Source: a virus. From it: DNA of 64,000 bases. Where the stretch lies: IMG/VR virus record IMGVR_UViG_3300044568_005111, positions 1-64,000 of that record. One strand, 5' to 3'. Positions 1-64,000 of this stretch are shown in pieces. The notes under the pieces were generated by a model that did not search any database, was not told where the DNA came from, and saw nothing but the letters and a program-made list of their open reading frames with translations. A program made the position numbers and the translations under genes. Numbering within the stretch: position 1 is the first letter of the stretch; each line of letters begins with the position of its first letter.

Positions 1-470
1 CCATCTCCACCAGACGATCCAAATCCACCAGTTAGACTCACCCATCCTCTATCTTGAAAATATCCAATTAGGTCCTCTCCAAATACTGGATCTAATCCCG
101 CAACTCCAGTATAGACAATTTCTCCTGGAACACCTGGAGTTGGATATGCTGGAAAGTCTGTAAATCGTTGGCGTTGAGTCTCTGCGACCTCAACTAATAG
201 TGCCTTACCTATAGCATTACCAGAAGATGCAATAGTAAATGTAGGTATACCGCTCTGTGAAATTGTAAGTTGATTTGTGATTTCAGAGAGCTCAAAAGTA
301 CCTGAATAGAGAGAAATAGCATTAGTCACTTCATCGTAGCTAATATTATTTAAGAACTCTAAATTTGCATCCGCTAGGCTTTTAAAATTTAAGTTAGTCA
401 CATCAATGAGTGAAGTCAAACTTGCATTAGTCAAGCGACGGATTGACTCTATGTTTTTATAGACAGCCAT
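1..470 (-). CDS. Virion-type protein, C-terminus outside window
   Basis: Reading the minus strand from the ATG at 470 gives an open frame of 156 codons that runs off the left edge, so the C-terminus is missing. It begins MAVYKNIESIRRLTNAS and becomes Gly/Pro/Thr rich, with PGVPGEIVYTGVAGLDP and GWVSLTGGFGSSGGD near the edge. This composition is typical of phage fibre or tail-associated proteins, but I recognise no family. A late-promoter-like motif lies just upstream. Role in the virion is inferred from composition and from neighbouring structural genes. Confidence 0.6.
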   Translation of the reverse strand, partial: MAVYKNIESIRRLTNASLTSLIDVTNLNFKSLADANLEFLNNISYDEVTNAISLYSGTFELSEITNQLTISQSGIPTFTIASSGNAIGKALLVEVAETQRQRFTDFPAYPTPGVPGEIVYTGVAGLDPVFGEDLIGYFQDRGWVSLTGGFGSSGGD

Positions 471-480
471 CCTATCATTA

Positions 481-500
481 GTTTATTTTTGTTATTTATC
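481..500 (-). promoter_or_regulatory. Late-promoter-like motif
   Basis: On the minus strand this reads GATAAATAACAAAAATAAAC, 10 bases before the ATG at 470. It belongs to a family of GATAAATAATAAAAA-like motifs before virion-type genes here. Confidence 0.45.
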
Positions 501-543
501 TGTTTGGATAAATAAGAAGACTAATCTTTAAGTATCTTATGAG

Positions 544-1863
544 TTATGGGTTTATGACCTTAGTCGACTTATCAATCTCTGAATTTAGTGTAAACTTTCC
601 TCTATTTACTAGACACTCAGTCAGGTCAGCATTAATTGTTTTTGCAGCTGGATTATCTAGGAAACTAGAAGTAATTTGATTTGACTCACCAAGATAATCA
701 CAATCTAACAATTTAGAAAATTTAACAGAGTTATTTGAAAAAATCGAACAATTTTCAAGTTTAGAATTTTTGATAATACAATTGTCAAATAGACAATTAT
801 TAACGTCTCCCTCTATCTCACAATTAAAGAATTCAATTCCTTCCAGGAGAATACTTCTAGTAATTTTAGCATTCTTTATTTGAAGTCTAGCTCTCTTAGT
901 ATCATAATTAATAGTAGCCTCAGTTATTCCGCCACCGATAATTAATCTAAATATCTTTTCTCTAATTTGTGGATATACTGATTCCACTAGGTGAGGCATT
1001 TGATTTAGGTCAATATACAGGTCAATTTCTGGAAAAGCGGACTTAAATCCCAATACTGATCGGGTAGAATCAATAGCTTTTCTAAAATCTTTAACCATAC
1101 TTGAAATCCTAAGTTTTTCCTGATTTGAATAGGTGTAATTTTCAGTAAGAGTAGTATATAGGTGCTCAATAATAATATTTAAGGTCTCGACGGCCTCCTT
1201 CTTTTTTCGGGTATAATCCTTACCTGAAATATAGTTTACATTAAGCTTACCACTAGATAGCTGAGAAAAGTCAGTTGCAAAAAAATCAGAATTTGGAAAG
1301 TTTAGTTCAATTGAATCCCCACGCTCAACTATCGATTCAGTTAGGATCATGTCATAGAGTCGCTTAGGTTGAACATATTGAAAATGATTTTGATACATTA
1401 ATCTATTCTCATTTTCAGGCTGCGGCCAAAGTTCAAAGAGCCTCTTTTCATCTAGGCTTATTAGATATTTTAGACGATTTAGTTTAGTTACTCCGGCGGA
1501 TAGCTGAAGAGCATTTTCGTTAAGCTTAATAGTTGTTTGAACTCTACAACGTTCAGTAGTAAAACCAATTGATTCAATTATATTTGATACCTTTAAATAC
1601 ATATGAATTGCCTCTTGATATGGCATTAATCCAGTACTCAATTGCATCTCTTTATATCCATTAGAGTAGGTTGGAGCTAATTTAAAAGTTTCATTCGTTG
1701 GATTGAAATCGCTCTTTACCTCACTAAACCATTTTATCTTTTTCCCTAGTGCTCTGGAAATCTTTGCAGCAGCATCCATTTTTCTCATGGGTGAAAAGAA
1801 TTCAAAACAAAATGAAATTTGAGAGTTATCATATATGCTTTTCTTATCTAATGATTTGAACAT
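544..1863 (-). CDS. Amidoligase-like protein with pentapeptide-like C-terminus
   Basis: A 439-residue protein. The first half has the layout of amidoligase-superfamily (ATP-grasp/glutamine-synthetase-like) proteins: an acidic early strand (FCFEFFSP), then a K-D segment, a YKEMQLST strand, and an R-C-R-x-Q-T strand about 100 residues in. This match is weak and is my inference. Residues about 345-400 contain short alternating N/C-F/I/L repeats (FFNCEIEG, CLFDNCIIKN, LENCSIF) like a pentapeptide-repeat beta-helix. It sits back to back with the gp6-like baseplate gene and has its own late-type motif. It could instead be a virion protein of unknown fold. Confidence 0.5.
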   Translation of the reverse strand: MFKSLDKKSIYDNSQISFCFEFFSPMRKMDAAAKISRALGKKIKWFSEVKSDFNPTNETFKLAPTYSNGYKEMQLSTGLMPYQEAIHMYLKVSNIIESIGFTTERCRVQTTIKLNENALQLSAGVTKLNRLKYLISLDEKRLFELWPQPENENRLMYQNHFQYVQPKRLYDMILTESIVERGDSIELNFPNSDFFATDFSQLSSGKLNVNYISGKDYTRKKKEAVETLNIIIEHLYTTLTENYTYSNQEKLRISSMVKDFRKAIDSTRSVLGFKSAFPEIDLYIDLNQMPHLVESVYPQIREKIFRLIIGGGITEATINYDTKRARLQIKNAKITRSILLEGIEFFNCEIEGDVNNCLFDNCIIKNSKLENCSIFSNNSVKFSKLLDCDYLGESNQITSSFLDNPAAKTINADLTECLVNRGKFTLNSEIDKSTKVINP

Positions 1864-1870
1864 TACTCTA

Positions 1871-1891
1871 TTTTTCTTTATTCTATTTATC
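1871..1891 (-). promoter_or_regulatory. Late-promoter-like motif
   Basis: On the minus strand this reads GATAAATAGAATAAAGAAAA, just upstream of the ATG at 1863. It is a variant of the GATAAATAATAAAAA family. Confidence 0.4.
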
Positions 1892-1952
1892 TTACTAGAT
1901 CCTTTTAGGAAATGTAAGTATTAAATTAATAGGGCTGGATATGGAGATAAAT

Positions 1953-1969
1953 GAATAAATAAAATAAAT
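1953..1969 (+). promoter_or_regulatory. Late-promoter-like motif
   Basis: GAATAAATAAAATAAAT, ending 11 bases before the ATG of the gp6-like gene. It is divergent to the motif serving the minus-strand gene at 544-1863. Confidence 0.4.
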
Positions 1970-1980
1970 AGGATTGCTAC

Positions 1981-3645
1981 ATGGCAAAAGTCACAGACGA
2001 TTTTAAAGTATTTACTAGACTCAGCATATATGTTGAGGATCTATTGTCGCAAACAATAAATTATCTAACTAGTCAGTTTAATCAGAGTAGAGCAGTATTT
2101 ACTTCCGCTTCACCATTTGGCCAGCTTCTACTAGTTGTTGAGAACCTAACACAACTTGTATTCTATTATATTGAAGACTCAATCACTGAGTTAAATATCA
2201 ACGAGGCAACCCGATTGACTTCAATTTACTCCTTAGCTACCTTGGCTGGACACAATCCAAGTAGAGCAGTATCTGCATCTGGCGAAATAAGCTTGTCTAC
2301 CTTGGCTGGCTCAGGCGAACCGCCGACTGATTTTGTAATTATCCCTAACTTGACTAGAATTCGATGTAAAAATAATGGACTTACCTATGTATTAGACCTT
2401 CCCCAAGATGAGATCAAGTTTTCTTTTAATGGAACTAATAATGGTCTTAGGATAGGTATTAGACAAGGTATAATTGAGTCCCAAACAGTTACGGCTAAAG
2501 GCGAACCAATTGAAAGTTTTGCAATAGGCAGTCCGCAAAACTATTATATTGATAACTTTATGGTTAATGTTCATGTAAATGGGGAAAAATGGACGAAATA
2601 TGACTCTATCATCGACATGCCTAGGGGAGAAAAGGCATACTTAATTAAGACCGGTATAACTACTGGAGTCGACCTCTTCTTTGGAAATGGAAACTATGGT
2701 AAGATACCTACTCGTGGAGCAGATATCCTAGTTGAATACTTGGTAACTGAGGGTGCAAATGGAAATATCCGAAGCAATGATTTAGGTAGTATAAAATTTG
2801 ACTTTGTGGACACCGGCTTCAGTATCCTAGGAGACGAAATTGATCTAAACGAATACATTGAGATCTCTACCTCAAATGCACCCTTCTTTGGAACTAATGC
2901 TGAGGATTCTAAATTGACTAGGCTACTCGCGCCAAAGCAGTCTAAAAGCTTTGCACTAGTTAATGTAGATCACTATGAAACAGTATTAAGAAAACTAAAG
3001 CTTTTCTCCATCATAAATGTTGCACTAGATGAAGTCGATCCTAGAATGTTGAATCTATTTCTTATTCCAGATATTCGAAAGACTTTTAGTGTAGCACAAG
3101 ATTATTTTAGTGCAAGTCTAGATAGATTTGCAATGAATGACTATCAGAAAAACCAATTGTTACAATACATTGAAAAGTCTGGAAGCAAACTTATCTCAAC
3201 CGACGTTCAAATCGTTGATCCTATTCCTAGTGAGTATGTCATAAATACTTCGATTATTGCATTTGATGATGTCTCTACTGATATTATTAAGAGAGACATC
3301 CTAAATAATTTAGGTGAATACTTTATTCAAAATACTAGATTCACTAGAATACCTAAGAGTGACCTAATTAAGATAGTTGAGGAGGTAAATGGAGTCGATT
3401 CTGTTTCAATTAATATTATATCTAAAAAGAATGAACTTGCAAAAGTTCAAAATCCTTCTGCACCAGATATAGGTATTGACGAGTTTAACGATATTATTGT
3501 CTCATACCAAGAACTTCCTATAATTAGAGGAGGCTTTACTGATCGTTATGGACAAGTATATTCTACTGGAATAACTCCTGATTCACTAGGTCCAGTAAAT
3601 ATTCAAATTAAAGAGATTGTGCCTAGACCAAAAAAGATTAATTAA
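1981..3645 (+). CDS. Baseplate wedge protein, T4 gp6 / baseplate-J-like
   Basis: A 554-residue protein. The helical N-terminus with YIEDSITELNINEATR, followed by beta-rich blocks (ISLSTLAGSGEPP, VDLFFGNGNYGKIPTRGADI) and a late domain with LLAPKQSKSFALVNVDHYE, fits T4 gp6 and baseplate-J proteins. These dimerise around the hub to form the wedge ring. T4 gp6 is about 660 residues, so this is a shorter relative. The gene starts a plus-strand block that runs into terminase. The match is by remembered sequence pattern only, and an alternative is another baseplate-J family member. Confidence 0.6.
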   Translation: MAKVTDDFKVFTRLSIYVEDLLSQTINYLTSQFNQSRAVFTSASPFGQLLLVVENLTQLVFYYIEDSITELNINEATRLTSIYSLATLAGHNPSRAVSASGEISLSTLAGSGEPPTDFVIIPNLTRIRCKNNGLTYVLDLPQDEIKFSFNGTNNGLRIGIRQGIIESQTVTAKGEPIESFAIGSPQNYYIDNFMVNVHVNGEKWTKYDSIIDMPRGEKAYLIKTGITTGVDLFFGNGNYGKIPTRGADILVEYLVTEGANGNIRSNDLGSIKFDFVDTGFSILGDEIDLNEYIEISTSNAPFFGTNAEDSKLTRLLAPKQSKSFALVNVDHYETVLRKLKLFSIINVALDEVDPRMLNLFLIPDIRKTFSVAQDYFSASLDRFAMNDYQKNQLLQYIEKSGSKLISTDVQIVDPIPSEYVINTSIIAFDDVSTDIIKRDILNNLGEYFIQNTRFTRIPKSDLIKIVEEVNGVDSVSINIISKKNELAKVQNPSAPDIGIDEFNDIIVSYQELPIIRGGFTDRYGQVYSTGITPDSLGPVNIQIKEIVPRPKKIN

Positions 3646-3646
3646 C

Positions 3647-3892
3647 ATGGTAAAAAATAGCATATATCGTCCAATATTTGATCGCAGAGAAAAAAGAGAA
3701 AACACTGGATTTGATTACAAGGGTCAAATCCTAAAAAAGACCCTCTCTTCTCAAATGTTCGGTGCTCACCCTCTACTTGATTACCTATTAGAAAGGGTTG
3801 AAAGTGTCGTATATGAGTGGGTTGAGGCAGTAAAACAAATAAAGATTACCGCTAATCCAGCACTGGATAAGTACGAAAATAAGATTAGATAA
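3647..3892 (+). CDS. Small virion-module protein, unknown
   Basis: An 81-residue protein. I chose the ATG at 3647, one base after the upstream stop, over an in-frame TTG at 3617 that would overlap it. It starts MVKNSIYRPIFDRREKRENT and is basic near the N-terminus, with a helical centre (HPLLDYLLERVESVVYEWVEA). No family recognised. Its place between gp6-like and the terminase genes suggests a baseplate or neck accessory. The stop abuts the next ATG, so the genes are probably translationally coupled. Confidence 0.7.
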   Translation: MVKNSIYRPIFDRREKRENTGFDYKGQILKKTLSSQMFGAHPLLDYLLERVESVVYEWVEAVKQIKITANPALDKYENKIR

Positions 3893-4627
3893 ATGGGTAG
3901 TAATAAAGCGGGAATGGGCCGAGAGAATCGTGCTCACCTCAGAGACGAGATCCAATCCCTATTGGGATCAATTGGAACCGAGACACATGGTGACATGGTG
4001 ATCGACAATGAAATATCAGAAAAGACCAGACCTGAAAGTCCATATGACTTTGAGGAAATGAGTAATCAGTTTACAGTAAAAGCTAGAGAGATCACAGATT
4101 CCTTATTTAAGAATTTTGTTGATATTGGAATCTTTGAAAAGAACGACTATGCTCGACATAAGAAAGAGCTAGACACAATTAATATTTCCAACCTATTCTT
4201 TCAATTAAAAACAATTAAGATCACCATAATTAAGGTGATGGAGGAGATAACTTCAGGTAATACTCATCCTCGACTAATTGAGGTAATGGGTCAGTTACAG
4301 GATAAGATGGCTTCTATTACTAAGATGCAGGCAAATTATGTACTTTTTCTTGAAGACACATATCGCCAGTTAAATTCAGCTGCACCAATAAATCCTGATT
4401 CAGAAGTAGTAGGATCAGATTCAAAAGAGGGTCAGTTTTTTATTACAGTAGGTACAAAGAACCTAATCAATAGTTTACCTGACGAACCTAAAACTGGTGA
4501 GATTAGAGTTCCAACTGGAAGTCTAATTGATCCTACTAAAAAATCCGATCTAATGCGAGAGAACGACATCCAAATAACGGATGATGACTATGGCGATGAT
4601 TTTATGGATATCACTGAAATAATTTAA
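3893..4627 (+). CDS. terS: Small terminase subunit, gp16-like (probable)
   Basis: A 244-residue acidic protein ending four bases before the large terminase. Its central helical segment has KTIKITIIKVMEEITSG followed by HPRLIEVMGQLQDKMASI. This resembles the conserved part of T4-type gp16 proteins, where a PRxxEVxxxLxK-like motif sits in the oligomerisation coiled coil. Small terminase rings recognise DNA and regulate the gp17 motor. T4 gp16 is 164 residues, and the extra length here is an acidic tail (ITDDDYGDDFMDITEII). Position strongly supports the call; sequence support is moderate. Confidence 0.6.
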   Translation: MGSNKAGMGRENRAHLRDEIQSLLGSIGTETHGDMVIDNEISEKTRPESPYDFEEMSNQFTVKAREITDSLFKNFVDIGIFEKNDYARHKKELDTINISNLFFQLKTIKITIIKVMEEITSGNTHPRLIEVMGQLQDKMASITKMQANYVLFLEDTYRQLNSAAPINPDSEVVGSDSKEGQFFITVGTKNLINSLPDEPKTGEIRVPTGSLIDPTKKSDLMRENDIQITDDDYGDDFMDITEII

Positions 4628-4631
4628 CCCA

Positions 4632-6611
4632 ATGAGAGACGTCATGACAAATGGTGGCGCTTTCAGCCATCGTAAGCTATCTAATCTATCAGGTTCAGTT
4701 GAAGACACAAATACTTCAATGTGGACTACTATCAGAATCAATAAGTTACTTGATGATATTGAAAATGATGGGTTTGATATTAAAGGTTTACACAACTCCC
4801 CATTTAAGGACAATGATATTAACCTAAAACGAGGAAATTTACCTTTTGAGTATACTCCAACTGAGTGGGAAGAGCTTAAGCGATGCAAAGCTGATATACT
4901 CTATTTTGCAGTAAATTATTGTAGGATCCAAACAAATGATGGTATTCAACTAATTCGAGATACTCCAGGACTTAGGGATTACCAGGAAGAGATACTTGAG
5001 TCGTTTAAAGGAAATAAGTTTAATATCCTAATGGCAAGTCGCCAAACTGGAAAATCCGTAACGTCAGCTATTTTTATCCTATGGTATCTACTATTTAAGT
5101 CTGATAAAACTGCCCTAATTGTTGCAGATAACTTTACAACTACTCGAGAGTTATTAGACAAGTTTAGAATATGTCTAGACGGTCTACCGTTCTTTATGAA
5201 ACCTGGAATCAAACATATTAATTCAGGAAATATCAAATTTGATAATGACAGTCGTGTTGTAGGTAGAACGACTACTAAAAAATCAGGTATTGGTCTCTCT
5301 GTAAACATCCTATATATTGATGAGTTTGCCCATATTGATGAAGCAAAATTAGATGAATTTTATCGAGCTATCTTACCTACTATTACTGCCGATCCAAATG
5401 CAAAGGTGATAATTACCTCTACACCAAATGGTAAAAATAAATTTTATGAGATTTGGGTGGATGCAATTGCTAGTAAAAGCGACTATGTTCCACTTAGAGT
5501 TGATTGGTGGCAAGTTAAAGGTAGAGATGAAGCATGGAAACAGGCAGTTATTGCTAACATGGGATCAGTAGAAGATTTTAATCAAGAGTATGGACTACAG
5601 TTCTTCTCATCCGACCAATTATTACTAAACTCAAATGAGTTAAAGAGACTCTATAATATTAAAGCAGATTATCAAAATACTAAGTTTTCTTTAACTGAAG
5701 ATAAGCAGTGGATTAATGAGTGCTTTACTGTTCATCCAAACTATGTAAATAGAACACCTACTGATTATAAAAATGATCCTGCAAAATATGTATTTTCAGT
5801 AGATACGGCAGATGGCACTGGCGGAGACTACTCAGTATTAAACATCTATAAAGTTGCATGTCTACCGATTGTTGAACTCTTAAAAAAGAAAGAGGCTATT
5901 CGTGGAGAAATTGATACTACTTCACTGGTGCAAGTTGCAACATTTAGAACTAATGAATATGATATTAATGAATTTGCAGCTGGAGTAGAATACATAACCT
6001 ATAACCTATTTAATTCAGAAAACGTCCGAATCGTTCTTGAAATGAATCATAAGGGGGAGATAATAAAAAATAGGCTAGAGAGCAATGATAATTACTGGCC
6101 TTCCCAATTAGTCCATACTAAACATACTGAGATGGCAGTAGCCTCAAAACCAGGAATTAGACTTGGTCCAACTAATAAGATTAGATATTGCGAAAAATTT
6201 AAGTATCTAGTTGAGGTTAAAAAAATCATACCTAATGATTTTCTAACAGTAATGGAGCTAATGGCATTTGGTAAAACCAAAGGTGGATCATATCGTGGAC
6301 AAAATGGAAATGATGATCTTGCAATGACATGTGTTAACTTAGCACCAGCGATTGACTCTAATCAATTATGGGAGCTTTCAATAGAGACGTATGAATTAAC
6401 ATCAGCTGAATATAGAAAAGAAGTAGAGGAGAAAATATTTAATCTATTTAGATCTAACTTAAATAAACCTGCTTTTGATTATGATACGTTACGAGAAGTA
6501 AATGCGCCAGACAATGGAGCAAAAAAAGGATTAGAGCCACGGCGTCATGTATTTGATGTTGAATCACTAGGTCAAATGCAAAAAATTAAAGATAAATTTT
6601 TTAAAAGCTAA
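4632..6611 (+). CDS. terL: Terminase large subunit, gp17-like
   Basis: A 659-residue packaging motor and nuclease. An adenine-binding segment is followed by Walker A MASRQTGKS near residue 134 and Walker B ILYIDEFAH near residue 226, with a TSTPNG coupling motif after it. The C-terminal RNase-H-like nuclease has FSVDTADGTGGDYS with the first catalytic Asp, an IVLEMNHKG strand, and GNDDLAMT with the last acidic residues. All expected motifs are present, so it should be active. It cuts concatemers and translocates DNA into proheads. Confidence 0.95.
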   Translation: MRDVMTNGGAFSHRKLSNLSGSVEDTNTSMWTTIRINKLLDDIENDGFDIKGLHNSPFKDNDINLKRGNLPFEYTPTEWEELKRCKADILYFAVNYCRIQTNDGIQLIRDTPGLRDYQEEILESFKGNKFNILMASRQTGKSVTSAIFILWYLLFKSDKTALIVADNFTTTRELLDKFRICLDGLPFFMKPGIKHINSGNIKFDNDSRVVGRTTTKKSGIGLSVNILYIDEFAHIDEAKLDEFYRAILPTITADPNAKVIITSTPNGKNKFYEIWVDAIASKSDYVPLRVDWWQVKGRDEAWKQAVIANMGSVEDFNQEYGLQFFSSDQLLLNSNELKRLYNIKADYQNTKFSLTEDKQWINECFTVHPNYVNRTPTDYKNDPAKYVFSVDTADGTGGDYSVLNIYKVACLPIVELLKKKEAIRGEIDTTSLVQVATFRTNEYDINEFAAGVEYITYNLFNSENVRIVLEMNHKGEIIKNRLESNDNYWPSQLVHTKHTEMAVASKPGIRLGPTNKIRYCEKFKYLVEVKKIIPNDFLTVMELMAFGKTKGGSYRGQNGNDDLAMTCVNLAPAIDSNQLWELSIETYELTSAEYRKEVEEKIFNLFRSNLNKPAFDYDTLREVNAPDNGAKKGLEPRRHVFDVESLGQMQKIKDKFFKS

Positions 6612-6620
6612 ACTTTTTTT

Positions 6621-6636
6621 AGTATCATAGTAATAA
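6621..6636 (+). promoter_or_regulatory. AGTATTATAA-type promoter-like motif
   Basis: AGTATCATAGTAATAA after a T-run, 25 bases before the next ATG. It matches a motif that recurs before metabolic genes and tRNA operons. Confidence 0.4.
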
Positions 6637-6661
6637 ATTATTGTGTGTAACAACTAGAAAT

Positions 6662-6970
6662 ATGAAGATTCTTAAATTTCAAGGCGATATCGGACTTGAT
6701 GACGTGTTTAACCGTCATAAAATAGAGATTTATGATAATCTCCTACAATCAATAAAAAATCACTATTTAGATAAGAATCATTCTGAAGTGACTGTGATTA
6801 AGATCTCAATAAATGAATCAGAATATACAATTAATTTATCTAGAGATAAATTTATAAGCGGACTTGAAGGAGCGATCTCGTTCTATGAGTCTTGCGAAGA
6901 ATACGAAAAATGTGCAGACTGTTTAACCATCATCACTGCACTTAAAAAAAATAACACAATTGAGGTCTAA
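6662..6970 (+). CDS. Small conserved-looking protein, unknown
   Basis: A 102-residue protein. I chose the ATG at 6662 over the in-frame TTG at 6641, which would overlap the promoter-like motif. It begins [20 protein letters not shown] and has an acidic, Cys-containing C-terminal helix ([20 protein letters not shown]). No family recognised. It is six bases upstream of the sigma factor gene and probably co-transcribed, so a regulatory link to that protein is possible but unproven. Confidence 0.65.
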
Positions 6971-6975
6971 AAATT

Positions 6976-7602
6976 ATGGGGTATGAATCAGCTAACGCAA
7001 AAATCAATGAAAGAATTCAGGAAATATCTGAACGTCTACTTAAGAAACAAAGCACTGACCGTGAAAAAAACGAATTAGCTCAGCTGATTTATCCAAAGCT
7101 TAAATATTATATCTGGAAATTCTGTAAAAACGAGGTTGACACTGAAGAGGCTCTTCAATTTACATTAAAGAAGATTTTTAAAAACATTGCACAGTTTGAT
7201 TTTGAAAAAGGTAGATTTACTACGTGGATCTATACTATTGCTCGAAATGAAACCTTATTTTATCTACACCAATTAAAAAAGAATTCTCATTACGATATCG
7301 ATACTATGTATAGTAAAATTGATAGCCCTGATGATTTAACCGATGAAGTTAATGGATTTACAGATATCGATGACATATACCAAACAACCGTTGATGAGAT
7401 ATTCCTAATTGAGGATCCTCTACTTAAAAATATTGCCATTGATAAAATGATCAAAAATAAGAAGGTGAAACAAATTGCACTAGACTATGAGATCAATGAA
7501 AATACGGTGAAAACTAAACTTCGTAAAATAAGATCTGATATTAGATTTTTAGTTCTAAAGAAGAATCCTCAATACGAGGAAAAAATAAAATACATACTAT
7601 GA
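6976..7602 (+). CDS. ECF-like sigma-70 family RNA polymerase sigma factor
   Basis: A 208-residue sigma factor. Region 2 is clear: [19 protein letters not shown], then [17 protein letters not shown] with the WIYTIARN core-binding and -10 recognition helices. Region 4 ends the protein with a helix-turn-helix ([20 protein letters not shown]). An acidic linker of about 60 residues separates them, longer than in most ECF factors. It sits among late structural genes, as expected of a late-transcription factor with the role of T4 gp55. Whether it reads the GATAAATAATAAAAA motif is inference. Confidence 0.85.
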
Positions 7603-8060
7603 TACTTGATTACCTTTCTCCAATTAGAATATACAAGAGGCTCACCATTCACATAACAGAATTATCACATTACCGAACTTTTAAAAAGATCATATTTGAT
7701 CTAAATGATAGCGGTAAACTTGATGAAATCGGAATCAGGGCTGACCCAAATTCAAACATGTATATTGGGATAAACTTGAATCCTGAACTTTTATTGTATT
7801 CAGATGCTTCACAAGAGTCAGTTGAATTAAAACTAATCTCGGAAAAAATGAATAAGTATAATGATTTTCTAACCAAGGAAGGTATACTTGATTCAATTAA
7901 AGTAGATTATGAAAGAATCCAAACAGAGGAACATTACGGCTATGTATTGCAAATTAGCTTTAATTTTAATAAGTATAAGAAGTCAGATTTTATCTATACT
8001 ATATCCTACTTTACATCACTTATATTAGGAGCAATAACAACAGCGATTGTTCTACTATAA
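7599..8060 (+). CDS. Tail-anchored membrane protein, unknown
   Basis: A 153-residue protein whose ATG overlaps the sigma factor stop (ATGA), which indicates translational coupling. The soluble part is mixed alpha/beta. The last 25 residues form a hydrophobic segment ([19 protein letters not shown]) that could anchor it in the inner membrane. No family recognised. The tight coupling hints at a link to the sigma factor, for example an anti-sigma-like partner, but nothing in the sequence proves this. Confidence 0.65.
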
Positions 8061-8078
8061 TAAATAAAAAAAATAAAT
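8057..8078 (+). promoter_or_regulatory. Late-promoter-like motif
   Basis: ATAATAAATAAAAAAAATAA, directly before the ATG at 8082. It is a degenerate member of the late-type family. Confidence 0.3.
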
Positions 8079-8081
8079 CAT

Positions 8082-8372
8082 ATGAAAAAATTAAATGACT
8101 TTATTGAAAAACATTTGCAAAAAATTGCATTCATCTTTATGTTTGTAATCTTTTTAAATACTTGTGGAAATCCAAACAGAGCTCTCACTAAAAAAGTAGA
8201 TGCACTATCTCAAAAGATTGATTCACTAGAATTGATCACGGTGACCAGCCGAGATCTAAAAATAGAAGGTCTTAAATCTGAAAAGAGAATGATCCAGTCA
8301 ACTGATCGTAAAATACTCGATGTAAATCGGCAATCTCAAATTGATAAAGAGATCAGCGAATTAGAAAAATAA
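8082..8372 (+). CDS. Small membrane-anchored coiled-coil protein
   Basis: A 96-residue protein with an N-terminal hydrophobic segment (IAFIFMFVIFLNTCG) and then a charged, heptad-rich stretch (KKVDALSQKIDSLEL). The Cys after the segment is not in a convincing lipobox. It could be a spanin-like or membrane scaffold protein. No specific family recognised. Confidence 0.6.
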   Translation: MKKLNDFIEKHLQKIAFIFMFVIFLNTCGNPNRALTKKVDALSQKIDSLELITVTSRDLKIEGLKSEKRMIQSTDRKILDVNRQSQIDKEISELEK

Positions 8373-8380
8373 TACTATCT

Positions 8381-9181
8381 ATGTTTAATTGGATAAATCA
8401 AAATAAAAAATCAATAATTAGGATAGCCTTTCTTGTGCCTATTCTTTCAGTAGCAATAATCTCAATATCACACGTAGTAAAATGGTATGACTTAGCTAAC
8501 CCTATTAGCTGGGCAATATACTTATCTATTGCAATAGAAATAGCTGCACTTTCATCAATTGCGGCAGCTTCAGTTAAGGTCAAAGGATTTTCAGTATGGT
8601 TTGTGTTTATTATCGTAACCTTAATTCAATTCATAGGAAATATTTACTTTAGTTATACTGAAATAAATGTATCTTCCAAAGAGTTTAGAGATTGGGCAGA
8701 ACTTACTGGTCCCCTATTTGAATCATTTAGCGATATTGAAGATGCAGTTGCGCAGCGTCGACTTCTTGCAATATTAGAAGGAGGTCTTCTTCCTCTAATA
8801 TCATTGACCTGTCTACACTTCTTTATTAAGTATGGCGATAATGATCTTGAAGAGCCAGTAGTATACCCTGAACAGGAAAATATTGAAGAGTCCAAAGAAC
8901 CAATTGACACCTACGAAAAATCTGATCTACAAAAAGAAGCAGATAGAGTTTGGGAAAAAGTTAAAGAATTACGAGAAGAAGGAAAGTTACCTATCCCTAC
9001 CGAAGAAGATCTTGCTGATGAGCCAACTGCTCTAGCTAATTCTAAATATAGATTAGAAGAAATTGAATATATCCCATCGATTGATGACACAGTAAAATTC
9101 GTAGATCAGGAAGAAGTAAAACCTGAGACAGTCTCACCTGAAATACCATTGTCTAGTAATAATAAATTAAGACGTCAGTAA
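8381..9181 (+). CDS. Multi-spanning membrane protein with acidic cytoplasmic tail
   Basis: A 266-residue protein with about four predicted membrane segments in the first 150 residues (FLVPILSVAIISISHVV, AIYLSIAIEIAALSSIAAA, VWFVFIIVTLIQFIGNIYF and LEGGLLPLISLTCLHFFI). A highly acidic tail of about 110 residues rich in Glu, Pro and Lys follows. No transporter or holin motif recognised. It lies between a coiled-coil membrane protein and virion-type genes. Confidence 0.65.
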   Translation: MFNWINQNKKSIIRIAFLVPILSVAIISISHVVKWYDLANPISWAIYLSIAIEIAALSSIAAASVKVKGFSVWFVFIIVTLIQFIGNIYFSYTEINVSSKEFRDWAELTGPLFESFSDIEDAVAQRRLLAILEGGLLPLISLTCLHFFIKYGDNDLEEPVVYPEQENIEESKEPIDTYEKSDLQKEADRVWEKVKELREEGKLPIPTEEDLADEPTALANSKYRLEEIEYIPSIDDTVKFVDQEEVKPETVSPEIPLSSNNKLRRQ

Positions 9182-9182
9182 A

Positions 9183-9197
9183 ATAAATAATAAAAAA
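9183..9197 (+). promoter_or_regulatory. Late-promoter-like motif
   Basis: ATAAATAATAAAAAA, ten bases before the ATG at 9207. It is a close match to the family consensus. Confidence 0.5.
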
Positions 9198-9206
9198 TAC
9201 TGACGA

Positions 9207-9734
9207 ATGGTACCCAATTTAAACGAGATATGTGACTGTTGTGGTGGTTATGAAAATCAACCAATGCTTCAACTTTTTGACAACAAATGTTTCGGTATAG
9301 TTGATGGTAAGGATATAACTGAAGATTTCTGCATGAAGGATTTTGCTTTTCCAACGGATGGCTATTCATGCGTAGGAATCACACTTCAAGAAAATGGAGG
9401 AACCACTACCCTATTTGATAATCAGCTACCTGTTCCATTAGTAACACTAGTCAGCGGTAAAGCCTATGCTAGAGGTATTTTATTAAAGGTTACGTATCCA
9501 ACAAATGATCTAAATTCAGAAGAAATATTAATTTCAGATAAAAACGTAGTATTAACAATTGAGACATATAATGGGACCTCAACTAATTATCCACTATATA
9601 ATTTCTTTTCTATTTTTACTAACCCTAAATCAAACGATCCGTCTCAAATAATAAATAAGATAGAATTGACTAATCCAAACGTCGACTATCCAATTAGGAT
9701 ATCTGCATTAATTTTATTTGGAAATGCATTGTAA
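9207..9734 (+). CDS. Virion-type protein, unknown
   Basis: A 175-residue, beta-rich protein. It starts MVPNLNEICDCCGGYENQP with a Cys cluster (CDCC, then NKCFG and EDFCMKDF). Five or more cysteines in a short N-terminal region could bind metal. The rest has alternating hydrophobic strands such as YPIRISALILFGNAL. No family recognised. Its late-type promoter motif and position make a structural role likely. Confidence 0.6.
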   Translation: MVPNLNEICDCCGGYENQPMLQLFDNKCFGIVDGKDITEDFCMKDFAFPTDGYSCVGITLQENGGTTTLFDNQLPVPLVTLVSGKAYARGILLKVTYPTNDLNSEEILISDKNVVLTIETYNGTSTNYPLYNFFSIFTNPKSNDPSQIINKIELTNPNVDYPIRISALILFGNAL

Positions 9735-9748
9735 AAAATTTTAAAGAA

Positions 9749-10156
9749 ATGAGTAATTACGCAACTGAAATAATTAACCTTGAAGCTGGAATTAACTATG
9801 AACCTACGTTTATCAGAACAGATAACCGATTGCCTGCAAATGTTCCAACCACACTAGGCTATCTTCAAATAGGTGAACTTCAACAATATGGAAATGCTAG
9901 AGGTCCGCTTTTTAGAATTGAATTTGCAGATACTTCAGCCGTTACTGCTTCCCATGTTAAAATTCTGGGACTAGATAATAACGATATAAATGCACCAATA
10001 TATCCTATTGCATATCTTCAAAATTGGAGGCCAATCCTAGATGTATACTTAAAGAAATTTATCTTTTGTGATGCAGGCGGTACTGAAATTATCGAGGATC
10101 CTGCAAACTATGCAATTATTGGATATAAAAGAAAAACAATGCCAACTGTATTCTAA
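9749..10156 (+). CDS. Virion-type protein, unknown
   Basis: A 135-residue protein beginning MSNYATEIINLEAGINYEPT. It is beta-rich, with no transmembrane segment or recognised domain. Its stop overlaps the next ATG (TAATGG), which implies coupled translation within the structural block. Confidence 0.6.
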   Translation: MSNYATEIINLEAGINYEPTFIRTDNRLPANVPTTLGYLQIGELQQYGNARGPLFRIEFADTSAVTASHVKILGLDNNDINAPIYPIAYLQNWRPILDVYLKKFIFCDAGGTEIIEDPANYAIIGYKRKTMPTVF

Positions 10157-10623
10157 TGGAAAGACTAGACGAGTTTTATAGTGGGGCCGGAATGCCTTCA
10201 AAAGACTTTGCAAGAGGTCTACCTTTTTATGGAACTAAAGGCGACTTTAACTTTACGACCGGTAAAAGTCAGTTTACTCCAGGTGTATCCATAAAGCAGG
10301 TACCTCTAACTGATATGTCGGTCAAGGGAGATCCTGGATTATCCCAATTTGACATGGAACTAAGTAAACTAAGATTCTATTATAAACCTGGAGATAGGGT
10401 CAGAGGAACGATTGTTAACTCTCAACTTACTTCAGAAAACGGTCGAGTTATCATTGGAAAACTCGACAAGATCACGGCAGACTATGGATCAAATTCTATT
10501 CGAGCATGGGTAAAAAATCCATCTACTCTTGAATCAACCGAGATCTATATAAATTCTATTGAGAGAATCTATGAAAGTGTATCGCGTAGAGCATTAAATT
10601 TTTCTCAATTCATTAATTCTTAA
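10156..10623 (+). CDS. Virion-type protein, unknown
   Basis: A 155-residue protein starting MERLDEFYSGAGMPSKDFAR. The middle (KPGDRVRGTIVNSQLTSENG) reads like a small beta-barrel. It ends ALNFSQFINS, which oddly resembles the N-terminal packaging signature seen elsewhere but at the wrong end. No family recognised. It overlaps the previous stop by one base. Confidence 0.6.
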   Translation: MERLDEFYSGAGMPSKDFARGLPFYGTKGDFNFTTGKSQFTPGVSIKQVPLTDMSVKGDPGLSQFDMELSKLRFYYKPGDRVRGTIVNSQLTSENGRVIIGKLDKITADYGSNSIRAWVKNPSTLESTEIYINSIERIYESVSRRALNFSQFINS

Positions 10624-10686
10624 GTAAACTTTATTTTAGTAGAACCAACTACTACTTTTTGTATATAAAATAAAAAACTATTTTTT

Positions 10687-11676
10687 ATGCAATCAAACGA
10701 AATTGATGACGAAGCGGCTCGTTTTCTGGAAGAACAGGATAGAATACATGGAGTAAATACAATCAAGGTCGAAGAGACCCATGACGAACCAGTTCAAAAA
10801 AGCCTTGGCCAAATCGGCGGATATATTGAATCTCCAGAGTTATCTGCGGCATCTGAATCTTCTTGGAAACTTTTAGATCTAAGATCACTACCTTCACAGG
10901 GATTATTTTATCCTGAAGGAACTGAACTTCTTCTAAGATCTGCAAAAACCAAGGAGATCCGTCACTGGTCTACAATTGATGAAAATGATCCACTTGACGT
11001 TAGAGAAAAAATTAATTTCGTGCTAAATGCATGTACTAAGATTAGAGTATCTGGAGGAAGACCTCTAAACTTTAATGATTACTTAGAAATTGACAGATAT
11101 CACATCCTATTTAGACTCTATGAACTTACTTTCCCAAATCAAGAAAATAAACTTTGGGCAAATATTAAGTGTGAGATCGATGGCCACATAAACAGAACGC
11201 ATGTATTGAGCTCAAACCTAAAAGGTTTTGAATATCCAGCGGACTTAATGAAATGGTATTCCGAAGAAGATCGATGCTTTAAAGTAGTCTCTGAAAAACT
11301 TAATGAAACCTTTTATCTCTACTTGCCAACAATTGGCACTGAGAATAAGTTTAGGCTAAAGAGACAGGACGATGCGAAAAAAGGAGTTGAGATAGACGAA
11401 TCATTCTATGAATTTGGACCATACTTAATTAAAGACTGGCGAACTATCACTAATTCTTCTCTTACTGACCTAAAATTTAGTTCAAATGCATGGCAAGATA
11501 ATAAGTTTATCTTTATCCATAAATTCACTAATCAATTAAAGGAGGCAAGTCTAAATAAAGTATTAAGCATTTGTGAAAAATGTAAGAATACCACGGAGAG
11601 CCACATTTTTTTGGAGGGAAGCTTCACTGTCAAAGATATTTTCATTATTTCAGCTGGACTTGATGAACTTATTTAA
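10687..11676 (+). CDS. Baseplate hub/assembly protein, gp26-like (tentative)
   Basis: A 329-residue protein. The segment LPSQGLFYPEGTELLLRSAK followed by a C-T-K-I turn, a D-x-L-x-x-D-R-Y-x-I-L-F-R-L-Y-E-L helix and a late CEKCKN pair matches the general pattern of T4-type baseplate hub proteins (gp26 family). Those have LPSxGxFYP, an ILLxLR-like helix and a zinc-like Cys pair. T4 gp26 is shorter, about 208 residues. The N-terminal 60 residues are acidic and probably disordered. A small gene overlaps its 3' end. Confidence 0.45.
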   Translation: MQSNEIDDEAARFLEEQDRIHGVNTIKVEETHDEPVQKSLGQIGGYIESPELSAASESSWKLLDLRSLPSQGLFYPEGTELLLRSAKTKEIRHWSTIDENDPLDVREKINFVLNACTKIRVSGGRPLNFNDYLEIDRYHILFRLYELTFPNQENKLWANIKCEIDGHINRTHVLSSNLKGFEYPADLMKWYSEEDRCFKVVSEKLNETFYLYLPTIGTENKFRLKRQDDAKKGVEIDESFYEFGPYLIKDWRTITNSSLTDLKFSSNAWQDNKFIFIHKFTNQLKEASLNKVLSICEKCKNTTESHIFLEGSFTVKDIFIISAGLDELI

Positions 11677-11881
11677 GCTTAATAAAGACTTGGCATTGAA
11701 GCTTAACCAATCGTTTGATACCCTATATGAAATGGAATATATGGAATATTCTCTACTCTTAAACATCGTGAATGATGAGATAGATAAAAAGAATAATCCG
11801 GATGATGTATTCACCAACATAATGAGCGGTAACAATCAGCCATTGAAAGTTAATCTTCCAGATAACCTAAAACTTAAATAA
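11663..11881 (+). CDS. Small protein overlapping the hub-like gene
   Basis: A 72-residue protein. I prefer the ATG at 11663, inside the last codons of the upstream gene, to an earlier ATG at 11573 that would overlap by more than 100 bases. It starts MNLFKLNKDLALKLNQSF and contains a Tyr/Glu-rich helix. An overlapping small gene after a hub-assembly gene recalls a chaperone pair, but no family was recognised. Confidence 0.6.
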   Translation: MNLFKLNKDLALKLNQSFDTLYEMEYMEYSLLLNIVNDEIDKKNNPDDVFTNIMSGNNQPLKVNLPDNLKLK

Positions 11882-11892
11882 ATAATAAAAAT
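11878..11892 (+). promoter_or_regulatory. Late-promoter-like motif
   Basis: ATAAATAATAAAAAT, twelve bases before the GTG start at 11904. It overlaps the stop of the upstream gene. Confidence 0.5.
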
Positions 11893-11903
11893 AATTACTA
11901 TTT

Positions 11904-13622
11904 GTGGGCGAAAAACTAAATGCTTTTTTAAAATTATATACAACTAAGGCAATTGCCGAAGTTGACCAATTAAAAATTAAAATTGCAGAGACAGAAGAAA
12001 AGTTGAAGACGGCCGACGTTTTATATAAAGAAACATTAGTCTCAGCTGAAAGCTTTAAGTTAACTCCAGATTTTTTATTAGTTTTTCCTGGAGCAACCTT
12101 ATTTAGTGAAAATGTGGATGCATATAAGAATCTACTGTCTGTCGCAGTTGATCCAATATTTAAAAAACAAGTACAAGATTTATATAAAGTAAGAAATGCT
12201 GATACTCAACTTGTTGGTCGAAAGGAATCCTTAAGCGTTGCTGAATCATATGTAAAAAAAGGAGGAGAAGATTATCTTAATAAACTAGCTAGTGAAATTT
12301 TAAAAAATGCTTCTGCTGCTGGATCTAGAGGAGCCAATTTTACGAGTATAATGGATAAGCTTTTTAAAACTTATGATGATTATGCAAAATCAATTGAAGG
12401 TTTCACCGAAGATATTGCAGGTCCAGATGGAATGCTTACTTCGCCTGAAGCATATGCAGCGCTCGTTGAAAAAAGGGAAGCTGGCCAATTCAATGAATCA
12501 AATTCAGCTAAACCAGCTGACTCTAGTACATCGTCTATCAATGCAGCATCTAGTTCTACTAACAACAAAGAAGAGATATCTGCTTCAATCAATTCAACTG
12601 GGTCTGAAAATAAGACGACTGCTCCAGTAGCAAGTACTCCAATAAATCCAACTGCCACTAAATCTTCTGATGCAACATCTGTTACTAATTCAGAAGGAGG
12701 AGTAACGTCCAAAGTAGGTGAACTTGAAACTGAGAATATTTTAGAGCCAGCGCCGATGCAGGCAGTAAATATTAATCTTGAAAGCAAACCACCTGAATCT
12801 AAGACTGTCGAAGGATCTACTTCAAATTCAACAACTGCATCAACCACATCAAACTCAACTACGGTAAATGATGTAAATTCTACATCAAGCAATAGTGGAG
12901 TAACTGGTGATAAAAATATAATGAATGTTGATAACACAAATAATCAATCTTCTTCAAATACAGTAAATGAGAATAAGAAAGAAAAAGGAGGATTCTTATC
13001 TAAAGTAGGAAACTTTGCAAAGAAAGCAGGAGCAGCTCTAAATCTACCATCTATTGGTGAACTTGGAGAACAGGCAAAGGGTTTATTTGGAGCAACTGGT
13101 GCAAATATTAGTTCTAAGATATCTGATGTCAAAAACTCATTTGCCATCAATTCAAGTGATAGTGAATCAAATTCTTCACCTGCATCGTCGACTGAAACTA
13201 ATTCAGTAAACTCTTCAAATACTACTAACACAACACCAGCTAAACCGGATGATATATCGGGAGTTCCTAATACTGGAACCACTTCAAATACTTCAAACGT
13301 TCTTAAGACTGAGACACAGACTGCAATGAGCGTTGAGCAAAATAAACCAGGAGTGACTGCATCAGCACCAGCGGCTACAACAACTCTTCCAGAGTCAACG
13401 TCCGCATCAACCACTGTTTTAAATACTAATAATTCACAATCTTCACAATCGCCTCAGCCAGTAACGTCAAATATTTCTCAAAATACCCAATCTACTAATC
13501 AGCCATCTGGCAATCCAGCAGGAGTCGGCGTAAACGTCGATACAAATCAGTTGGCTCAATCTATTACTCGATTAGAGAGAATATTAATAAGCGGAATAGA
13601 AGTAACAATAAAAGATACATAA
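11904..13622 (+). CDS. Large low-complexity Ser/Thr/Asn-rich virion protein
   Basis: A 572-residue protein from a GTG start just after a late-type motif. Residues 1 to about 190 are helical (coiled coil VDQLKIKIAETEEKLKTADV). Residues about 190-545 are very rich in Ser, Thr, Asn and Ala with a short ordered island (GGFLSKVGNFAKKAGAALNL). The last 25 residues (QSITRLERILISGIEVTIKD) look like a conserved docking helix. Long disordered linkers with conserved ends are seen in phage baseplate or fibre-attachment proteins. No family recognised. Confidence 0.65.
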   Translation: MGEKLNAFLKLYTTKAIAEVDQLKIKIAETEEKLKTADVLYKETLVSAESFKLTPDFLLVFPGATLFSENVDAYKNLLSVAVDPIFKKQVQDLYKVRNADTQLVGRKESLSVAESYVKKGGEDYLNKLASEILKNASAAGSRGANFTSIMDKLFKTYDDYAKSIEGFTEDIAGPDGMLTSPEAYAALVEKREAGQFNESNSAKPADSSTSSINAASSSTNNKEEISASINSTGSENKTTAPVASTPINPTATKSSDATSVTNSEGGVTSKVGELETENILEPAPMQAVNINLESKPPESKTVEGSTSNSTTASTTSNSTTVNDVNSTSSNSGVTGDKNIMNVDNTNNQSSSNTVNENKKEKGGFLSKVGNFAKKAGAALNLPSIGELGEQAKGLFGATGANISSKISDVKNSFAINSSDSESNSSPASSTETNSVNSSNTTNTTPAKPDDISGVPNTGTTSNTSNVLKTETQTAMSVEQNKPGVTASAPAATTTLPESTSASTTVLNTNNSQSSQSPQPVTSNISQNTQSTNQPSGNPAGVGVNVDTNQLAQSITRLERILISGIEVTIKDT

Positions 13623-13623
13623 T

Positions 13624-13863
13624 ATGGAAGAAACAATAAAAGGCCAATTGCATAGCCTATATTTAACCTACTCTGCAATAAACACTCAATTTAAAAGAAT
13701 TGAGACGGAAGCCGCTCGACTAGAGACTGAGAGGAAAACAGTCAGTGAGGTACTGCATAATACTAGAGAACTAGAAAAAGAATTAATAAATAACTTAGAG
13801 AACATTTTAGGTAAAAAATTAACTCCAAACGATATTCTTGAAATAATTAAACAATATGAATAA
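13624..13863 (+). CDS. Small coiled-coil protein
   Basis: A 79-residue protein that is almost wholly a heptad-repeat helix (FKRIETEAARLETERKTVSE). It begins one base after the previous stop and overlaps the next gene by eight bases. No family recognised. It is probably a small assembly or structural factor. Confidence 0.65.
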   Translation: MEETIKGQLHSLYLTYSAINTQFKRIETEAARLETERKTVSEVLHNTRELEKELINNLENILGKKLTPNDILEIIKQYE

Positions 13864-14644
13864 AGATCTAATGTATAGAATAATCGGAGCCTTCTTAATA
13901 GGAGCTATTGCACTTTTATTATTTAAAAACTGCCAAATTCAAAAAGGAGCTGACCGTGATATTGATGAACTTAAAAAATCAATAATTGCATCTGACAAGC
14001 TTACAAAAGAGGCGGATGGTCGATATGCAAAATTAGTTGACTACTATGCTAGCGAGAAAGACCTTATGAAAGAATTAAAAGAGTCTAATGAAGATCTCTA
14101 TAAAACTATTAAAAAACAGGACGAGAGACTATTAAGCATAACTAGTTCAATAATAACATTAGATAGTAAAATAGTTCAAGGATTTGCTCAGACTGATCCA
14201 GTAGATACAAACAGATTAAACCTTTCTCTAAAATACCCTGATGAAAAGGATCCATTTGTATATTGGGATGGCTGGGTAAATAAGAATACTGCTGCATATA
14301 AAGGAACATTCTCTTTTGGTAAGCTTCCTATTCAAATCATTTTAACTGAGGACACTCGAGGTCTTTGGAAAAGTAGAATTGTTGGACCTGACTGGTTAAA
14401 AGTTGACTCACTATCAATTAAAAGTCTTCCACCAACCGAATATGCAAGCGTTAAACCTAAAACGATACAATGGCTCGTTGGTGGTAATTATATACAGAGC
14501 TTAAATAATACTGGCCAAGGTGCAGGAATAAATTTTGGACTAAGCATATTTGATAAACATAATTTAATTATTGGTGCAAACACCCTAAATCAAGTGAGTC
14601 TTGGATATATGTATAAGATTAAGACATTTAAAAGAAACAAGTAA
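13856..14644 (+). CDS. Membrane-anchored coiled-coil protein with C-terminal beta domain
   Basis: A 262-residue protein with one N-terminal membrane segment (IIGAFLIGAIALLLFKNC) and a coiled coil to about residue 110. A beta-rich domain with an amphipathic C-terminus follows (INFGLSIFDKHNLIIGANTL). The layout (inner-membrane anchor, long helix, outer domain) would suit a protein spanning the periplasm, such as a unimolecular spanin. That is inference only, and no spanin motif is recognised. Confidence 0.6.
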   Translation: MNKDLMYRIIGAFLIGAIALLLFKNCQIQKGADRDIDELKKSIIASDKLTKEADGRYAKLVDYYASEKDLMKELKESNEDLYKTIKKQDERLLSITSSIITLDSKIVQGFAQTDPVDTNRLNLSLKYPDEKDPFVYWDGWVNKNTAAYKGTFSFGKLPIQIILTEDTRGLWKSRIVGPDWLKVDSLSIKSLPPTEYASVKPKTIQWLVGGNYIQSLNNTGQGAGINFGLSIFDKHNLIIGANTLNQVSLGYMYKIKTFKRNK

Positions 14645-14647
14645 ATA

Positions 14648-16642
14648 ATGGCACAGAGTAGATTCATAAATTTATCGTCTTATTGTATTGCTGAATACCA
14701 ATTTGAACAGCTAGGCTCTCTTAATTTTTATAATGAAGATTTTACCTTTGTTGAAAATGCCATTACTGGTGAACACCAAATATTTAATACAGACGCTTCA
14801 TATAATACACTAAAGAATATTCAAGATCTATCAGTTGTTTCAATAGGAAATAACTCATATGCATATTTAGATAGTGAAAAGATACCTAATTATCTTGCGT
14901 ACAATACACAATTGACTTCTACTACCCTATCTGGTTACAATGTAGTAATGGATAAAGTAAGATTTCACTTTGTTGCTGGTTTTGATTTTGACAATTTTAA
15001 AGCCTTAATATTATCGATTACTAATACTGAGAATAATGGAATAAATTGTACTTTTGCAAACATATTATTAGCACCTGAAACAATTGCAGAATTAATAATC
15101 TTTAATCCTAAACCTTTATTTCTTTCAAACGCAGTATATGATAGATATGTCGATATTTATGTTCCGTCTATAAAAAATATTAATAATGATTTTATAACGG
15201 CCCCTATTCCTGGAATCACATTTGCTGCAGCTATCACACCAAGTTTAAATGGACCAGTCGGATTTATTACGAATAGCCCAATAACAATCTCTCTATTTGA
15301 ATGTGGAAATAAAAAGACGATCTATACAAATACTCCAGTTACGTATGATTCATATGAAGTTACAAATGCTTTTACTTCATCTTTATCCCAGACAAATGAA
15401 TTTAACAATGTCGGTGCGTATGTTGCTGAATCACTAGTAGGTGACTATCTAGAATTCTACTTAACCTTTAATTCAGCTTTTCCAGGTGAGTTAATATCAA
15501 TCCTAGATAAAAGAAATCCATCAGATGATTGGATTATAGTACACCAATTAAGTGTATTTGAACAAGTCGGGTCGGCCTTTATTAACACTGCTAGACTAGT
15601 CTTCTTTCAAGAAGATTCATACGATGAACCTAATGTATTTAGACCAGTTCTTAAGTATGCACATGAAGCTATTAGCATGTCAGTTGACTATATTGCGCGA
15701 TTAACAAATCGTCGAAATGGTGAACAAATTATTAGAGAAGCTTCATTTAATCTAGTTTCTCCAAAGAAATATGGCCGAAGCTTAATAAACATACCTCTAC
15801 TTGAAAAACCACAGTCTCAAAAAATCTATAATAAGATTGTTAAGAATAACTTTGAAGCTACATCACTATTCATTGAGCCTACACCAGTTGGGAGACAGCC
15901 AGTTGTGACGCCTGCTGTACCTACTCAAATAACTGAAGTTGTTCGTACAGAATTTATCCCAATATTCTTTAATAATAACAATATTTCAATATCTAATGTT
16001 AATTCAATGGTGCAATCTACTGATTCATCAGAGGAGATAATATTTGCACCAGGTAAACTTAGATTTGTGCTTTCACCATTTGATAATGTTCTTAAATTAA
16101 AAGTATTTACTGAAGCTACTCTAGCAAATGCTGATAATCCACTGGTCTCGCTAGACTTAAATGTAAACTCTGCAAAATATCGACTTGTTTTTGAGACTAC
16201 TACTGGTAAGATCACTATCGACAATGTAAATGATTCTAATCAGGAAAATTTATCAACTGGCCAAGTTACATTTAATATCGCTAAGAAAGACAGTGAATCT
16301 ATCACCAGTTCATCAAATAGGACACTATATTTAGTTTCAGTTTCACAGGACGGTAGAGAAACTCTGATGTATACTGGAGAATGGAGAAAACCTAGTGAGC
16401 AAGCGGATGTAGATGCAGCTATTGCTCAAGCAAAAGCAGATGCAACGTCTAAAAAAGATACTGCTGCTATACTTGCAAGCATTAAGGAACGGATGGATCT
16501 TATTACTAAGTTTAATCTTGCAAATAAAGTTGAATTACGTTCTAATATAAAAAATAGAGGAGAAGCACCAATCGTAAATAGATTTGGAATAGCTGGATCA
16601 AAGTCTATATTGACGAATGGTTCTAACTCCACAAACCAATAA
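14648..16642 (+). CDS. Large virion protein, unknown
   Basis: A 664-residue, Asn/Thr/Ile-rich, beta-structured protein starting MAQSRFINLSSYCIAEYQFE. The C-terminal 110 residues turn helical (ADVDAAIAQAKADATSKKD). Length, composition and place among structural genes suggest a tail, fibre or decoration protein. No domain recognised. Confidence 0.65.
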   Translation: MAQSRFINLSSYCIAEYQFEQLGSLNFYNEDFTFVENAITGEHQIFNTDASYNTLKNIQDLSVVSIGNNSYAYLDSEKIPNYLAYNTQLTSTTLSGYNVVMDKVRFHFVAGFDFDNFKALILSITNTENNGINCTFANILLAPETIAELIIFNPKPLFLSNAVYDRYVDIYVPSIKNINNDFITAPIPGITFAAAITPSLNGPVGFITNSPITISLFECGNKKTIYTNTPVTYDSYEVTNAFTSSLSQTNEFNNVGAYVAESLVGDYLEFYLTFNSAFPGELISILDKRNPSDDWIIVHQLSVFEQVGSAFINTARLVFFQEDSYDEPNVFRPVLKYAHEAISMSVDYIARLTNRRNGEQIIREASFNLVSPKKYGRSLINIPLLEKPQSQKIYNKIVKNNFEATSLFIEPTPVGRQPVVTPAVPTQITEVVRTEFIPIFFNNNNISISNVNSMVQSTDSSEEIIFAPGKLRFVLSPFDNVLKLKVFTEATLANADNPLVSLDLNVNSAKYRLVFETTTGKITIDNVNDSNQENLSTGQVTFNIAKKDSESITSSSNRTLYLVSVSQDGRETLMYTGEWRKPSEQADVDAAIAQAKADATSKKDTAAILASIKERMDLITKFNLANKVELRSNIKNRGEAPIVNRFGIAGSKSILTNGSNSTNQ

Positions 16643-16688
16643 TCCATTGAATATAAATCCGAACAATAAATAATTAGCGATTTATTGA

Positions 16689-16710
16689 GATAAATAAAAA
16701 AAAATAATAA
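16689..16710 (+). promoter_or_regulatory. Late-promoter-like motif
   Basis: GATAAATAAAAAAAAATAAT, nine bases before the ATG of the 640-residue gene. Confidence 0.45.
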
Positions 16711-16718
16711 GGCACGAA

Positions 16719-18641
16719 ATGAAAGGCTTCGTAGACAAGATATTAACTGAACTTAAGACTAATTCTACTCTTAAAACAGACCCGCTTGTAAAACTTTTAA
16801 CAGAATCTATTGATAAATCTATTTCTTTAGGTGAGACTACTCCTTCTATCTATGAGAATTTGAAGAGTGGACTTACTTCAATAAATGCTAGAGTTAAAAG
16901 CAAACAATTAAATGCAATCCTAGAACAATTCACTAAGATTGAAACTACCCCTGAATCTAAAACGTTTGATATTTCAAAGAAGGTAAACCTTTTTGAGAAG
17001 TTAAGCGCAATTAAAGAATCTAAATCAGGTACAAATCCTATCGTTAAAGGTCAAGTAGACGTTTTTGAATCCTACCTAAATAATGGAACTCCTGATTTTG
17101 CACTATGTGAAGGCTTTATTCAATTCTTCTCGAATCATAAATATGATTCAACGATTAAAAAGCAGGTTGAAAAGGTTCAAAAATACATTAATGAAAACAC
17201 ATCAGAAATATTATTTTTAAATGCCATCTATACTATGGATGCAATGCCAAACCAACAGTATGCAACAGTTAGTGCAGATCTTAAAAACATGTTGATTGGT
17301 GAATCTTACACATCAGATATTCTTAGGATGAAATACGGAACGACTGTTCCTATGGTTAATCAACTAATAAATGACCTAAGATTACTTGAATCTCAAACAA
17401 TGGGATATTTTACATTAGGAGAAGGAGATTCATTCACCAAAGTGACTAACCTGATCACACCAGCGACGAAAGCAAAGGACGGGATGATTCTTTATATGGA
17501 CAACCGATTCGTTTCAATTCGTGAATCCAGAGGACTTACTGGTAAAGAGACTAAGGTATACATTGATGGAGACTTTAAGATTGCAGAAGTTGATCCTAAC
17601 TACGTTAAAGAAAAGTTTCCAAAATTCTATAGCGTTGCTGAATCTTTCGCTACTTTAGGATTCACTAAAAATGTGGATGGAACAAGCGTAGATTCTTCAG
17701 CAATCCGAAACTTTAATATTAGCTTTAAAACAAATGAAGAGAAAGAATTAGATCTTTATCTAAATGAGTCAAAGGTTTCTAACCTAGACGAAATTAACTT
17801 AATGGAGGCTCTTTCTTTAGAAAGCAATGATGTTAAGAATCGTGTAATCAATCTTTTTGAAAACTCAAGCAACTTATTTAATTTTGATTTCATTAAAGAA
17901 TTAACAAATGACCGTACATTAAGTGAAGCATTTGTTCTTAAACTAAATGAAGAATTCTATATCTGTGAAAAATTAAATTCAGCAGAAAAAGAGTGGAGAA
18001 AAGTAGATGAGTACGAAATGTACGAGTTTTGCATGGAGAAATTCAATTATGATATTAGCCCAATCTTTAAAACTCAAATTGATGAAAAGGTTGATGCTTA
18101 TAAAAAGATCGAGGCAAGAAAGAACGATATTTCAGTAGATATTACTAAACTTGAAGAAACAATGGAAAAACTTCAAAAAGCAATCTCAAGCCCAGATCTT
18201 GATTCAGAAGCAACTAAGAAACTTACTGGAATTAGAGAATCAATTGAATCTACAATTACTGCTCTTAAAAATGATTATGTTGGATTAGATTTATTCAAAA
18301 GAGATATTGTAGGCAGTTCAAAAAAGTCTTCCATTTTTGAATCTTCTAACGGATTTAATGATCGATATGAAGACATATATAATGAACTAAAGCAATATGG
18401 TTTTAAAAAAGGAGACTCATGGCTTGACAAGGAAACTAAAATTAAATCATTAATAAAAGGTAATGAGACTAATGGAATTTTCATTAATGTTTCTACTGTA
18501 GACAATCCTAACGCAGATACTGCTTTTTATCAAACGATTATTTGGACTGAAGGCAAGTCAAAGAATTTATCTGGATATACTAGCGACGCATACGATGTAT
18601 TCATTAAGAAGATTAAAGAAGTTGTAAACTCTCAAAAATGA
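16719..18641 (+). CDS. Large helical structural or scaffold-like protein
   Basis: A 640-residue protein, strongly helical and charged, with a long coiled coil near residues 460-540 (ISVDITKLEETMEKLQKAIS). Several internal LxE/IxE sites occur (LNESK, LMEAL, LLTES) of the type cut by T4-like prohead proteases, although such tripeptides also arise by chance. It could be a prohead core or internal head protein. No family recognised. Its stop overlaps the start of the tiny lipoprotein gene. Confidence 0.6.
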   Translation: MKGFVDKILTELKTNSTLKTDPLVKLLTESIDKSISLGETTPSIYENLKSGLTSINARVKSKQLNAILEQFTKIETTPESKTFDISKKVNLFEKLSAIKESKSGTNPIVKGQVDVFESYLNNGTPDFALCEGFIQFFSNHKYDSTIKKQVEKVQKYINENTSEILFLNAIYTMDAMPNQQYATVSADLKNMLIGESYTSDILRMKYGTTVPMVNQLINDLRLLESQTMGYFTLGEGDSFTKVTNLITPATKAKDGMILYMDNRFVSIRESRGLTGKETKVYIDGDFKIAEVDPNYVKEKFPKFYSVAESFATLGFTKNVDGTSVDSSAIRNFNISFKTNEEKELDLYLNESKVSNLDEINLMEALSLESNDVKNRVINLFENSSNLFNFDFIKELTNDRTLSEAFVLKLNEEFYICEKLNSAEKEWRKVDEYEMYEFCMEKFNYDISPIFKTQIDEKVDAYKKIEARKNDISVDITKLEETMEKLQKAISSPDLDSEATKKLTGIRESIESTITALKNDYVGLDLFKRDIVGSSKKSSIFESSNGFNDRYEDIYNELKQYGFKKGDSWLDKETKIKSLIKGNETNGIFINVSTVDNPNADTAFYQTIIWTEGKSKNLSGYTSDAYDVFIKKIKEVVNSQK

Positions 18642-18748
18642 GAATACTAATATTAATAATTTTAATTTTGCTCTGTGCAAGCTGTAAGACTTCTCACAAT
18701 TCATGTGATGCTTATGGTAAACTTGAAAAAACTGAGAATCCTTCTTGA
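18638..18748 (+). CDS. 36-residue lipoprotein
   Basis: A short reading frame overlapping the previous stop (ATGA). It encodes a hydrophobic signal (MRILILIILILLC) followed by a lipobox LCASC, so the mature protein would start at Cys16 and be about 21 residues. The tail KTSHNSCDAYG resembles tiny Bacteroidetes lipoproteins that I remember. It was missed by longer length cut-offs. A role in the outer or inner membrane, for example as an o-spanin-like peptide, is possible but not shown. Confidence 0.6.
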   Translation: MRILILIILILLCASCKTSHNSCDAYGKLEKTENPS

Positions 18749-18996
18749 AAAACATATTATCATATTCACAATACACAAGCGACTCCCTAAAAGAGTCGCT
18801 TGATCCATATATAGAATCTAAGCTAAAGTTTAAAATTGGAGATCAAGTTGAAGTAAAAGGTCGAATTGGAAAGATAACTGCATTTAATGGAAAAGAATAT
18901 CTTGTTATGATAGGTAGTAAAAATGAGAGAGTTCCAGAGCCACAAATCGAAAAGGTAGGACCACTAAAGAAGAAGAAACCAGCAAAGAAGAAATAA
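18745..18996 (+). CDS. Small SH3/KOW-like protein with basic tail
   Basis: An 83-residue protein from a TTG that overlaps the lipoprotein stop (TTGA). It starts MKNILSYSQYTSDSLKES, which is close to the packaging-type signature (hydrophobic/aromatic, then L-x-E before S). A KOW/SH3-like strand set (KIGDQVEVKGRIGKITAF) follows, ending in a Lys-rich tail (KKKKPAKKK) suited to nucleic acid binding. It may be a head-packaged DNA-associated protein; this is inference. Confidence 0.6.
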   Translation: MKNILSYSQYTSDSLKESLDPYIESKLKFKIGDQVEVKGRIGKITAFNGKEYLVMIGSKNERVPEPQIEKVGPLKKKKPAKKK

Positions 18997-19017
18997 TAAA
19001 GTATTTTTAAAATTAAT

Positions 19018-19050
19018 AAAGGGCATAAAAAATTATGCCCTTTTGTTTTA
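19018..19050 (+). terminator. Intrinsic terminator
   Basis: An 11-bp inverted repeat AAAGGGCATAA ... TTATGCCCTTT followed by TTTTGTTTTA. It ends the structural block. Confidence 0.85.
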
Positions 19051-19066
19051 TTTGTAGATTTTTCTT

Positions 19067-19080
19067 AGTATAATAACTAA
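19067..19080 (+). promoter_or_regulatory. AGTATTATAA-type promoter-like motif
   Basis: AGTATAATAACTAA just after the terminator and 17 bases before the ATG at 19098. The position between a terminator and a gene supports a promoter. Confidence 0.5.
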
Positions 19081-19097
19081 AATTAATTTCTTATTAT

Positions 19098-19373
19098 ATG
19101 AAAAATTCAATCGTAATCGGGCCTGTGCAAAAGGCTAAGCCCACTGCTGAGCGCACAATCATCATCAATGATCGCTTGTCTAAAATGAAAATCGGAAACT
19201 TTTTTGAAGTGACTGGTCTTTCAACTAAATCTGAAGTCATGAATTTTCGTGCATCAGTGCAATATTGCTCAAAGAAAAGAGACATTCGAGTAGCTACAAC
19301 TATGGAAAATGGTATTCTTAAAGTAGAACGAGTAAAAGCAAGTAAAACTAAAGAGTTATCCAAAGTACAATAA
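19098..19373 (+). CDS. Small basic protein, unknown
   Basis: A 91-residue basic protein. The core (SKMKIGNFFEVTGLSTKSEV followed by a YCSKKRDIRVAT strand) reads like a small DNA-binding or DNA-mimicking domain, as in some phage regulators. No family recognised. It stands alone behind its own promoter-like motif and ahead of the methyltransferase gene. Confidence 0.65.
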   Translation: MKNSIVIGPVQKAKPTAERTIIINDRLSKMKIGNFFEVTGLSTKSEVMNFRASVQYCSKKRDIRVATTMENGILKVERVKASKTKELSKVQ

Positions 19374-19391
19374 TCTAAATAAAACTTTTAA

Positions 19392-20192
19392 ATGGATACT
19401 CGAATAGATTTTAACACTGCCAAAAAGTTTGATCAACTTGAATTGATTGATTGGAAAACTAAATATGGTGATTTCCAATTTTATATCCGTAAAGGATTAA
19501 ATGAAATTAAGTACAATGTTGGTACAAACGTTTCAAAAAGTCCAAAAAGCGGCGAATATATTAAACCATTGACTTCCGCTGCGTATGGTCCAGAAATGGA
19601 TGTAAATGCAGTTTTTAATCAAGAAGATACATGGTTAGATATCGGTGGACATATTGGTCTTTTCGCAATTCGAATGGCTCGACAGTTTCCTAAAATCAAA
19701 GAAGTTATTCTATATGAAGCACTACCTCACAATGCATCTTTTGCTATAGAGAATATTAAAGTAAATGGTGTTGAGTCAAACTGTTCAATCGTACAAAAAG
19801 CAATTGTTCCAGGTGCAGAAGATTCAATTGATTTCTTTATTTCAAGTGACTCTGGAAAGCACTCAATTCTTCCAATTAGAGGTCGTGAGATCTTACACGT
19901 TCCAGCAATCAATATCAATGATGCAATTAACGAACATGGAGCAACTGCTATCAAAATGGATGTTGAGGGAGCTGAATATGAATTAATTAAAGCAGTCACT
20001 GACTGGTCTAAGGTTCGAGTAATTATTATTGAGTACCATTTTATGTACAAGCCATTGAAGACTAATCGTGTTCAAAAATTCCAAGAGATTACAGCTATCC
20101 TTGAACAAAACTTTGATGTTGTTCGTAAGATAGAGGCAGTTGAGTACGGTAAAAACTTTATCACTCACATTGTTGCGATTAAAAACGATTAA
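19392..20192 (+). CDS. FkbM-family methyltransferase
   Basis: A 266-residue SAM-dependent methyltransferase. Motif I is DTWLDIGGHIGLFAIRMAR, followed by an acidic strand (VILYEALPHNA). The FkbM hallmark is IKMDVEGAEYELI with the acidic pair near residue 190. FkbM enzymes O-methylate sugars and other small or surface-linked substrates. It precedes a glycosyltransferase-like gene, so both may modify a glycan on host surface, virion or DNA. The substrate is not visible from sequence. Confidence 0.85.
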   Translation: MDTRIDFNTAKKFDQLELIDWKTKYGDFQFYIRKGLNEIKYNVGTNVSKSPKSGEYIKPLTSAAYGPEMDVNAVFNQEDTWLDIGGHIGLFAIRMARQFPKIKEVILYEALPHNASFAIENIKVNGVESNCSIVQKAIVPGAEDSIDFFISSDSGKHSILPIRGREILHVPAININDAINEHGATAIKMDVEGAEYELIKAVTDWSKVRVIIIEYHFMYKPLKTNRVQKFQEITAILEQNFDVVRKIEAVEYGKNFITHIVAIKND

Positions 20193-20210
20193 GATCAACT
20201 AATTTAAAAA

Positions 20211-20240
20211 ATGGGCACCTAGATGGGTGCCCATTTTTAT
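20211..20240 (+). terminator. Intrinsic terminator
   Basis: Inverted repeat ATGGGCACC ... GGGTGCCCAT followed by TTTTTATTT, 18 bases after the methyltransferase stop. Confidence 0.85.
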
Positions 20241-20274
20241 TTAAAACCAACTACTAACTTTAAGTAAATAGTAT

Positions 20275-21333
20275 ATGAAAAGTTTATACGCATATTTTGG
20301 TCTACTTGACCTACATGACATTGATTCACCAGGACACTCATTATACCAAATAGGACTAGTTGATTCTTTAAGAGAATCCTTTGGAGAAGAAAAATTTGAC
20401 TTCTATTCCTATTATCCAGGAGAGATAATTAAATCTGCAAGTATTCAAGGTTTTCCAGATACTCAACTAGGTAGATTGTTTCATGAATATAGAACACGAC
20501 TCTTCGATCAGCCTATTCACAATATTGATGAGGTATTACAATTAATTTCTCAAAAAGCATATTCTAAATTATATTTAAAGGCTAGATTTAGAAATCTTTC
20601 AACTCTTTCTAAGAAATGGAAAGACTCTAGAGACTTTGATAGAATTATTGAGTGTGCGATAGATGCAGGATATTCAAAGACTGATATTATCATACTCGAT
20701 ACTGATCTTTCTCTTTCAGATACTTTTGTTGAGCAAACTAAAGATTTCGTAACTATCTTAATTCCATCAATCGATTTTCCAGGAATATCAAATATGTTCT
20801 TAGTAGACTGTATTGGCCTAAATATTGTGCAGTCTAAGAAAGGATTAAGTAGTGTCTTTTATGGAAATATCGATACTTCAAAATATAAAAGCGGAAACTC
20901 TAAGAGTGAGATTTTACTTGATTCTCTTAAATGGATAAGTCGCAATCATTGGTCAAAAGATGAAGAGCTTTATCTAATTTGTAAAAAGAATGATTTTGAC
21001 TCTCTTCCGAATATGCCCTCAGCTAATCATATTGATAGAAAAGATAGGAGTAAAATTTGGGAAACTTTAGAGTCATCTAGGCTCATGGTAAACATTACTA
21101 AAGAAAAATATAATGATCGAAAATTTATACCCGCTAGGATATTTGAGGCACTGATTTTTGGAATGGTCCCAATTTCGTATAAATTTAATTTTTTATGTCC
21201 AGCTTTTTCTTTCGATAATCTAGAAGATTTAGAGGAAATTTATATATACCTTAGTGAATGTGATACTGCTGGATTAGACCAAGCATACAAACACTTTGTA
21301 AACTGTTATATCGATAGTTTGAATATCGAGTAA
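20275..21333 (+). CDS. Glycosyltransferase-like protein (GT-B type, probable)
   Basis: A 352-residue protein. The N-terminus (LYAYFGLLDLHDIDSPGHSL) has the look of a GT-B nucleotide-sugar enzyme. Near the C-terminus, SRLMVNITKEKYNDRKFIPA then RIFEALIFGMVPISYK matches the usual GT-B donor-site pattern, in which an acidic/aromatic loop precedes an E-A-L-x-x-G-x-x-P-I turn. Phage enzymes of this kind glucosylate modified DNA bases or surface sugars. Acceptor unknown. It follows the FkbM gene but has its own short leader. Confidence 0.6.
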   Translation: MKSLYAYFGLLDLHDIDSPGHSLYQIGLVDSLRESFGEEKFDFYSYYPGEIIKSASIQGFPDTQLGRLFHEYRTRLFDQPIHNIDEVLQLISQKAYSKLYLKARFRNLSTLSKKWKDSRDFDRIIECAIDAGYSKTDIIILDTDLSLSDTFVEQTKDFVTILIPSIDFPGISNMFLVDCIGLNIVQSKKGLSSVFYGNIDTSKYKSGNSKSEILLDSLKWISRNHWSKDEELYLICKKNDFDSLPNMPSANHIDRKDRSKIWETLESSRLMVNITKEKYNDRKFIPARIFEALIFGMVPISYKFNFLCPAFSFDNLEDLEEIYIYLSECDTAGLDQAYKHFVNCYIDSLNIE

Positions 21334-21381
21334 TTACATCTTAGAGTATGCCGGATATAAATAACATAAACATCTGGCACT

Positions 21382-22659
21382 ATGAAAAAGTTATTACTCA
21401 CAGCAATTATGCTCATCTTATGGATACACTCATTTTCTCAATGTAGTAAGTATCAAGTATATGAGAGCTTTGGCACAACCTCAGTTCCTACACAAGGTGG
21501 AACCTGGACTCAAAATTCAGTAATCACATTAACTTCTCCAGTTAAAACTGGTATACGTTCAATTGGATTCAATGGATCAGGGGACTGGATCAGGACTCCG
21601 CAAATTGCTTCTCCTGAAATATTGTCCTTTTGGTATAGACGAAGTGCAAATGCTACTGCTTGGAATTGCGTAATTGAAACCTCTCCAAATGGTACAACTT
21701 GGACGTCTCGCGGAACCATTACCTCAATTACTACAACATATCAACAGTATTCATTAAATTTGGGTAGCTTAGGATTAACTAATGTGTATGTACGACTGCG
21801 AGATGCTCGAGTATCTGGTGCTCACGAAAGATATATTGATGATTTAGCGTGGACATCGACCAGTGTATTAAACAATAACCTATTACCTTTTTTATCAAAT
21901 TGTTCACAAACTATCTCCAGTAATACTATCATTACTGATCATGGAAGTTACTCGGATTCATACAATAATAATTTATTTCGAACTATTACATTTACTCCAT
22001 CTGACCCATCTAAAAAATTATTAGTTTCTTTTTCATTAGTCGATATTGAAACTGATTATGACTCTATTTATGTATATGATGGAGCAAATGGATCAGCTCC
22101 TTTACTTGCAACTCTAACTGGTACACTCTCCCCAATAGAATATATTGCTACTAATTCCGCTGGCCAATTAACTATTAGATTTGTAACTGACTTTTCAAAT
22201 ATAGGAATATGGGCTGGATTTGAGGCTACTCTAACGATGGTTACTCCTTTACCTGTTGAATTAATATATTTTGATGGTCAGGAATATCCTTCATTTAATA
22301 TATTAAAATGGTCAACTGCATCTGAACACAATTCAGATTACTTTAAAATAGAAAGAAGCAGTGATGGTATTACGTGGAGTAATATTGGCACTTCTCTTGC
22401 TTCGGGTAATAGTAGTACGGTAATCCACTATACTTATCTAGATACATTTAATGAGTACACTATCCATTATTATAGACTTGTCCAAGTAGATTATGACGGT
22501 CAATCTAAAACATACGATCCTATTTTATTAGATAATACTAGATCCTTTAAAACTGTAATTAAATACATTAATACGTTAGGACAGGAGGTCGATGCGACGA
22601 CTAAAGGGTTATTAATAAAAGTATATGAGGATGGCAGTCTAGAAAAAATATACAATTAA
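21382..22659 (+). CDS. Secreted CUB-domain protein with T9SS-like C-terminal domain
   Basis: A 425-residue protein with a signal peptide (MKKLLLTAIMLILWIHSFSQ). A jelly-roll-like region follows, then a CUB domain (CSQTISSNTIITDHGSYSDS to WAGFEATLT, residues about 175-290) with YDSIYVYDGANG. The last 130 residues match a host secreted-protein layout: LPVELIYFDGQE, a LKWSTASEHNSDYFKIERSS fibronectin-like block, and a tail TLGQEVDATTKGLLIKVYED. That tail resembles type IX secretion sorting domains of Bacteroidetes. It was probably acquired from a host. Export to the cell surface is inferred. Confidence 0.75.
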   Translation: MKKLLLTAIMLILWIHSFSQCSKYQVYESFGTTSVPTQGGTWTQNSVITLTSPVKTGIRSIGFNGSGDWIRTPQIASPEILSFWYRRSANATAWNCVIETSPNGTTWTSRGTITSITTTYQQYSLNLGSLGLTNVYVRLRDARVSGAHERYIDDLAWTSTSVLNNNLLPFLSNCSQTISSNTIITDHGSYSDSYNNNLFRTITFTPSDPSKKLLVSFSLVDIETDYDSIYVYDGANGSAPLLATLTGTLSPIEYIATNSAGQLTIRFVTDFSNIGIWAGFEATLTMVTPLPVELIYFDGQEYPSFNILKWSTASEHNSDYFKIERSSDGITWSNIGTSLASGNSSTVIHYTYLDTFNEYTIHYYRLVQVDYDGQSKTYDPILLDNTRSFKTVIKYINTLGQEVDATTKGLLIKVYEDGSLEKIYN

Positions 22660-22675
22660 GATAAATAATAAAAAA
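22660..22675 (+). promoter_or_regulatory. Late-promoter-like motif
   Basis: GATAAATAATAAAAAA, an exact match to the consensus, ten bases before the ATG at 22686. Confidence 0.55.
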
Positions 22676-22685
22676 GACTTAGTTT

Positions 22686-24509
22686 ATGTCGAGTTTAACA
22701 CTAAACGAGAGTCAGATTCAGCAATTAGACGCATTAAATTCAGTATTTGAAGCAGCTGAGCCTAGACTTTCTAAGATTCTTACCTTTGATAACTTAGTAA
22801 ATGAGGCACATGCCTTAAGAGTAATTGAATCAAATATTCCAGAAAGTTTACGATTTGACCTTCATCTAGATATGATATTAGGTGAAAGTAGTTATAATAT
22901 TGCTGATTACTATCGATCACTCTCTAATGGGACAAACTATATTTTAGAGGCAGCTCGAAAAGTATTACCTGATTCTCCATCAATCACTGAATCTATTGAG
23001 AGTCTTAAAGAGTACTTAGGTTCTTTACTAAATGAGGAGTCATTAACTTTAGGTATGCCAACCGATGTTATGTCAATGGCCGCTCCATTAAAGCCACGAA
23101 GTGGAGGTTTTTGGGGAACACTTAAAAGCCTATGGAATGCCGTTACTGAAGGAGGATCAGTTATAGGAATTATTCATTTTATAATCGATATTATTGGTTT
23201 AGTTGGTGACTTTATCTTTCCGGGAGTAGGTGTAGTTGCCGACATTATCAATGCAATTATTTATGCTATTCGTGGAGAATGGTTAATGTGTGCAATCTCA
23301 GTTATTGCAGCAGTAGTTATTGGAGCCGGCGATGCTCTAAAACTCGTTAGATTTGCGGCTAAGCCTGGACAAAAAGTATTAACTACTCTTGCAAAAGAAG
23401 GAGGATCTAAACAGGCAGCAGAGATGTTGGCAAAAATGCCAGCCAAAGAAAAAGGAGGAGTTATTAAACTTCTTACTGGAATTTTTGGAAATCTTGGTGG
23501 AGCTCTAGGAAAAGCTACTTCTCTATTTGGCCAGTTTGTTTCAGCATTCGGTAAAGTCACAAGCTACATTCCTGGATTAGGCGGAGCTTTAAAATGGATA
23601 TTTGATGGGCTTGGTAAAACGTTAACTAGTTTTGGAAAAAAAATGTCACTATGTAGTGCTAACTTTAAATTAGCAACATCTGCTTCTAAAAAAGCGGCAG
23701 CTACCGCCGTTGATGCTACACTTAAGGGCGGAGGAGACTTTGTATTTGATGGTCCTTGGGTAAAAGTATTTAATAAAGAGGGAAAACAGGTAGGTAAGTA
23801 TCCTGCTAAACAGTTTGAAAAGATCTCAGGTGAAGCTCTTGCTGAAATAACAGCTAAAAAGGCTGGTTCAAAGGAAGCATCTAAGATTCTATATAAGAAT
23901 GGTGATGATGTTGCTAAAGTGACTAAGACTTTAGAAAGTCCAGCAGTTCAAGCATCTATGAGAAAGAGAGCATATGCTTTCTTTGATACTACGTCATTTT
24001 GGAAAGGATCTAAAAGACTATTCAACATAAAAAATCTTTCATTCTTTATTGGTAAACAAATCTATAAAATAATTCATAAAACTGATTGGACTGATGGTAA
24101 AAAAAATAAGTGGTCTAAGCGAGAAGTTGAAGGTCACGGCAACGGCGCAATGAATGATTGGATTGGCGATAAGATAAAGGAAGAAGGAAAACAGGATAAA
24201 ATATTAATACTTGATTCATCTGATCAAGAAGTAGTAGACCGTGTAACAGATTACCAAAATCATTTTGCTAAGCTCAATAACGAGCGTAGTGTAATGCAGG
24301 TAGTCACTAAACAGTATGACAAGAATGGTCCAGGTGCAGAATTTGCAGATTTCTTTGATCAAGTCGCAAAAGGTGAAGTTACACGAGGTGGAGCCGGTGA
24401 TATGGTCGATCATACTATAGCAGATGAACTAAACGTCAAATCTAAACTTACTGAGAGTGTCGCTACGCTAGTTAGAAAAGTATCAAATTTTTCAGATTTT
24501 AATAGATGA
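22686..24509 (+). CDS. Large virion protein with hydrophobic pretoxin-like segment
   Basis: A 607-residue protein. It starts MSSLTLNESQ, a possible short packaging signature. Residues about 150-220 are hydrophobic with Gly turns (GSVIGIIHFIIDIIGLVGDF, then VVADIINAIIYAIRGEW and VVIGAGDALK). This block resembles the membrane-like pretoxin region of bacterial polymorphic toxins. The remainder is Lys/Ala-rich and helical, ending NFSDFNR. It could be an internal protein ejected with DNA that forms a membrane path. No catalytic toxin domain was recognised. Confidence 0.6.
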   Translation: MSSLTLNESQIQQLDALNSVFEAAEPRLSKILTFDNLVNEAHALRVIESNIPESLRFDLHLDMILGESSYNIADYYRSLSNGTNYILEAARKVLPDSPSITESIESLKEYLGSLLNEESLTLGMPTDVMSMAAPLKPRSGGFWGTLKSLWNAVTEGGSVIGIIHFIIDIIGLVGDFIFPGVGVVADIINAIIYAIRGEWLMCAISVIAAVVIGAGDALKLVRFAAKPGQKVLTTLAKEGGSKQAAEMLAKMPAKEKGGVIKLLTGIFGNLGGALGKATSLFGQFVSAFGKVTSYIPGLGGALKWIFDGLGKTLTSFGKKMSLCSANFKLATSASKKAAATAVDATLKGGGDFVFDGPWVKVFNKEGKQVGKYPAKQFEKISGEALAEITAKKAGSKEASKILYKNGDDVAKVTKTLESPAVQASMRKRAYAFFDTTSFWKGSKRLFNIKNLSFFIGKQIYKIIHKTDWTDGKKNKWSKREVEGHGNGAMNDWIGDKIKEEGKQDKILILDSSDQEVVDRVTDYQNHFAKLNNERSVMQVVTKQYDKNGPGAEFADFFDQVAKGEVTRGGAGDMVDHTIADELNVKSKLTESVATLVRKVSNFSDFNR

Positions 24510-25354
24510 AATTAAAAAATTTTAAAAGTTACTCAAGTCACTATTCAAAGGATCCAAAAAACTTTGAAAAAAGGATTGCTCTTGCCTCAACTGGTGGGGA
24601 GTCTCCATTATTTGATAACTATTCAACCTTTGAGGATACTCTAAGTATCGAAAAATCAGTTCCTGTCATAATTTGGGGTAATTTTAAATTTTCAAATATT
24701 AATGAAAATTTCTGTAGCGTAGTATATAACCAAAAAAATATTCCAACTAGAGACGAAATATCATCTGCTTTTCAAGAAGAGGACTTTATTCCAAATATAG
24801 TAAAGGATCGATCTTCAATAAAGAAGATGAAATTTCCAATCGTTGGGGTTTCCGGTGAAGACGAAGAGGAATTTAAAACATACGGACAATTTAAGAAATC
24901 TGAGAAATTCTTCAATCACTTTAGAGAAAAATTAACACCTACTTCTAGATTTGAAATATTAGTAGTGGATGATACACCAGTTCATGCACAAAAGAAGATT
25001 GCTAATACTCCATTTGATATTGACTTAAGTCGATGGAAACACCTAGGTGAAGCTGAGTCAATCTGTAAAAAGATTCACTCTAAATATTCTCCTGAATTCT
25101 ATATCGTAACTGTTCTTGAAGCTAATGGAAAAATCTATCTTGATTCAATTACTAGAAATGTAAATCTTACACCAGTGCAGAGCGTAAAATTATATGAATC
25201 TGCATATCAAAAATATTATGAAACTAGTCTACCTTCGTGGTTTAGAAAAAAGACATTTGACGATCATATAAAACCATACTATACTAAAAAGTATTATGAT
25301 ACTCTGCTATTTAAACCTACTGGAGTAATCGATTACCAGAAATACTTAGATTAA
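24506..25354 (+). CDS. Unknown protein, possible packaged protein
   Basis: A 282-residue protein overlapping the previous stop (ATGA). It begins MKLKNFKSYSSHYSKDP, partly like the packaging signature but lacking the L/I-x-E end. The rest is mixed alpha/beta with conserved-looking aromatic segments (YQKYYETSLPSWFRKKTFDD). No family recognised. Coupled translation with the upstream virion protein suggests a shared role. Confidence 0.6.
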   Translation: MKLKNFKSYSSHYSKDPKNFEKRIALASTGGESPLFDNYSTFEDTLSIEKSVPVIIWGNFKFSNINENFCSVVYNQKNIPTRDEISSAFQEEDFIPNIVKDRSSIKKMKFPIVGVSGEDEEEFKTYGQFKKSEKFFNHFREKLTPTSRFEILVVDDTPVHAQKKIANTPFDIDLSRWKHLGEAESICKKIHSKYSPEFYIVTVLEANGKIYLDSITRNVNLTPVQSVKLYESAYQKYYETSLPSWFRKKTFDDHIKPYYTKKYYDTLLFKPTGVIDYQKYLD

Positions 25355-25384
25355 TAATTATCAAACATAACTCTAAAGATAACA

Positions 25385-25879
25385 ATGTTAAGTTTTAACG
25401 ACTTTTTAAACGAAAAATGGGGAGAGGACATTCAATTAAAAGAGCGTCGTGCCGTCGGTATTGTAGTGTTATGGAATAACCGAATACTCTTGATCCATCC
25501 AACTAATTCATCGTGGAAGAAATCTACATGTGGAATACCTAAAGGTAAGCTTGAACAGGGCGAAGATTTTTTAGCTGGCGCTCTTAGAGAACTTGAAGAA
25601 GAGACTGGAATAAGATTAGACGCGTCTCAATTGGATCCAGAGCAACACAAAATTGATTTCTATAATCACAAGAATGAAGTCGATGGTCACTTAATATATT
25701 TTGTTTGCGAGATTATGGACCTCTCAGAAATAGGCCTGGTATCTGACCGACTACCTAAAAGTCAACTTCAATTAGAAGAGGTAGATTGGGGTAAATTTGT
25801 CACCGCGGAAGAAGCATATCCAATTATTTCTAGAAATCAAATGATCATTCTAGATAGACATCTTACTCTAAATAAATAA
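25385..25879 (+). CDS. Nudix hydrolase with packaging-type N-terminus
   Basis: A 164-residue protein. The Nudix box is complete: GKLEQGEDFLAGALRELEEE followed by TGI, fitting G-x5-E-x7-R-E-x-x-E-E-x-G. Nudix enzymes hydrolyse nucleoside diphosphates linked to another group, for example dinucleoside polyphosphates, ADP-ribose or capped RNA ends. The N-terminus MLSFNDFLNE followed by KWGED matches the putative capsid-targeting signature, so the enzyme may travel in the head. A cytoplasmic enzyme with a chance N-terminus is the alternative. Confidence 0.85.
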   Translation: MLSFNDFLNEKWGEDIQLKERRAVGIVVLWNNRILLIHPTNSSWKKSTCGIPKGKLEQGEDFLAGALRELEEETGIRLDASQLDPEQHKIDFYNHKNEVDGHLIYFVCEIMDLSEIGLVSDRLPKSQLQLEEVDWGKFVTAEEAYPIISRNQMIILDRHLTLNK

Positions 25880-25897
25880 CTAAAATACTTTAATTTT

Positions 25898-27277
25898 GTG
25901 AGTTTACTTAATTTCAATACATGGCATAGTTTAAATGAAGCAGTTACATTTGATAAGAGTGCAAATTATGCAGATAAAACATTTGGTTATCCAGTAGGAG
26001 CAGTAGATACAACTAAAGTTTTTCTAGGCGGGACTGGTAGTGATTGGGGCGGTAGCATGCAACGAGCTCTATGGTTTGCGAGAACAGCAGACGATTGGGC
26101 AAAGTCAAATGGAAAAAATGGAAGTCTAATCAGCTCTCAAAAAAGATCTAGGGTCTTGACTGCTTCCGGTAATACCTCAGACCACTATAAAGGAAACAAT
26201 AATACATATGCAGTAGATATTGCTGCTTCTGGAACAGAAGGTGATACTTTGCTTGCATACATAATGGAAAAGTTTGGGCATCCTGAATATAAAGGAGGTT
26301 CATGGTTTAATATCACAATTGATGGCTATCGATATCAAGTAGGATGGAAAGTAAAAAACCATTTTGACCACATTCATGTTGGTGTAAAGAGGACAGTCGG
26401 TGAAAGAATAGAATCAGCAGTTAATAAAGTAAAGGAGTCGCTAGGTGCAAAGCTAGTAAAAAATCCAAAGATTGCCGAATGGTTAAAGAAAAACATACCT
26501 AATGCAGTGACTAGTGAAAAACTTGATAGTATTTTAGCGGCTGATCCTAAGACATTTGAATGGTTCAAAAGGACCTTTAACTTAAATGATGCTGGTGATT
26601 CACTAGTCTCGACTGACCTGACTACTGCAAATATAAAATCTAATTATACTGGAGAAAAAGCAACCAACATTAATTTATTAGTTAATGAAATAACTGCTCT
26701 TGGCGTCACCAATAAATATGCAATAGTCGGTATGTTATCTACTATAGGCAAGGAGAGCGGATTTGTTCCTAAGAATGAGATCCCATATAAGTCAACCAGT
26801 AATGCACGAATTCGAAAAATATTTGGATCCAGAGTAAAAGGATTAACTGACGATGAGTTAACTGCCCTAAAAAACAATGATATTAAGTTTTGGGATCGAG
26901 TATATGGATCAGATGATCCTACTGGAAAGTCACAACAGTATGGAAATAATAATCCTGGAGATGGAGCCAAATACTTAGGTCGAGGTTTTAATGGAATTAC
27001 ATTTAAAAGTAACTATAAAAAATATGGTGATGCAATCGGAATGGATCTTGTCGCTAATCCTGAATCTCTAAATGATCCAGCAGTTGCAGCAAAGGCTGCC
27101 GTAAAATTCTTGTTAAATGGACTAAAAACCAAAGGTATTGACCCAAATAGTTTTACTGATAAAAAAGATGCTATTCATGCATTCGTACAAGTAAACGCTG
27201 GGCTTGGTTCAAATATCGAAGGTTCTGAGACTCTTGCAAATGCAATAAAAGTATCAGATAATTTTAATCTAGCCTAA
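25898..27277 (+). CDS. Two-domain peptidoglycan hydrolase (peptidase-like + GH19-like)
   Basis: A 459-residue protein from a GTG start. The N-terminus MSLLNFNTWHSLNEAVTF carries the packaging signature. Residues about 30-170 resemble an M15/VanY-type peptidase: TSDHYKGNNNTYAVDIAAS supplies an H-x6-D-like metal pair and FDHIHVGV the last His. Residues about 250-455 are GH19-like lysozyme (IVGMLSTIGKESGF with the catalytic Glu, GAKYLGRGFNGITFKSNYKK). Both could cut cell wall during DNA entry if packaged, or during lysis. A dedicated endolysin exists at 50307, which favours an entry role here. Confidence 0.75.
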   Translation: MSLLNFNTWHSLNEAVTFDKSANYADKTFGYPVGAVDTTKVFLGGTGSDWGGSMQRALWFARTADDWAKSNGKNGSLISSQKRSRVLTASGNTSDHYKGNNNTYAVDIAASGTEGDTLLAYIMEKFGHPEYKGGSWFNITIDGYRYQVGWKVKNHFDHIHVGVKRTVGERIESAVNKVKESLGAKLVKNPKIAEWLKKNIPNAVTSEKLDSILAADPKTFEWFKRTFNLNDAGDSLVSTDLTTANIKSNYTGEKATNINLLVNEITALGVTNKYAIVGMLSTIGKESGFVPKNEIPYKSTSNARIRKIFGSRVKGLTDDELTALKNNDIKFWDRVYGSDDPTGKSQQYGNNNPGDGAKYLGRGFNGITFKSNYKKYGDAIGMDLVANPESLNDPAVAAKAAVKFLLNGLKTKGIDPNSFTDKKDAIHAFVQVNAGLGSNIEGSETLANAIKVSDNFNLA

Positions 27278-27322
27278 AACCTGAACAGATTATTTAGTTT
27301 AATACTCTAAAATATTAAACAT

Positions 27323-27814
27323 ATGTCTGAAGAAACAATCAACATCGAAGAACAAGAAGTATTAATCGAAGATACTCAATCTGAAACTATGCCAGAATCT
27401 GAAGGAGTGGTAGAAGAACCTCAAGCCGAACTTAGTGAATTAGATAAAGCCATTCAAGCTAGAATGGGTCATTTTGCTATCAATATTTCACCAGCTGACC
27501 TGAAATATATTAAGAACTTGCTAAATAACAAGATCGAATGGAAAGGTCCAAATGAGGCTTATTTAATGCTAATGGCTCTTCTCTCTATCTCTAGCGAGCT
27601 TAAGGAGAGAGATTCATCATCAAATGAAAGATTACAAGTACAGTTGCCTTCAACTACCTTAGAATCAATCAACTTCTTCTTAAATCGTGTTACTGGTAAA
27701 GGCGAAGAATCTGCACATAGACTGTTCGCAGTGTCAATGTTACTTCGACCATCAATGGAAGAAATTAAAAAACTTGACGAAACTATCGAAAAGTTACAAT
27801 CTGAGGAAAAATAA
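27323..27814 (+). CDS. Unknown acidic protein
   Basis: A 163-residue protein with an acidic, Glu/Gln-rich N-terminal 50 residues and a helical C-terminal domain (SPADLKYIKNLLNNKIEWKG). No family recognised. The stop at 27814 is followed by a late-type motif serving the next gene. Confidence 0.65.
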   Translation: MSEETINIEEQEVLIEDTQSETMPESEGVVEEPQAELSELDKAIQARMGHFAINISPADLKYIKNLLNNKIEWKGPNEAYLMLMALLSISSELKERDSSSNERLQVQLPSTTLESINFFLNRVTGKGEESAHRLFAVSMLLRPSMEEIKKLDETIEKLQSEEK

Positions 27815-27825
27815 ATCTATCCTTA

Positions 27826-27840
27826 GATAAATAATAAAAA
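27826..27840 (+). promoter_or_regulatory. Late-promoter-like motif
   Basis: GATAAATAATAAAAA, the exact consensus, twelve bases before the ATG at 27853. Confidence 0.55.
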
Positions 27841-27852
27841 AGTTTATTAAAG

Positions 27853-28197
27853 ATGAAAGTAAAGAACTTTGCAGGATTTATGAAAACGCGCAAAATGAAT
27901 GAGAACGAGGAATATTCAGAAAACCAATATGGTACTGATGAATATGGCGATGGCGAGTTCGAAGCAGGTATGTATGGAGCTAATCCAGAAGACGAAGAAG
28001 AGCCAGAAGAGGGTGCTGAAGAAGGTGCTGAAGAAGGTGAAGAAGAGTTGACAATGGAAGATCTTAAAGCGATGATTGACGATCTTACTGAAAGAGTTAA
28101 GAAACTTGAGCCAGAAGAGGAAGAAGAACCTGAAGAAGGAGAAGAGGGAGCTGAAGGCGAAGAAGATGCTGAAGGCGAAGCTGAACCTGCCGTATAA
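27853..28197 (+). CDS. Glu-rich protein with packaging-type N-terminus
   Basis: A 114-residue protein. It opens MKVKNFAGFMKTRKMNENEE, close to the packaging signature, and then is mostly Glu with Gly, Ala and Asp. A short helix LKAMIDDLTERVKKLEP is shared with the gene at 28294. Glu-rich internal proteins occur in T4-like head cores. The two genes look like diverged copies. No enzymatic domain. Confidence 0.65.
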   Translation: MKVKNFAGFMKTRKMNENEEYSENQYGTDEYGDGEFEAGMYGANPEDEEEPEEGAEEGAEEGEEELTMEDLKAMIDDLTERVKKLEPEEEEEPEEGEEGAEGEEDAEGEAEPAV

Positions 28198-28222
28198 TTC
28201 ATAAATCACTTAATTAAGAAAC

Positions 28223-28252
28223 TAAAGCGAATGGAAACATTCGCTTTTTTAG
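28223..28252 (+). terminator. Intrinsic terminator
   Basis: Inverted repeat AAAGCGAATG ... CATTCGCTTT followed by TTTTAGTTT, between the two related acidic genes. Confidence 0.85.
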
Positions 28253-28265
28253 TTTATCCAAATAA

Positions 28266-28280
28266 GATAAATAATAAAAA
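28266..28280 (+). promoter_or_regulatory. Late-promoter-like motif
   Basis: GATAAATAATAAAAA, exact consensus, placed between a terminator and the ATG at 28294. The setting strongly suggests a true promoter. Confidence 0.6.
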
Positions 28281-28293
28281 CATTCTAAATAGA

Positions 28294-28611
28294 ATGAAAG
28301 TACATAATTTTACTCAATTTATAACTTCTCGTAAAACTAACGAAAACTCAGATCTTGACTGGAGTGATAAAAATTGGAGCGACCGAGATATTGAAGGAGT
28401 AAATCCACCTAACTCTGGTTTTGAAGGAACCAGTGCAGAAAAAATGGACTATACTGCAGGTGATTATGGTGAAACTGGCGAGAAAGATGCACTATTCGAT
28501 GAAGAAGAGGATCCAATTAAAATTAAAGAGGGCATGGAAAATATGAAAGCCTTAATTGATGATCTTACTGAAAGAATCAATATGCTAACCAAGAATAAAA
28601 CTACTAAATAA
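28294..28611 (+). CDS. Acidic protein, paralogue of the Glu-rich gene
   Basis: A 105-residue protein. I chose the ATG at 28294, because the upstream in-frame ATG at 28231 lies in the terminator and precedes the promoter motif. It starts MKVHNFTQFITSRKTNENSD (packaging signature) and has MKALIDDLTERINMLTK near the end, matching the helix of the gene at 27853. The middle is acidic and Gly-rich. Role unknown; a head-internal protein is inferred. Confidence 0.7.
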   Translation: MKVHNFTQFITSRKTNENSDLDWSDKNWSDRDIEGVNPPNSGFEGTSAEKMDYTAGDYGETGEKDALFDEEEDPIKIKEGMENMKALIDDLTERINMLTKNKTTK

Positions 28612-29048
28612 TGAGCCAGTTTGTAAGAAATAAAAGAGTATTACTATTCGAAGAGCACTGTAGAAAGAATGACATTGATGGTAAAGAGGTAGACGCTAAG
28701 ATCTCAGGTGTACCACTAAAGTTAGTAGTTGCTTCAACTCCTCAAAGTCAAATGAAGGGATATAGCGATTCTAAAGCATCTCCCAGTGGAGATAATGGCA
28801 TGCTCTTTGTATACGATGATGATCAGCCGCTCTCTTTTTGGATGAAGGGAGTAAAATTTGGACTTGATATTATCTTTTTTGATACTAATATGCAATATAT
28901 TGATCACCATGCCATGGAACCTGGACATGAAGTAGAAGAGAGGAATCTTCCTAAATATCAGTCAAAGCAACCTGCCAGATTTGCAGTTGAGCTTCCTTCA
29001 GGTTGGTGTGAAAAAAACATGGACTCTGATTGTAAACTTTCTTTTTAA
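28611..29048 (+). CDS. DUF192-family protein
   Basis: A 145-residue protein overlapping the previous stop by one base. The DUF192 pattern is clear: LVVASTPQSQMKGYSDSKAS, GMLFVYDDDQPLSFWMKGVK and GLDIIFFDTNMQYIDHHAME. The family is small, widely spread and of unknown biochemical function. There is no signal peptide here, although cellular members are often exported. Confidence 0.85.
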   Translation: MSQFVRNKRVLLFEEHCRKNDIDGKEVDAKISGVPLKLVVASTPQSQMKGYSDSKASPSGDNGMLFVYDDDQPLSFWMKGVKFGLDIIFFDTNMQYIDHHAMEPGHEVEERNLPKYQSKQPARFAVELPSGWCEKNMDSDCKLSF

Positions 29049-29076
29049 TTTAGTACTTTAACTAAAAGGAAAAACT

Positions 29077-30381
29077 ATGCTCCATACAGAAGACTTTCGA
29101 GAACTCCGAGAATTTGTCAATGAGATGAATTCGTCTAATTCTACTAATCATAAAGTAGAAGTCCTTACGAAATACCAATATCATCCATTTATTAAACGAG
29201 TCCTATTCTATACGTATCATCCGTATTGGAATTTTGGATTAACCTCAGCCAATCTTAAAAAGCGCGAAGATCTTATTGCACCATCTGAAGTGTATGATGA
29301 TCTCTTCTTAATGCTTGATGATTTTAATGAGCGGCATATGACTGGTCACTCTGCAATTGAGGCAATGAATCGCTTTATTAAAGATTATGAAGCATGGTCT
29401 GACCTAATTTATCAAATAATTGATCGTAACCTTGAGACCCGAGCAACAGTTACCTTAATCAATCGAGTTAATCCCAAGTTTATTCCAACTTTTGATGTTG
29501 CCTTGGCTCATGATGCAGCTAAAGTAAAAGGTGTCAATATTTTTGATGGTACCTGGTTTGTTTCCAGAAAATTGGATGGAGTGCGATGTATCTGCTTTGT
29601 TCATGGTGATGATGTGAGATTCTTTTCACGTAATGGTAAAGAGTTCCTGACCTTAGGAAAGGTAGCAGAGGAAATTAGACGCTTAGGGATCACTGACCTA
29701 GTATTGGATGGTGAATTATGTCTCATGAATGAAGATGGCTCAGATGACTTCCAGGGAATCCTGAAACAAATACAACGTAAGGACCATACTATTGAGAATC
29801 CAAGATACCAAATCTTTGATATCCTGCAGGCTGGCGAATTTGCAGGTGATGATGAGTCTCCTCTATTTTCTACCCGAATCGATTGTAGAGAACACTGGTT
29901 AGGCGACTTAAAATCATCAACTATCTTGGAGATGCTGCCTCAAGTCAGAATTAAAGATGAGGATGCTCTAGAGGAATTAAAAGCTCAATCTAAAGATTCT
30001 AATTGGGAAGGACTAATTGCTCGACGAGATACCAACTATTCTTCAGGTCGGTCAAAACACATGCTTAAGATCAAAGAGTTTTTTGATGCTGAATATGTTG
30101 TTACTGGCTTGATTATGGGACCACAAAGGGTGATCGTTAATGGTAAAGAGGTTGAGGAGGACATGTTAAGTGCAGTCACAATAGATCATAAAGGTTCTCA
30201 AGTTCAAGTAGGAAGTGGTTTCACCATAGAACAACGTCGTCACTATTACCGAAATATTGGAGAGATTATGGGAGCAACGATTACAGTTCAATACTTCGAG
30301 GAAACAACTGATCAGCATGGCAATAATTCCCTAAGATTTCCAGTATTTAAAGGGAACCATGGAAAAACTCGTAGTATATAA
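29077..30381 (+). CDS. ATP-dependent DNA ligase
   Basis: A 434-residue ligase. The adenylated lysine lies in SRKLDGVRCICF (Lys near residue 165). Further nucleotidyltransferase motifs are VLDGELCLMNEDG, WEGLIARRD and MLKIKEFFDAEYVV, followed by an OB-fold with VGSGFTIEQRR. The length and motif spacing are as in T4 gp30-type ligases. It seals nicks during replication, repair and recombination. It heads a dense cluster of metabolic and small genes. Confidence 0.93.
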   Translation: MLHTEDFRELREFVNEMNSSNSTNHKVEVLTKYQYHPFIKRVLFYTYHPYWNFGLTSANLKKREDLIAPSEVYDDLFLMLDDFNERHMTGHSAIEAMNRFIKDYEAWSDLIYQIIDRNLETRATVTLINRVNPKFIPTFDVALAHDAAKVKGVNIFDGTWFVSRKLDGVRCICFVHGDDVRFFSRNGKEFLTLGKVAEEIRRLGITDLVLDGELCLMNEDGSDDFQGILKQIQRKDHTIENPRYQIFDILQAGEFAGDDESPLFSTRIDCREHWLGDLKSSTILEMLPQVRIKDEDALEELKAQSKDSNWEGLIARRDTNYSSGRSKHMLKIKEFFDAEYVVTGLIMGPQRVIVNGKEVEEDMLSAVTIDHKGSQVQVGSGFTIEQRRHYYRNIGEIMGATITVQYFEETTDQHGNNSLRFPVFKGNHGKTRSI

Positions 30382-30385
30382 TACT

Positions 30386-30679
30386 ATGTCATTCAATAAG
30401 AAAAGAATACCTGAATTAGCTGAATTAAAACAAAATCACTCAGTATTAGGAGATAGTTATCTTGAGCAATTTAGATCATGTGATGCCCTAATCGGCCCAA
30501 TTGATTCTGGAAAATATTTAGATGAATTTTTTAAATCTAAAAATCCTGACTCTATTTCACAAGTACTCTCTCTTCTTATTGAGGCAAAGGAATTACTTCT
30601 TAATCGAGGAAGTTCAAAATACATGGATGATTTTAATAATCTACAGGAAGTAATTAATTCAATAACAAATAAACAATAA
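30386..30679 (+). CDS. Small protein, unknown
   Basis: A 97-residue protein from the ATG at 30386, four bases after the ligase stop. An upstream ATG at 30359 would overlap the ligase. It begins MSFNKKRIPELAELKQNHSV and is helical. No family recognised. Confidence 0.65.
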   Translation: MSFNKKRIPELAELKQNHSVLGDSYLEQFRSCDALIGPIDSGKYLDEFFKSKNPDSISQVLSLLIEAKELLLNRGSSKYMDDFNNLQEVINSITNKQ

Positions 30680-30682
30680 ATT

Positions 30683-30883
30683 ATGTATTACATCGCAAAA
30701 GTAAAGTTTGAGACAATTGATGATCAAACCGGAAGACCAAAAAAGATTTACGAACAATATCTAGTAGATGCTGGATCGATCTCGGAAGCCGAAGAGCTAC
30801 TAAAAGAAAGATTTAAAGATTCTATTGCTGAGTTTTCAGTAGTGAGTGTAGTTGAGTCCAAAATCATGGGAATCGTTAAGTAA
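30683..30883 (+). CDS. DUF4494-like small protein
   Basis: A 66-residue protein. The layout MYYIAKVKFETID, KIYEQYLVDAGSISEAEELL and a closing VVSVVESKIMGIVK strand matches DUF4494 as I remember it, a family found almost only in Bacteroidetes and their phages. Function unknown. It supports the host assignment. Confidence 0.65.
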   Translation: MYYIAKVKFETIDDQTGRPKKIYEQYLVDAGSISEAEELLKERFKDSIAEFSVVSVVESKIMGIVK

Positions 30884-30885
30884 GT

Positions 30886-31191
30886 ATGAAAAAGATGCCA
30901 ACCAAAGTCGCAGAACGTGTCTATGATGTGTTGTGCAAGTTTGCAGAAGCGAATCCGAATCACTATGAAAAGGAGACTTTCATTTTTCACTTCGGTGTCT
31001 TAAGTACAACGTCGTCAACCTATAAACTTAACTGCATGGATGATGCTCAACGAACATTCCATTGTAGTTCTACTGGAAAAATGAGAGTTGATGGAACCAA
31101 TTCAGGTAAAGTCAATGGAATACTATGGAAAATGTCCGAAGAGCTAATGTCAAAAAACATTGAACCTGATGCAATTTCAAGTACCGATTGA
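30886..31191 (+). CDS. Small protein, unknown
   Basis: A 101-residue protein with MKKMPTKVAERVYDVLCKFA and an SSTYKLNCMDDAQRTFHCSS segment. Basic first half. No family recognised. Its end overlaps the next gene by about 23 bases. Confidence 0.65.
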   Translation: MKKMPTKVAERVYDVLCKFAEANPNHYEKETFIFHFGVLSTTSSTYKLNCMDDAQRTFHCSSTGKMRVDGTNSGKVNGILWKMSEELMSKNIEPDAISSTD

Positions 31192-31597
31192 GAAAGATTT
31201 AGCCTTTACTCAGGATCTATTTTCCTTGATTTCAAAAAATATTTCTGACCTTGCCGGAGAATACGAAAAACTTCCTAGTAAAATAATCTTTATGGGAAAC
31301 ATTGGAGAGGAGCTATTAGCTTTTATCCAAGAGAAGGAATGGAATTTTAAAGGATTTGAACTTGAGAGCGCTAGTAGTATATTAGACGCTCTCATTTTTA
31401 AATATAGTGCTCCACTTACCCAAGTGGATGGGCGAATGGGTACTCTATTTGATGGAGGTACTCTACACGGAAAGGAGATAAATGGAATCCCTGGACCAGA
31501 AACAGCACAAAAAATTATCTCAACGTATGCCTCTCCGAGTTTTATATTAGAGAGAACAGTGAGACCGGAAAAACGAATATTATTAGTTAGAAAATGA
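31169..31597 (+). CDS. Small protein, unknown
   Basis: A 142-residue protein from the ATG at 31169, inside the end of the previous gene. A TTG at 31160 is also possible. It starts MQFQVPIEKDLAFTQDLFSL and has a GPETAQKIISTYAS segment. No family recognised. The stop overlaps the next ATG (ATGA). Confidence 0.65.
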   Translation: MQFQVPIEKDLAFTQDLFSLISKNISDLAGEYEKLPSKIIFMGNIGEELLAFIQEKEWNFKGFELESASSILDALIFKYSAPLTQVDGRMGTLFDGGTLHGKEINGIPGPETAQKIISTYASPSFILERTVRPEKRILLVRK

Positions 31598-32115
31598 GTA
31601 TAGTTCGATTTATTGCAGATCCTCATCTAGGTCACTTAAATATGGCAAAGCGTCGTGGGTTTAATTCTTTTGAAGAACATGATGAATACTTTATTAAGCA
31701 GTGGAACTCAGTAGTTGGTAAACGAGATCTTACCTATATCCTAGGAGACATTACAATGGAATCCTCCAAATACTATCATCTATTAGATAGGTTAAATGGT
31801 CGAAAAATTGTAGTTGGCGGAAATCATGATAAACCAGGACATACTAAAGAACTGTTAAAATATGTAGAGTCAATTGTTGGAATGATTCAATATAAAGGTA
31901 TCTTCTTGACCCACTGTCCAGTTCATCCACGAGAAATGGAATATCGAATTAAACATAATATCCACGGACACATTCATGAAAATCGAATAGAATACAGCAT
32001 ACGATTTCTTGGTATCAAATTATTTTCTCGAGTAGATCGTCGATATCACTGTGTTTCATGTGAACATGTTAATTATACTCCAAAGACTCTAAAAGAATTG
32101 GGAATCACTCGATGA
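31594..32115 (+). CDS. Calcineurin-like metallophosphoesterase
   Basis: A 173-residue phosphoesterase. All metal motifs are present: IADPHLGH, YILGDITME, VVGGNHDKPG, FLTHCPVHP and NIHGHIHEN. It lies within the metal-dependent phosphoesterase superfamily, and small phage members act on phosphodiesters or phosphorylated ends. The substrate cannot be told. It overlaps its neighbours by four bases on each side, which indicates operon expression. Confidence 0.9.
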   Translation: MSIVRFIADPHLGHLNMAKRRGFNSFEEHDEYFIKQWNSVVGKRDLTYILGDITMESSKYYHLLDRLNGRKIVVGGNHDKPGHTKELLKYVESIVGMIQYKGIFLTHCPVHPREMEYRIKHNIHGHIHENRIEYSIRFLGIKLFSRVDRRYHCVSCEHVNYTPKTLKELGITR

Positions 32116-32399
32116 TTAGATCAATAATTAATTGGGAACTTTGGCATAAACTTAAAGGAAAAGATCGCAAGATCGATACTGAATACGCATTTAAAAAAGA
32201 AAAAAGAATGGGACATAAGACTATTGAAGTTTGTTTAGGTGTTGGAATGAATCAAATCTTTCCAGAATACACTAAGATTGAGATTCATCAGCTATCTAAA
32301 AAGGAGGAATATACTGAACGAGAAAGAAGATTAGCTGAGATGATGAAGCTTGATCAGGATCTTGGATTATATGACGAACTTCCACATGGAGAAAAATAA
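32112..32399 (+). CDS. Small protein, unknown
   Basis: A 95-residue, Lys/Glu-rich protein overlapping the phosphoesterase stop. It begins MIRSIINWELWHKLKGKDRK and has a VCLGVGMNQIFPEYTKIEIH segment. No family recognised. Confidence 0.65.
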   Translation: MIRSIINWELWHKLKGKDRKIDTEYAFKKEKRMGHKTIEVCLGVGMNQIFPEYTKIEIHQLSKKEEYTERERRLAEMMKLDQDLGLYDELPHGEK

Positions 32400-32559
32400 A
32401 AAGCCTCTTCCTTGTAATTTTGATCACAATGGGGAGTGTCTCATTTGCGATTGCTGGCCTGAAAACTGTGCATACACCAGATATTTGCAGGAAGACTATA
32501 AGTGGGAAACTAAAGAAGAACTAGAAGAAATGTTTAAGGACTATGAACAACCTCGATAA
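32386..32559 (+). CDS. Small Cys-rich protein
   Basis: A 57-residue protein from the ATG at 32386, which overlaps the previous gene by 14 bases. An in-frame ATG at 32350 would overlap more. Four cysteines in PCNFDHNGECLICDCWPENC and one nearby His suggest a single zinc site. No family recognised. Confidence 0.6.
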   Translation: MEKNKKPLPCNFDHNGECLICDCWPENCAYTRYLQEDYKWETKEELEEMFKDYEQPR

Positions 32560-33877
32560 ACAATATCAAACACTACTCCAAACAATACTTGATTATGGTA
32601 TTGAAAAAGGAGATAGAACAGGCACCGGAACCAAATCTATTTTTGGTTATACGATTCGCCATAATATGAAGGAGGGATTCCCTCTTATCACAACTAAGAA
32701 GATGCCATTCCGTCTTATAGCAACCGAACTGATATGGTTCCTACGTGGTGATACAAACATTAAATTTCTTGTTGATAATGATTGTCATATTTGGGATGGT
32801 GATGCGTATAAGAACTATCTTAAAAATTGGAAACCCCAACCAATTATAGAAACACAATCCTATTTGATAGAACAGGAGTATGTGAATGATAGACCACTAC
32901 CAAAAGATATGTTTATTCATTGTATCAAAACAGATGATGAGTTTGCTAAGAAATGGGGTGATTTAGGTCCTGTGTATGGAGCACAATGGAGAGCTTGGGG
33001 AGGATATGATAGGATTCCATCTGGATATAATCATGGTTCAATAACCCATTTCAAAGAAGTACCTAAACATGACCAACTCGCAAACCTAATCAGTGACCTT
33101 AAGACAAACCCAGACTCAAGACGTTTGATGGTTACTGCTTGGAATCCTGCAGAATTAGACCAAATGGTATTACCACCTTGTCATTATGGATTTCAAGTTT
33201 ATACAAGAGAGTTGAGTTTGAAAGAGAGAATGAATTTATGTAAAGAACGATGGGAGGATATTGATGATGGACAACCTATGTTACCATCTGATATTGAATA
33301 TTTTATGAATAATGAATGGAATATCCCAACCAGAGCAATCTCTTTAATGTGGAATCAACGCTCAGTAGATACATTCTTAGGTTTACCATTCAACATTGCA
33401 TCTTATGGATTGTTATTAGAAATCATTGCTAAATCAGTTAATATGGTTCCTGATGAATTGATTGGTAACTTAGGTGATACACATTTATATTCAAATCATA
33501 TTGAACAAGCAAAAGAACAGATTGGTAGAGAGTTAACACACGAAGAGAGGCATGAAATGTTAAAAGTTGCAATGGGACCTTTAAGATACCAATCTGCAGT
33601 AGACGAACAAATGCCATTTGGTGGAGGTCTCTCTGAATACTATGAGTCTTATAAGATTCCATATTACAGCAGAGAACCATATCCACTACCAACCTTAAAC
33701 ATCAACACTGAGTTTTGGCCAACAGAATCTGGAGAATGTGGAGAAGGACCGATTGATGCTACTGCAGTATTTAATGGGTTTAGCAATGAACACTTCTGTA
33801 AATGTTTACTTGAAGAAGATTTACAATTAGGTAACTATCAATCACACGCACATATTAAAGCTCCACTATCAAATTAA
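32543..33877 (+). CDS. thyA: Thymidylate synthase, elongated
   Basis: A 444-residue ThyA-type enzyme that makes dTMP from dUMP with methylene-tetrahydrofolate. Signatures include GDRTGTGTKSIFGYTIRHNM, LIWFLRGDTNIKFL, the catalytic Cys in VLPPCHYGFQVY (near residue 213), a dUMP-binding WNQRSVDTFLGLPFNIASYG and an AHIKAPLSN end. Usual length is about 265-315, so roughly 130 extra residues are inserted, mainly around residues 90-140 and between the last helix (GDTHLYSNHIEQAK) and the C-terminus. The frame is intact, so the extra segments are insertions rather than errors. Confidence 0.93.
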   Translation: MNNLDKQYQTLLQTILDYGIEKGDRTGTGTKSIFGYTIRHNMKEGFPLITTKKMPFRLIATELIWFLRGDTNIKFLVDNDCHIWDGDAYKNYLKNWKPQPIIETQSYLIEQEYVNDRPLPKDMFIHCIKTDDEFAKKWGDLGPVYGAQWRAWGGYDRIPSGYNHGSITHFKEVPKHDQLANLISDLKTNPDSRRLMVTAWNPAELDQMVLPPCHYGFQVYTRELSLKERMNLCKERWEDIDDGQPMLPSDIEYFMNNEWNIPTRAISLMWNQRSVDTFLGLPFNIASYGLLLEIIAKSVNMVPDELIGNLGDTHLYSNHIEQAKEQIGRELTHEERHEMLKVAMGPLRYQSAVDEQMPFGGGLSEYYESYKIPYYSREPYPLPTLNINTEFWPTESGECGEGPIDATAVFNGFSNEHFCKCLLEEDLQLGNYQSHAHIKAPLSN

Positions 33878-33881
33878 ATAT

Positions 33882-34205
33882 ATGACAAGTATAGAAATTC
33901 AAAAATTTGGAGAAATCCAATACCTTAAAGGTAGACTCGATGAATTACACAAGGCTCTGCATAATGTGACTAGCATGGAAAAGAGCAGAAGACTTGATCA
34001 GCGAGTTGAAAAATACTTTAATAAGCTTCGCGAAGTAGATGAAGTTGCATATCACCTCTATCAAGTTGAGCTTCGAAACAGACTCAGGGCTAAAGAAAAA
34101 TCCAAAGAGGAGATGAAAGCTCTACTAGAGGAAATTATCAGTTCTGACAATCTACAGGAATCTGAGTTAAAGGACAGAATACTTCACAAAATAAACACAT
34201 ATTAA
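33882..34205 (+). CDS. Small helical protein, unknown
   Basis: A 107-residue, strongly helical, charged protein (RRLDQRVEKYFNKLREVDEV). No family recognised. Located four bases after thymidylate synthase. Confidence 0.65.
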   Translation: MTSIEIQKFGEIQYLKGRLDELHKALHNVTSMEKSRRLDQRVEKYFNKLREVDEVAYHLYQVELRNRLRAKEKSKEEMKALLEEIISSDNLQESELKDRILHKINTY

Positions 34206-34206
34206 T

Positions 34207-34479
34207 ATGAACTACACAAATCCAAATGATCTTGATCGTCATGACAAGCCAGAAGACTGGTTAAACTCTTCCCTAATCTTTGCAAGAACACTAAGTCTAA
34301 TCCTAAGAGAGGGAGAAGGTCTAGTTGTTGATATCGTAGGTGATGCAAAGTTTCAACTAGATGAATCAGTACAGAAAGTAATAGTATTTAGTAGAGAAGG
34401 CCAAATCGTAGTGACTGAGTGTGAGGAAGACTTAGAGGAAGGTCAATTTGTAATGGTACATAACGAAAATCCAAACTAG
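34207..34479 (+). CDS. Small protein, unknown
   Basis: A 90-residue acidic protein with a short beta-rich core (GLVVDIVGDAKFQLDESVQK). One base separates it from the upstream gene. No family recognised. Confidence 0.65.
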   Translation: MNYTNPNDLDRHDKPEDWLNSSLIFARTLSLILREGEGLVVDIVGDAKFQLDESVQKVIVFSREGQIVVTECEEDLEEGQFVMVHNENPN

Positions 34480-34480
34480 A

Positions 34481-34672
34481 ATGAGTATGACTATAATAGG
34501 ATTTGTAGATACCAATCCAGACACTGGAGAAGAGTATCCATTTGTTAAGATGTGCGAGTGTGAACATGAGTGGGCCGTAACCTGGATAGTTAGCGTATTA
34601 AAAAGAGATTTATCAGAAAACGCAGATGAGCCAAATCGAGAAATAAAAATAAAAACTGATGAAAATACTTAG
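34481..34672 (+). CDS. Small protein, unknown
   Basis: A 63-residue acidic protein beginning MSMTIIGFVDTNPDTGEEYP, with a C-x-C pair (MCECEHEW). No family recognised. It overlaps the next gene by 14 bases. Confidence 0.6.
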   Translation: MSMTIIGFVDTNPDTGEEYPFVKMCECEHEWAVTWIVSVLKRDLSENADEPNREIKIKTDENT

Positions 34673-34925
34673 ACCTGAAGTTGAAGCATGTATCGTAAAT
34701 GGAGGAGGAATCCAGGACATGTTCGATAATGTAATAAAAGTCCTGTTTAATATTACAGATGACGAATATGATTTTATTGCAGAAAGTGCAAGCGATGACG
34801 AGTTAAACATATTCTTAGCTGCACTTGGAGACATGGAAAAAGGTTCAAGCTTTACTGAAAGACGTAAAGCATTGGAACTTCGAAACACGATATTAGCAAA
34901 ATTTAACACTGAGGAAAAAGAATAA
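34659..34925 (+). CDS. Small acidic protein, unknown
   Basis: An 88-residue acidic helical protein (NITDDEYDFIAESASDDELN). Starts inside the previous gene and ends one base into the thioesterase gene. No family recognised. Confidence 0.65.
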   Translation: MKILRPEVEACIVNGGGIQDMFDNVIKVLFNITDDEYDFIAESASDDELNIFLAALGDMEKGSSFTERRKALELRNTILAKFNTEEKE

Positions 34926-35356
34926 TGGAATTCTTAAACTCACACCCAATTAAAAAGTCAGACCTTGGATTTCATGGGAATCTATTCGGTGGAAAACTTC
35001 TTGCCTGGATTGATGCCTCCGCTGCTGGTTATGCAATGCAATTGTGTGATACTCCTCGTATGGTTACAGTAAGCATAGATAAGTGTAATTTTGAAAAACC
35101 TGCAAGGGAGGGTCAACTTATAAAAATCTATGGTTTTCCGCAAGCCATCGGTAATAGCTCAGTTAACCTGTATATGGAAGCTAGAGCGCATAGCGTGTAC
35201 ACAGGCAAGCAGGCTATTGTGTTAAAAACACATATCCGGTTTGTACATATTGATGAGGATGGAAATCCTATTCCAATTGGTGAAAAAGGTAGAACCCGAA
35301 TCCAACGATTAATTGAATCTGAATATGCGACGAGCGATGTTGATCTTACGAAGTAG
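34925..35356 (+). CDS. Hot-dog fold acyl-CoA thioesterase-like protein
   Basis: A 143-residue protein of the YciA/acyl-CoA thioesterase type. GNLFGGKLLAWIDASAAGYA carries the Gly-rich turn and the acidic catalytic residue, and MVTVSIDKCNFEKPAREGQL is the second conserved strand and loop. These enzymes release fatty acid from CoA. This is unusual cargo for a phage and could alter host membrane lipid supply, but the substrate is unknown. It sits in the small-gene cluster with overlaps on both sides. Confidence 0.85.
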   Translation: MEFLNSHPIKKSDLGFHGNLFGGKLLAWIDASAAGYAMQLCDTPRMVTVSIDKCNFEKPAREGQLIKIYGFPQAIGNSSVNLYMEARAHSVYTGKQAIVLKTHIRFVHIDEDGNPIPIGEKGRTRIQRLIESEYATSDVDLTK

Positions 35357-35732
35357 AGCAGACTTTCCTCAAAAGATTGAGGAGATGCAAGTAATGTATC
35401 CATCTAAGGCAGAAGCAATGATGGAAGTAGACCATGCGATTGACTACTTGCATAAAGTCAGAATATACCGACAGTATACTGAGTCTGATGACATGTTTCA
35501 TTATCAAGTAGTACTTCACATGCAACTTAAGAACTACTTAGAAAATGTGCCAGACTGGAAGATAGAACCTGAAGTGAAACCTTCCTTCTTTTCAAAAGCC
35601 TTTCATTTAATAACTACATGGCATGTACAAGTGTTAGTATGGATGGTTAAAAACTTTCCTAAACTCTTTGCTAAACTACGAAAAAGAGTACTGGTAAAAC
35701 ATGCTGAGTTAAAAAAGAAGAATTTAATTTAA
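35337..35732 (+). CDS. Small protein, unknown
   Basis: About 131 residues. Starts at 35325 or 35337 (both ATG) are possible inside the end of the thioesterase gene. The C-terminal half is basic and amphipathic (FHLITTWHVQVLVWMVKNFP) and could associate with membrane. No family recognised. Confidence 0.6.
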   Translation: MLILRSRADFPQKIEEMQVMYPSKAEAMMEVDHAIDYLHKVRIYRQYTESDDMFHYQVVLHMQLKNYLENVPDWKIEPEVKPSFFSKAFHLITTWHVQVLVWMVKNFPKLFAKLRKRVLVKHAELKKKNLI

Positions 35733-35748
35733 AACTTACTTTAAAAAG

Positions 35749-35760
35749 AGTATTATAATT
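35749..35760 (+). promoter_or_regulatory. AGTATTATAA-type promoter-like motif
   Basis: AGTATTATAATT after AAAAAG, 22 bases before the ATG at 35783. Confidence 0.5.
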
Positions 35761-35782
35761 AAAACCTTTTAAATTTAACCAA

Positions 35783-36025
35783 ATGGCATTACGCACTTAC
35801 ATCATCGGTACCGAGAATGTTGGACTAACAACTCACAGAGAAGCAGCTGACTCTAATCTTCTTAAAATGAAGGCAAAAAGCGTTGAACACGTACTTCAAA
35901 CACTTAAAGAAGATTACGATTGGGGCGAATACGAAAAGGGAGGAACCTTCTTCGACAAATGGTATTTTCCAAAGGATCAAGTAATAGTTTGCATTGACAC
36001 ACTAGCAAATCTTGATGAATTGTAA
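35783..36025 (+). CDS. Small protein, unknown
   Basis: An 80-residue protein starting MALRTYIIGTENVGLTTHRE, with an aromatic, acidic C-terminal half (DYDWGEYEKGGTFFDKWYFP). No family recognised. It has its own promoter-like motif and is the last ordinary gene before the RNA region. Confidence 0.65.
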   Translation: MALRTYIIGTENVGLTTHREAADSNLLKMKAKSVEHVLQTLKEDYDWGEYEKGGTFFDKWYFPKDQVIVCIDTLANLDEL

Positions 36026-36064
36026 AATAAATTTTTCAACAATTGAAACTTTTTATATTTTTGC

Positions 36065-36078
36065 AGTATAAATAATAC
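36065..36078 (+). promoter_or_regulatory. Promoter-like motif
   Basis: AGTATAAATAATAC, before a 27-codon frame and a terminator. It has features of both recurrent promoter motifs. Confidence 0.35.
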
Positions 36079-36103
36079 AACAAAATAACTATTGATACTT
36101 TCA

Positions 36104-36187
36104 ATGAAACAATTAACAAATATCTCAATCCTTAGAACGGCCCTTCTGATAGAAGCAGGCGAGGGAAGAGTACGGTTAATAAGTTGA
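36104..36187 (+). CDS. 27-codon micro-ORF or small RNA
   Basis: An ATG-started frame (MKQLTNISILRTALLIEAGE...) between a promoter-like motif and a strong terminator, giving a transcript of roughly 150 bases. It may be a leader peptide, a small peptide gene, or just part of a small RNA. No match recognised. Confidence 0.35.
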   Translation: MKQLTNISILRTALLIEAGEGRVRLIS

Positions 36188-36209
36188 GTCAAAAATATAA
36201 GAATATTTA

Positions 36210-36245
36210 AACCTCAACCCAAAAAGTTGAGGTTTTTTTGTTTTA
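36210..36245 (+). terminator. Intrinsic terminator
   Basis: Nine-base inverted repeat AACCTCAAC ... GTTGAGGTT followed by TTTTTG TTTT. It separates the upstream genes from the tRNA region. Confidence 0.85.
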
Positions 36246-36261
36246 ATGTGATTGTAAAAAG

Positions 36262-36277
36262 AGTATTATAACATTAT
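36262..36277 (+). promoter_or_regulatory. tRNA operon promoter-like motif
   Basis: AGTATTATAACATTAT after AAAAAG, ending three bases before the first tRNA. Confidence 0.5.
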
Positions 36278-36279
36278 AT

Positions 36280-36352
36280 CGCGGAGTAGAGAAGTTGGTA
36301 TCTCGCAAGGCTCATAACCTTGAGGTCGTTCGTTCGAGTCGGACCTCCGCTA
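36280..36352 (+). tRNA. tRNA-Met(CAT), initiator-like
   Basis: Cloverleaf with loop CTCATAA. As in initiator tRNAs, position 1 (C) cannot pair with position 72 (T). The anticodon stem CAAGG/CCTTG lacks the full GGG/CCC pairs, so its initiator role is less certain than for the copy at 36877. Confidence 0.85.
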
Positions 36353-36366
36353 CTAAAAAAGAAAAC

Positions 36367-36380
36367 GTTCTTTGAAAAAA
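36367..36380 (+). promoter_or_regulatory. boxA-like element
   Basis: GTTCTTTGAAAAAA downstream of the first tRNA. It resembles rRNA-operon boxA sites bound by NusB/NusE. Confidence 0.45.
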
Positions 36381-36432
36381 TTAAGAGTGCTGAGATTACA
36401 GGACGAATGTGAAAAACGGAACTTGTTCCAAC

Positions 36433-36512
36433 CACACGGCAGAAGATGCCCTTAATAATATTGCAAAAAGTTCGATAGATCTATATTAAGACCCAGGGCA
36501 CAAATCCGTGTG
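36433..36512 (+). ncRNA. Structured RNA, nested hairpin
   Basis: CACACGG (36433-36439) pairs with CCGTGTG (36506-36512). Inside it, GCCCT and TAATA (36448-36457) pair with TATTA (36484-36488) and AGGGC (36495-36499) across a six-base bulge. No ORF and no tRNA match. Likely part of a longer RNA from about 36385. Confidence 0.5.
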
Positions 36513-36537
36513 AGGGAGGCTGAGTAGAAGAAGAACC

Positions 36538-36645
36538 TGCTATAGAATAATGTACGTACACGTACTAATATATAAAGTCCTGAATGTGAGTATGGCAAGG
36601 GAGTTGATAATACCGGTTAAAAACAACTTTATTCTATAGATAGCA
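36538..36645 (+). ncRNA. Structured RNA with long closing helix
   Basis: TGCTATAGAATAA (36538-36550) pairs with TTATTCT and ATAGCA (36629-36645) around a four-base bulge, for 13 pairs. It ends seven bases before tRNA-Glu, so it may be released by tRNA processing. Confidence 0.5.
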
Positions 36646-36651
36646 ATACTT

Positions 36652-36723
36652 GTTCCCATCGTCTAACGGTTAGGACGTTAGGTTTTCATCCTAGAAATCG
36701 GAGTTCGATTCTCCGTGGGAATA
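36652..36723 (+). tRNA. tRNA-Glu(TTC)
   Basis: Acceptor GTTCCCA/TGGGAAT, loop TTTTCAT, T-arm CGGAG-TTCGATT-CTCCG. Normal class I cloverleaf. Confidence 0.9.
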
Positions 36724-36729
36724 CAAAAT

Positions 36730-36870
36730 GGTTCCGAATGGATATACTCATAAACGTAATGAGTCACTACCGAACGGTGGGTATTAGAAAAATTAAGGCA
36801 GTATCTGACGGGGTACTAGTGCTAAGATTGGATGAATATCATGCAGGTTCGACCCCTGCCGGAATCACCA
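36730..36870 (+). ncRNA. tRNA-like RNA with encoded CCA, middle replaced
   Basis: Acceptor halves GGTTCCG and CGGAATC pair, a perfect T-arm (GCAGG-TTCGACC-CCTGC) precedes the 3' half, and ACCA is encoded. Between acceptor and T-arm lie 106 bases instead of about 41. No D-arm or anticodon arm is present. Instead a closing helix ATG(G)ATAT/ATATCAT encloses hairpins such as CTCAT/ATGAG. It has the top half of a tRNA joined to a separate structured domain. Confidence 0.65.
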
Positions 36871-36876
36871 AATTAT

Positions 36877-36949
36877 TGTGGAGTAGAGAAGTTGGTATCT
36901 CGTTGGGCTCATAACCCAAAGATCGGCAGTTCGAGTCTGTCCTCCGCTA
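36877..36949 (+). tRNA. tRNA-fMet(CAT), initiator
   Basis: Positions 1 and 72 (T and T) do not pair, and the anticodon stem TTGGG/CCCAA has the three G-C pairs of initiator tRNAs. Loop CTCATAA. No CCA is encoded. Confidence 0.9.
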
Positions 36950-36998
36950 CAACCAGTATCTGGTAGATAATTAATTTTATCTAACAGATCTAACAAAT

Positions 36999-37016
36999 GT
37001 TCTTTGACATATTGGA
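36999..37016 (+). promoter_or_regulatory. boxA-like element
   Basis: TGTTCTTTGACATATTGG between tRNAs, identical to the copy at 39263. It is close to boxA (TGCTCTTTAACA). Confidence 0.6.
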
Positions 37017-37025
37017 TCTAAAAAC

Positions 37026-37099
37026 GGTTCCGTAGCTCAGCCGGATAGAGCAACGCCCTTCTAAGGCGAAGGTCGCACGTTCGAATCGTGCCGGGATCA
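37026..37099 (+). tRNA. tRNA-Arg(TCT)
   Basis: Acceptor GGTTCCG/CGGGATC, loop CTTCTAA, T-arm GCACG-TTCGAAT-CGTGC. Confidence 0.9.
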
Positions 37100-37100
37100 C

Positions 37101-37316
37101 GGGAGTGTATGCAGTAGAGTTCAGCTTATGAGCAGATGTAACACGCACTTAAAGATGGGGTTACAAGGTGATAGGCCGTTTGTTCAGCTTTGGCGATAAA
37201 AGCTGTCGATTTAAGTCACAAGTTTATCGTAAAAACATATGTTGACCGTGATGTTATTGGGTCTGATCACCCGTTTCACGTTAACGGCGAAACCCTCCCA
37301 AGGGAGTAGCCAACTT
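37101..37316 (+). ncRNA. Structured intergenic RNA between tRNAs
   Basis: No ORF. A 7-bp hairpin CAGCTTT/AAAGCTG with a 7-base loop lies at 37185-37205. A nested hairpin CGTGA/TCACG at 37247-37280 encloses GGGT/ACCC. A CTCCC/GGGAG hairpin lies near the 3' end. Boundaries are set by the flanking tRNAs. Confidence 0.45.
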
Positions 37317-37390
37317 GCAGGTATAGCTCAATTGGCTAGAGCGTCGCCCTTCCAAGGCGAGGGTTGTCGGTTCGAGTCCGACTACCTGCT
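37317..37390 (+). tRNA. tRNA-Gly(TCC)
   Basis: Acceptor GCAGGTA/TACCTGC, loop CTTCCAA, T-arm GTCGG-TTCGAGT-CCGAC. Confidence 0.92.
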
Positions 37391-37395
37391 CTATT

Positions 37396-37470
37396 GGGTT
37401 GTTAGCTCAGATTGGCTAGAGCACTGCACTTGCACTGCAGGGGTCAAGGGTTCGAGTCCCTTACGATCCA
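37396..37470 (+). tRNA. tRNA-Ala(TGC)
   Basis: Acceptor GGGTTGT/ACGATCC, loop CTTGCAC, T-arm AAGGG-TTCGAGT-CCCTT. Confidence 0.92.
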
Positions 37471-37530
37471 CAAAAAGCCTTAACGATTATTTGTACAGTA
37501 ATCACCGACGGTTAGGCTGCCGTCTCATTT

Positions 37531-37683
37531 GGTTCTATAGCATAACGTGGGTAGCTCCCAGCAGTCGCGAGTGGGTAAATGATGATAGATTGTCAGTAAC
37601 ACTCCTTAATACTAGGATCGGAGTAAAAGGTTAGGGCATTCTATATGTAGTTTACAAGGTGGGTTCGATTCCTACTAGAGCCA
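37531..37683 (+). ncRNA. tRNA-like RNA with replaced middle
   Basis: Acceptor halves GGTTCTA and TAGAGCC pair perfectly with wobble, and the T-arm is GTGGG-TTCGATT-CCTAC. The 121 bases between them hold a possible short D-arm (AGC/GCT around a GGG-containing loop) and hairpins TGGG/CCCA, GAGTG/CACTC and ACTCC/GGAGT. There is no anticodon arm in the expected place. Confidence 0.6.
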
Positions 37684-37687
37684 CAAA

Positions 37688-37823
37688 GTGTTGTTCCCTT
37701 GAGAAAGGAATATTTTTAGATGATACCTTACTATGCACCTAATCAGTGATTAGGTAAGGAGTGATAAGGCTGAACGTAACTTAATGCCAAACCATAGTTG
37801 AAAATGGTAGATAAAGACAACAC
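37688..37823 (+). ncRNA. Structured RNA with closing helix
   Basis: GTGTTGT (37688-37694) pairs with ACAACAC (37817-37823). Inside are ACCTAATC/GATTAGGT with a 3-base loop and ACCAT/ATGGT. It ends 20 bases before tRNA-Leu(TAG). Confidence 0.5.
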
Positions 37824-37843
37824 AGAGGTTCTCAACCTCAACT

Positions 37844-37925
37844 GCACGAGTGGTGGAATTGGTAGTCACGCTGGTCTTAGGAACCAGTGCCGTAAGGTGT
37901 GAGGGTTCGAGTCCCTCCTTGTGTA
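37844..37925 (+). tRNA. tRNA-Leu(TAG)
   Basis: Class II tRNA with long variable arm. Acceptor GCACGAG/CTTGTGT, loop CTTAGGA, T-arm GAGGG-TTCGAGT-CCCTC. Confidence 0.92.
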
Positions 37926-37930
37926 CGATG

Positions 37931-37977
37931 TTGGGTAATTCCCAAATGAACTTAGGGCGGTATCGGGCTAGCCTAAG
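37931..37977 (+). ncRNA. Paired hairpins between tRNAs
   Basis: TTGGG/CCCAA (37931-37945) and CTTAGG/CCTAAG (37951-37977). Part of a 77-base gap with no ORF. Confidence 0.4.
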
Positions 37978-38002
37978 AGAGATCGACAAAAAGCCCGTCC
38001 AT

Positions 38003-38106
38003 AGTCAGGTGGCGGAACGGTAGACGCTAAAATAATGGGTGGATAGCGTGCCATTGGGGTAGAACCAAGAAAGTTACGCATACAGGTTCGAATCCTGTCC
38101 TGACTA
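38003..38106 (+). ncRNA. tRNA-like RNA, AGTCAGG class, copy 1
   Basis: Acceptor AGTCAGG/CCTGACT, D-arm GCG/CGC around GAACGGTAGA (Leu-like), T-arm ACAGG-TTCGAAT-CCTGT. The anticodon region is replaced by 54 bases. AATGG pairs with CCATT, and the loop between them holds AT(A)GCGT, which can pair with ACGCAT just before the T-arm, giving a pseudoknot. It has the same length (104) as the copy at 42127, and base changes between the two preserve the pairing. Confidence 0.7.
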
Positions 38107-38270
38107 CAGGTAGCCCTCTGCCTAGCGCTGGGTATGGATCGAAGATGGGGATAGCCTCTTGAACGTTAGTTAGAATACTTCGGTATCCTTTAATCAATGC
38201 GCACTACTCCTTCCGAATCGTGTGTCGGCACAGTTTGTACGTTCTGGGGATAATCCAAAAACGTGCATTT
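38107..38270 (+). ncRNA. Structured intergenic RNA
   Basis: No ORF. Contains an ATAC-TTCG-GTAT tetraloop hairpin (38172-38189) and a 7-bp hairpin GTACGTT/AACGTGC (38237-38266). It lies between two tRNA-like RNAs and may be a spacer or a separate RNA. Confidence 0.45.
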
Positions 38271-38272
38271 TT

Positions 38273-38387
38273 AGTCAGGTGGTGGAATGGTAAAGCACCT
38301 GGTGAGCGGTAAATGGTAGGGAGTCATGACCTGAGAGTATACGTTAAGTCTTGCCATGAGATGCAGGTTCGACCCCTGTCCTGACTA
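38273..38387 (+). ncRNA. tRNA-like RNA, AGTCAGG class, copy 2
   Basis: Same acceptor AGTCAGG/CCTGACT, D-arm GTG/CAC, T-arm GCAGG-TTCGACC-CCTGT. The 64-base middle holds a helix ATGGTA/TGCCAT in place of an anticodon arm. Its inner sequence differs from the copy at 38003. Confidence 0.65.
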
Positions 38388-38449
38388 CGCAAAAAACACT
38401 GGGCTAAGTTTCCTTACCTCGCGAGAGACGGGTTTTATATGCCTAACAT

Positions 38450-38571
38450 AGTTAGGTGGTGAAATGGTAGACCGCCCCTTCTCATCAAAGGGGAGATGGA
38501 GTTCGAATCTCTGAAGTTGAGTAAAATCAACGAGTATAGTACTATTACAGGTTCGAATCCTGTCCTGACTA
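38450..38571 (+). ncRNA. tRNA-like RNA, AGTCAGG class, with extra T-arm-like hairpin
   Basis: Acceptor AGTTAGG/CCTGACT, D-arm, then a clear anticodon-like arm CCCTT-CTCATCA-AAGGG (CAT, but C at position 37). Next come a hairpin GAGAT/ATCTC containing GTTCGAAT, then GTTGA/TCAAC, then AGTA/TACT, and finally the true T-arm ACAGG-TTCGAAT-CCTGT. The extra domain sits where the variable loop belongs. Confidence 0.6.
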
Positions 38572-38577
38572 CAAACT

Positions 38578-38727
38578 TTTACTTGACTCCGATAGGATAG
38601 TAAAGCTCATTGGGAATTCGGAAATACCGTGAATGAGGGCGCAAGTAACGGAAACTTGCAATGGCGGAGTGCCAAATACACTAGAAACGAGTCCTTGGGT
38701 GATCAATGGATGGTCTGAAATCTCCGC
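38578..38727 (+). ncRNA. Multi-hairpin structured RNA
   Basis: Four helices in order: TTTACT/AGTAAA closing a TCC-GATA-GGA hairpin, CTCAT/ATGAG-type CTCATT/AATGAG, GCAAGT/ACTTGC, and GCGGAG (38664-38669)/CTCCGC (38722-38727). There is no ORF. The density of helices is far above chance and suggests a genuine ncRNA. Confidence 0.55.
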
Positions 38728-38732
38728 TAACT

Positions 38733-38806
38733 GGTCCTTTAACTCAGTCTGGTAGAGTGCCGCGCTCATAACGCGAGAGTCGTAGGTTCAAATCCTGCAT
38801 GGACCA
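38733..38806 (+). tRNA. tRNA-Met(CAT), elongator
   Basis: Acceptor GGTCCTT/ATGGACC with one T-T mismatch, loop CTCATAA on a CGCG/CGCG stem, T-arm GTAGG-TTCAAAT-CCTGC. The paired first position marks it as elongator or Ile2 type. Confidence 0.8.
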
Positions 38807-38937
38807 CTGGAAAATATTTTAAATAAAAATGAAAAAATATTTTACTTATTAAAATAAAAGGTGTATATTAGCAACCTCAAACGATCAAATAGATCCAATA
38901 CGTTAAAAATTAGAAATTGATAAGATAAATAAACACG

Positions 38938-39093
38938 ATGAAAAACATTAACAACATATTAAACACGTCATATCAGACTTTACCTAGTTCGCCGATGAGC
39001 TGGAGTTCGATCTGTGACTTTAATGTTGTGCGTTTAAATAACACGTTTATTGATCCTAAACAACACTTAAAAAATACTCGGGAATTGATGTAA
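38938..39093 (+). CDS. 51-residue protein or leader, unknown
   Basis: MKNINNILNTSYQTLPSSPM ..., an ATG frame after a GATAAATAAAC motif and followed by a strong terminator. Mixed composition, no family recognised. The upstream 130 bases are AT-rich and hold nothing else clear. It could be a small peptide gene or a regulatory leader. Confidence 0.4.
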   Translation: MKNINNILNTSYQTLPSSPMSWSSICDFNVVRLNNTFIDPKQHLKNTRELM

Positions 39094-39118
39094 ATCTTTA
39101 ATTATATCAAACTAAAAT

Positions 39119-39149
39119 AAACCCGAGTCCAAAAGATTCGGGTTTTTTT
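39119..39149 (+). terminator. Intrinsic terminator
   Basis: AAACCCGA ... TCGGGTTT followed by TTTTGTTTT, nine bases before tRNA-Thr. Confidence 0.85.
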
Positions 39150-39157
39150 GTTTTATT

Positions 39158-39230
39158 GCTTTCGTAGCTCAGTCGGTAGAGTGCCTCACTTGTAATGAGG
39201 ATGTCATCGGTTCGAACCCGGTCGAAAGCT
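39158..39230 (+). tRNA. tRNA-Thr(TGT)
   Basis: Acceptor GCTTTCG/CGAAAGC, loop CTTGTAA, T-arm ATCGG-TTCGAAC-CCGGT. Confidence 0.92.
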
Positions 39231-39262
39231 CAAAAGATTGTTGAACTTCAATCTAAAAAAAA

Positions 39263-39280
39263 TGTTCTTTGACATATTGG
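39263..39280 (+). promoter_or_regulatory. boxA-like element
   Basis: TGTTCTTTGACATATTGG, identical to 36999-37016, preceded by a hairpin AGATTG/CAATCT. Confidence 0.6.
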
Positions 39281-39288
39281 CTTTAAAT

Positions 39289-39359
39289 TTTCCCCTCGTC
39301 TAACGGCAGGACACGTGGTTTTGGTCCACGGAATCGAGGTTCGAATCCTTGGGGGAAAA
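39289..39359 (+). tRNA. tRNA-Gln(TTG)
   Basis: Acceptor TTTCCCC/GGGGAAA, loop TTTTGGT, T-arm CGAGG-TTCGAAT-CCTTG. Confidence 0.9.
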
Positions 39360-39365
39360 CAATAA

Positions 39366-39451
39366 GGAAGTTTAATTAAGCTGGCGCTTAACCTAGTCTT
39401 GAAAACTAGTGGTACTGAAATATGTATGGGGATCGATACCTCAGGCTTCCT
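39366..39451 (+). tRNA. tRNA-Ser(TGA)
   Basis: Class II. Acceptor GGAAGTT/GGCTTCC, loop CTTGAAA on CTAGT/ACTAG. The T-loop is ATCGATA, with A in place of the usual first T. The D-arm TTAA/TTAA is AT-rich. Confidence 0.85.
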
Positions 39452-39460
39452 CAAAAGCGA

Positions 39461-39510
39461 TCCACTGTGCGCTATATAAAAAGTCTTGCTTCGGCATGCT
39501 ACACAGTGGA
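39461..39510 (+). ncRNA. Short RNA with 9-bp closing helix and UUCG loop
   Basis: TCCACTGTG pairs perfectly with CACAGTGGA. Inside is TGC-TTCG-GCA. It lies between tRNA-Ser and tRNA-Pro with no ORF. Confidence 0.55.
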
Positions 39511-39513
39511 CAA

Positions 39514-39586
39514 CTAGGCATGGGAAAGTTGGTAATCCGCGTGGTTTGGGACCACGAGACCGCAGGTTCGAGCCCTGCTGCTTAGA
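39514..39586 (+). tRNA. tRNA-Pro(TGG)
   Basis: Acceptor CTAGGCA/TGCTTAG, loop TTTGGGA, T-arm GCAGG-TTCGAGC-CCTGC. Confidence 0.92.
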
Positions 39587-39589
39587 CGA

Positions 39590-39643
39590 TATGGCTCATT
39601 TAGAAGTATTTTATGGATCAAATACTAGTCTAAATGAGCCATA
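39590..39643 (+). ncRNA. Long perfect hairpin after tRNA-Pro
   Basis: TATGGCTCATTTAG pairs over 14 bp with CTAAATGAGCCATA, with an inner GTATTT/AAATAC. No T-run follows, so it is not a standard terminator. An RNase III-type processing site between tRNA and mRNA is plausible. Confidence 0.55.
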
Positions 39644-39682
39644 AGTAGAAACAAGATGATCCACAAATAAAAAATTAAACTC

Positions 39683-39901
39683 ATGGAGACAACCGTAATT
39701 AAAAAAGAGCTTTATAAACAAAAGCCTATTGCAAAATTAAAATTCATCAGATTAGGAGTAGCTTATTATTCAGCCCCAATTGAACATGAAAGTAAAACAG
39801 TAGATATTGAATTTCAAGTTCCAATTACAGACATGGGAGATACTGATTTTTATCCATTAATGGATGCAAAATTATTAAACAGATACATCACAAACCTTTA
39901 A
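39683..39901 (+). CDS. Small protein within tRNA array, unknown
   Basis: A 72-residue protein starting METTVIKKELYKQKPIAKLK, with a beta-strand-rich body (KTVDIEFQVPITDMGDTDFY). Lys/Ile-rich first half. No family recognised. It lies between the processing hairpin and tRNA-Lys. Confidence 0.6.
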   Translation: METTVIKKELYKQKPIAKLKFIRLGVAYYSAPIEHESKTVDIEFQVPITDMGDTDFYPLMDAKLLNRYITNL

Positions 39902-39954
39902 AAAAATCCAAAGATTATGGAAAGTGACAAGAGCGACAAGAGTCGCAAACGAGA

Positions 39955-40029
39955 GATCTCGTAGCTCAGTTGGTTTAGAGCACCTCACTTTTAATGAGGG
40001 AGTCGTGGGTTCGAGCCCCACCGGGATCA
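39955..40029 (+). tRNA. tRNA-Lys(TTT)
   Basis: Acceptor GATCTCG/CGGGATC, loop CTTTTAA, T-arm GTGGG-TTCGAGC-CCCAC. Confidence 0.92.
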
Positions 40030-40033
40030 CACA

Positions 40034-40201
40034 TGGGGAAGAATGCAAAACAATTCGCTCTTTTGCCGTTCTTCAGCAATGATAGTAATTAAAGAGTTTC
40101 ATCGCAATTAAACAGTAAATTTAATGATTTGGCCCTAAGAAGCCCTTCCCCACCAATTCAATAAACACAAATTTGTATCAATAAACTAGTCCTGTTTATT
40201 G
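40034..40201 (+). ncRNA. Structured RNA with closing helix, plus hairpin
   Basis: TGGGGAAG (40034-40041) pairs with CTTCCCCA (40145-40152). Inside, GAAGAA and GCAAAA pair with TTTTGC and TTCTTC. A second hairpin CAATAAAC/GTTTATTG lies at 40179-40201. No ORF. Confidence 0.5.
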
Positions 40202-40222
40202 TAACAAAAATGAGTTTATTAT

Positions 40223-40295
40223 GCACCTTTAGCTCAGCTGGTAGAGCGCTTGTTTTACATGCAAGATGTCACAGGTTCGATCCCTGTAGGGTGTA
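40223..40295 (+). tRNA. tRNA-Val(TAC)
   Basis: Acceptor GCACCTT/AGGGTGT, loop TTTACAT, T-arm ACAGG-TTCGATC-CCTGT. Confidence 0.92.
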
Positions 40296-40355
40296 CAAAA
40301 CCTTTTTCGAAAAAAGTTTAAGCAAAAAGTGAAACTATCAGTTTTTATATTGTAT

Positions 40356-40366
40356 AGTATTAATCA
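40356..40366 (+). promoter_or_regulatory. Promoter-like motif before the Ro60 gene
   Basis: AGTATTAATCA, 28 bases before the Ro60 ATG. Confidence 0.4.
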
Positions 40367-40394
40367 CAAAACAAAAAATTAATTCCTTGTACTA

Positions 40395-42023
40395 ATGACA
40401 AAGTTTAGAAACGACAAACTTCGTTCGACGCTAGCTGGAATGCAGCCTCAAGCGAATCTGGTAGAAGCGGTGAAAATCCCAAAACCAGACACTAAGAATC
40501 GTCAAGGACATGCAGCTTATTCACAAGATAAGTGGCTTAGACTCTTGACGATGTTAAACACACTAAAGCTAGAAAATCAATTCTATCGTTCTGAGACAGA
40601 AACGATGAGGGAGTTGAAAGGACTAGTCGATGAGTGTGCAAAAGAAGACGCTTACTTCGTAGCTCAATCTATCGTGTATTCACGATGTGTTGGTGAAGGA
40701 ATGAGATCAATTAACCACCTTGCGGCAAGCTACCTAGCTCCACACTGTGCGGGTCAAGAATGGGCAAAACGTTTCTATTCCCTATGGAACAAACGTACTC
40801 AATCCGGAGGAACATTATTTCGTCCAGATGATATGGCTGAAATCGTTGCATGCTTCTCAGCATTAAACGGGACTAAAGTCACAAATGCAATGAAAAAAGG
40901 ATTTGCTGATGCTCTTGAAAACTTAGATGCTTATGCATTACTAAAATACAAGAGCTCTCTAGTTGACGTAATCAACTTAGTTCACCCAAATCCATCAGCG
41001 TCTAGTGCAGTAGCAGAGGTAAATGGAGAAAAAGTTCCAGTTCTTTCGGCTATCATGAAAGGCTTATCAGTATCTGCGGATACTTGGGAAGTTGCTCAGT
41101 CTGATGCAGGTCAAGAAGTTGCGAAAGCAGTTAAAGAAGGTAAAATCGACAAGTCAGAAGCTGAAACTATCCTAAAGGAAGCTAAGGCTGAAAACTGGGA
41201 TGCTCTTTTAACTGACGGTAAACTTGGAATCCTAGCTGCTCTTCGAAATATTAGAAATGTATTGAAGACAGTTAACAAAGGAGACACGGTTACTAAATTG
41301 ACTGCTCTTTTATCTAGTCCAGATGCAATCCGAAAAGGAAAGATTATGCCATACCAAATTGACCTAGCTCACGAGGTAACGATCTCAGAATTCTCTGATT
41401 CTAATGCTAGAGCGATTGCACAAGCATTACTTAAAGGATATGAAGCAGCTGTGCCAAACCTTTCAGAGATGCTTCCTGGTAAGACTCTAGTAATGGTGGA
41501 TTTCTCTGGATCAATGGGTACACCAATGACGGATGGCGCAAGAAGCGGAAAACGTTATACTAGTCGATGCATGGATAAAGCGGCTTTGATCGCAGCAACC
41601 ATTGCAAAGGCAACAAATGGAGATGTAATCCGATTTGGTTCAAGTGCTGAATACGTAAAATGGAACGCTAACTCTGATGTATTCTCTATTGCTAGCGCAA
41701 TGAAGAGAGATATGGGAGGAACTAACTTATCAGCAGCATGGGCAGTAGCTCAAATGTCTGGACGTCAGTACGACCGAGTGTTCATCTTATCTGATAATGA
41801 GTGTAACCGTGGAAACTCTTACAAAGCATACGAGACATACACAAAAGCATGCGGAAGCCCATACGTTTACTCGGTGGATCTAGCAGCTTACGGAACGACT
41901 CAACTTGCTGGAGATAAAGTTCGTTTCTACTATGGATACGGATACTCAATGTTCGATGATATCGCAAAAAGCGAGTTCAATCCAAATTATCACTTAGAGA
42001 AAGTTCGCAAGATCAAAATCTAA
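40395..42023 (+). CDS. Ro60-like TROVE/VWA RNA-binding protein
   Basis: A 542-residue protein with the length and two-part plan of Ro60/Rsr. The helical HEAT-like TROVE ring covers residues 1 to about 350 (DECAKEDAYFVAQSIVYSRC, VGEGMRSINHLAASYLAPHC). A von Willebrand A domain follows with an intact MIDAS (VDFSGSMG, Asp near residue 369, and a later GGTNLSAAW and LSDNECN). Ro60 proteins bind Y RNAs on the outside of the ring and misfolded or structured RNAs in the hole. In bacteria they work with exoribonucleases such as PNPase in RNA decay and rRNA maturation. The gene sits in the tRNA array, flanked by tRNA-like RNAs. Confidence 0.92.
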   Translation: MTKFRNDKLRSTLAGMQPQANLVEAVKIPKPDTKNRQGHAAYSQDKWLRLLTMLNTLKLENQFYRSETETMRELKGLVDECAKEDAYFVAQSIVYSRCVGEGMRSINHLAASYLAPHCAGQEWAKRFYSLWNKRTQSGGTLFRPDDMAEIVACFSALNGTKVTNAMKKGFADALENLDAYALLKYKSSLVDVINLVHPNPSASSAVAEVNGEKVPVLSAIMKGLSVSADTWEVAQSDAGQEVAKAVKEGKIDKSEAETILKEAKAENWDALLTDGKLGILAALRNIRNVLKTVNKGDTVTKLTALLSSPDAIRKGKIMPYQIDLAHEVTISEFSDSNARAIAQALLKGYEAAVPNLSEMLPGKTLVMVDFSGSMGTPMTDGARSGKRYTSRCMDKAALIAATIAKATNGDVIRFGSSAEYVKWNANSDVFSIASAMKRDMGGTNLSAAWAVAQMSGRQYDRVFILSDNECNRGNSYKAYETYTKACGSPYVYSVDLAAYGTTQLAGDKVRFYYGYGYSMFDDIAKSEFNPNYHLEKVRKIKI

Positions 42024-42036
42024 ATAAAAAATAAGA

Positions 42037-42124
42037 TTGCTGGGTGGCAAGTTACAGAGTTACTTCTTTATATCTGAAACATAAAACCAAAATACTCTCG
42101 ACAGTATTCCCCCAGCAATTTTTT
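42037..42124 (+). ncRNA. Small RNA directly downstream of Ro60, candidate Y RNA
   Basis: ATTGCTGGG (42037-42045) pairs perfectly with CCCAGCAAT (42111-42119), followed by six T. Inside is AATACT/AGTATT. The ends pair and a U-tract follows, as in canonical Y RNAs, and it starts 13 bases after the Ro60 stop. It could also be an unusually long terminator hairpin. Confidence 0.5.
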
Positions 42125-42126
42125 AT

Positions 42127-42230
42127 AGTCAGGTGGCGGAATGGTAGACGCTACATTAATGGGTGGATAGTGTGCCATTGGGGAAGAACCATAAAAGTTA
42201 CACATATGGGTTCGATTCCTGTCCTGACTA
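42127..42230 (+). ncRNA. tRNA-like RNA, AGTCAGG class, copy 4
   Basis: Acceptor AGTCAGG/CCTGACT, D-arm GCG/CGC, T-arm ATGGG-TTCGATT-CCTGT. It is a near-copy of 38003-38106 with equal length. The GCGT/ACGC pair there is GTGT/ACAC here, a compensated change. The AATGG/CCATT helix is kept. Confidence 0.7.
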
Positions 42231-42272
42231 CAAAAAAATATTAAGAATAATTTTAAACGTAAAAGGATTCTT

Positions 42273-42287
42273 AGTATTATAATCAAG
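42273..42287 (+). promoter_or_regulatory. tRNA operon promoter-like motif
   Basis: AGTATTATAATCAAG, followed by a boxA-like site and a tRNA. Confidence 0.5.
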
Positions 42288-42294
42288 TAAACAA

Positions 42295-42311
42295 GTTCTT
42301 TGAAAAAAATT
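42295..42311 (+). promoter_or_regulatory. boxA-like element
   Basis: GTTCTTTGAAAAAAATT, eight bases after the promoter-like motif and before the next tRNA. Leader position is as expected for antitermination. Confidence 0.5.
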
Positions 42312-42337
42312 AATTATCGGGTAGTAATGCAAAAGGT

Positions 42338-42409
42338 TACTTCTTAGCTCAGCGGTTGAGCAATTTTCTTAAACAAAATAGGCCGCGGGTTCAATTCCCG
42401 CAGAAGCGC
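42338..42409 (+). tRNA. tRNA with TAA anticodon, class I body
   Basis: D-arm GCTC/GAGC, anticodon arm ATTTT-CTTAAAC-AAAAT, five-base variable loop, T-arm GCGGG-TTCAATT-CCCGC. The anticodon TAA would read UUA (Leu), but Leu tRNAs are class II, and a proper tRNA-Leu(TAA) exists at 44535. The acceptor has one A-C mismatch. Identity uncertain. Confidence 0.65.
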
Positions 42410-42433
42410 GAAAGCGTTACACCTTTGCAACTT

Positions 42434-42525
42434 TCTCCTGATAAACTTATTAAAGGTAATAGTAATCTAAACCGTTACTTCGTCTGTTAAACGAGAGGTC
42501 GTTGGTTCGAATCCAACATGGGGAG
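42434..42525 (+). tRNA. tRNA-Asn(GTT)-like with expanded D region
   Basis: The 3' half is normal: loop CTGTTAA on TTCGT/ACGAG and T-arm GTTGG-TTCGAAT-CCAAC. The 5' side has TCTCC pairing with GGGGA, two mismatches, and about 18 extra bases in the D region. It is probably defective or another tRNA-like RNA. A clean tRNA-Asn lies at 43857. Confidence 0.4.
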
Positions 42526-42530
42526 TAATC

Positions 42531-42753
42531 TTCATTAGCTCAGCTGGCTAGAGCGCTAAAATCTCGGTTGGAAACTTTCTTTACCTTTATCATTTGGAAG
42601 ATATTCCCTCAGTTATGAGCTAATAGCAGTTTATTCTAGTTTCCTATAAAACTAGAGGTGCTGTTGACTGGGGCCAGAATCAGTTAATGCCTTTTTAGAG
42701 AGCGAAGAGTTTGGAAGCGAAGCTCTACCTTTGATCAGATGCTAGCATGAAGA
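42531..42753 (+). ncRNA. Interrupted tRNA-like RNA
   Basis: Starts like a tRNA: TCTTCAT, TA, and a perfect D-arm GCTC-AGCTGGCTA-GAGC. The matching acceptor half ATGAAGA is at 42747-42753, about 210 bases later, and no standard T-arm precedes it. Between them are hairpins TCTAGTTT/AAACTAGA and GAGC/GCTC. No group I intron core was recognised. Confidence 0.4.
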
Positions 42754-42761
42754 TCAAGCAT

Positions 42762-42800
42762 AAGAGGCCGGAAGATGGAATGTAAGCCGGCCTCTTTTTT
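42762..42800 (+). terminator. Intrinsic terminator
   Basis: AAGAGGCCGG pairs with CCGGCCTCTT, followed by TTTTT. It ends the RNA operon that starts at 42273. Confidence 0.9.
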
Positions 42801-42813
42801 AAAATCAATTTAT

Positions 42814-42894
42814 TGGAGTGTTGAGCATTTGGCTGGCTCGCTTGACTGTAAATCAAGTCCTAACGGCATGGGGGTTCGAATCCCTTCACTCCAA
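42814..42894 (+). tRNA. tRNA-Tyr(GTA)
   Basis: Class II. Acceptor TGGAGTG/CACTCCA, loop CTGTAAA, T-loop TTCGAAT. Confidence 0.92.
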
Positions 42895-42896
42895 CG

Positions 42897-43041
42897 AAAG
42901 ATAGTGGCCTTCTCTGTCGATGCTGTCGACAAGCTAAGCAGATCAAAGAATTTCATCACCCTTTGCTGAGGCCTCATTAAAACTCAGGAAGCAATTAAGA
43001 TTGGAGCGAGACGGGTACTCCATCACTATCTTTTATTTTTT
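42897..43041 (+). ncRNA. Structured RNA with 10-bp closing helix and U-tract
   Basis: AAAGATAGTG pairs perfectly with CACTATCTTT (43024-43033), followed by TATTTTTT. Inside are GGCCT/AGGCC enclosing TGTCG/CGACA and CAAAG/CTTTG, then TGGAG/CTCCA. The shape is a multi-arm junction of about 137 bases with a terminator-like tail. No ORF. Confidence 0.6.
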
Positions 43042-43042
43042 C

Positions 43043-43116
43043 GGTCTGTCAGTCCAGTTGGAGTGGACGCCTGCCTGTCACGTAGGAGATCACGGGTTCG
43101 AGTCCCGTACGGACCG
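43043..43116 (+). tRNA. tRNA-Asp(GTC)
   Basis: Acceptor GGTCTGT/ACGGACC, loop CTGTCAC, T-arm ACGGG-TTCGAGT-CCCGT. Confidence 0.92.
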
Positions 43117-43128
43117 CCGGGAATATTT

Positions 43129-43167
43129 TGTACCTTCATTGAGATAAATAATCAAAATGAAGGTACA
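43129..43167 (+). promoter_or_regulatory. Start-occluding hairpin with internal late promoter motif
   Basis: TGTACCTTCATT (43129-43140) pairs perfectly over 12 bp with AATGAAGGTACA (43156-43167), ending two bases before the endonuclease ATG. The loop carries GATAAATAATCAAAA, a late-promoter-like motif. Transcripts from upstream would fold the hairpin over the start region, while transcripts from the loop motif would lack its 5' arm. Confidence 0.6.
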
Positions 43168-43169
43168 CT

Positions 43170-43826
43170 ATGGCAAGAAAGGAACATCAATATCATTACA
43201 TTTACAAGACTACTTGTAATGTTACTGGAAGATATTACATCGGGATGCACTCGACTTCTAACTTAGAAGATAGATATATTGGAAGCGGGACTAGATTATG
43301 GAAGTCACTCAATAAACATGGAAAGGAGAATCATTCAATTGAAATATTAGAATGGTATTCAGATAGAAATTCATTGAAACTAAGAGAAAAAGAATTAGTT
43401 AATGAGGAAACTCTTAATGATCCAATGTGTATGAATTTAATGATTGGTGGAGGAGGTGGAAAAATATCAGACGAGCAACAAAGGTCTAGATCAATCACTG
43501 GAGGTCGTGCATTTGCTAATAAATTAAAAAGTGATCCTGAGTTATTAAAACACGTTCAAATGATTGCATCAAATAACTTGAAAAAATTACATGAGAAAGG
43601 AGATTTCAATTATAATACTTTTCAAGGAAAGACGCATTCCGATGAGACTAAAAATAAAATTGGAGCAGCAAATTCAATTAAGCAGAGTGGATATAATAAT
43701 TCACAATATGGAACTTGTTGGATAACTAATGAAATTGATTCTAAGAAAATTCATAAGGGCGATCTTATCCCAAGTGGATGGAGATTAGGTCGAAAAGCCC
43801 TCAAAATAAGAAGTCGTAACTCCTAG
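43170..43826 (+). CDS. GIY-YIG homing endonuclease
   Basis: A 218-residue enzyme. The GIY-YIG core reads HYIYKTTCNVTGRYYIGMHS, with the catalytic Arg in DRYIGSG and Glu in REKELVNEE. A NUMOD3-type DNA-binding motif follows (GKTHSDETKNKIGAANS). The C-terminus TCWITNEIDSKKIHKGDLIP and SGWRLGRK is typical of phage homing endonucleases. It is free-standing between tRNA-Asp and tRNA-Asn and likely a mobile gene. Expression is probably delayed by the hairpin before its ATG. Confidence 0.9.
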   Translation: MARKEHQYHYIYKTTCNVTGRYYIGMHSTSNLEDRYIGSGTRLWKSLNKHGKENHSIEILEWYSDRNSLKLREKELVNEETLNDPMCMNLMIGGGGGKISDEQQRSRSITGGRAFANKLKSDPELLKHVQMIASNNLKKLHEKGDFNYNTFQGKTHSDETKNKIGAANSIKQSGYNNSQYGTCWITNEIDSKKIHKGDLIPSGWRLGRKALKIRSRNS

Positions 43827-43856
43827 TAAAAACCTAGGCTAATTTCTTGTTTATCT

Positions 43857-43929
43857 GGACTCATAGCTCAATTGGTAGAGCATCGCACTGTTAATGCGAG
43901 GGTTGTAGGATCGTGCCCTGCTGAGTCCG
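43857..43929 (+). tRNA. tRNA-Asn(GTT)
   Basis: Acceptor GGACTCA/TGAGTCC, loop CTGTTAA, T-arm GTAGG-ATCGTGC-CCTGC. The T-loop begins with A instead of T. Confidence 0.85.
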
Positions 43930-43944
43930 CCAAAAATTGAATAT

Positions 43945-44018
43945 ATCCATGTATTTCAGCTGGTTAGAATATCACCCTGATAAGGTGAAGGTCGAAGGTT
44001 CAAGTCCTTCCATGGATA
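43945..44018 (+). tRNA. tRNA-Ile(GAT)
   Basis: Acceptor ATCCATG/CATGGAT, loop CTGATAA, T-arm GAAGG-TTCAAGT-CCTTC. Confidence 0.92.
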
Positions 44019-44074
44019 CAAAGGGGAGTAACTTGCGTGGGTGCCCCAAGTGCTGCAGCATTACCACGCTCTAC

Positions 44075-44166
44075 GGAAATGTGTCAGAGTGGTTTATTGT
44101 ACTTCCCTGCTAAGGAAGTGGTCGCTGCAAAGAGGCCCGTTGGTTCGAATCCAGCCATTTCCGCCA
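44075..44166 (+). tRNA. tRNA-Ser(GCT), CCA encoded
   Basis: Class II. Acceptor GGAAATG/CATTTCC, loop CTGCTAA, T-arm GTTGG-TTCGAAT-CCAGC, then GCCA. Confidence 0.92.
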
Positions 44167-44169
44167 AAC

Positions 44170-44239
44170 ATCGTGACTTAGTGGAAAAGAACGAGCTCTC
44201 ATAAGGCACGTCAAGTGAGTTCGAACCTCACGCACGATA
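44170..44239 (+). tRNA. tRNA with CAT anticodon, possibly Ile2
   Basis: Acceptor ATCGTGA/GCACGAT with one mismatch, short D-arm, loop CTCATAA on an imperfect stem, T-arm GTGAG-TTCGAAC-CTCAC. It could be the lysidine-modified tRNA-Ile that reads AUA; this is inference. Confidence 0.7.
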
Positions 44240-44257
44240 CTAAAAAATAAAAAAATT

Positions 44258-44413
44258 ATGAAAGTAATAATGACAGGAAATTTCGAATCATCTAAATTGA
44301 TGCTTCGAGGAAGAGACCCATCGCCCAAAGGACGAAAGGGATGGCGTAGTCGGGCCGCACAAGTCTGCATCAAGTTTACGAATAAATTGACGAAGGCCAA
44401 GTCAATGGTGTAA
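44258..44413 (+). CDS. 51-residue basic protein
   Basis: An ATG frame (MKVIMTGNFESSKLMLRGRD ...) with about 15 Lys/Arg residues, followed by a hairpin. It sits between tRNA-CAT and tRNA-His. A small RNA-binding peptide is possible. No family recognised, and the frame could be spurious. Confidence 0.4.
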   Translation: MKVIMTGNFESSKLMLRGRDPSPKGRKGWRSRAAQVCIKFTNKLTKAKSMV

Positions 44414-44422
44414 ATCGACTCT

Positions 44423-44444
44423 CCCCACTTACGGAGTGGGGTTT
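44423..44444 (+). terminator. Hairpin, weak terminator or processing site
   Basis: CCCCACT/AGTGGGG followed only by TTTA. Confidence 0.45.
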
Positions 44445-44446
44445 AT

Positions 44447-44521
44447 GGTGGTTGTAGCTCAGTTGGTTAGAGCGCTGGTTTGTGGTACCAGAGGTGGTGG
44501 GTTCGAGACCCATCTTCCACC
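44447..44521 (+). tRNA. tRNA-His(GTG)
   Basis: Extra 5' G and C at position 73 as expected for His. Loop TTGTGGT, T-arm GTGGG-TTCGAGA-CCCAT. The acceptor has two T-T mismatches. Confidence 0.85.
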
Positions 44522-44534
44522 CAAAAAACAAAAT

Positions 44535-44617
44535 GCCTCGATGGTGGAATTGGTAGTCACGTCGTGTTTAAGCCGCGATATCTTTAAGGTGTGAGGGTTC
44601 GACTCCCTCTCGAGGTA
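44535..44617 (+). tRNA. tRNA-Leu(TAA)
   Basis: Class II. Acceptor GCCTCGA/TCGAGGT, loop TTTAAGC, T-arm GAGGG-TTCGACT-CCCTC. Confidence 0.92.
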
Positions 44618-44619
44618 CT

Positions 44620-44738
44620 AAAGGAATGGTAAGTGAAGCTGTTAGGTACGATAAGGTTTAATCACCCAAAGCATTAAAAAAAGGGTTTGGAGTAAACGTA
44701 CAAACCAGAAACCCCGAGAGACCCGAGGCCATTCCTTT
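44620..44738 (+). ncRNA. Structured RNA with 10-bp closing helix
   Basis: AAAGGAATGG pairs perfectly with CCATTCCTTT (44729-44738), followed by TCTTT. Inside are GTGA/TCAC and GGTTTG/CAAACC. It lies between tRNA-Leu and tRNA-Arg, 119 bases long, with no ORF. Confidence 0.6.
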
Positions 44739-44743
44739 TCTTT

Positions 44744-44817
44744 ACACCTTTAGCTCAGCTGGATAGAGTCTCTGATTACGGATCAGATGGTCGGGAGTTC
44801 GAATCTCTCAAGGTGTA
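44744..44817 (+). tRNA. tRNA-Arg(ACG)
   Basis: Acceptor ACACCTT/AAGGTGT, loop TTACGGA on TCTGA/TCAGA, T-arm GGGAG-TTCGAAT-CTCTC. A34 would be deaminated to inosine by TadA. Confidence 0.92.
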
Positions 44818-44863
44818 CTCTTATAGAATCCGATGTCGGTCCCGATCTAGGTCGGGCAAATAC

Positions 44864-44936
44864 ACAGACATAGCTCAGTTGGTAGAGCACTGGTCTCCAA
44901 AACCAGGTGTCGGGAGTTCGAGCCTCTCTGTCTGTG
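44864..44936 (+). tRNA. tRNA-Trp(CCA)
   Basis: Acceptor ACAGACA/TGTCTGT, loop CTCCAAA, T-arm GGGAG-TTCGAGC-CTCTC. Confidence 0.92.
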
Positions 44937-44943
44937 CTCAATT

Positions 44944-45019
44944 GGTGAAGTAGCAAAGCTGGTCTATGCAGCGGACTGAAAATCCGATGATGGCGGTTCG
45001 ACTCCGTCCTTCACCACCA
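44944..45019 (+). tRNA. tRNA-Phe(GAA), CCA encoded
   Basis: Acceptor GGTGAAG/CTTCACC, loop CTGAAAA, T-arm GGCGG-TTCGACT-CCGTC, then ACCA. Confidence 0.92.
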
Positions 45020-45038
45020 AAAGCCAATATGTTTCATG

Positions 45039-45107
45039 GTCAGGCTAGTCGCGGCGGCTAGTTGGTCTGCAAAACCACCGGAGTGAGTTCGACTCTCACC
45101 CTGACCT
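45039..45107 (+). tRNA. tRNA-Cys(GCA)
   Basis: Acceptor GGTCAGG/CCTGACC, loop CTGCAAA, T-arm GTGAG-TTCGACT-CTCAC. Last tRNA of the array. Confidence 0.9.
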
Positions 45108-45127
45108 CTTTTTAATATGTCTCCTCA

Positions 45128-45142
45128 GATAAATAATAAAAA
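45128..45142 (+). promoter_or_regulatory. Late-promoter-like motif
   Basis: GATAAATAATAAAAA, exact consensus, eleven bases before the TTG start of the first histidine kinase. Confidence 0.55.
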
Positions 45143-45153
45143 GTCTTATTGGG

Positions 45154-46833
45154 TTGGCACCTTTTCATATATTTGCAAAGAAAAATGCAAAGAAACTTTC
45201 AAATTTTAAAGTAGGAGTTAGCCTACGAATAAAGATAAAATTAGCAATTGCTGCAATTCTAATGATTGCATATATGTGCGTTAAAATTTCAATTCTTGCT
45301 GGATTGCGTGAGTCTACTGAGGTTACTCGATGGATAGAATTTGTTGGTGTTATTTCATATATTCTAATATCAATCCTATTAATTAAAGACTTTATCAATT
45401 TAACTAAACATTCAGTATCTAAGGAATCTATTGATAAGATGAGTGAGTTAGAAAATTTCTTAGACTCTTCGTCAATTATATCTAAGGCTGATGCTAAAGG
45501 TAAAATTACTTATGTAAATGATAAATTCACTAAGGTTTCTGGTTACTCACTAGAAGAAGTGCTTGGAAAAGATCACTCTATTGTAAATTCAGGAGATCAA
45601 CCTGATGGATATTGGGGAAAAATGTATGCTCAAGTTCTTACTGGAAAAATATGGAATGATGTAGTCACAAATAGAGCAAAGGATGGCTCTCTATATTATG
45701 TAGATACTTATATCAAAGCTCAATTTAATCAGCATGGTAAGCTTGAAGGATTTATGTCGATTCGCCAAGATGTTACTGAGCTACGAAGAAGGGAGGCTGA
45801 GATATCTAATAGAATGAATGCAATTAATAGATCAAATGCTGTTATTGAATTTGACCTAGATGGAAATATTAAATTTGCAAACGATTTATTTTTAAAAACA
45901 TTAGGCTACTCCTTAAATAGTGAAATTATAGGAAAACACCATAGTTTATTTGTTGAAGATGAAGTAATAGATACTGATGAATATCGAGACTTTTGGAAAA
46001 CATTGGGCACTGGCAAATTCTTTATGGGAGAGATCACTCGAAAGAAGAAAGACGGATCACTAATCTATCTTCAAGCAACATATAATCCTATTATAGGCAC
46101 TGATGGAAAGCCATATCGAGTAATGAAAATCGCTACTGATATTACTCAAAGTTTTAATCAACAAGCTGAAATTGAAAAGAAGAATACTTATCTTGAGCAT
46201 GCGGCAAAGATTCTACGGCATGATATGCATAGTGGAATCAATACCTATATGCCTCGAGGATTATCATCACTAGAACGAAGACTTTCAGATGACCAGATAA
46301 AAGAGCTTAAGATTGAAGCTCCACTAAAAATGATTAAAGAAGGATTACGACACACTCAAAAAGTATATAAAGGAGTTTACGAATTTACTAATCTAGTAAA
46401 AAAGGATGTTGTTCTTACTCGCGAAGACTTAAATCTCAAAGACATACTCGAGGACTATTTGTCCTCGACTGCATATAGACCGCAAGTAATAATCTCAGAT
46501 CTAGGTCAGTCTAGTGTTAATGAAGCATTATTTTGTACTTCATTAGATAATCTTATTCGTAATGGTTTAAAGTATAATGACAGTCCTAGTAAACTAGTTA
46601 AGATATACCGTATTGATGATATTCTTTATGTTGAAGACAATGGACGCGGTTTAAGCCAAGAAGATTTTAACCATCTTTCCAAACCATATACACGAAAAGA
46701 AGGACAGCAGGAATCAGGAACTGGTCTTGGGCTTAATATCTGTATTGCAATTCTTGAAGAACATGGATTCTCTATTACTTGTTCTAAACTTTCACAAGTT
46801 GGAACGCAAATGAAAATACGACTAAGCAGATAA
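45154..46833 (+). CDS. Membrane sensor histidine kinase with two PAS domains
   Basis: A 559-residue protein from a TTG start. Two membrane segments lie near residues 25-75 (LAIAAILMIAYMCVKISILA; FVGVISYILISILLI). Two PAS domains follow (SSIISKADAKGKITYVNDKF near 110 and NAVIEFDLDGNIKFANDLF near 225). The kinase has an H-box LRHDMHSGINTYMPRGL with His near residue 356, N-box LDNLIRNGLKYND, G1 VEDNGRGL and G2 GTGLGLN. All ATP-site motifs are present, so it should autophosphorylate. It shares the unusual H-box with the kinase at 47438. Confidence 0.92.
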   Translation: MAPFHIFAKKNAKKLSNFKVGVSLRIKIKLAIAAILMIAYMCVKISILAGLRESTEVTRWIEFVGVISYILISILLIKDFINLTKHSVSKESIDKMSELENFLDSSSIISKADAKGKITYVNDKFTKVSGYSLEEVLGKDHSIVNSGDQPDGYWGKMYAQVLTGKIWNDVVTNRAKDGSLYYVDTYIKAQFNQHGKLEGFMSIRQDVTELRRREAEISNRMNAINRSNAVIEFDLDGNIKFANDLFLKTLGYSLNSEIIGKHHSLFVEDEVIDTDEYRDFWKTLGTGKFFMGEITRKKKDGSLIYLQATYNPIIGTDGKPYRVMKIATDITQSFNQQAEIEKKNTYLEHAAKILRHDMHSGINTYMPRGLSSLERRLSDDQIKELKIEAPLKMIKEGLRHTQKVYKGVYEFTNLVKKDVVLTREDLNLKDILEDYLSSTAYRPQVIISDLGQSSVNEALFCTSLDNLIRNGLKYNDSPSKLVKIYRIDDILYVEDNGRGLSQEDFNHLSKPYTRKEGQQESGTGLGLNICIAILEEHGFSITCSKLSQVGTQMKIRLSR

Positions 46834-47441
46834 TGACAAAAATCCTTCACTTATTCTTCTTTCTTTTTTTATCATTTTTATCATACACACAAAATGACTA
46901 CCCAGTTCAAACTGTTTTGAAAGGTGATTCTGTGGTAATCTATACAGTTGAGCAAAATAATGATATAGAGTTTCTTTTAGCAAACCAGAGAAACCGTGTA
47001 AACTATTTTAAAAATAATATTGCTAGACAAGAAGAGATTATTGATAGTCTAAATCGGCTAGTACAAAAGCAAAAACTTTTTGCTGACAGTTTACAGCTGA
47101 TCCTAAACACAAATTCTAGTGATTATGATAGTTTATATGCAAAGTATCGCAATACAGAAAAATGGCTTTATAATACAGCAGTTGACAATGCATTTATTTA
47201 TTATTCATTTGAAAACTCTGCAGTCATGGCTATTGATTTAACCTCATATGTTTTAGTAGGTTATAAAAGATCTGGTAATTTTTTATTAGCACGCAGAGGA
47301 CCAGTGTATGATGATCTGTACTGGAAAGAGTATAATCGAAACTACCCAAGTGAGCCTAACAACGATTGGCTTACCTTTTACAAAATACGTTGGAGGCCTT
47401 CGTTAGTGCAGTTTCCTTATCGAATAAACCCACAGCCATGA
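46833..47441 (+). CDS. Exported coiled-coil protein between the kinases
   Basis: A 202-residue protein overlapping the kinase stop by one base. It has an N-terminal signal (MTKILHLFFFLFLSFLSYTQ), a charged coiled coil (NNIARQEEIIDSLNRLVQKQ) and an aromatic C-terminal domain. It is probably periplasmic. Its place between two sensor kinases makes a sensory or accessory role attractive but unproven. No family recognised. Confidence 0.7.
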   Translation: MTKILHLFFFLFLSFLSYTQNDYPVQTVLKGDSVVIYTVEQNNDIEFLLANQRNRVNYFKNNIARQEEIIDSLNRLVQKQKLFADSLQLILNTNSSDYDSLYAKYRNTEKWLYNTAVDNAFIYYSFENSAVMAIDLTSYVLVGYKRSGNFLLARRGPVYDDLYWKEYNRNYPSEPNNDWLTFYKIRWRPSLVQFPYRINPQP

Positions 47442-48886
47442 AAAAACTACTTATCACAGCAATATTAATACTATTTGGTATTAGTTTTACAAGCGCTCAA
47501 TACTCTGTAAAAGATCAAGAGAAAAAAATTGTTTGGGTTAGCGGCATACCTACCTGTCCAAGTGATCCACAAATAACGGCCTTAATCGAAAAAGCTGGAC
47601 TTGAAAACTTAAAAAAGCCTAAAAAAGGAATTACTAGAGCTGAATCTAATACTTGTCGGGAACTCGGTAAAGTGTTTAACCAAAGGGAAATGTATGAAGG
47701 TGCAGATTGGTATCTAGAGAGAGTGAAAGGTTATGTTGAAGTTATTAATTTAGCACCTGATGCAGTATTTGAAATGCCAAAGGAAATTGAGGAAATGCCA
47801 TTATCCGAAGATAATGTAAAATCATTAGAGTCAGATAAAGCATTCTTAGAAAATCTCCCACAAAGCTACGATGACGTTTCCCCTAATGACATGAAAAAAC
47901 TTGCTAGTGAAATTGGAAATAAACTAAAAGCTCTAATTGCAGAAAAGGAAGCTCTACTCACAAGTCATGCTCCGCAAGAAGTAATCGACGTAAAGGACGC
48001 TACTATTGGAACTCTTGGAAAAGAGAAAAAAATTATCGATCTATCAATTAAAAAAGATGGATTGGAAGTTGAAGTTGATGACTTAGAAGTTGAAAAGAAA
48101 ACTTTGACCAAATGGTTATGGTTGTCATGTGCAAGTATATTAGTCGCTTTCTTAGGGATCATTGCACTACTTCAAAGAAAAACAATTAAAGTAAAAGACG
48201 GTGAGATTGAAAGACAGCTGGCAGATATTAATAAAAAGAATACTTATTTAGAATATGCGGCACGAATCATTCGTCATGATATGCATAGCGGAATCAATAC
48301 TTATATGCCTCGAGGATTAAGTGGTTTACAAAAGCGAATTACTCCAGAGATTATTGCCGAACTTAAAATTGGATCCTCTATACAAATGATACAAGAAGGT
48401 CTTTTACATACACAAAAAGTTTATAAAAATGTTTATGAATTTACTAATCTTGTAAAGGTGAAATCTGAGTTTAATAAAGTGGAAATTGATGCTAAAATCT
48501 CATTAGAAAAGTACTTATCAAGCACATCGTATAGTAAACAAGTAAAGATTTTAGATCTCGGTACACTATTAGCAAATGAACAATTGTTATGTAATGCTAT
48601 AGATAATTTAATTAAGAATGGACTTAAATATAATGACCACACGATCAGAACAATCAAAATATATAAATTAAAAGATTTTATTATTGTTGAAGATAACGGC
48701 AAAGGTCTTACCTCTCAAAAATTTGAAGAGTACGTGAAAAGAGGAGTAGATATTGAAGCTGAAACAGGATTAGGTTTAGGGATTGCGAAAGCAATTATTG
48801 AAGAGCATGGATTTAAGCTATCCTGTGAAGAAATACCTTCAGGTGGAACAAAAATGAAAATTAAAATAACAAATAATAATGATTGA
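47438..48886 (+). CDS. Exported/membrane sensor histidine kinase
   Basis: A 482-residue protein from the ATG at 47438 (MKKLLITAILILFGISFTSA signal). An earlier ATG at 47366 lies inside the previous gene. A periplasmic domain (VSGIPTCPSDPQITALIEKA) and coiled coil precede one membrane segment (WLWLSCASILVAFLGIIALL). The kinase has H-box IIRHDMHSGINTYMPRGLSG (His near residue 280), N-box IDNLIKNGLKYND, G1 VEDNGKGL and G2 ETGLGLGIAK. It is clearly paralogous to the kinase at 45154 in the catalytic half, with a different sensor. Confidence 0.9.
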   Translation: MKKLLITAILILFGISFTSAQYSVKDQEKKIVWVSGIPTCPSDPQITALIEKAGLENLKKPKKGITRAESNTCRELGKVFNQREMYEGADWYLERVKGYVEVINLAPDAVFEMPKEIEEMPLSEDNVKSLESDKAFLENLPQSYDDVSPNDMKKLASEIGNKLKALIAEKEALLTSHAPQEVIDVKDATIGTLGKEKKIIDLSIKKDGLEVEVDDLEVEKKTLTKWLWLSCASILVAFLGIIALLQRKTIKVKDGEIERQLADINKKNTYLEYAARIIRHDMHSGINTYMPRGLSGLQKRITPEIIAELKIGSSIQMIQEGLLHTQKVYKNVYEFTNLVKVKSEFNKVEIDAKISLEKYLSSTSYSKQVKILDLGTLLANEQLLCNAIDNLIKNGLKYNDHTIRTIKIYKLKDFIIVEDNGKGLTSQKFEEYVKRGVDIEAETGLGLGIAKAIIEEHGFKLSCEEIPSGGTKMKIKITNNND

Positions 48887-49310
48887 TTCAATTTTACTAG
48901 TGGATGACGAAAGTTTATTTCACCTAGTTTTCGAGGATGCATGTAGTCTCCTTGATATCTCTCTTACTTTAGAGAGCATTGACAGTTCAGACGAAGCTGC
49001 GAAGCTGTTTGAAGGATGGCAAAAAGATTCAGACGGTAAACCCGAATGCGTATTTGTGGACCTAAATATTATAGGTTCATCATATGATGGAATTGAACTT
49101 ATTCGTAAGATTAATTTTGAATACGGTAATAACGTAGTAATTGGAATTATCTCTTCTTCTGATGAACCGGAAGAGCAGGCAAAAGCAGTTCAATCTGGAG
49201 CACAGTTTTGGATTATTAAATCTGACGAAATAGAACCTAGATTAGAAGAGTTTAGAAATGACTATGAATCATACCGAAATAGAACAGCTCCATTTAAAAT
49301 ATACAGATAA
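48879..49310 (+). CDS. Single-domain response regulator
   Basis: A 143-residue receiver protein overlapping the kinase by eight bases. Acidic pair DD at residues 9-10 (LLVDDESLF), phosphoacceptor Asp61 (VFVDLNIIG), Ser in IISSSDEP and Lys114 (FWIIKSDE) are all present. No DNA-binding output domain, so it must act by protein contact, as CheY-type regulators do. It is the evident partner of one or both kinases. Confidence 0.92.
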   Translation: MIDSILLVDDESLFHLVFEDACSLLDISLTLESIDSSDEAAKLFEGWQKDSDGKPECVFVDLNIIGSSYDGIELIRKINFEYGNNVVIGIISSSDEPEEQAKAVQSGAQFWIIKSDEIEPRLEEFRNDYESYRNRTAPFKIYR

Positions 49311-49963
49311 TGAAGTTTAGTAGAGAAGCTATTGATTCAATTATTGCTCTAAAAAAGAGAAACATCTATTTAGAAGGAAATATTATCAAGCTCATTGAGT
49401 CAGATGATGAAGATTTCACTCAATATTTAGCTGAAGCTTTGGCTAAGGATAAAGAGAATCGTAAGCGCCGCCTTGATGTTACTAAACAAATACAGGGACA
49501 AAATTCTGAACTACTTAAAAAGAGAGCAGAAAACGAAAATCTTATGCTTGAACTTAGAGAAACTTTAGCTGAGATGGAGGAATCTAAATCTCAAATAGAA
49601 TTTCAAAATACTGAACTTGTTCAGTGGAAAGAAAAGAATGAAATTATTGGAGAAGAGCTAAAGGCCGCACTAGAGCATGCAGAAAAAGCAAAAGATCTTG
49701 CTGAAACAGATTTAGACATGCTACAAAAAAGAACTCAATTTGAATTGATTGGGACAATTGTCAAAGTTGCCTTATACGTTATTATAGGAGTCGGTGCCGT
49801 GACTACTGTCATGTATAGTATCGCTCTTTTTGCAGATAAGGACACTCAAATTATTGGATCTACGTGGAGTAACATGTTTGGGATATTATTAACTAACGCA
49901 TTTTCTATAATCGGTACGATTATGGGTGTAAAATACGCTAGTGAAAAACCCAAAAAAGAATAA
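49310..49963 (+). CDS. Coiled-coil protein with two C-terminal membrane segments
   Basis: A 217-residue protein overlapping the receiver stop by one base. A long coiled coil to about residue 145 (NLMLELRETLAEMEESKSQI) is followed by two membrane helices (IVKVALYVIIGVGAVTTVMY and MFGILLTNAFSIIGTIMGV). Coupled to the receiver gene and upstream of lysis genes, it may transmit the phospho-signal to the membrane; this is inference. No family recognised. Confidence 0.75.
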   Translation: MKFSREAIDSIIALKKRNIYLEGNIIKLIESDDEDFTQYLAEALAKDKENRKRRLDVTKQIQGQNSELLKKRAENENLMLELRETLAEMEESKSQIEFQNTELVQWKEKNEIIGEELKAALEHAEKAKDLAETDLDMLQKRTQFELIGTIVKVALYVIIGVGAVTTVMYSIALFADKDTQIIGSTWSNMFGILLTNAFSIIGTIMGVKYASEKPKKE

Positions 49964-49977
49964 AAAAATAAATTAAA

Positions 49978-50286
49978 ATGGCTGAGAAAAAACAAACAAA
50001 GGGAAACTTATTTTTCGGATGGGAAAATATTAAGTGGTTTATTAAAGAAATTAGAGAAATGTATTCATCAAGTAATTCATATTTTTCTAAAAAGAGAATT
50101 GAATCAGGCGTAGCATTTGCAGTAGCTCAATGGGGAATGATTTTCTTCCTACTTGAGAAGCACACTGAAATGACATCTTCTGATCTTGCAATTTGGGCAG
50201 GTATTGAGTTTGCTGTATCTGGATATATCGTTAATCAGATCCAAAAGGAGAAGAAAGGGTCTTCAGATGAGTCTGAGAACTCATAA
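49978..50286 (+). CDS. Holin-like small membrane protein
   Basis: A 102-residue protein with two membrane segments (SGVAFAVAQWGMIFFLLEKH and DLAIWAGIEFAVSGYIVNQI), a basic first part and a charged tail. Size, two-segment topology and position just before an endolysin fit a holin. No holin family was recognised by sequence alone. Confidence 0.6.
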   Translation: MAEKKQTKGNLFFGWENIKWFIKEIREMYSSSNSYFSKKRIESGVAFAVAQWGMIFFLLEKHTEMTSSDLAIWAGIEFAVSGYIVNQIQKEKKGSSDESENS

Positions 50287-50306
50287 TAAAAATAATACAA
50301 TAACTT

Positions 50307-51134
50307 ATGTTACTAAAGAAAGGATCCTCTGGAGAGGACGTAAAAAGACTTCAGATAAAATTAGGCCTTACTCCAGATGCGGGTGTTGCACAGTTTGGTC
50401 CAAAGACGGAATCCGCTGTTAAATCATGGCAAAAAGCAAATGGTTTAGAAGATGATGGTATAGTAGGTGATACTACTTGGGGAAAACTATTTGGTGTAAC
50501 TGATCAGATCACAGATGCAGTTACTCAAGTTCAAGGTCTTGCTCTAGATAAACTAAAGGGGCATATTGCAGAGGTAGTATTTCAACAAATCGCAGGAGTA
50601 TGTAAGGCATTTAATATTACAAATAATTTAAGACTAGCTCATTTTCTTGCACAGTGTTCACATGAATCAGGTGGATTTAAAGCAGTGAGTGAAAACTTAA
50701 ATTACTCAGCAGATGGACTAAAGAAAATATTTCCAAAATATTTTCCAGGAAACCTAAATGAGTCATATGCAAGACAACCTGAAAAGATTGCAAGCAGAGT
50801 CTATGGCGGTCGTATGGGAAATGGTGATGAGTCAACTAAGGAAGGTTACAAGTTTAGAGGTCGCGGATATATCCAATTAACTGGTAAAAGCAATTATGAA
50901 ACATTTACTAAATTTATTGGCGAAGACTGTATTGCTAATCCTGACCTAGTTGCAACAAAATATCCATTAGCATCAGCTGCATTCTTCTTTAATAAAAATG
51001 GACTATGGTCAATTTGTGATAAAGGAGCAGATGACACGACTGTTACTGCTGTGACTAAAAGAGTAAACGGTGGAACGATTGGATTAGCGGATCGTATTAA
51101 ACACTTTAAGGAATATTATAATCTACTTAAGTAA
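50307..51134 (+). CDS. Endolysin: peptidoglycan-binding + GH19 domain
   Basis: A 275-residue enzyme. Residues 1 to about 65 form a PG_binding_1 domain (LKKGSSGEDVKRLQIKLGLT, FGPKTESAVKSWQKANGL). Residues about 90-275 form a GH19 lysozyme (LRLAHFLAQCSHESGGFKAV with the catalytic Glu, KFRGRGYIQLTGKSNYE, ASAAFFFNKNGLW). It cleaves the glycan backbone of peptidoglycan. There is no signal peptide, so release would depend on a holin, consistent with the gene before it. Confidence 0.92.
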   Translation: MLLKKGSSGEDVKRLQIKLGLTPDAGVAQFGPKTESAVKSWQKANGLEDDGIVGDTTWGKLFGVTDQITDAVTQVQGLALDKLKGHIAEVVFQQIAGVCKAFNITNNLRLAHFLAQCSHESGGFKAVSENLNYSADGLKKIFPKYFPGNLNESYARQPEKIASRVYGGRMGNGDESTKEGYKFRGRGYIQLTGKSNYETFTKFIGEDCIANPDLVATKYPLASAAFFFNKNGLWSICDKGADDTTVTAVTKRVNGGTIGLADRIKHFKEYYNLLK

Positions 51135-51149
51135 AGAGGTATAAATAAC

Positions 51150-51172
51150 AAAGGGAGAACTGGTCTCCCTTT
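51150..51172 (+). ncRNA. Hairpin after the endolysin gene
   Basis: AAAGGGAG/CTCCCTTT without a following T-run. Probably an RNA processing or stabilising hairpin rather than a strong terminator. Confidence 0.4.
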
Positions 51173-51188
51173 AAAATAATTCACACCT

Positions 51189-51419
51189 ATGAATAAAGGA
51201 GAGCGCTTCATATTCTATGGCAAATCAGGTGTGGTTAAAGGTATTGTTGCTAACTCTTTTGAAAAAGTGACATATGATCTTAAACACGGAGTAAAAGTCA
51301 TAACACCCTATATTGTTTCGACTGACGATGAAACATATAATGAAAAATTGTGTTTAAAAATTGATTCAGAGATAGGACCAACTTTTTTAAAGAAGTTATT
51401 AAACTTCTTTAGTCGGTAA
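51189..51419 (+). CDS. Small protein, unknown
   Basis: A 76-residue basic protein (MNKGERFIFYGKSGVVKGIV) with a short SH3-like start. It ends overlapping the convergent minus-strand gene by 11 bases. No family recognised. Confidence 0.6.
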   Translation: MNKGERFIFYGKSGVVKGIVANSFEKVTYDLKHGVKVITPYIVSTDDETYNEKLCLKIDSEIGPTFLKKLLNFFSR

Positions 51420-52305
51420 TTTGATCGAGCGCCTTTTTTATCTCCTTAACTCCACCTACCTCCTTAAGTAGGATTCTAAAATTATCAATTAGAGAATCTG
51501 CAGTCAAGTTAGATTCAATATCTTGAGTAGAGGATTTAGAAAGAAGATCCTTTTGAAAAGCTAATACTTCTCTTAACTTCTCAGATTTTTCAGTATCTTG
51601 TAGAGAACTGAATCCGATTGATTTTACACGTTCACGTTTTCCTTTTATATCAGCAGATATCTCTTCAATATTTGGAGTAACTTCAGATACCATAAATCTC
51701 TTTAGACTTTCTTTAACTGCAGAATATCGTAAGTATTGATTTAAGTTATTTGTAAATTCTTGTTGCTTTTTCTCAATATTTGTAGATTCATCATAGAGAA
51801 GATCTAAAAAATCAGATGCATCAATTGTTGGAGCATCATCTCCATTTGGTGTAATTCTATTTGTTGCAGCAGTAAGTAGTCCAGTAAGTTCATTTGGTAA
51901 AATTGTAAATCGAATAATTTTTGATTCGTTTCGATCAATGATCTTCTTAGAATGATGCACGATAGATAGTCGGTCAGCTACTATTTTATTAGAAATGTTT
52001 GCGTATCGTCCATAAGAGTAATTAGATGATCCTGGGGAAGTAAGATATATTTTTAAGTCCTTTGAATCTCCGTATATTGATGATAATAATTCATTTTGAA
52101 CTGGGCGTAGTGTTAACTCGATTGAGCCTTGTGAAGAAGTGGATATGATATACATTGACTCTGGAAAAGATGACATAAGAGTAGTCAGAGCATTCATATA
52201 TTCTTCATCAAGTTCAGTAAGCTGACGTTCTGGAATCTCAAAAGAATAATAAGTCTTTTGAGATTCATTTAAAGAGATCCAATATTTAAAGTCAAGTAAA
52301 TTCAT
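51409..52305 (-). CDS. Putative packaged protein, unknown
   Basis: A 298-residue protein starting MNLLDFKYWISLNESQKTYY, with the packaging-type signature and LNE followed by S as the putative cleavage point. The remainder is mixed, with a helical C-terminal half. Its start overlaps the stop of the gene at 52305-52664. No family recognised. Confidence 0.7.
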   Translation of the reverse strand: MNLLDFKYWISLNESQKTYYSFEIPERQLTELDEEYMNALTTLMSSFPESMYIISTSSQGSIELTLRPVQNELLSSIYGDSKDLKIYLTSPGSSNYSYGRYANISNKIVADRLSIVHHSKKIIDRNESKIIRFTILPNELTGLLTAATNRITPNGDDAPTIDASDFLDLLYDESTNIEKKQQEFTNNLNQYLRYSAVKESLKRFMVSEVTPNIEEISADIKGKRERVKSIGFSSLQDTEKSEKLREVLAFQKDLLSKSSTQDIESNLTADSLIDNFRILLKEVGGVKEIKKALDQITD

Positions 52306-52664
52306 TAGTAGTTTAAAAAGTCTAATCCGTTTGCCGCAATGAGATCAAAGAAGGAATCTGCTGAGTCCTCATATACAAGTATTTCACCTAAGCTAAGGAG
52401 TGCACGATTTTCATCTATATTAAGTTCAAGTAGATATTTGGAACCACTATAGTTAAACTTGATCTCAATAATTCCATCGCCTACCATTCCTCTCACATTT
52501 GATGCACCCGACTCTTCTAAGTATTCTTGAATTCGATGAGAGTGATCTAATAATTGGAACTCAGATCCATCTTCATTAGGAGCTTCAAAATCACGAAGCT
52601 CACCCGAATCATCGATGTAAGCTTCGTTAATAAATTGTTGATATGTCTTTGCTCTTCCTATCAT
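52305..52664 (-). CDS. Putative packaged protein, unknown
   Basis: A 119-residue acidic protein. MIGRAKTYQQFINEAYIDDS is the clearest packaging-type signature in the window, with INE followed by A. It is close to the T4 internal-protein leader pattern (KTYQ-F-I-x-E-A) as I remember it. No enzymatic domain. Confidence 0.75.
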   Translation of the reverse strand: MIGRAKTYQQFINEAYIDDSGELRDFEAPNEDGSEFQLLDHSHRIQEYLEESGASNVRGMVGDGIIEIKFNYSGSKYLLELNIDENRALLSLGEILVYEDSADSFFDLIAANGLDFLNY

Positions 52665-52677
52665 TGTACCAAGAGAC

Positions 52678-54756
52678 TTATTTTTTTACACTCTTTATTG
52701 CTCGTTTGTATATTGCAAGGTATGTATTAAAATATACTGTTGCTGGGTTGTCGCTACCTATTACATATTTTAGTTCAACTGCAGCTAATGAATCAATTAA
52801 CCCATTAGCCTTAATGACTGCAAATACTTTACTCCATTCTTCTGAATCAAGATCGTCTCTAAGCCAATAACTTAAAGCTATGTCCTGATTTGCAGAGTCT
52901 TTCTTAAATGCTGTATGCAAGGCAACAAGATCGGCTTTTGTCTTTATTTTCTTGTATACACGAACGATTTCAGTAATAACTGTACCTGCGTCATCCATTG
53001 CAAGAATTAAATTATGTGCTAGACCAGCCATTGCGTCCTTACTGATAGTTCCGCCAGCTGAACTAGAAGAAGTTACTCCGCCAATACCATATGTATCAAT
53101 TAATGGTTTCGGATCATTTACTTTTTCCCAAGCTCCAACTCCATTTAAACTGACGTTCCATACTTTATTGACTACTTTATATAGGTGCTTGTCTGCTCTA
53201 GATGGAACACCACCAGTATTTACGATTTTAATAAAATGACCATCAGCAGATGGTGCTTTTTCAATTAATGTTTTTATTGAAGACGGATTAAGAAGTATCG
53301 TTAGAGGTCCTTTATCTTTTTTAGAATACCATACTTTATCTTTTACGAAATAACTATAATCGTTCTTTCCTTGTAAAAAGTAAGCGTTTGAATCTACTTT
53401 ATTACTATTATTATTTTGAGTATTTAGGTTACGTGTTGAAGTAGTAGTCGATTTGCTCGGAGCAACTGTCTCTGCGTTTGCAAAATTAAATTCAGATTCA
53501 ATGATTAGACTCATTCCATCTAATCCAATATAGTTAGAAACTGACTCATTAACTTTTTGAACCATGTTAACAAATTCAGGTTCAATAACTGAACCATTAT
53601 TATTAGGATATTTTGGATTCTCTGCAATAATTTTTAAAAGTTTAACCAGTGCACTAGTTAATGAGCCATAATTTCCAAGGTAACCCTTTGCCCCAGCTTT
53701 CTTAAACGCTTGATACGTTGAATGGTTTGCAAGGTGTCTTGCAAATTTCTTAGCTAATAAATCTTGGAATTTCTTTAATTCTGGATTATTTTGCATACCT
53801 TCAATAAATCCAGTAGCCGGAACTTTAATATCTCCGGTATTTGCTTGTGAACTATTTGCAATACCTAAGAATTCGCCTACATCAAATCCTCTAATTACAT
53901 CTGACTCTGACTCTACAATTCGAGTAGCAGAAAGATCTAAATAAAATTCTTTAGATTCTGCAGTATACGAGATCATATCAACTAGTTTTTGAGTAATCTC
54001 GTCGGCTTCAATTTCTCCAGCAAATTCACTATCTGGAATAGCGAATCCTGCATTTATAGCTTTAATAAATAGCTGTGATGATTGTCCTAATTTCTTAGCA
54101 CCAGCTTCTGCTCTTACGTTAGCCATAATAGGGGCAGCCTTTGCTCTAGGCTCAGTTAATATTTTATTGTATGCAAGAATAACAAAACTAATTAATTTAG
54201 GATCAGTTGAGTCCATCATTGCAGCAATAGGATAAGGTAATTTAAAACCAGTAGTACTAGTATTAGATCCTTTTGTTTGACCAGATACAATATTTGAAAT
54301 TGCTTTAGTATTTAATATTGCTCCGCCTAGTGCTTGAGCTAATTCGGTTGAGCTAACAAATCTAACTTGTGAATTAATTCCAGGCTGCGTTGGGTCCTGC
54401 ATCTTAAGAGCATTCTTATTATAGATCTTAAAGATAACTACCTGTTTTCTATCATTGTCTTTACCTACTTCGTATACAACAACATTATTTGTGAGATCTT
54501 TTAATGCAGAATAGTAACTAATTATTTCACCTTGACTTTGTATCCAAGCTAGGAGAGCATCGAAGCCATCGATTGTCATTCTACCGTTACCGTCAATAAT
54601 ATCTGCATCATTAACAATCTTTAGCTTTAACGTGCTTTTATCAATAGGTATCGCAACGATCTTATTATTTTTATCTCCACTTTCTCTTTCTCTTCCTGGA
54701 AGGTCAGCTTCATTTATTTTCTTCCAGTCTCCGAATTTTTGAATGATATGGCTCAT
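52678..54756 (-). CDS. Large putative packaged virion protein
   Basis: A 692-residue protein with N-terminal MSHIIQKFGDWKKINEADLP (packaging-type, INE followed by A). A low-complexity Ser/Thr/Asn patch around residues 425-455 separates two domains, and the second has beta-rich repeats. It is preceded by a consensus late-type motif. No catalytic motif recognised. Probably an internal head or ejected protein. Confidence 0.7.
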   Translation of the reverse strand: MSHIIQKFGDWKKINEADLPGRERESGDKNNKIVAIPIDKSTLKLKIVNDADIIDGNGRMTIDGFDALLAWIQSQGEIISYYSALKDLTNNVVVYEVGKDNDRKQVVIFKIYNKNALKMQDPTQPGINSQVRFVSSTELAQALGGAILNTKAISNIVSGQTKGSNTSTTGFKLPYPIAAMMDSTDPKLISFVILAYNKILTEPRAKAAPIMANVRAEAGAKKLGQSSQLFIKAINAGFAIPDSEFAGEIEADEITQKLVDMISYTAESKEFYLDLSATRIVESESDVIRGFDVGEFLGIANSSQANTGDIKVPATGFIEGMQNNPELKKFQDLLAKKFARHLANHSTYQAFKKAGAKGYLGNYGSLTSALVKLLKIIAENPKYPNNNGSVIEPEFVNMVQKVNESVSNYIGLDGMSLIIESEFNFANAETVAPSKSTTTSTRNLNTQNNNSNKVDSNAYFLQGKNDYSYFVKDKVWYSKKDKGPLTILLNPSSIKTLIEKAPSADGHFIKIVNTGGVPSRADKHLYKVVNKVWNVSLNGVGAWEKVNDPKPLIDTYGIGGVTSSSSAGGTISKDAMAGLAHNLILAMDDAGTVITEIVRVYKKIKTKADLVALHTAFKKDSANQDIALSYWLRDDLDSEEWSKVFAVIKANGLIDSLAAVELKYVIGSDNPATVYFNTYLAIYKRAIKSVKK

Positions 54757-54770
54757 AGTTATGGGCTTAT

Positions 54771-54787
54771 TATTTTTATTATTTATC
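54771..54787 (-). promoter_or_regulatory. Late-promoter-like motif
   Basis: On the minus strand GATAAATAATAAAAATA, fifteen bases before the ATG at 54756. Confidence 0.55.
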
Positions 54788-55126
54788 TGAGTTACCCTCT
54801 TCAGTTTGATGTAATTCTTCCCAATATTTATCGGATTCTTCCTGTAGAGTTAGCTTTTCCTCATCTGTCAATGGACGTGATTCTTTTTCCCAAATCGATG
54901 CTACCATTTCTTGTAGATGATGTGGTAAAAAGTGCCATGCCATGACGTCTAGTCCATTCTGGTCTAACATGGATTCTAAATATATTCCGGTGTCACAAAA
55001 CTCCCTTAGTGTCTTGCAAGTATCTCTTCTTACATGCTGAGTAAGAATAGTAAATCGTGAATTGTCGTGAATCGAGACTTCCCATTTTTCAAGAAAATCT
55101 AGTCTTTTTGAGTCTGTAATTTGCAT
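54779..55126 (-). CDS. Small protein, unknown
   Basis: A 115-residue acidic protein (MQITDSKRLDFLEKWEVSIH) with Cys and His residues scattered in the middle. No family recognised. It lacks the packaging signature. Its 3' end carries the late-type motif of the next gene. Confidence 0.65.
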   Translation of the reverse strand: MQITDSKRLDFLEKWEVSIHDNSRFTILTQHVRRDTCKTLREFCDTGIYLESMLDQNGLDVMAWHFLPHHLQEMVASIWEKESRPLTDEEKLTLQEESDKYWEELHQTEEGNSDK

Positions 55127-55227
55127 ATTTTTCTTTAATTTATTTAAACTCTTAATTTTTTTTTAGTTCTTTAATCAAACTAACAACGTTTAATTATTTA
55201 AAAAAGTAAACATTAATTTAAGAAATT

Positions 55228-56112
55228 GTGAGACAATTAAAAATTACACCAAACAACTTGACCGGCCGAACTGATAATATCTCAAGATATTTCACAGACG
55301 TTTCAAGCTGCACAATGCTTGGTCCAGAAGAAGAATTTAGTATTGGACTACGAGCTCAACAGGGTGATGAAGAAGCCATTGAAAAATTAATTTCATCAAA
55401 CTTAAGATTTGTAGTTTCTGTGGCAAAGCAGTATGCATCATCTGGTGTCCTATTAGAAGACCTAATCTGTCAGGGAAATATTGGTTTGTGTGACGCAGCT
55501 AGAATGTTTGACCCGACTCGAGGATTCAAGTTTATTTCATTTGCCGTATGGCATATCAGAAAAGAGATCTTGTCCTACCTAAATTCAGATCACCGAACGG
55601 TTAGGATTCCTCAAAATGTACTAAATGATTTAACTAAGGTTAGACGAGCGGATGAGGTTATTCTTCAGGAAGAGGGCCGATATGGCACAGCTGATGAATT
55701 GCAAGAAACTATTTCTAAGACGGGAAAAGATTTTACAGTCGATCATATTAAAAGGATTACTAATGCAGACACTCGATCAGTTCCACTAGAATCTGATAAA
55801 CCGGATGAATATAGCGGACCGCTAGATTGGTTAAGTAGTGGAAGCACCGCTACTCAATTTACGGATGAATCTGACATGAGTGAGATGGCAAAAATTGTCC
55901 TTGCTAAATTAACAAATATTCAAAAGGATATTGTTACTCGAAGACTTGGAATAGATGGCTGTGAACCTGAAACCTTTTCAACGATTGCAGGTAGATATGA
56001 AAGAACTCCTGAATGGGCACGAGCAATCTATGTTAAATCAATTAGAGGTATGCGAAGTAGACTAAACAGATCTCACATCACTCGAGATAGAGTAATAAAT
56101 TGCGAGATTTAA
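55228..56112 (+). CDS. RpoD-like sigma-70 factor of Bacteroidetes type
   Basis: A 294-residue protein from a GTG start. It begins MRQLKIT, identical to the start of Bacteroidetes housekeeping sigma factors as I remember them, and keeps LRFVVSVAKQYASSGVLLED and the region 2 block RGFKFISFAVWHIRKEIL. Region 3 and a degenerate region 4 (FSTIAGRYERTPEWARAIYV) follow. Changes in the -10 recognition helix (HIRKEILSYLN for the host WIRQSILQALA) suggest altered promoter choice. It is a plus-strand gene alone among minus-strand genes. Very likely captured from a host. Confidence 0.92.
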   Translation: MRQLKITPNNLTGRTDNISRYFTDVSSCTMLGPEEEFSIGLRAQQGDEEAIEKLISSNLRFVVSVAKQYASSGVLLEDLICQGNIGLCDAARMFDPTRGFKFISFAVWHIRKEILSYLNSDHRTVRIPQNVLNDLTKVRRADEVILQEEGRYGTADELQETISKTGKDFTVDHIKRITNADTRSVPLESDKPDEYSGPLDWLSSGSTATQFTDESDMSEMAKIVLAKLTNIQKDIVTRRLGIDGCEPETFSTIAGRYERTPEWARAIYVKSIRGMRSRLNRSHITRDRVINCEI

Positions 56113-56678
56113 TCCTGATCAAAGTATCCCTTACGAGTCTTATGTTTAACTGAGAATTCTGGATCTTCTAAATCGACATGATCAAGTATCCATCGCATAG
56201 CAACTCGATAAAATTGATCTTCTGGTGTAGAACGAAGGTCTATAATTCTAATATCCATTGATCCATATCCATATGGCCTTCTACCTCGTACTCCAGTCCA
56301 TATTCCTTTTGGAGTCATTCGACGAATCACCTTTGGTCCAGGAAAAAGACCAATTGCATATTTATCATGTGGACGATATCCAGGAAAACCGAAAAGTATT
56401 GATCCATTTAATAATTGAGTCTTAGAAGAGACTAATTCAAGTCCATGGGATTGAAGTTCAGCATATTCTGGACTGCTTACGATAGCTTGAATCTCCGGAA
56501 CGTTGTCTATAATTGAAGGGACTCCTCTCTTTCTTAGAAAAGCCGTGATTTCACGGTCATCGATCATTCCAAGATAAACAAGTTGGCGCAAATCTTCTAT
56601 TTTTTGGTTTATGTCCTCTTCTGACTCGTTTTCAAATACTCTTGACCACTTTCCAAAACCTGTTACAAAATTCTCCAT
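56109..56678 (-). CDS. Putative packaged protein, unknown
   Basis: A 189-residue protein. MENFVTGFGKWSRVFENESE resembles the packaging signature but ends VFE. A later Gly/Arg/Pro-rich stretch (GIWTGVRGRRPYGYGSMDIR) could bind nucleic acid. It converges with the sigma gene with a 4-base overlap. No family recognised. Confidence 0.65.
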   Translation of the reverse strand: MENFVTGFGKWSRVFENESEEDINQKIEDLRQLVYLGMIDDREITAFLRKRGVPSIIDNVPEIQAIVSSPEYAELQSHGLELVSSKTQLLNGSILFGFPGYRPHDKYAIGLFPGPKVIRRMTPKGIWTGVRGRRPYGYGSMDIRIIDLRSTPEDQFYRVAMRWILDHVDLEDPEFSVKHKTRKGYFDQD

Positions 56679-56686
56679 CGCGGTAG

Positions 56687-56702
56687 TTTTTATTATTTAT
56701 TC
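56687..56702 (-). promoter_or_regulatory. Late-promoter-like motif
   Basis: On the minus strand GAATAAATAATAAAAA, nine bases before the ATG at 56678. Confidence 0.5.
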
Positions 56703-56704
56703 AA

Positions 56705-56735
56705 AAAGAAAGCCCGAACTCTCGCTCGGGCCAAC
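56705..56735 (-). terminator. Intrinsic terminator (minus strand)
   Basis: On the minus strand GCCCGA ... TTCGGGC followed by TTTCTTTTT. It ends the operon containing 56763-57161. Confidence 0.75.
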
Positions 56736-56762
56736 CGTAAATCGCCTAGGGTAGCAGACGAT

Positions 56763-57161
56763 TTATAATAATCCTAATTCTTTAAGTAGATCATCAGCAC
56801 TTCTTTCTTGACGAGTTTCATCATTTGAAAGTTGCTTATACCTCTTAATTTGCATAATATCATTTTTAGTAAGCTCCCTATTATCCATATTAAGTATAGG
56901 ATAAATTGATCTAAAATATTTAGCCCATATCATTTTCATCTTTTTAAAGATTAAACCCTTTAGTGTAGAGTTATCATAAAGATCCATCATGCCATGAAAC
57001 CAAATCATTAGGTCAGCAGTCTTAAGTTGACCTTGGGAAGCAGCCTCCTCAAATTCTCTATTTAGGGTGTCAGCGCGATCAGTGATTTGCTGTTCATCCT
57101 CATTATTCTCATTTAGTCTAACCCAGTTTCTAAATGTTGTTACATACATATGTTGAGCCAT
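56763..57161 (-). CDS. Putative packaged protein, unknown
   Basis: A 132-residue helical protein. MAQHMYVTTFRNWVRLNENN carries the signature with LNE. The rest is charged and helical (IMQIKRYKQLSNDETRQERS). No family recognised. Confidence 0.7.
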   Translation of the reverse strand: MAQHMYVTTFRNWVRLNENNEDEQQITDRADTLNREFEEAASQGQLKTADLMIWFHGMMDLYDNSTLKGLIFKKMKMIWAKYFRSIYPILNMDNRELTKNDIMQIKRYKQLSNDETRQERSADDLLKELGLL

Positions 57162-57170
57162 CAGTATCCT

Positions 57171-57190
57171 AATTTTATTTTTATTTATTT
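57171..57190 (-). promoter_or_regulatory. Late-promoter-like motif
   Basis: On the minus strand AAATAAATAAAAATAAAATT, before the ATG at 57161. Confidence 0.4.
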
Positions 57191-57543
57191 GCGTAACGTA
57201 TTAGTAATTCGCCAATCACCTCAATCTTGCCAACAAGCCTTTGAAACTCGACCTGTTCCAACTTAATCTTACTAGAAGTTCCGCGAGCAAGTTCTTTTAC
57301 GAGTGAACTTAATTCAGATTGTAGAGATTTAGTATCTATCTTGCCAGAGGCTGCCCTCTTGTAATACGGAAGTTTTACAACAAAGTGTTGATACGTAAGT
57401 AGAGCAGATCCGCCTTTCTCCTTAGCTGCATTTGAAATTTTAGTTGCTCCTTCTAGACGAGCTTTTGAAAACTCCTCAAAGGTTAGGTCTTGTGTTTTAG
57501 CTTCATTAATGAATAGTGAATACGCTTTAATTAGGTCTTCCAT
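57181..57543 (-). CDS. Putative packaged protein, unknown
   Basis: A 120-residue basic helical protein. MEDLIKAYSLFINEAKTQDL has a clear signature, INE followed by A. The rest is Lys-rich (SSKIKLEQVEFQRLVGKIEV), which would suit DNA contact in the head. No family recognised. Confidence 0.75.
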   Translation of the reverse strand: MEDLIKAYSLFINEAKTQDLTFEEFSKARLEGATKISNAAKEKGGSALLTYQHFVVKLPYYKRAASGKIDTKSLQSELSSLVKELARGTSSKIKLEQVEFQRLVGKIEVIGELLIRYANK

Positions 57544-57557
57544 TGATACAAATTATT

Positions 57558-57755
57558 TTAACTTCCTAGGAATTGGATATTTTCAGGTCGCCATTCAACT
57601 ACTCCATTTGCCTCGTAAGGGAATGAACCCATGGTTGCTTTAGCTAACTTATCTAGAGGATCCTCGATCTTAGGAGTAGGCAGGGGCCCATATTGAACTT
57701 CACTTTTAGGTGAATCAATATTCTTAATTATCTTACCGTTGAATAGTCCGTCCAT
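57558..57755 (-). CDS. Small protein, unknown
   Basis: A 65-residue protein (MDGLFNGKIIKNIDSPKSEV) rich in Pro and without the packaging signature. No family recognised. It starts three bases after the stop of the gene at 57759-58331. Confidence 0.6.
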   Translation of the reverse strand: MDGLFNGKIIKNIDSPKSEVQYGPLPTPKIEDPLDKLAKATMGSFPYEANGVVEWRPENIQFLGS

Positions 57756-57758
57756 TTT

Positions 57759-58331
57759 CTAATTGTCATTATTTGTCAAGTCACTAACTAGCTCTTGGAT
57801 AGATTCAGTAATATACCCATTGGATATTTCTATGTGGCCTAGTACTTCATTTGGGTTAAGTTGCCTCATAATAGGTTCTTTATAATAGTCAAGAATATCT
57901 CTATTTCTCGTGGTACCGTCTGACTCTTCCCAAGTGAGTCTCTGTTCAGGGCCTAGGTCTGGATAGAACATACTCACATCAATCGTGCCATTTAGATATA
58001 CTTGCCACATAAGTTCAACATTAAATGATTGTGTTATATAATCATCAAACGCTTCCTCCTCATTGGGTGAGTCAAATACATATTGAAAGTCTAGTGCTTC
58101 ATCCTTGACCCATTCTTCAATCTCCTCTTCCAGCTCTAAATCAAGTAGTGAGATTTCTGACTTACTTAATTTTGTGAGTTTTCCGAGAGATGCCTGAATC
58201 TTAATACGATCACGTATCAAATCCTCTGCACTAATCATACCAATATCATATAAGTGTTCAATATCTGCAAGTTGACTCTCCCCAGAATATTCAGAGTTTT
58301 CATTAATCCATTGAGTAAAGTTTAGTATCAC
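57759..58331 (-). CDS. Putative packaged protein, unknown
   Basis: A 190-residue acidic protein. MILNFTQWINENSEYSGESQ has the signature with INE. The segment LADIEHLYDIGMISAEDLIR resembles LRQLVYLGMIDDREI and VRYLFDLSIIDKKELI in the genes at 56109 and 60884, so these three share a small helical motif. No enzymatic domain. Confidence 0.7.
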   Translation of the reverse strand: MILNFTQWINENSEYSGESQLADIEHLYDIGMISAEDLIRDRIKIQASLGKLTKLSKSEISLLDLELEEEIEEWVKDEALDFQYVFDSPNEEEAFDDYITQSFNVELMWQVYLNGTIDVSMFYPDLGPEQRLTWEESDGTTRNRDILDYYKEPIMRQLNPNEVLGHIEISNGYITESIQELVSDLTNNDN

Positions 58332-58347
58332 TAGATAAATCGTCTTT

Positions 58348-58953
58348 TTATACTTCTTTTCCTCCTCCTAGAGTGGGAGCACTAGTTGATGTCATACTGC
58401 TTGCGAGTGAAGCAATACCATTTGAGAGTTCAGGATTTTTAAAGTGATCTACGAAACCTAACATATTGGCAATCTTGTAACGATTTAGTTTTACCTGATC
58501 TGATGAGTTACCGTCGACCGAGACAAAGGAGTCTCCCTCAACCTTAACTACAATACCGGTGTGTCCACCGCCAATACGCGACTTGATAAAGATTTGTCCA
58601 GGTTTTACTAGTGAAGGGTCAGCCATTGCTGCTTTAGCATCGATACAACTATCTGGACTCTTCTTTTTGGATTCATTCCAAAAGTTAAGTACTGCTCCTG
58701 TCTTATATAGTGGAGTTGCAAGCCCCTTACCTTTACAAAATTCTTCAAATATCGCATAGACAAATGCCATACACCAAGGATTACCAGTTCCGAGTCCAAT
58801 TGACTTAAGAAAACCTTTGACCATCTCACCAGCGTTATTACCCTCTTCCCGCTTACCAACATACTTTTTAAGTATGCCGACTAGATTACCAGCATCTGCT
58901 GGACCGACTGCAATCGTGTCTTCATTGATAAATTCGCGAAATGATTTTAGCAT
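58348..58953 (-). CDS. CHAP-domain amidase/peptidase with packaging-type N-terminus
   Basis: A 201-residue protein. MLKSFREFINEDTIAVGPAD carries the signature. The CHAP domain shows the catalytic Cys in GNPWCMAFVYAIFEEF, the His in GGGHTGIVVKVEG and a following acidic/Asn turn (VDGNSSDQV). Such enzymes cut peptidoglycan stem peptides or cross-links. Packaging in the virion would suit a role in DNA entry. The last 25 residues are Ser/Thr-rich. Confidence 0.8.
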   Translation of the reverse strand: MLKSFREFINEDTIAVGPADAGNLVGILKKYVGKREEGNNAGEMVKGFLKSIGLGTGNPWCMAFVYAIFEEFCKGKGLATPLYKTGAVLNFWNESKKKSPDSCIDAKAAMADPSLVKPGQIFIKSRIGGGHTGIVVKVEGDSFVSVDGNSSDQVKLNRYKIANMLGFVDHFKNPELSNGIASLASSMTSTSAPTLGGGKEV

Positions 58954-58964
58954 CAGGGTTGGGT

Positions 58965-58982
58965 AATTTTTATTATTTATTT
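58965..58982 (-). promoter_or_regulatory. Late-promoter-like motif
   Basis: On the minus strand AAATAAATAATAAAAATT, before the ATG at 58953. Confidence 0.5.
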
Positions 58983-59597
58983 CTGAAAATGCTTGGCTAT
59001 TCGATTGCTTAGTCGAACTCTAGGATCTTCCGGATCTCTTGATAACACCGCGTATGGTAACATAAAACCAAAACTAAGTAGTATTCTCCTTGACCTAAAT
59101 GGAGCTGGCGTCCAGTGTTTGTAGAGGCTGGCCTCAAAACAATACATGTCAGACTGATTGATAGTTAAAGTGTCGGGGTCAATACAAAAATCATAGGGTT
59201 CTGCAAGCACACTGATATTACACTTATAGTTGATATGACCCTCTACTGCAGCATCATAGTGTTTCTGTACCTCTCCTCCGGTAGACATGTCAATCACTTG
59301 TAAAAAACTATTGTCTACTGGTATATTAAGTTGAGAACTGATCTTTTCCCTAATCGAGTAGATAAATTGAGGTACCTCACTCTGTACTACACTAGATATT
59401 GACTGAAACTCGGTGATGTAATTAGTTAGTTCAGTATTTGAGAGATCAAACATTGCACTAGTGCCACTTAGAGACTTTGATAATTTATCTAGGTGGTGAT
59501 TGGGTTTACCTGTACGTGTGACTAGACCCGATGCCCAATCAACTATTTTAGCGCTCTCCTCCTCATCTATAAAATTTTTAAAGTGCCGGTAACTCAT
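58977..59597 (-). CDS. 2OG-Fe(II) oxygenase-like protein
   Basis: A 206-residue protein with the double-stranded beta-helix pattern of prolyl-4-hydroxylase-like oxygenases. The metal pair H-x-D lies in GEVQKHYDAAVEGHINYKC, the distal His in LYKHWTPAP and the 2-oxoglutarate Arg in RSRRILLSFGF. The substrate is unknown; phage members may modify proteins or bases. It overlaps the gene at 59594 by four bases. Confidence 0.75.
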   Translation of the reverse strand: MSYRHFKNFIDEEESAKIVDWASGLVTRTGKPNHHLDKLSKSLSGTSAMFDLSNTELTNYITEFQSISSVVQSEVPQFIYSIREKISSQLNIPVDNSFLQVIDMSTGGEVQKHYDAAVEGHINYKCNISVLAEPYDFCIDPDTLTINQSDMYCFEASLYKHWTPAPFRSRRILLSFGFMLPYAVLSRDPEDPRVRLSNRIAKHFQK

Positions 59598-59926
59598 TTT
59601 CCCCAGCTAGATTTAATTCTCTTTAATCCGTGCTCTGCTAAGAACTCACTAGGTACCCGATCCTCCCCAATAATAGTATGCATTTGAGAAGCTAGCATGT
59701 TTTGGTGCATTGCCTCATTTACGTTAATAAAGCAGAACCAGTGAGTTGCTGGTAATTCTCCAGTTGAGGAAAGAGGTATTTTTAGGTGATCTAGTGAAAT
59801 ATCTTCACCCTTTTTCTTTTTTAATTCAAGTAACCCTTCAGTTAATTTAAGTTGCGGTAAAACAGTAGTTGCTCTTTCACGAGCATCGGTGATGTTTGAG
59901 TCTTCACATAGTATACATAATCTCAT
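59594..59926 (-). CDS. Small protein, unknown
   Basis: A 110-residue protein (MRLCILCEDSNITDARERAT) with an N-terminal C-x-x-C and a HWFCFINVNEAMHQNMLASQ segment. It is translationally coupled to the oxygenase, so it may act with it. No family recognised. Confidence 0.65.
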   Translation of the reverse strand: MRLCILCEDSNITDARERATTVLPQLKLTEGLLELKKKKGEDISLDHLKIPLSSTGELPATHWFCFINVNEAMHQNMLASQMHTIIGEDRVPSEFLAEHGLKRIKSSWGK

Positions 59927-59940
59927 ATAATTAAATTTTT

Positions 59941-60855
59941 TTAGAAACTGGTGATTGAAAGTATGGCAACATTCTCGGCTGACTCAATAAGTAAATCTTT
60001 AACGAAAGTCAAATAATATGGGGTGACAGCTCCGCCAGTGTCAGTGTCCATTTTAAATAGCCCAATGCTCGAATTATCTTCAGGATCTAACCATGATGCG
60101 TCTACATATACTACACCTTTGTGCTCAACTGCTCCAAATACAGTATCGATTGACTGAATATTTGGTTCGCTTGGTGAAGGCAACAGTACATTACTATAGG
60201 TAAACTCGCCAGTCTCAATATTGAATGGGCCAGTAATAAATTGTGGTAGCGCATTATCTATTGCAATTGCCCAGGTAGCTCCTTCATACAGGAATAGGTT
60301 CCTAAGTAAGTATCCAGTCTCCTCTGGGTCCACTTCTGAAACTACAGTTGCCGTTGCTTCTGGTAAAAGAGGATCAAGCTCAATTCGAATAATACTACTA
60401 ATCGCTTTTTTAAAGAAGTTATCCAGGTAGATAAAGTTTCCTTCCCCTTCATAATAGAGAGAAGAGGCGCCTTTTGCAGCATAGTCTGAAATATCGTTCT
60501 CGATAAATTCAAGTTCTCTTGTAGTACGATCAATCCTTACAAAGGAAACCTCACCTTCAACATCAACAGTCGCATATACTAATCCATCGTCTGTGTTTAG
60601 GGTGGCCTGTGTAATATCAGGAAACGGTGCATAATTAAAGGACCAGTTTGCCTCGCCTCTACCTAGGCTATATGCAAGACCAGTTGCGGCTACTCCATAT
60701 AGACCAGCCAATGGATCTAGTCCGCCGGAACCGGCGGCTGCAGCGGCAGCTACTGCCGCGCTGTATGACATCTGTTCAAACATCATCTGCTCTTCCATCT
60801 CTCGACGAATTTTAAGCTGTTCTGGACTCTCTGAGCCCCAATTGATAAATGACAT
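59941..60855 (-). CDS. Virion-type protein with Ala/Met-rich start and beta-repeat body
   Basis: A 304-residue protein. The first 75 residues are helical and Ala/Met/Gly-rich (MEEQMMFEQMSYSAAVAAAA, then GLYGVAATGLAYSLGRGE). The rest is a run of beta-strands with acidic turns (DGLVYATVDVEGEVSFVRID) like a beta-propeller. A membrane-active ejected or fibre-associated protein is possible. No family recognised. Confidence 0.65.
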   Translation of the reverse strand: MSFINWGSESPEQLKIRREMEEQMMFEQMSYSAAVAAAAAAGSGGLDPLAGLYGVAATGLAYSLGRGEANWSFNYAPFPDITQATLNTDDGLVYATVDVEGEVSFVRIDRTTRELEFIENDISDYAAKGASSLYYEGEGNFIYLDNFFKKAISSIIRIELDPLLPEATATVVSEVDPEETGYLLRNLFLYEGATWAIAIDNALPQFITGPFNIETGEFTYSNVLLPSPSEPNIQSIDTVFGAVEHKGVVYVDASWLDPEDNSSIGLFKMDTDTGGAVTPYYLTFVKDLLIESAENVAILSITSF

Positions 60856-60870
60856 ACTAAAAAGTTATTT
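60842..60870. repeat. 29-bp direct repeat, copy 1
   Basis: Covers the start codon region and upstream leader of the gene at 59941-60855. It is identical to 61832-61860. Confidence 0.9.
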
Positions 60871-60882
60871 TAATTATTTATC
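60865..60882 (-). promoter_or_regulatory. Late-promoter-like motif
   Basis: On the minus strand GATAAATAATTAAAATAA, before the ATG at 60855. Confidence 0.5.
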
Positions 60883-60883
60883 T

Positions 60884-61411
60884 CTAGTATGAAGTATGTA
60901 GAGTTAAGTTAAAAAGATCGTGTATAAATGTCTCCTCATCATCCGTTGCCTCGTATTTATCAAAAATCACATTAACATCCTTAACTGCTGGATTGAAAGA
61001 CGTACCATTGACTGTAATGCTTGACCAGTGACCATCAACCCAACTGTATTCAAAGATTAGGGTGTCACCAGTTGAAAGTAGTATATTTGCTTGGTAACCA
61101 TCGTTCCATGCAGTACCGAATACATACAAGGCGACTTCTCCTCGAGGACCAGTCCAATTCCTAATCCACTCTCCAACTCGACCATCCACTTCCCAATCAC
61201 CAGTCTCTTCAATCTCAAAATAATAATCATCAGGTCGAATCATTGACTCAATTGGGGTGTCAGTCTCTACTGATATCTTAATAATCGCCTCAATTAATTC
61301 CTTTTTATCAATTATGCTAAGATCAAATAGGTAACGTACATCCTCTAATTTAGAGACGGGTGCAGACTCTGACTCGTGAAGTACTCCTCGATATTTAATG
61401 ATATGCTTCAT
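60884..61411 (-). CDS. Unknown protein with LxE-type N-terminus
   Basis: A 175-residue acidic protein. MKHIIKYRGVLHESESAPVS is a weak form of the packaging signature. It shares VRYLFDLSIIDKKELI with two neighbours. The second half is beta-rich (GWEVDGR-like GDWEVDGRVGEWIRNWTGPR). No family recognised. Confidence 0.65.
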   Translation of the reverse strand: MKHIIKYRGVLHESESAPVSKLEDVRYLFDLSIIDKKELIEAIIKISVETDTPIESMIRPDDYYFEIEETGDWEVDGRVGEWIRNWTGPRGEVALYVFGTAWNDGYQANILLSTGDTLIFEYSWVDGHWSSITVNGTSFNPAVKDVNVIFDKYEATDDEETFIHDLFNLTLHTSY

Positions 61412-61417
61412 ATAGAT

Positions 61418-61759
61418 TTATTTACGACGAATTGACCAGCCACTTTGTGAAGCTCGTTCCTCCGCCTTTTCCTCTGCTGACATTGCGTTGTATTCTTCCC
61501 ACTTGCTTTTCATCTCCTTAACCGCTTCCTTCATTGCCTTTTTAACTTCAGCAATTGTTTTGTATTTAGAGAGACCTGTTTTAAATCTGGATAATATATT
61601 AAGCTCATCTAATTCTTTTGCTAAATCCTGAATCTCGTCCTGGTCCTTTGTTGAAAGTTCTCGATATTGATCGCGTAAACGAGTACTACCTTGAGGTAGT
61701 GCATGATAGAATTTCGCCTCATTAATAAATTGACCAAAGTTTTTTACTACTTGTTTCAT
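61418..61759 (-). CDS. Putative packaged protein, unknown
   Basis: A 113-residue basic helical protein. MKQVVKNFGQFINEAKFYHA has a textbook signature, INE followed by A. The C-terminal half is Lys/Glu/Ala-rich (KKAMKEAVKEMKSKWEEYNA). No family recognised. Confidence 0.75.
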   Translation of the reverse strand: MKQVVKNFGQFINEAKFYHALPQGSTRLRDQYRELSTKDQDEIQDLAKELDELNILSRFKTGLSKYKTIAEVKKAMKEAVKEMKSKWEEYNAMSAEEKAEERASQSGWSIRRK

Positions 61760-61765
61760 TGTTAA

Positions 61766-61784
61766 ATTATTTTTTTATTTATTT
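61766..61784 (-). promoter_or_regulatory. Late-promoter-like motif
   Basis: On the minus strand AAATAAATAAAAAAATAAT, before the ATG at 61759. Confidence 0.4.
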
Positions 61785-61831
61785 CTATTATATGTATGTA
61801 GACCAGTCCAAGCGTGAGCATCTAGAGCAAG

Positions 61832-61860
61832 TTGATAAATGACATACTAAAAAGTTATTT
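61832..61860. repeat. 29-bp direct repeat, copy 2
   Basis: Identical to 60842-60870. On the minus strand it would encode the start MSFIN, then stop after two more codons. It is a truncated copy of a gene start and its leader. Confidence 0.9.
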
Positions 61861-61873
61861 AGGTTATTTATAC

Positions 61874-61899
61874 GAAAAAAGGCTCCATGAAAGGAGCCT
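61874..61899 (-). terminator. Intrinsic terminator (minus strand)
   Basis: On the minus strand AGGCTCC ... GGAGCCT followed by TTTTT, just beyond the stop of the gene at 61923. Confidence 0.85.
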
Positions 61900-61922
61900 C
61901 TATCTAATTTAAAGATCTTGGA

Positions 61923-62246
61923 TTAGTAACGACTCTCACGTGAACGAAAGATCTCGTCCATGTCACTAGGATCGTCGTACTTGTAGCTGTCAGCCGTCTC
62001 TCTTTCCAGTGCCTCGATTTGATCTGCAGGTCCGTGAAGTGTAAAGAATGCCGGTTCGTTTGCATTGCCATTATTCTCTGTTTGGATATCCATGATAATA
62101 CAGTCAGGCGCAGTCTTGGCGATAATCATTAGGTATTCAGCCATCTCAGCTGCACCTATTCCCAATACCATCTCAAGGTGGATCTCCTTGTCAAAGCGTG
62201 ACCCTTCATTTAAGAACTGACCAAAGTTTTTTACTTGAGTTTTCAT
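61923..62246 (-). CDS. Putative packaged protein, unknown
   Basis: A 107-residue protein. MKTQVKNFGQFLNEGSRFDK has the signature, LNE followed by G. The body is a short alpha/beta domain (AAEMAEYLMIIAKTAPDCII). No family recognised. It shares KNFGQF with the gene at 61418. Confidence 0.7.
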   Translation of the reverse strand: MKTQVKNFGQFLNEGSRFDKEIHLEMVLGIGAAEMAEYLMIIAKTAPDCIIMDIQTENNGNANEPAFFTLHGPADQIEALERETADSYKYDDPSDMDEIFRSRESRY

Positions 62247-62255
62247 ATTATTCTA

Positions 62256-62273
62256 CGTTTTTAGTTATTTATC
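62256..62273 (-). promoter_or_regulatory. Late-promoter-like motif
   Basis: On the minus strand GATAAATAACTAAAAACG, before the ATG at 62246. Confidence 0.5.
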
Positions 62274-62456
62274 AAGGGGGAAATCCTCTGGGTGCTGCTG
62301 AACCCTCTCAACCATACGATCAAGCTCTTCGGAGATCTCCTGTAAGAGAATATTATGAACGGCTACTCCCCGCTCTTCCCAGCTAATAAAACCCAATTCA
62401 TGAAGCTGGTTAAGATCCTCCAGCCGGGTATCAAATGTATCACTCCACTCCTTCAT
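62265..62456 (-). CDS. Small protein, unknown
   Basis: A 63-residue acidic helical protein (MKEWSDTFDTRLEDLNQLHE). The segment LEDLNQLHELGFISWEERGV resembles the LYDIGMISAEDLI motif of its neighbours, so it may be a short relative. No enzymatic domain. Confidence 0.6.
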   Translation of the reverse strand: MKEWSDTFDTRLEDLNQLHELGFISWEERGVAVHNILLQEISEELDRMVERVQQHPEDFPLDK

Positions 62457-63567
62457 TAGATACTATTATACATAATAGCCTGGAGCCAATTAAAAATTCC
62501 TGGGGGATTTTTTCCCGGTGGAGAGGGGACACTTATCCAAGGGGGCGAGGTCACAAAACTCTTGGTACTCTATAATTATAAGGGGTACACGGGCAGGCAT
62601 ACACGGGGAGATACTTGGGGAGTATACCTGGGGGAGAGAAACAAGAAACCCTGAGTTAAACTAACCCAGGGTACCTTCTTACCTAAAACCTTTAATAAAA
62701 ATGAAAAACAGAGGAATTCAAGCTCCGTTATATTGTTATTATACATAGAGTCTTGGCTGGATTAAAATAGGAGGAGGAAAAAAGGCCAGGAAAGGGCTCC
62801 TAGCCATGGGGGATTCTCGGGGCCCGGTGAGGGGACGGATTTTCGGGGCCAGGGCGGCCTATAGTCACAAAATTTAACTCGAAATTGCTAGCTAGTCTAT
62901 CTAGCCTATCTAGTCTATCCTGATAGGCGCTCGGCCAGGGGCTCCTGGGGGCCTGCCAGGCGGTAAAATGTACCCCTGGGGCTGTCTCCTGGCCGACTGG
63001 TCCATGCCTACTGGCCAGACCGGCTCCTGGAGCTGATTCCTGCTAGTCTAGCCAGCTAGCTATCGAATAGTCCGGTCTCAGGCGCTCGGCCAGGCGCGGT
63101 TCTGGTTCCTAGCTAGGCGAATTATTAATCCAATAGCGTCTCTGGCTAGGCGAGCTTGACAGGTCTGCCGGTTGTGTCGGCTTGGCTTAATCCATTCGTG
63201 TCTCTGCTCGACTCTTGACCTGTGCTAAACCCTAAGCTAGACTGTTGCTTAGCGTCTCTGTTCGAAAAAGATCTATGCACTCGTGTCTCTAGTAATTTTT
63301 AGAGACCGCTTGATCTAGCACAGATCCTGGAAGAAAACGCTTCTTCTGCGGGTGCTAACACCTTTTCCGGTCTCCCGACTTTTATGCTTGGAAGATTGTC
63401 AGGGTTAATATAGATTGGTTATATTTACTATCAGGCTCGGTCCATGGGGAATGAGACTTTTTGCTAAGCTAAATACAACTTGTACTCTCTTGATATTTAA
63501 TCTAGTAAACGCATTACCGATTGGAACTAATTGGTTATATTTACTATATAACTTAAAACATGAAAGT
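62457..63567. other. GC-rich gene-free region with G-runs and short repeats
   Basis: About 1.1 kb without a credible gene. It is much richer in G+C than the rest (a hand count of 62941-63000 gives 41 of 60). It contains clustered G-runs at about 62580-62640, CTAG-rich short tandem repeats at 62888-62925, four CG(T/C)-GTCTCT-like repeats between about 63135 and 63290, a GTCTCTA/TAGAGAC hairpin and a GAAGAA/TTCTTC hairpin. The last 150 bases return to AT-rich sequence with a TTATATTTACTAT motif. It may be a replication origin, packaging or terminus region, or acquired DNA. Confidence 0.6.
63531..63552 (+). promoter_or_regulatory. Repeated promoter-like motif
   Basis: TTATATTTACTATATAACTT, before the ATG at 63568. 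The same sequence recurs from about 63845, and a partial copy lies at about 63419. Confidence 0.5.
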
Positions 63568-63747
63568 ATGACAACATCAGACATTAGAGCAGAGATCGTA
63601 GAGTTAATTAATTCAGGAATCTTAAACGTTCCTAAGATAGTAAAATACTTTCGTCAGTATCGACCTGAAGCGGATCTAGAGAAGGTCAAGGAAGAGGCAA
63701 AAGAATTAGTTGCGCAGGCGAGAGAAACTATTAAGCGTGGATATTAA
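63568..63747 (+). CDS. 59-residue protein, unknown
   Basis: A helical charged protein (MTTSDIRAEIVELINSGILN, then LEKVKEEAKELVAQARETIK). I chose the ATG at 63568 after the promoter-like motif, not the far upstream TTG frame through the GC-rich region. It is followed by a terminator. The start may bind nucleic acid as a small helix-turn-helix. No family recognised. Confidence 0.6.
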   Translation: MTTSDIRAEIVELINSGILNVPKIVKYFRQYRPEADLEKVKEEAKELVAQARETIKRGY

Positions 63748-63752
63748 GTTTA

Positions 63753-63775
63753 GAACCCGAGCAATCGGGTTTTTT
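63753..63775 (+). terminator. Intrinsic terminator
   Basis: AACCCGA-GCAA-TCGGGTT followed by TTTT. Confidence 0.85.
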
Positions 63776-63839
63776 AGTGCAGACTGGCCATGGGTCTCCA
63801 GCTTTTTATTATCCTAATTTCTACCGAGGTTAATAAAAA

Positions 63840-63862
63840 AGTATTATATTTACTATATAACT
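63840..63862 (+). promoter_or_regulatory. Promoter-like motif, both elements
   Basis: AGTATTATATTTACTATATA combines the AGTATTATA motif with the repeated TTATATTTACTATATAAC sequence. It lies 15 bases before the last gene. Confidence 0.5.
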
Positions 63863-63876
63863 TAATAACAAAGAAG

Positions 63877-64000
63877 ATGAAGATAGTATTATTGTTTATC
63901 GCAGTATGTGCAGGTGTATGGACATGGAATCATCCTTTCCCGCCGAGAGTAAACGACTTTAGCATAGCAGTTTTAGTAACGTTCGGCATTTACAGAGAAT
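63877..64000 (+). CDS. Small membrane protein, C-terminus outside window
   Basis: An open frame of 41 codons to the right edge. It starts MKIVLLFIAVCAGVWTWNHP, a hydrophobic N-terminus, and continues RVNDFSIAVLVTFGIYRE. It is probably a small membrane or exported protein. Incomplete, so no family can be judged. Confidence 0.55.
   Translation, partial: MKIVLLFIAVCAGVWTWNHPFPPRVNDFSIAVLVTFGIYRE

Follow-up and report, generated by a model that had tools for sequence, protein, structure and literature searches.

Phage-encoded sensor kinases, a single-domain receiver, and a coiled-coil membrane protein form a conserved cassette beside lysis genes, with a putative role in lysis control

The stretch of DNA analyzed here (the window, 64,000 nt) is part of a 103,435-bp IMG/VR virus record, IMGVR_UViG_3300044568_005111, that encodes a T4-type terminase (Terminase_6N), a baseplate wedge protein, DNA ligase, and thymidylate synthase, together with 25 tRNAs. 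Within the window, a series of overlapping genes occurs in the order HK1, EXP, HK2, RR, and CC, followed by a holin-like gene and then by an endolysin gene. The features of this locus, in window coordinates, are as follows.

45128..45135, + strand: T4-late-promoter-like element GATAAATA, a 7/8 match to TATAAATA located 5' of HK1; weak as a single site
45154..46833, + strand: HK1, kinase with a TTG start, a transmembrane (TM) hairpin, two PAS domains, DHp, the H-box RHDMHSGINTYMPRGL (His356), and HATPase_c
46833..47441, + strand: EXP, exported periplasmic coiled-coil protein with a signal peptide in its sequence; candidate partner of HK2
47438..48886 (from the first ATG), + strand: HK2, kinase with a signal peptide, a periplasmic domain, one TM helix, and a DHp + HATPase_c core (His280)
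48879..49310, + strand: RR, single-domain receiver with D9, D10, D61, S92, and K114 and without an output domain
49310..49963, + strand: CC, 217-aa protein with an N-terminal head, a long coiled coil, and two TM helices; proposed membrane effector
49978..50286, + strand: small TM protein of 102 aa, a possible holin, found beside CC in several loci
50307..51134, + strand: GH19 endolysin (Pfam PG_binding_1 and Glyco_hydro_19; phrog_181 endolysin, 2.4e-67)

Consecutive cassette genes overlap, as read from the window sequence, by 1 nt (HK1/EXP), 4 nt (EXP/HK2), 8 nt (HK2/RR), and 1 nt (RR/CC). A preliminary description of this DNA had placed the two kinases, the exported protein, and the receiver in the same open reading frames, and those coordinates are retained. 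The extent of the cassette was revised: the four genes stand, and the overlapping CC, the downstream 102-aa TM protein, and the GH19 endolysin, all of which had been left out, are now included. The 102-aa protein showed no family match.

Genes of a different nature were noted elsewhere in the window, where a tRNA array contains a Ro60/TROVE-like protein (40395-42023; phrog_850, 2.6e-35) and a GIY-YIG/NUMOD3-like homing endonuclease (43170-43826), the latter with matches slightly below Pfam cut-offs. Three tRNA-like RNAs (38273-38387, 38450-38571, and 42127-42230) gave an Rfam match, were not called by ARAGORN, and have common ends (AGUCAGGUGG/AGUUAGGUGG...CCUGACUA), with a long insert replacing the ordinary anticodon arm. 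One of them begins approximately 100 nt after the Ro60 stop codon, and the three may be Y-RNA-like (YrlA-type) partners of Ro60.

Both kinases possess the hallmarks of two-component kinases, namely the phospho-acceptor His of the DHp domain and the N, G1, and G2 boxes. HK1 and HK2 carry one and the same H-box, RHDMHSGINTYMPRGL, and of the 62 residues that extend from the start of this box through the second DHp helix, 45 are common to the two proteins. Pfam recognized HATPase_c in each kinase and two PAS domains in HK1, while its HisKA family matched neither protein, the RHDMHSGINTYMPRGL H-box going unrecognized by that model. An AlphaFold model of HK2 (mean pLDDT 73) matched the HK853 and CpxA folds with E values of ~1e-8. 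The predicted TM hairpin of HK1 occupies residues 20-53 and 57-85, and its start, TTGGCACCTT (TTG), was also found in two related loci (L010 and L018). Among relatives, the kinase core is constant (77% mean column identity, with the H-box and the N, G1, and G2 boxes invariant in 41/41 cores), and the sensor region varies, having no TM segment, a TM hairpin, PAS domains, or a periplasmic domain. The earlier proposal of two kinases with one H-box and different sensors is therefore borne out, with a double PAS and the added TM hairpin in HK1 and a periplasmic domain in HK2.

RR has the residues expected of a receiver, matching Pfam Response_reg at 1.3e-8, and the acidic pair (D9 and D10), D61, S92, and K114 were invariant in 53/53 receivers, in keeping with the intact Asp61 and Lys114 reported previously. 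RR is better conserved than any other protein of the set, with 88% mean column identity, and in all relatives it consists of 143 aa of receiver only. With catalytic residues invariant in kinases and receivers alike and the unit conserved in viral loci, the assignment as a phage-encoded two-component system holds, and phosphotransfer from HK1 and HK2 to RR would be expected from their sequences. The preliminary description had gone on to propose a phosphorelay sensing cell state or envelope, and a generic relay of this kind, feeding a transcriptional response, would fit a single receiver served by two kinases whose sensors differ. However, the cassette proteins include no Hpt domain, no hybrid kinase or kinase-fused receiver, and no DNA-binding output domain, fused to RR or otherwise, and what regularly accompanies kinase and receiver is a membrane protein. 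We consider that reading quite improbable; the layout is instead one of kinase(s), single-domain receiver, and membrane protein.

A scan of IMG/VR yielded at least 572 confirmed viral relatives of the kinase core and at least 552 of CC; conservation of the unit in more than 550 relatives indicates that the cassette is not a chance arrangement. Among the matches listed, 105 distinct CC loci contained RR in 100 cases, each time adjoining CC, and HK in 95. RR-CC pairs among these matches were within 20 nt of each other in 116/116 instances and overlapped by 1 or 4 nt in 104/116. Loci and records are related, so that the counts are not independent, and IMG/VR records may be fragments. The conserved unit is thus HK-RR-CC. 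In five loci (L214, L215, L216, L226, and L231), HK2 and RR are separated by ~700 nt of additional sequence, which may represent an inserted gene.

The distribution of the unit was also assessed against 50,697 phage records by tblastn, in which RR, CC, and EXP gave no match or noise only, and the kinase core gave matches of 22-36% identity, mostly in unannotated records resembling host-type kinases. The statement that lytic phages rarely carry even one kinase thus applies to cultured-phage records and fails for the present lineage. In bacteria, relatives were found in two Bacteroidota metagenome-assembled genome (MAG) loci, L082 and L083, the latter chromosomal and consisting of HK-RR without CC. 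In samples of Bacteroidota genomes, only the seed genome was recovered, both with the kinase core (390 genomes) and with the CC head (390 and 395 genomes). With hundreds of viral loci and almost no bacterial ones, the H-box does mark a phage-specific kinase family, a possibility that the preliminary description had raised.

When kinase cores were arranged in a tree, with a midpoint root that serves only for drawing and implies no direction of transfer, the cellular kinases fell on long branches interspersed with the viral kinases, and 25 of the 26 kinases occupying the second position formed one group (support 100/71). HK2 is therefore an old paralogue rather than a recent copy. A recent, broken host insertion, which the preliminary description had named as one finding that would undo its proposal, is excluded by this one old HK2 clade and by conservation in hundreds of viral loci. 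We also regard as very improbable that the genes are host-derived cargo captured recently by one phage and lacking a phage function. The relatives in two Bacteroidota MAG loci would be consistent with such an origin, but catalytic residues are invariant over diverged phages, the HK2 clade is old, and the sampled Bacteroidota genomes returned the seed genome only.

The exported protein that had been noted between the kinases was confirmed as a recurrent component. The EXP family was detected in 49 viral loci; in every one for which sufficient sequence is available, it is flanked by HK1 and HK2, and a 4-nt overlap joins HK and EXP in 24/29. On the basis of this linkage, EXP is a candidate partner of HK2. 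A role for EXP as a spanin was considered and rejected, as one of nine members matched phrog_1267 (Rz-like spanin) at only E=0.081 and the linkage of EXP is to HK2, not to the endolysin. Separately, HK2-type kinases occur in three long records, L172 (176 kb), L182 (385 kb), and L184 (281 kb), with no match to HK1, RR, or CC anywhere in the record.

CC is predicted by AlphaFold (mean pLDDT 83) to comprise a short N-terminal head, a long helix (residues 34-174) that runs into the first TM segment, and a second TM helix (residues 180-210). This second helix is the most conserved part of the protein, with a major-residue frequency of 0.92 versus 0.51 in the coil. Searches of Pfam, PHROG, PDB sequences, and Foldseek placed CC in no named family convincingly, and the only convincing match was to one uncultured-phage protein of the same family; phrog_1544, itself without an assigned function, matched 31 of 43 CC members weakly. 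Two records, L131 (177 kb; CC at 5574-6230) and L115 (75 kb; CC at 3150-3806), contain CC without HK or RR in the record, and in both of them two unidentified genes (297 and 427 aa) lie 5' of CC.

The clearest indication of how CC might work came from L082, a Bacteroidetes MAG contig with chromosomal neighbors, in which HK-RR is followed by a 349-aa protein. Its head and coil align with phage CC, the head being 35% identical to that of the window protein, and its C-terminus is a HisKA plus HATPase_c kinase. Fourteen positions are invariant in the 22 sequences of the head/coil alignment that includes L082. As an otherwise ordinary histidine kinase carries this head and coil in L082, the CC head is probably a receiver-driven input. 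From this alignment we infer that the head takes its signal from RR, that the coil transmits it, and that the C-terminal module is the output, which would be a kinase in the L082 bacterium and a membrane hairpin in phages.

The adjacency and overlap of RR and CC, together with the position of the L082 RR beside the head-kinase fusion, point to CC as the partner of RR, and the two proteins would be in direct contact. These same observations stand against an alternative in which RR targets a host protein (a kinase, a regulator, or RNA polymerase) and CC serves only to anchor or insulate at the membrane. Such a host take-over would agree with the exceptional conservation of RR, as if several partners bind it, and with its want of an output domain of its own, but we judge it unlikely given that the RR and CC genes nearly always adjoin and overlap and that the bacterial counterpart of CC is a signaling kinase fusion next to RR.

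Relatives of the cassette were surveyed for neighboring lysis genes. For 47 representatives with <75% CC identity, chosen among the matches listed, the density of peptidoglycan-hydrolase genes was 0.285 per kb up to 1 kb from the cassette and 0 to 0.018 per kb at a distance of 3-8 kb, a difference of ~30-fold. The adjacent hydrolases of these representatives lay both upstream and downstream and on both strands. They belong to three unrelated kinds, GH19, GH24 lysozyme, and M15 peptidase, at least one of which was present within 3 kb in 53 of the 74 distinct full-flank loci among the matches listed; 13 of the 74 had no recognized hydrolase or holin-like gene within that distance. In a divergent branch (L248-L252), GH24 is located directly 5' of HK. 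Among whole virus records of at least 110 kb with an HK cassette and a GH19 match, GH19 was at most ~6 kb from the cassette in 15/19, where our own arithmetic from record lengths gives an expectation of ~1.8. Such a recurrent association in varied gene orders is difficult to attribute to descent alone. The window also encodes, elsewhere in the genome, a second protein with an endolysin-like domain (25898-27277; phrog_181, residues 261-409).

Sequences preceding the first kinase suggest when the cassette is expressed. In 24 of 113 loci among the matches listed, the 150 nt preceding the first kinase contain the T4-late-type motif TATAAATA, versus a background of 2.9%; ATAAATA occurs there in 43 of the 113, versus 6.9%. 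The enrichment of TATAAATA suggests that the cassette is expressed late.

Two predicted TM helices and linkage to an endolysin give CC the general character of a holin. Among described holin families, however, Phage_holin_9 matched at E=0.17, below the cut-off, with 4 of 43 members at E<=1, and CC is longer than usual holins. Since a separate holin-like gene adjoins CC in the window, CC need not be the hole-former; it could act as a pore or in regulating a holin. The lack of a holin match in a membrane protein would also suit a response to envelope state or superinfection, in which CC, acted on by phosphorylated RR, would change the inner membrane in a way that keeps out incoming phage DNA or stabilizes the envelope; the lysis genes would then adjoin the cassette because all of these genes are late and act on the envelope. 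HK2 and EXP, which face the periplasm, fit this alternative as well, but the association is specific to peptidoglycan hydrolases of three unrelated kinds, and we find it fairly unlikely.

Overall, we favor, with slightly better than even confidence, the explanation that these genes are a phage-specific, late-expressed signaling cassette that controls host lysis through CC. In the proposed mechanism, HK1, a membrane-anchored PAS kinase, would sense one condition, and HK2, present in many phages together with its periplasmic partner EXP, would sense another. Both kinases would phosphorylate one shared receiver, RR, which would act through direct contact with the cytoplasmic head and the coil of CC. 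The membrane hairpin of CC would then promote or restrain membrane opening, allowing the adjacent endolysin to act; phosphorylation, in response to the signals read by HK1 and HK2/EXP, may thus promote or delay lysis. Arguing against lysis gating are the missing holin-family match of CC and its unusual length for a holin, the separate holin-like gene of the window, the 13 of 74 loci in which no hydrolase or holin-like neighbor was recognized, the one 177-kb record with CC and neither HK nor RR, and the three records of 176-385 kb with HK2 and without HK1, RR, or CC.

More tentatively, and with a little less than even confidence, we propose that the cassette is a virus-owned lysis decision circuit, in which a PAS kinase on the cytoplasmic side and a periplasmic kinase together with its partner protein converge on one receiver whose phosphorylation would gate a membrane effector, so that lysis time would be set by sensing and not by holin accumulation alone. 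CC would be suited to this circuit in having an input head in common with a bacterial signaling kinase and ending in a membrane hairpin. As the weakest part of this proposal, the orphan HK2 genes of other large phages might interfere with the circuit in co-infection. Hundreds of uncultured large aquatic phages may in this way sense the state of the infected cell to time its bursting, and, if the proposal is true, their lysis would be regulated according to the condition of the cell or its envelope. The cassette poses a testable question, that is, whether phosphorylation of the receiver switches CC and changes lysis.

No report of such a cassette was found in the open-access literature, coverage of which was incomplete. 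Its parts are known two-component parts, and it is the whole, with phage kinases, a receiver, and a phage-only membrane partner at lysis genes, that was not encountered in the literature searched. Moraphages are large aquatic Bacteroidota phages related to T4 that encode DnaK (PMC12619734), and the main text of that paper mentions no kinase, two-component system, or lysis. The phages described here are similarly large, aquatic, and T4 related, with DnaK near some cassettes, and moraphage-type phages may be their kin. Specifically, 16 loci have a DnaK gene no more than 4 kb from the cassette (e.g., L156, 8982-10841).

Single-domain regulators that act by protein contact are known in bacteria, with DivK acting on DivL/CckA in Caulobacter and CheY on FliM. 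By analogy, a kinase of the cassette would phosphorylate a receiver without an output domain, and partner binding would follow; the L082 RR has as its likely partner a protein that is itself a kinase, as DivL is for DivK. In contrast to these systems, the cassette is phage encoded, its partner protein ends in a membrane hairpin, and it is situated at lysis genes. The usual account of lysis timing in phages is that of a holin clock which small antiholins adjust, and in T4 lysis inhibition the holin T is controlled with RI and RIII through direct antiholin-holin contact, with no kinase or receiver. The cassette would resemble T4 lysis inhibition in passing an envelope signal to lysis timing via a membrane protein, whereas it differs in using kinase and receiver genes in place of antiholin-holin contact. 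The nearest concept is the CtrA-dependent "lytic deferment" of Alphaproteobacteria phages, in which a host regulator and its binding sites in phage promoters are involved and a two-component signal is proposed to set the time of lysis (PMC9437464). There the regulator belongs to the host, whereas here the kinases, the receiver, and the membrane protein are the phage's own.
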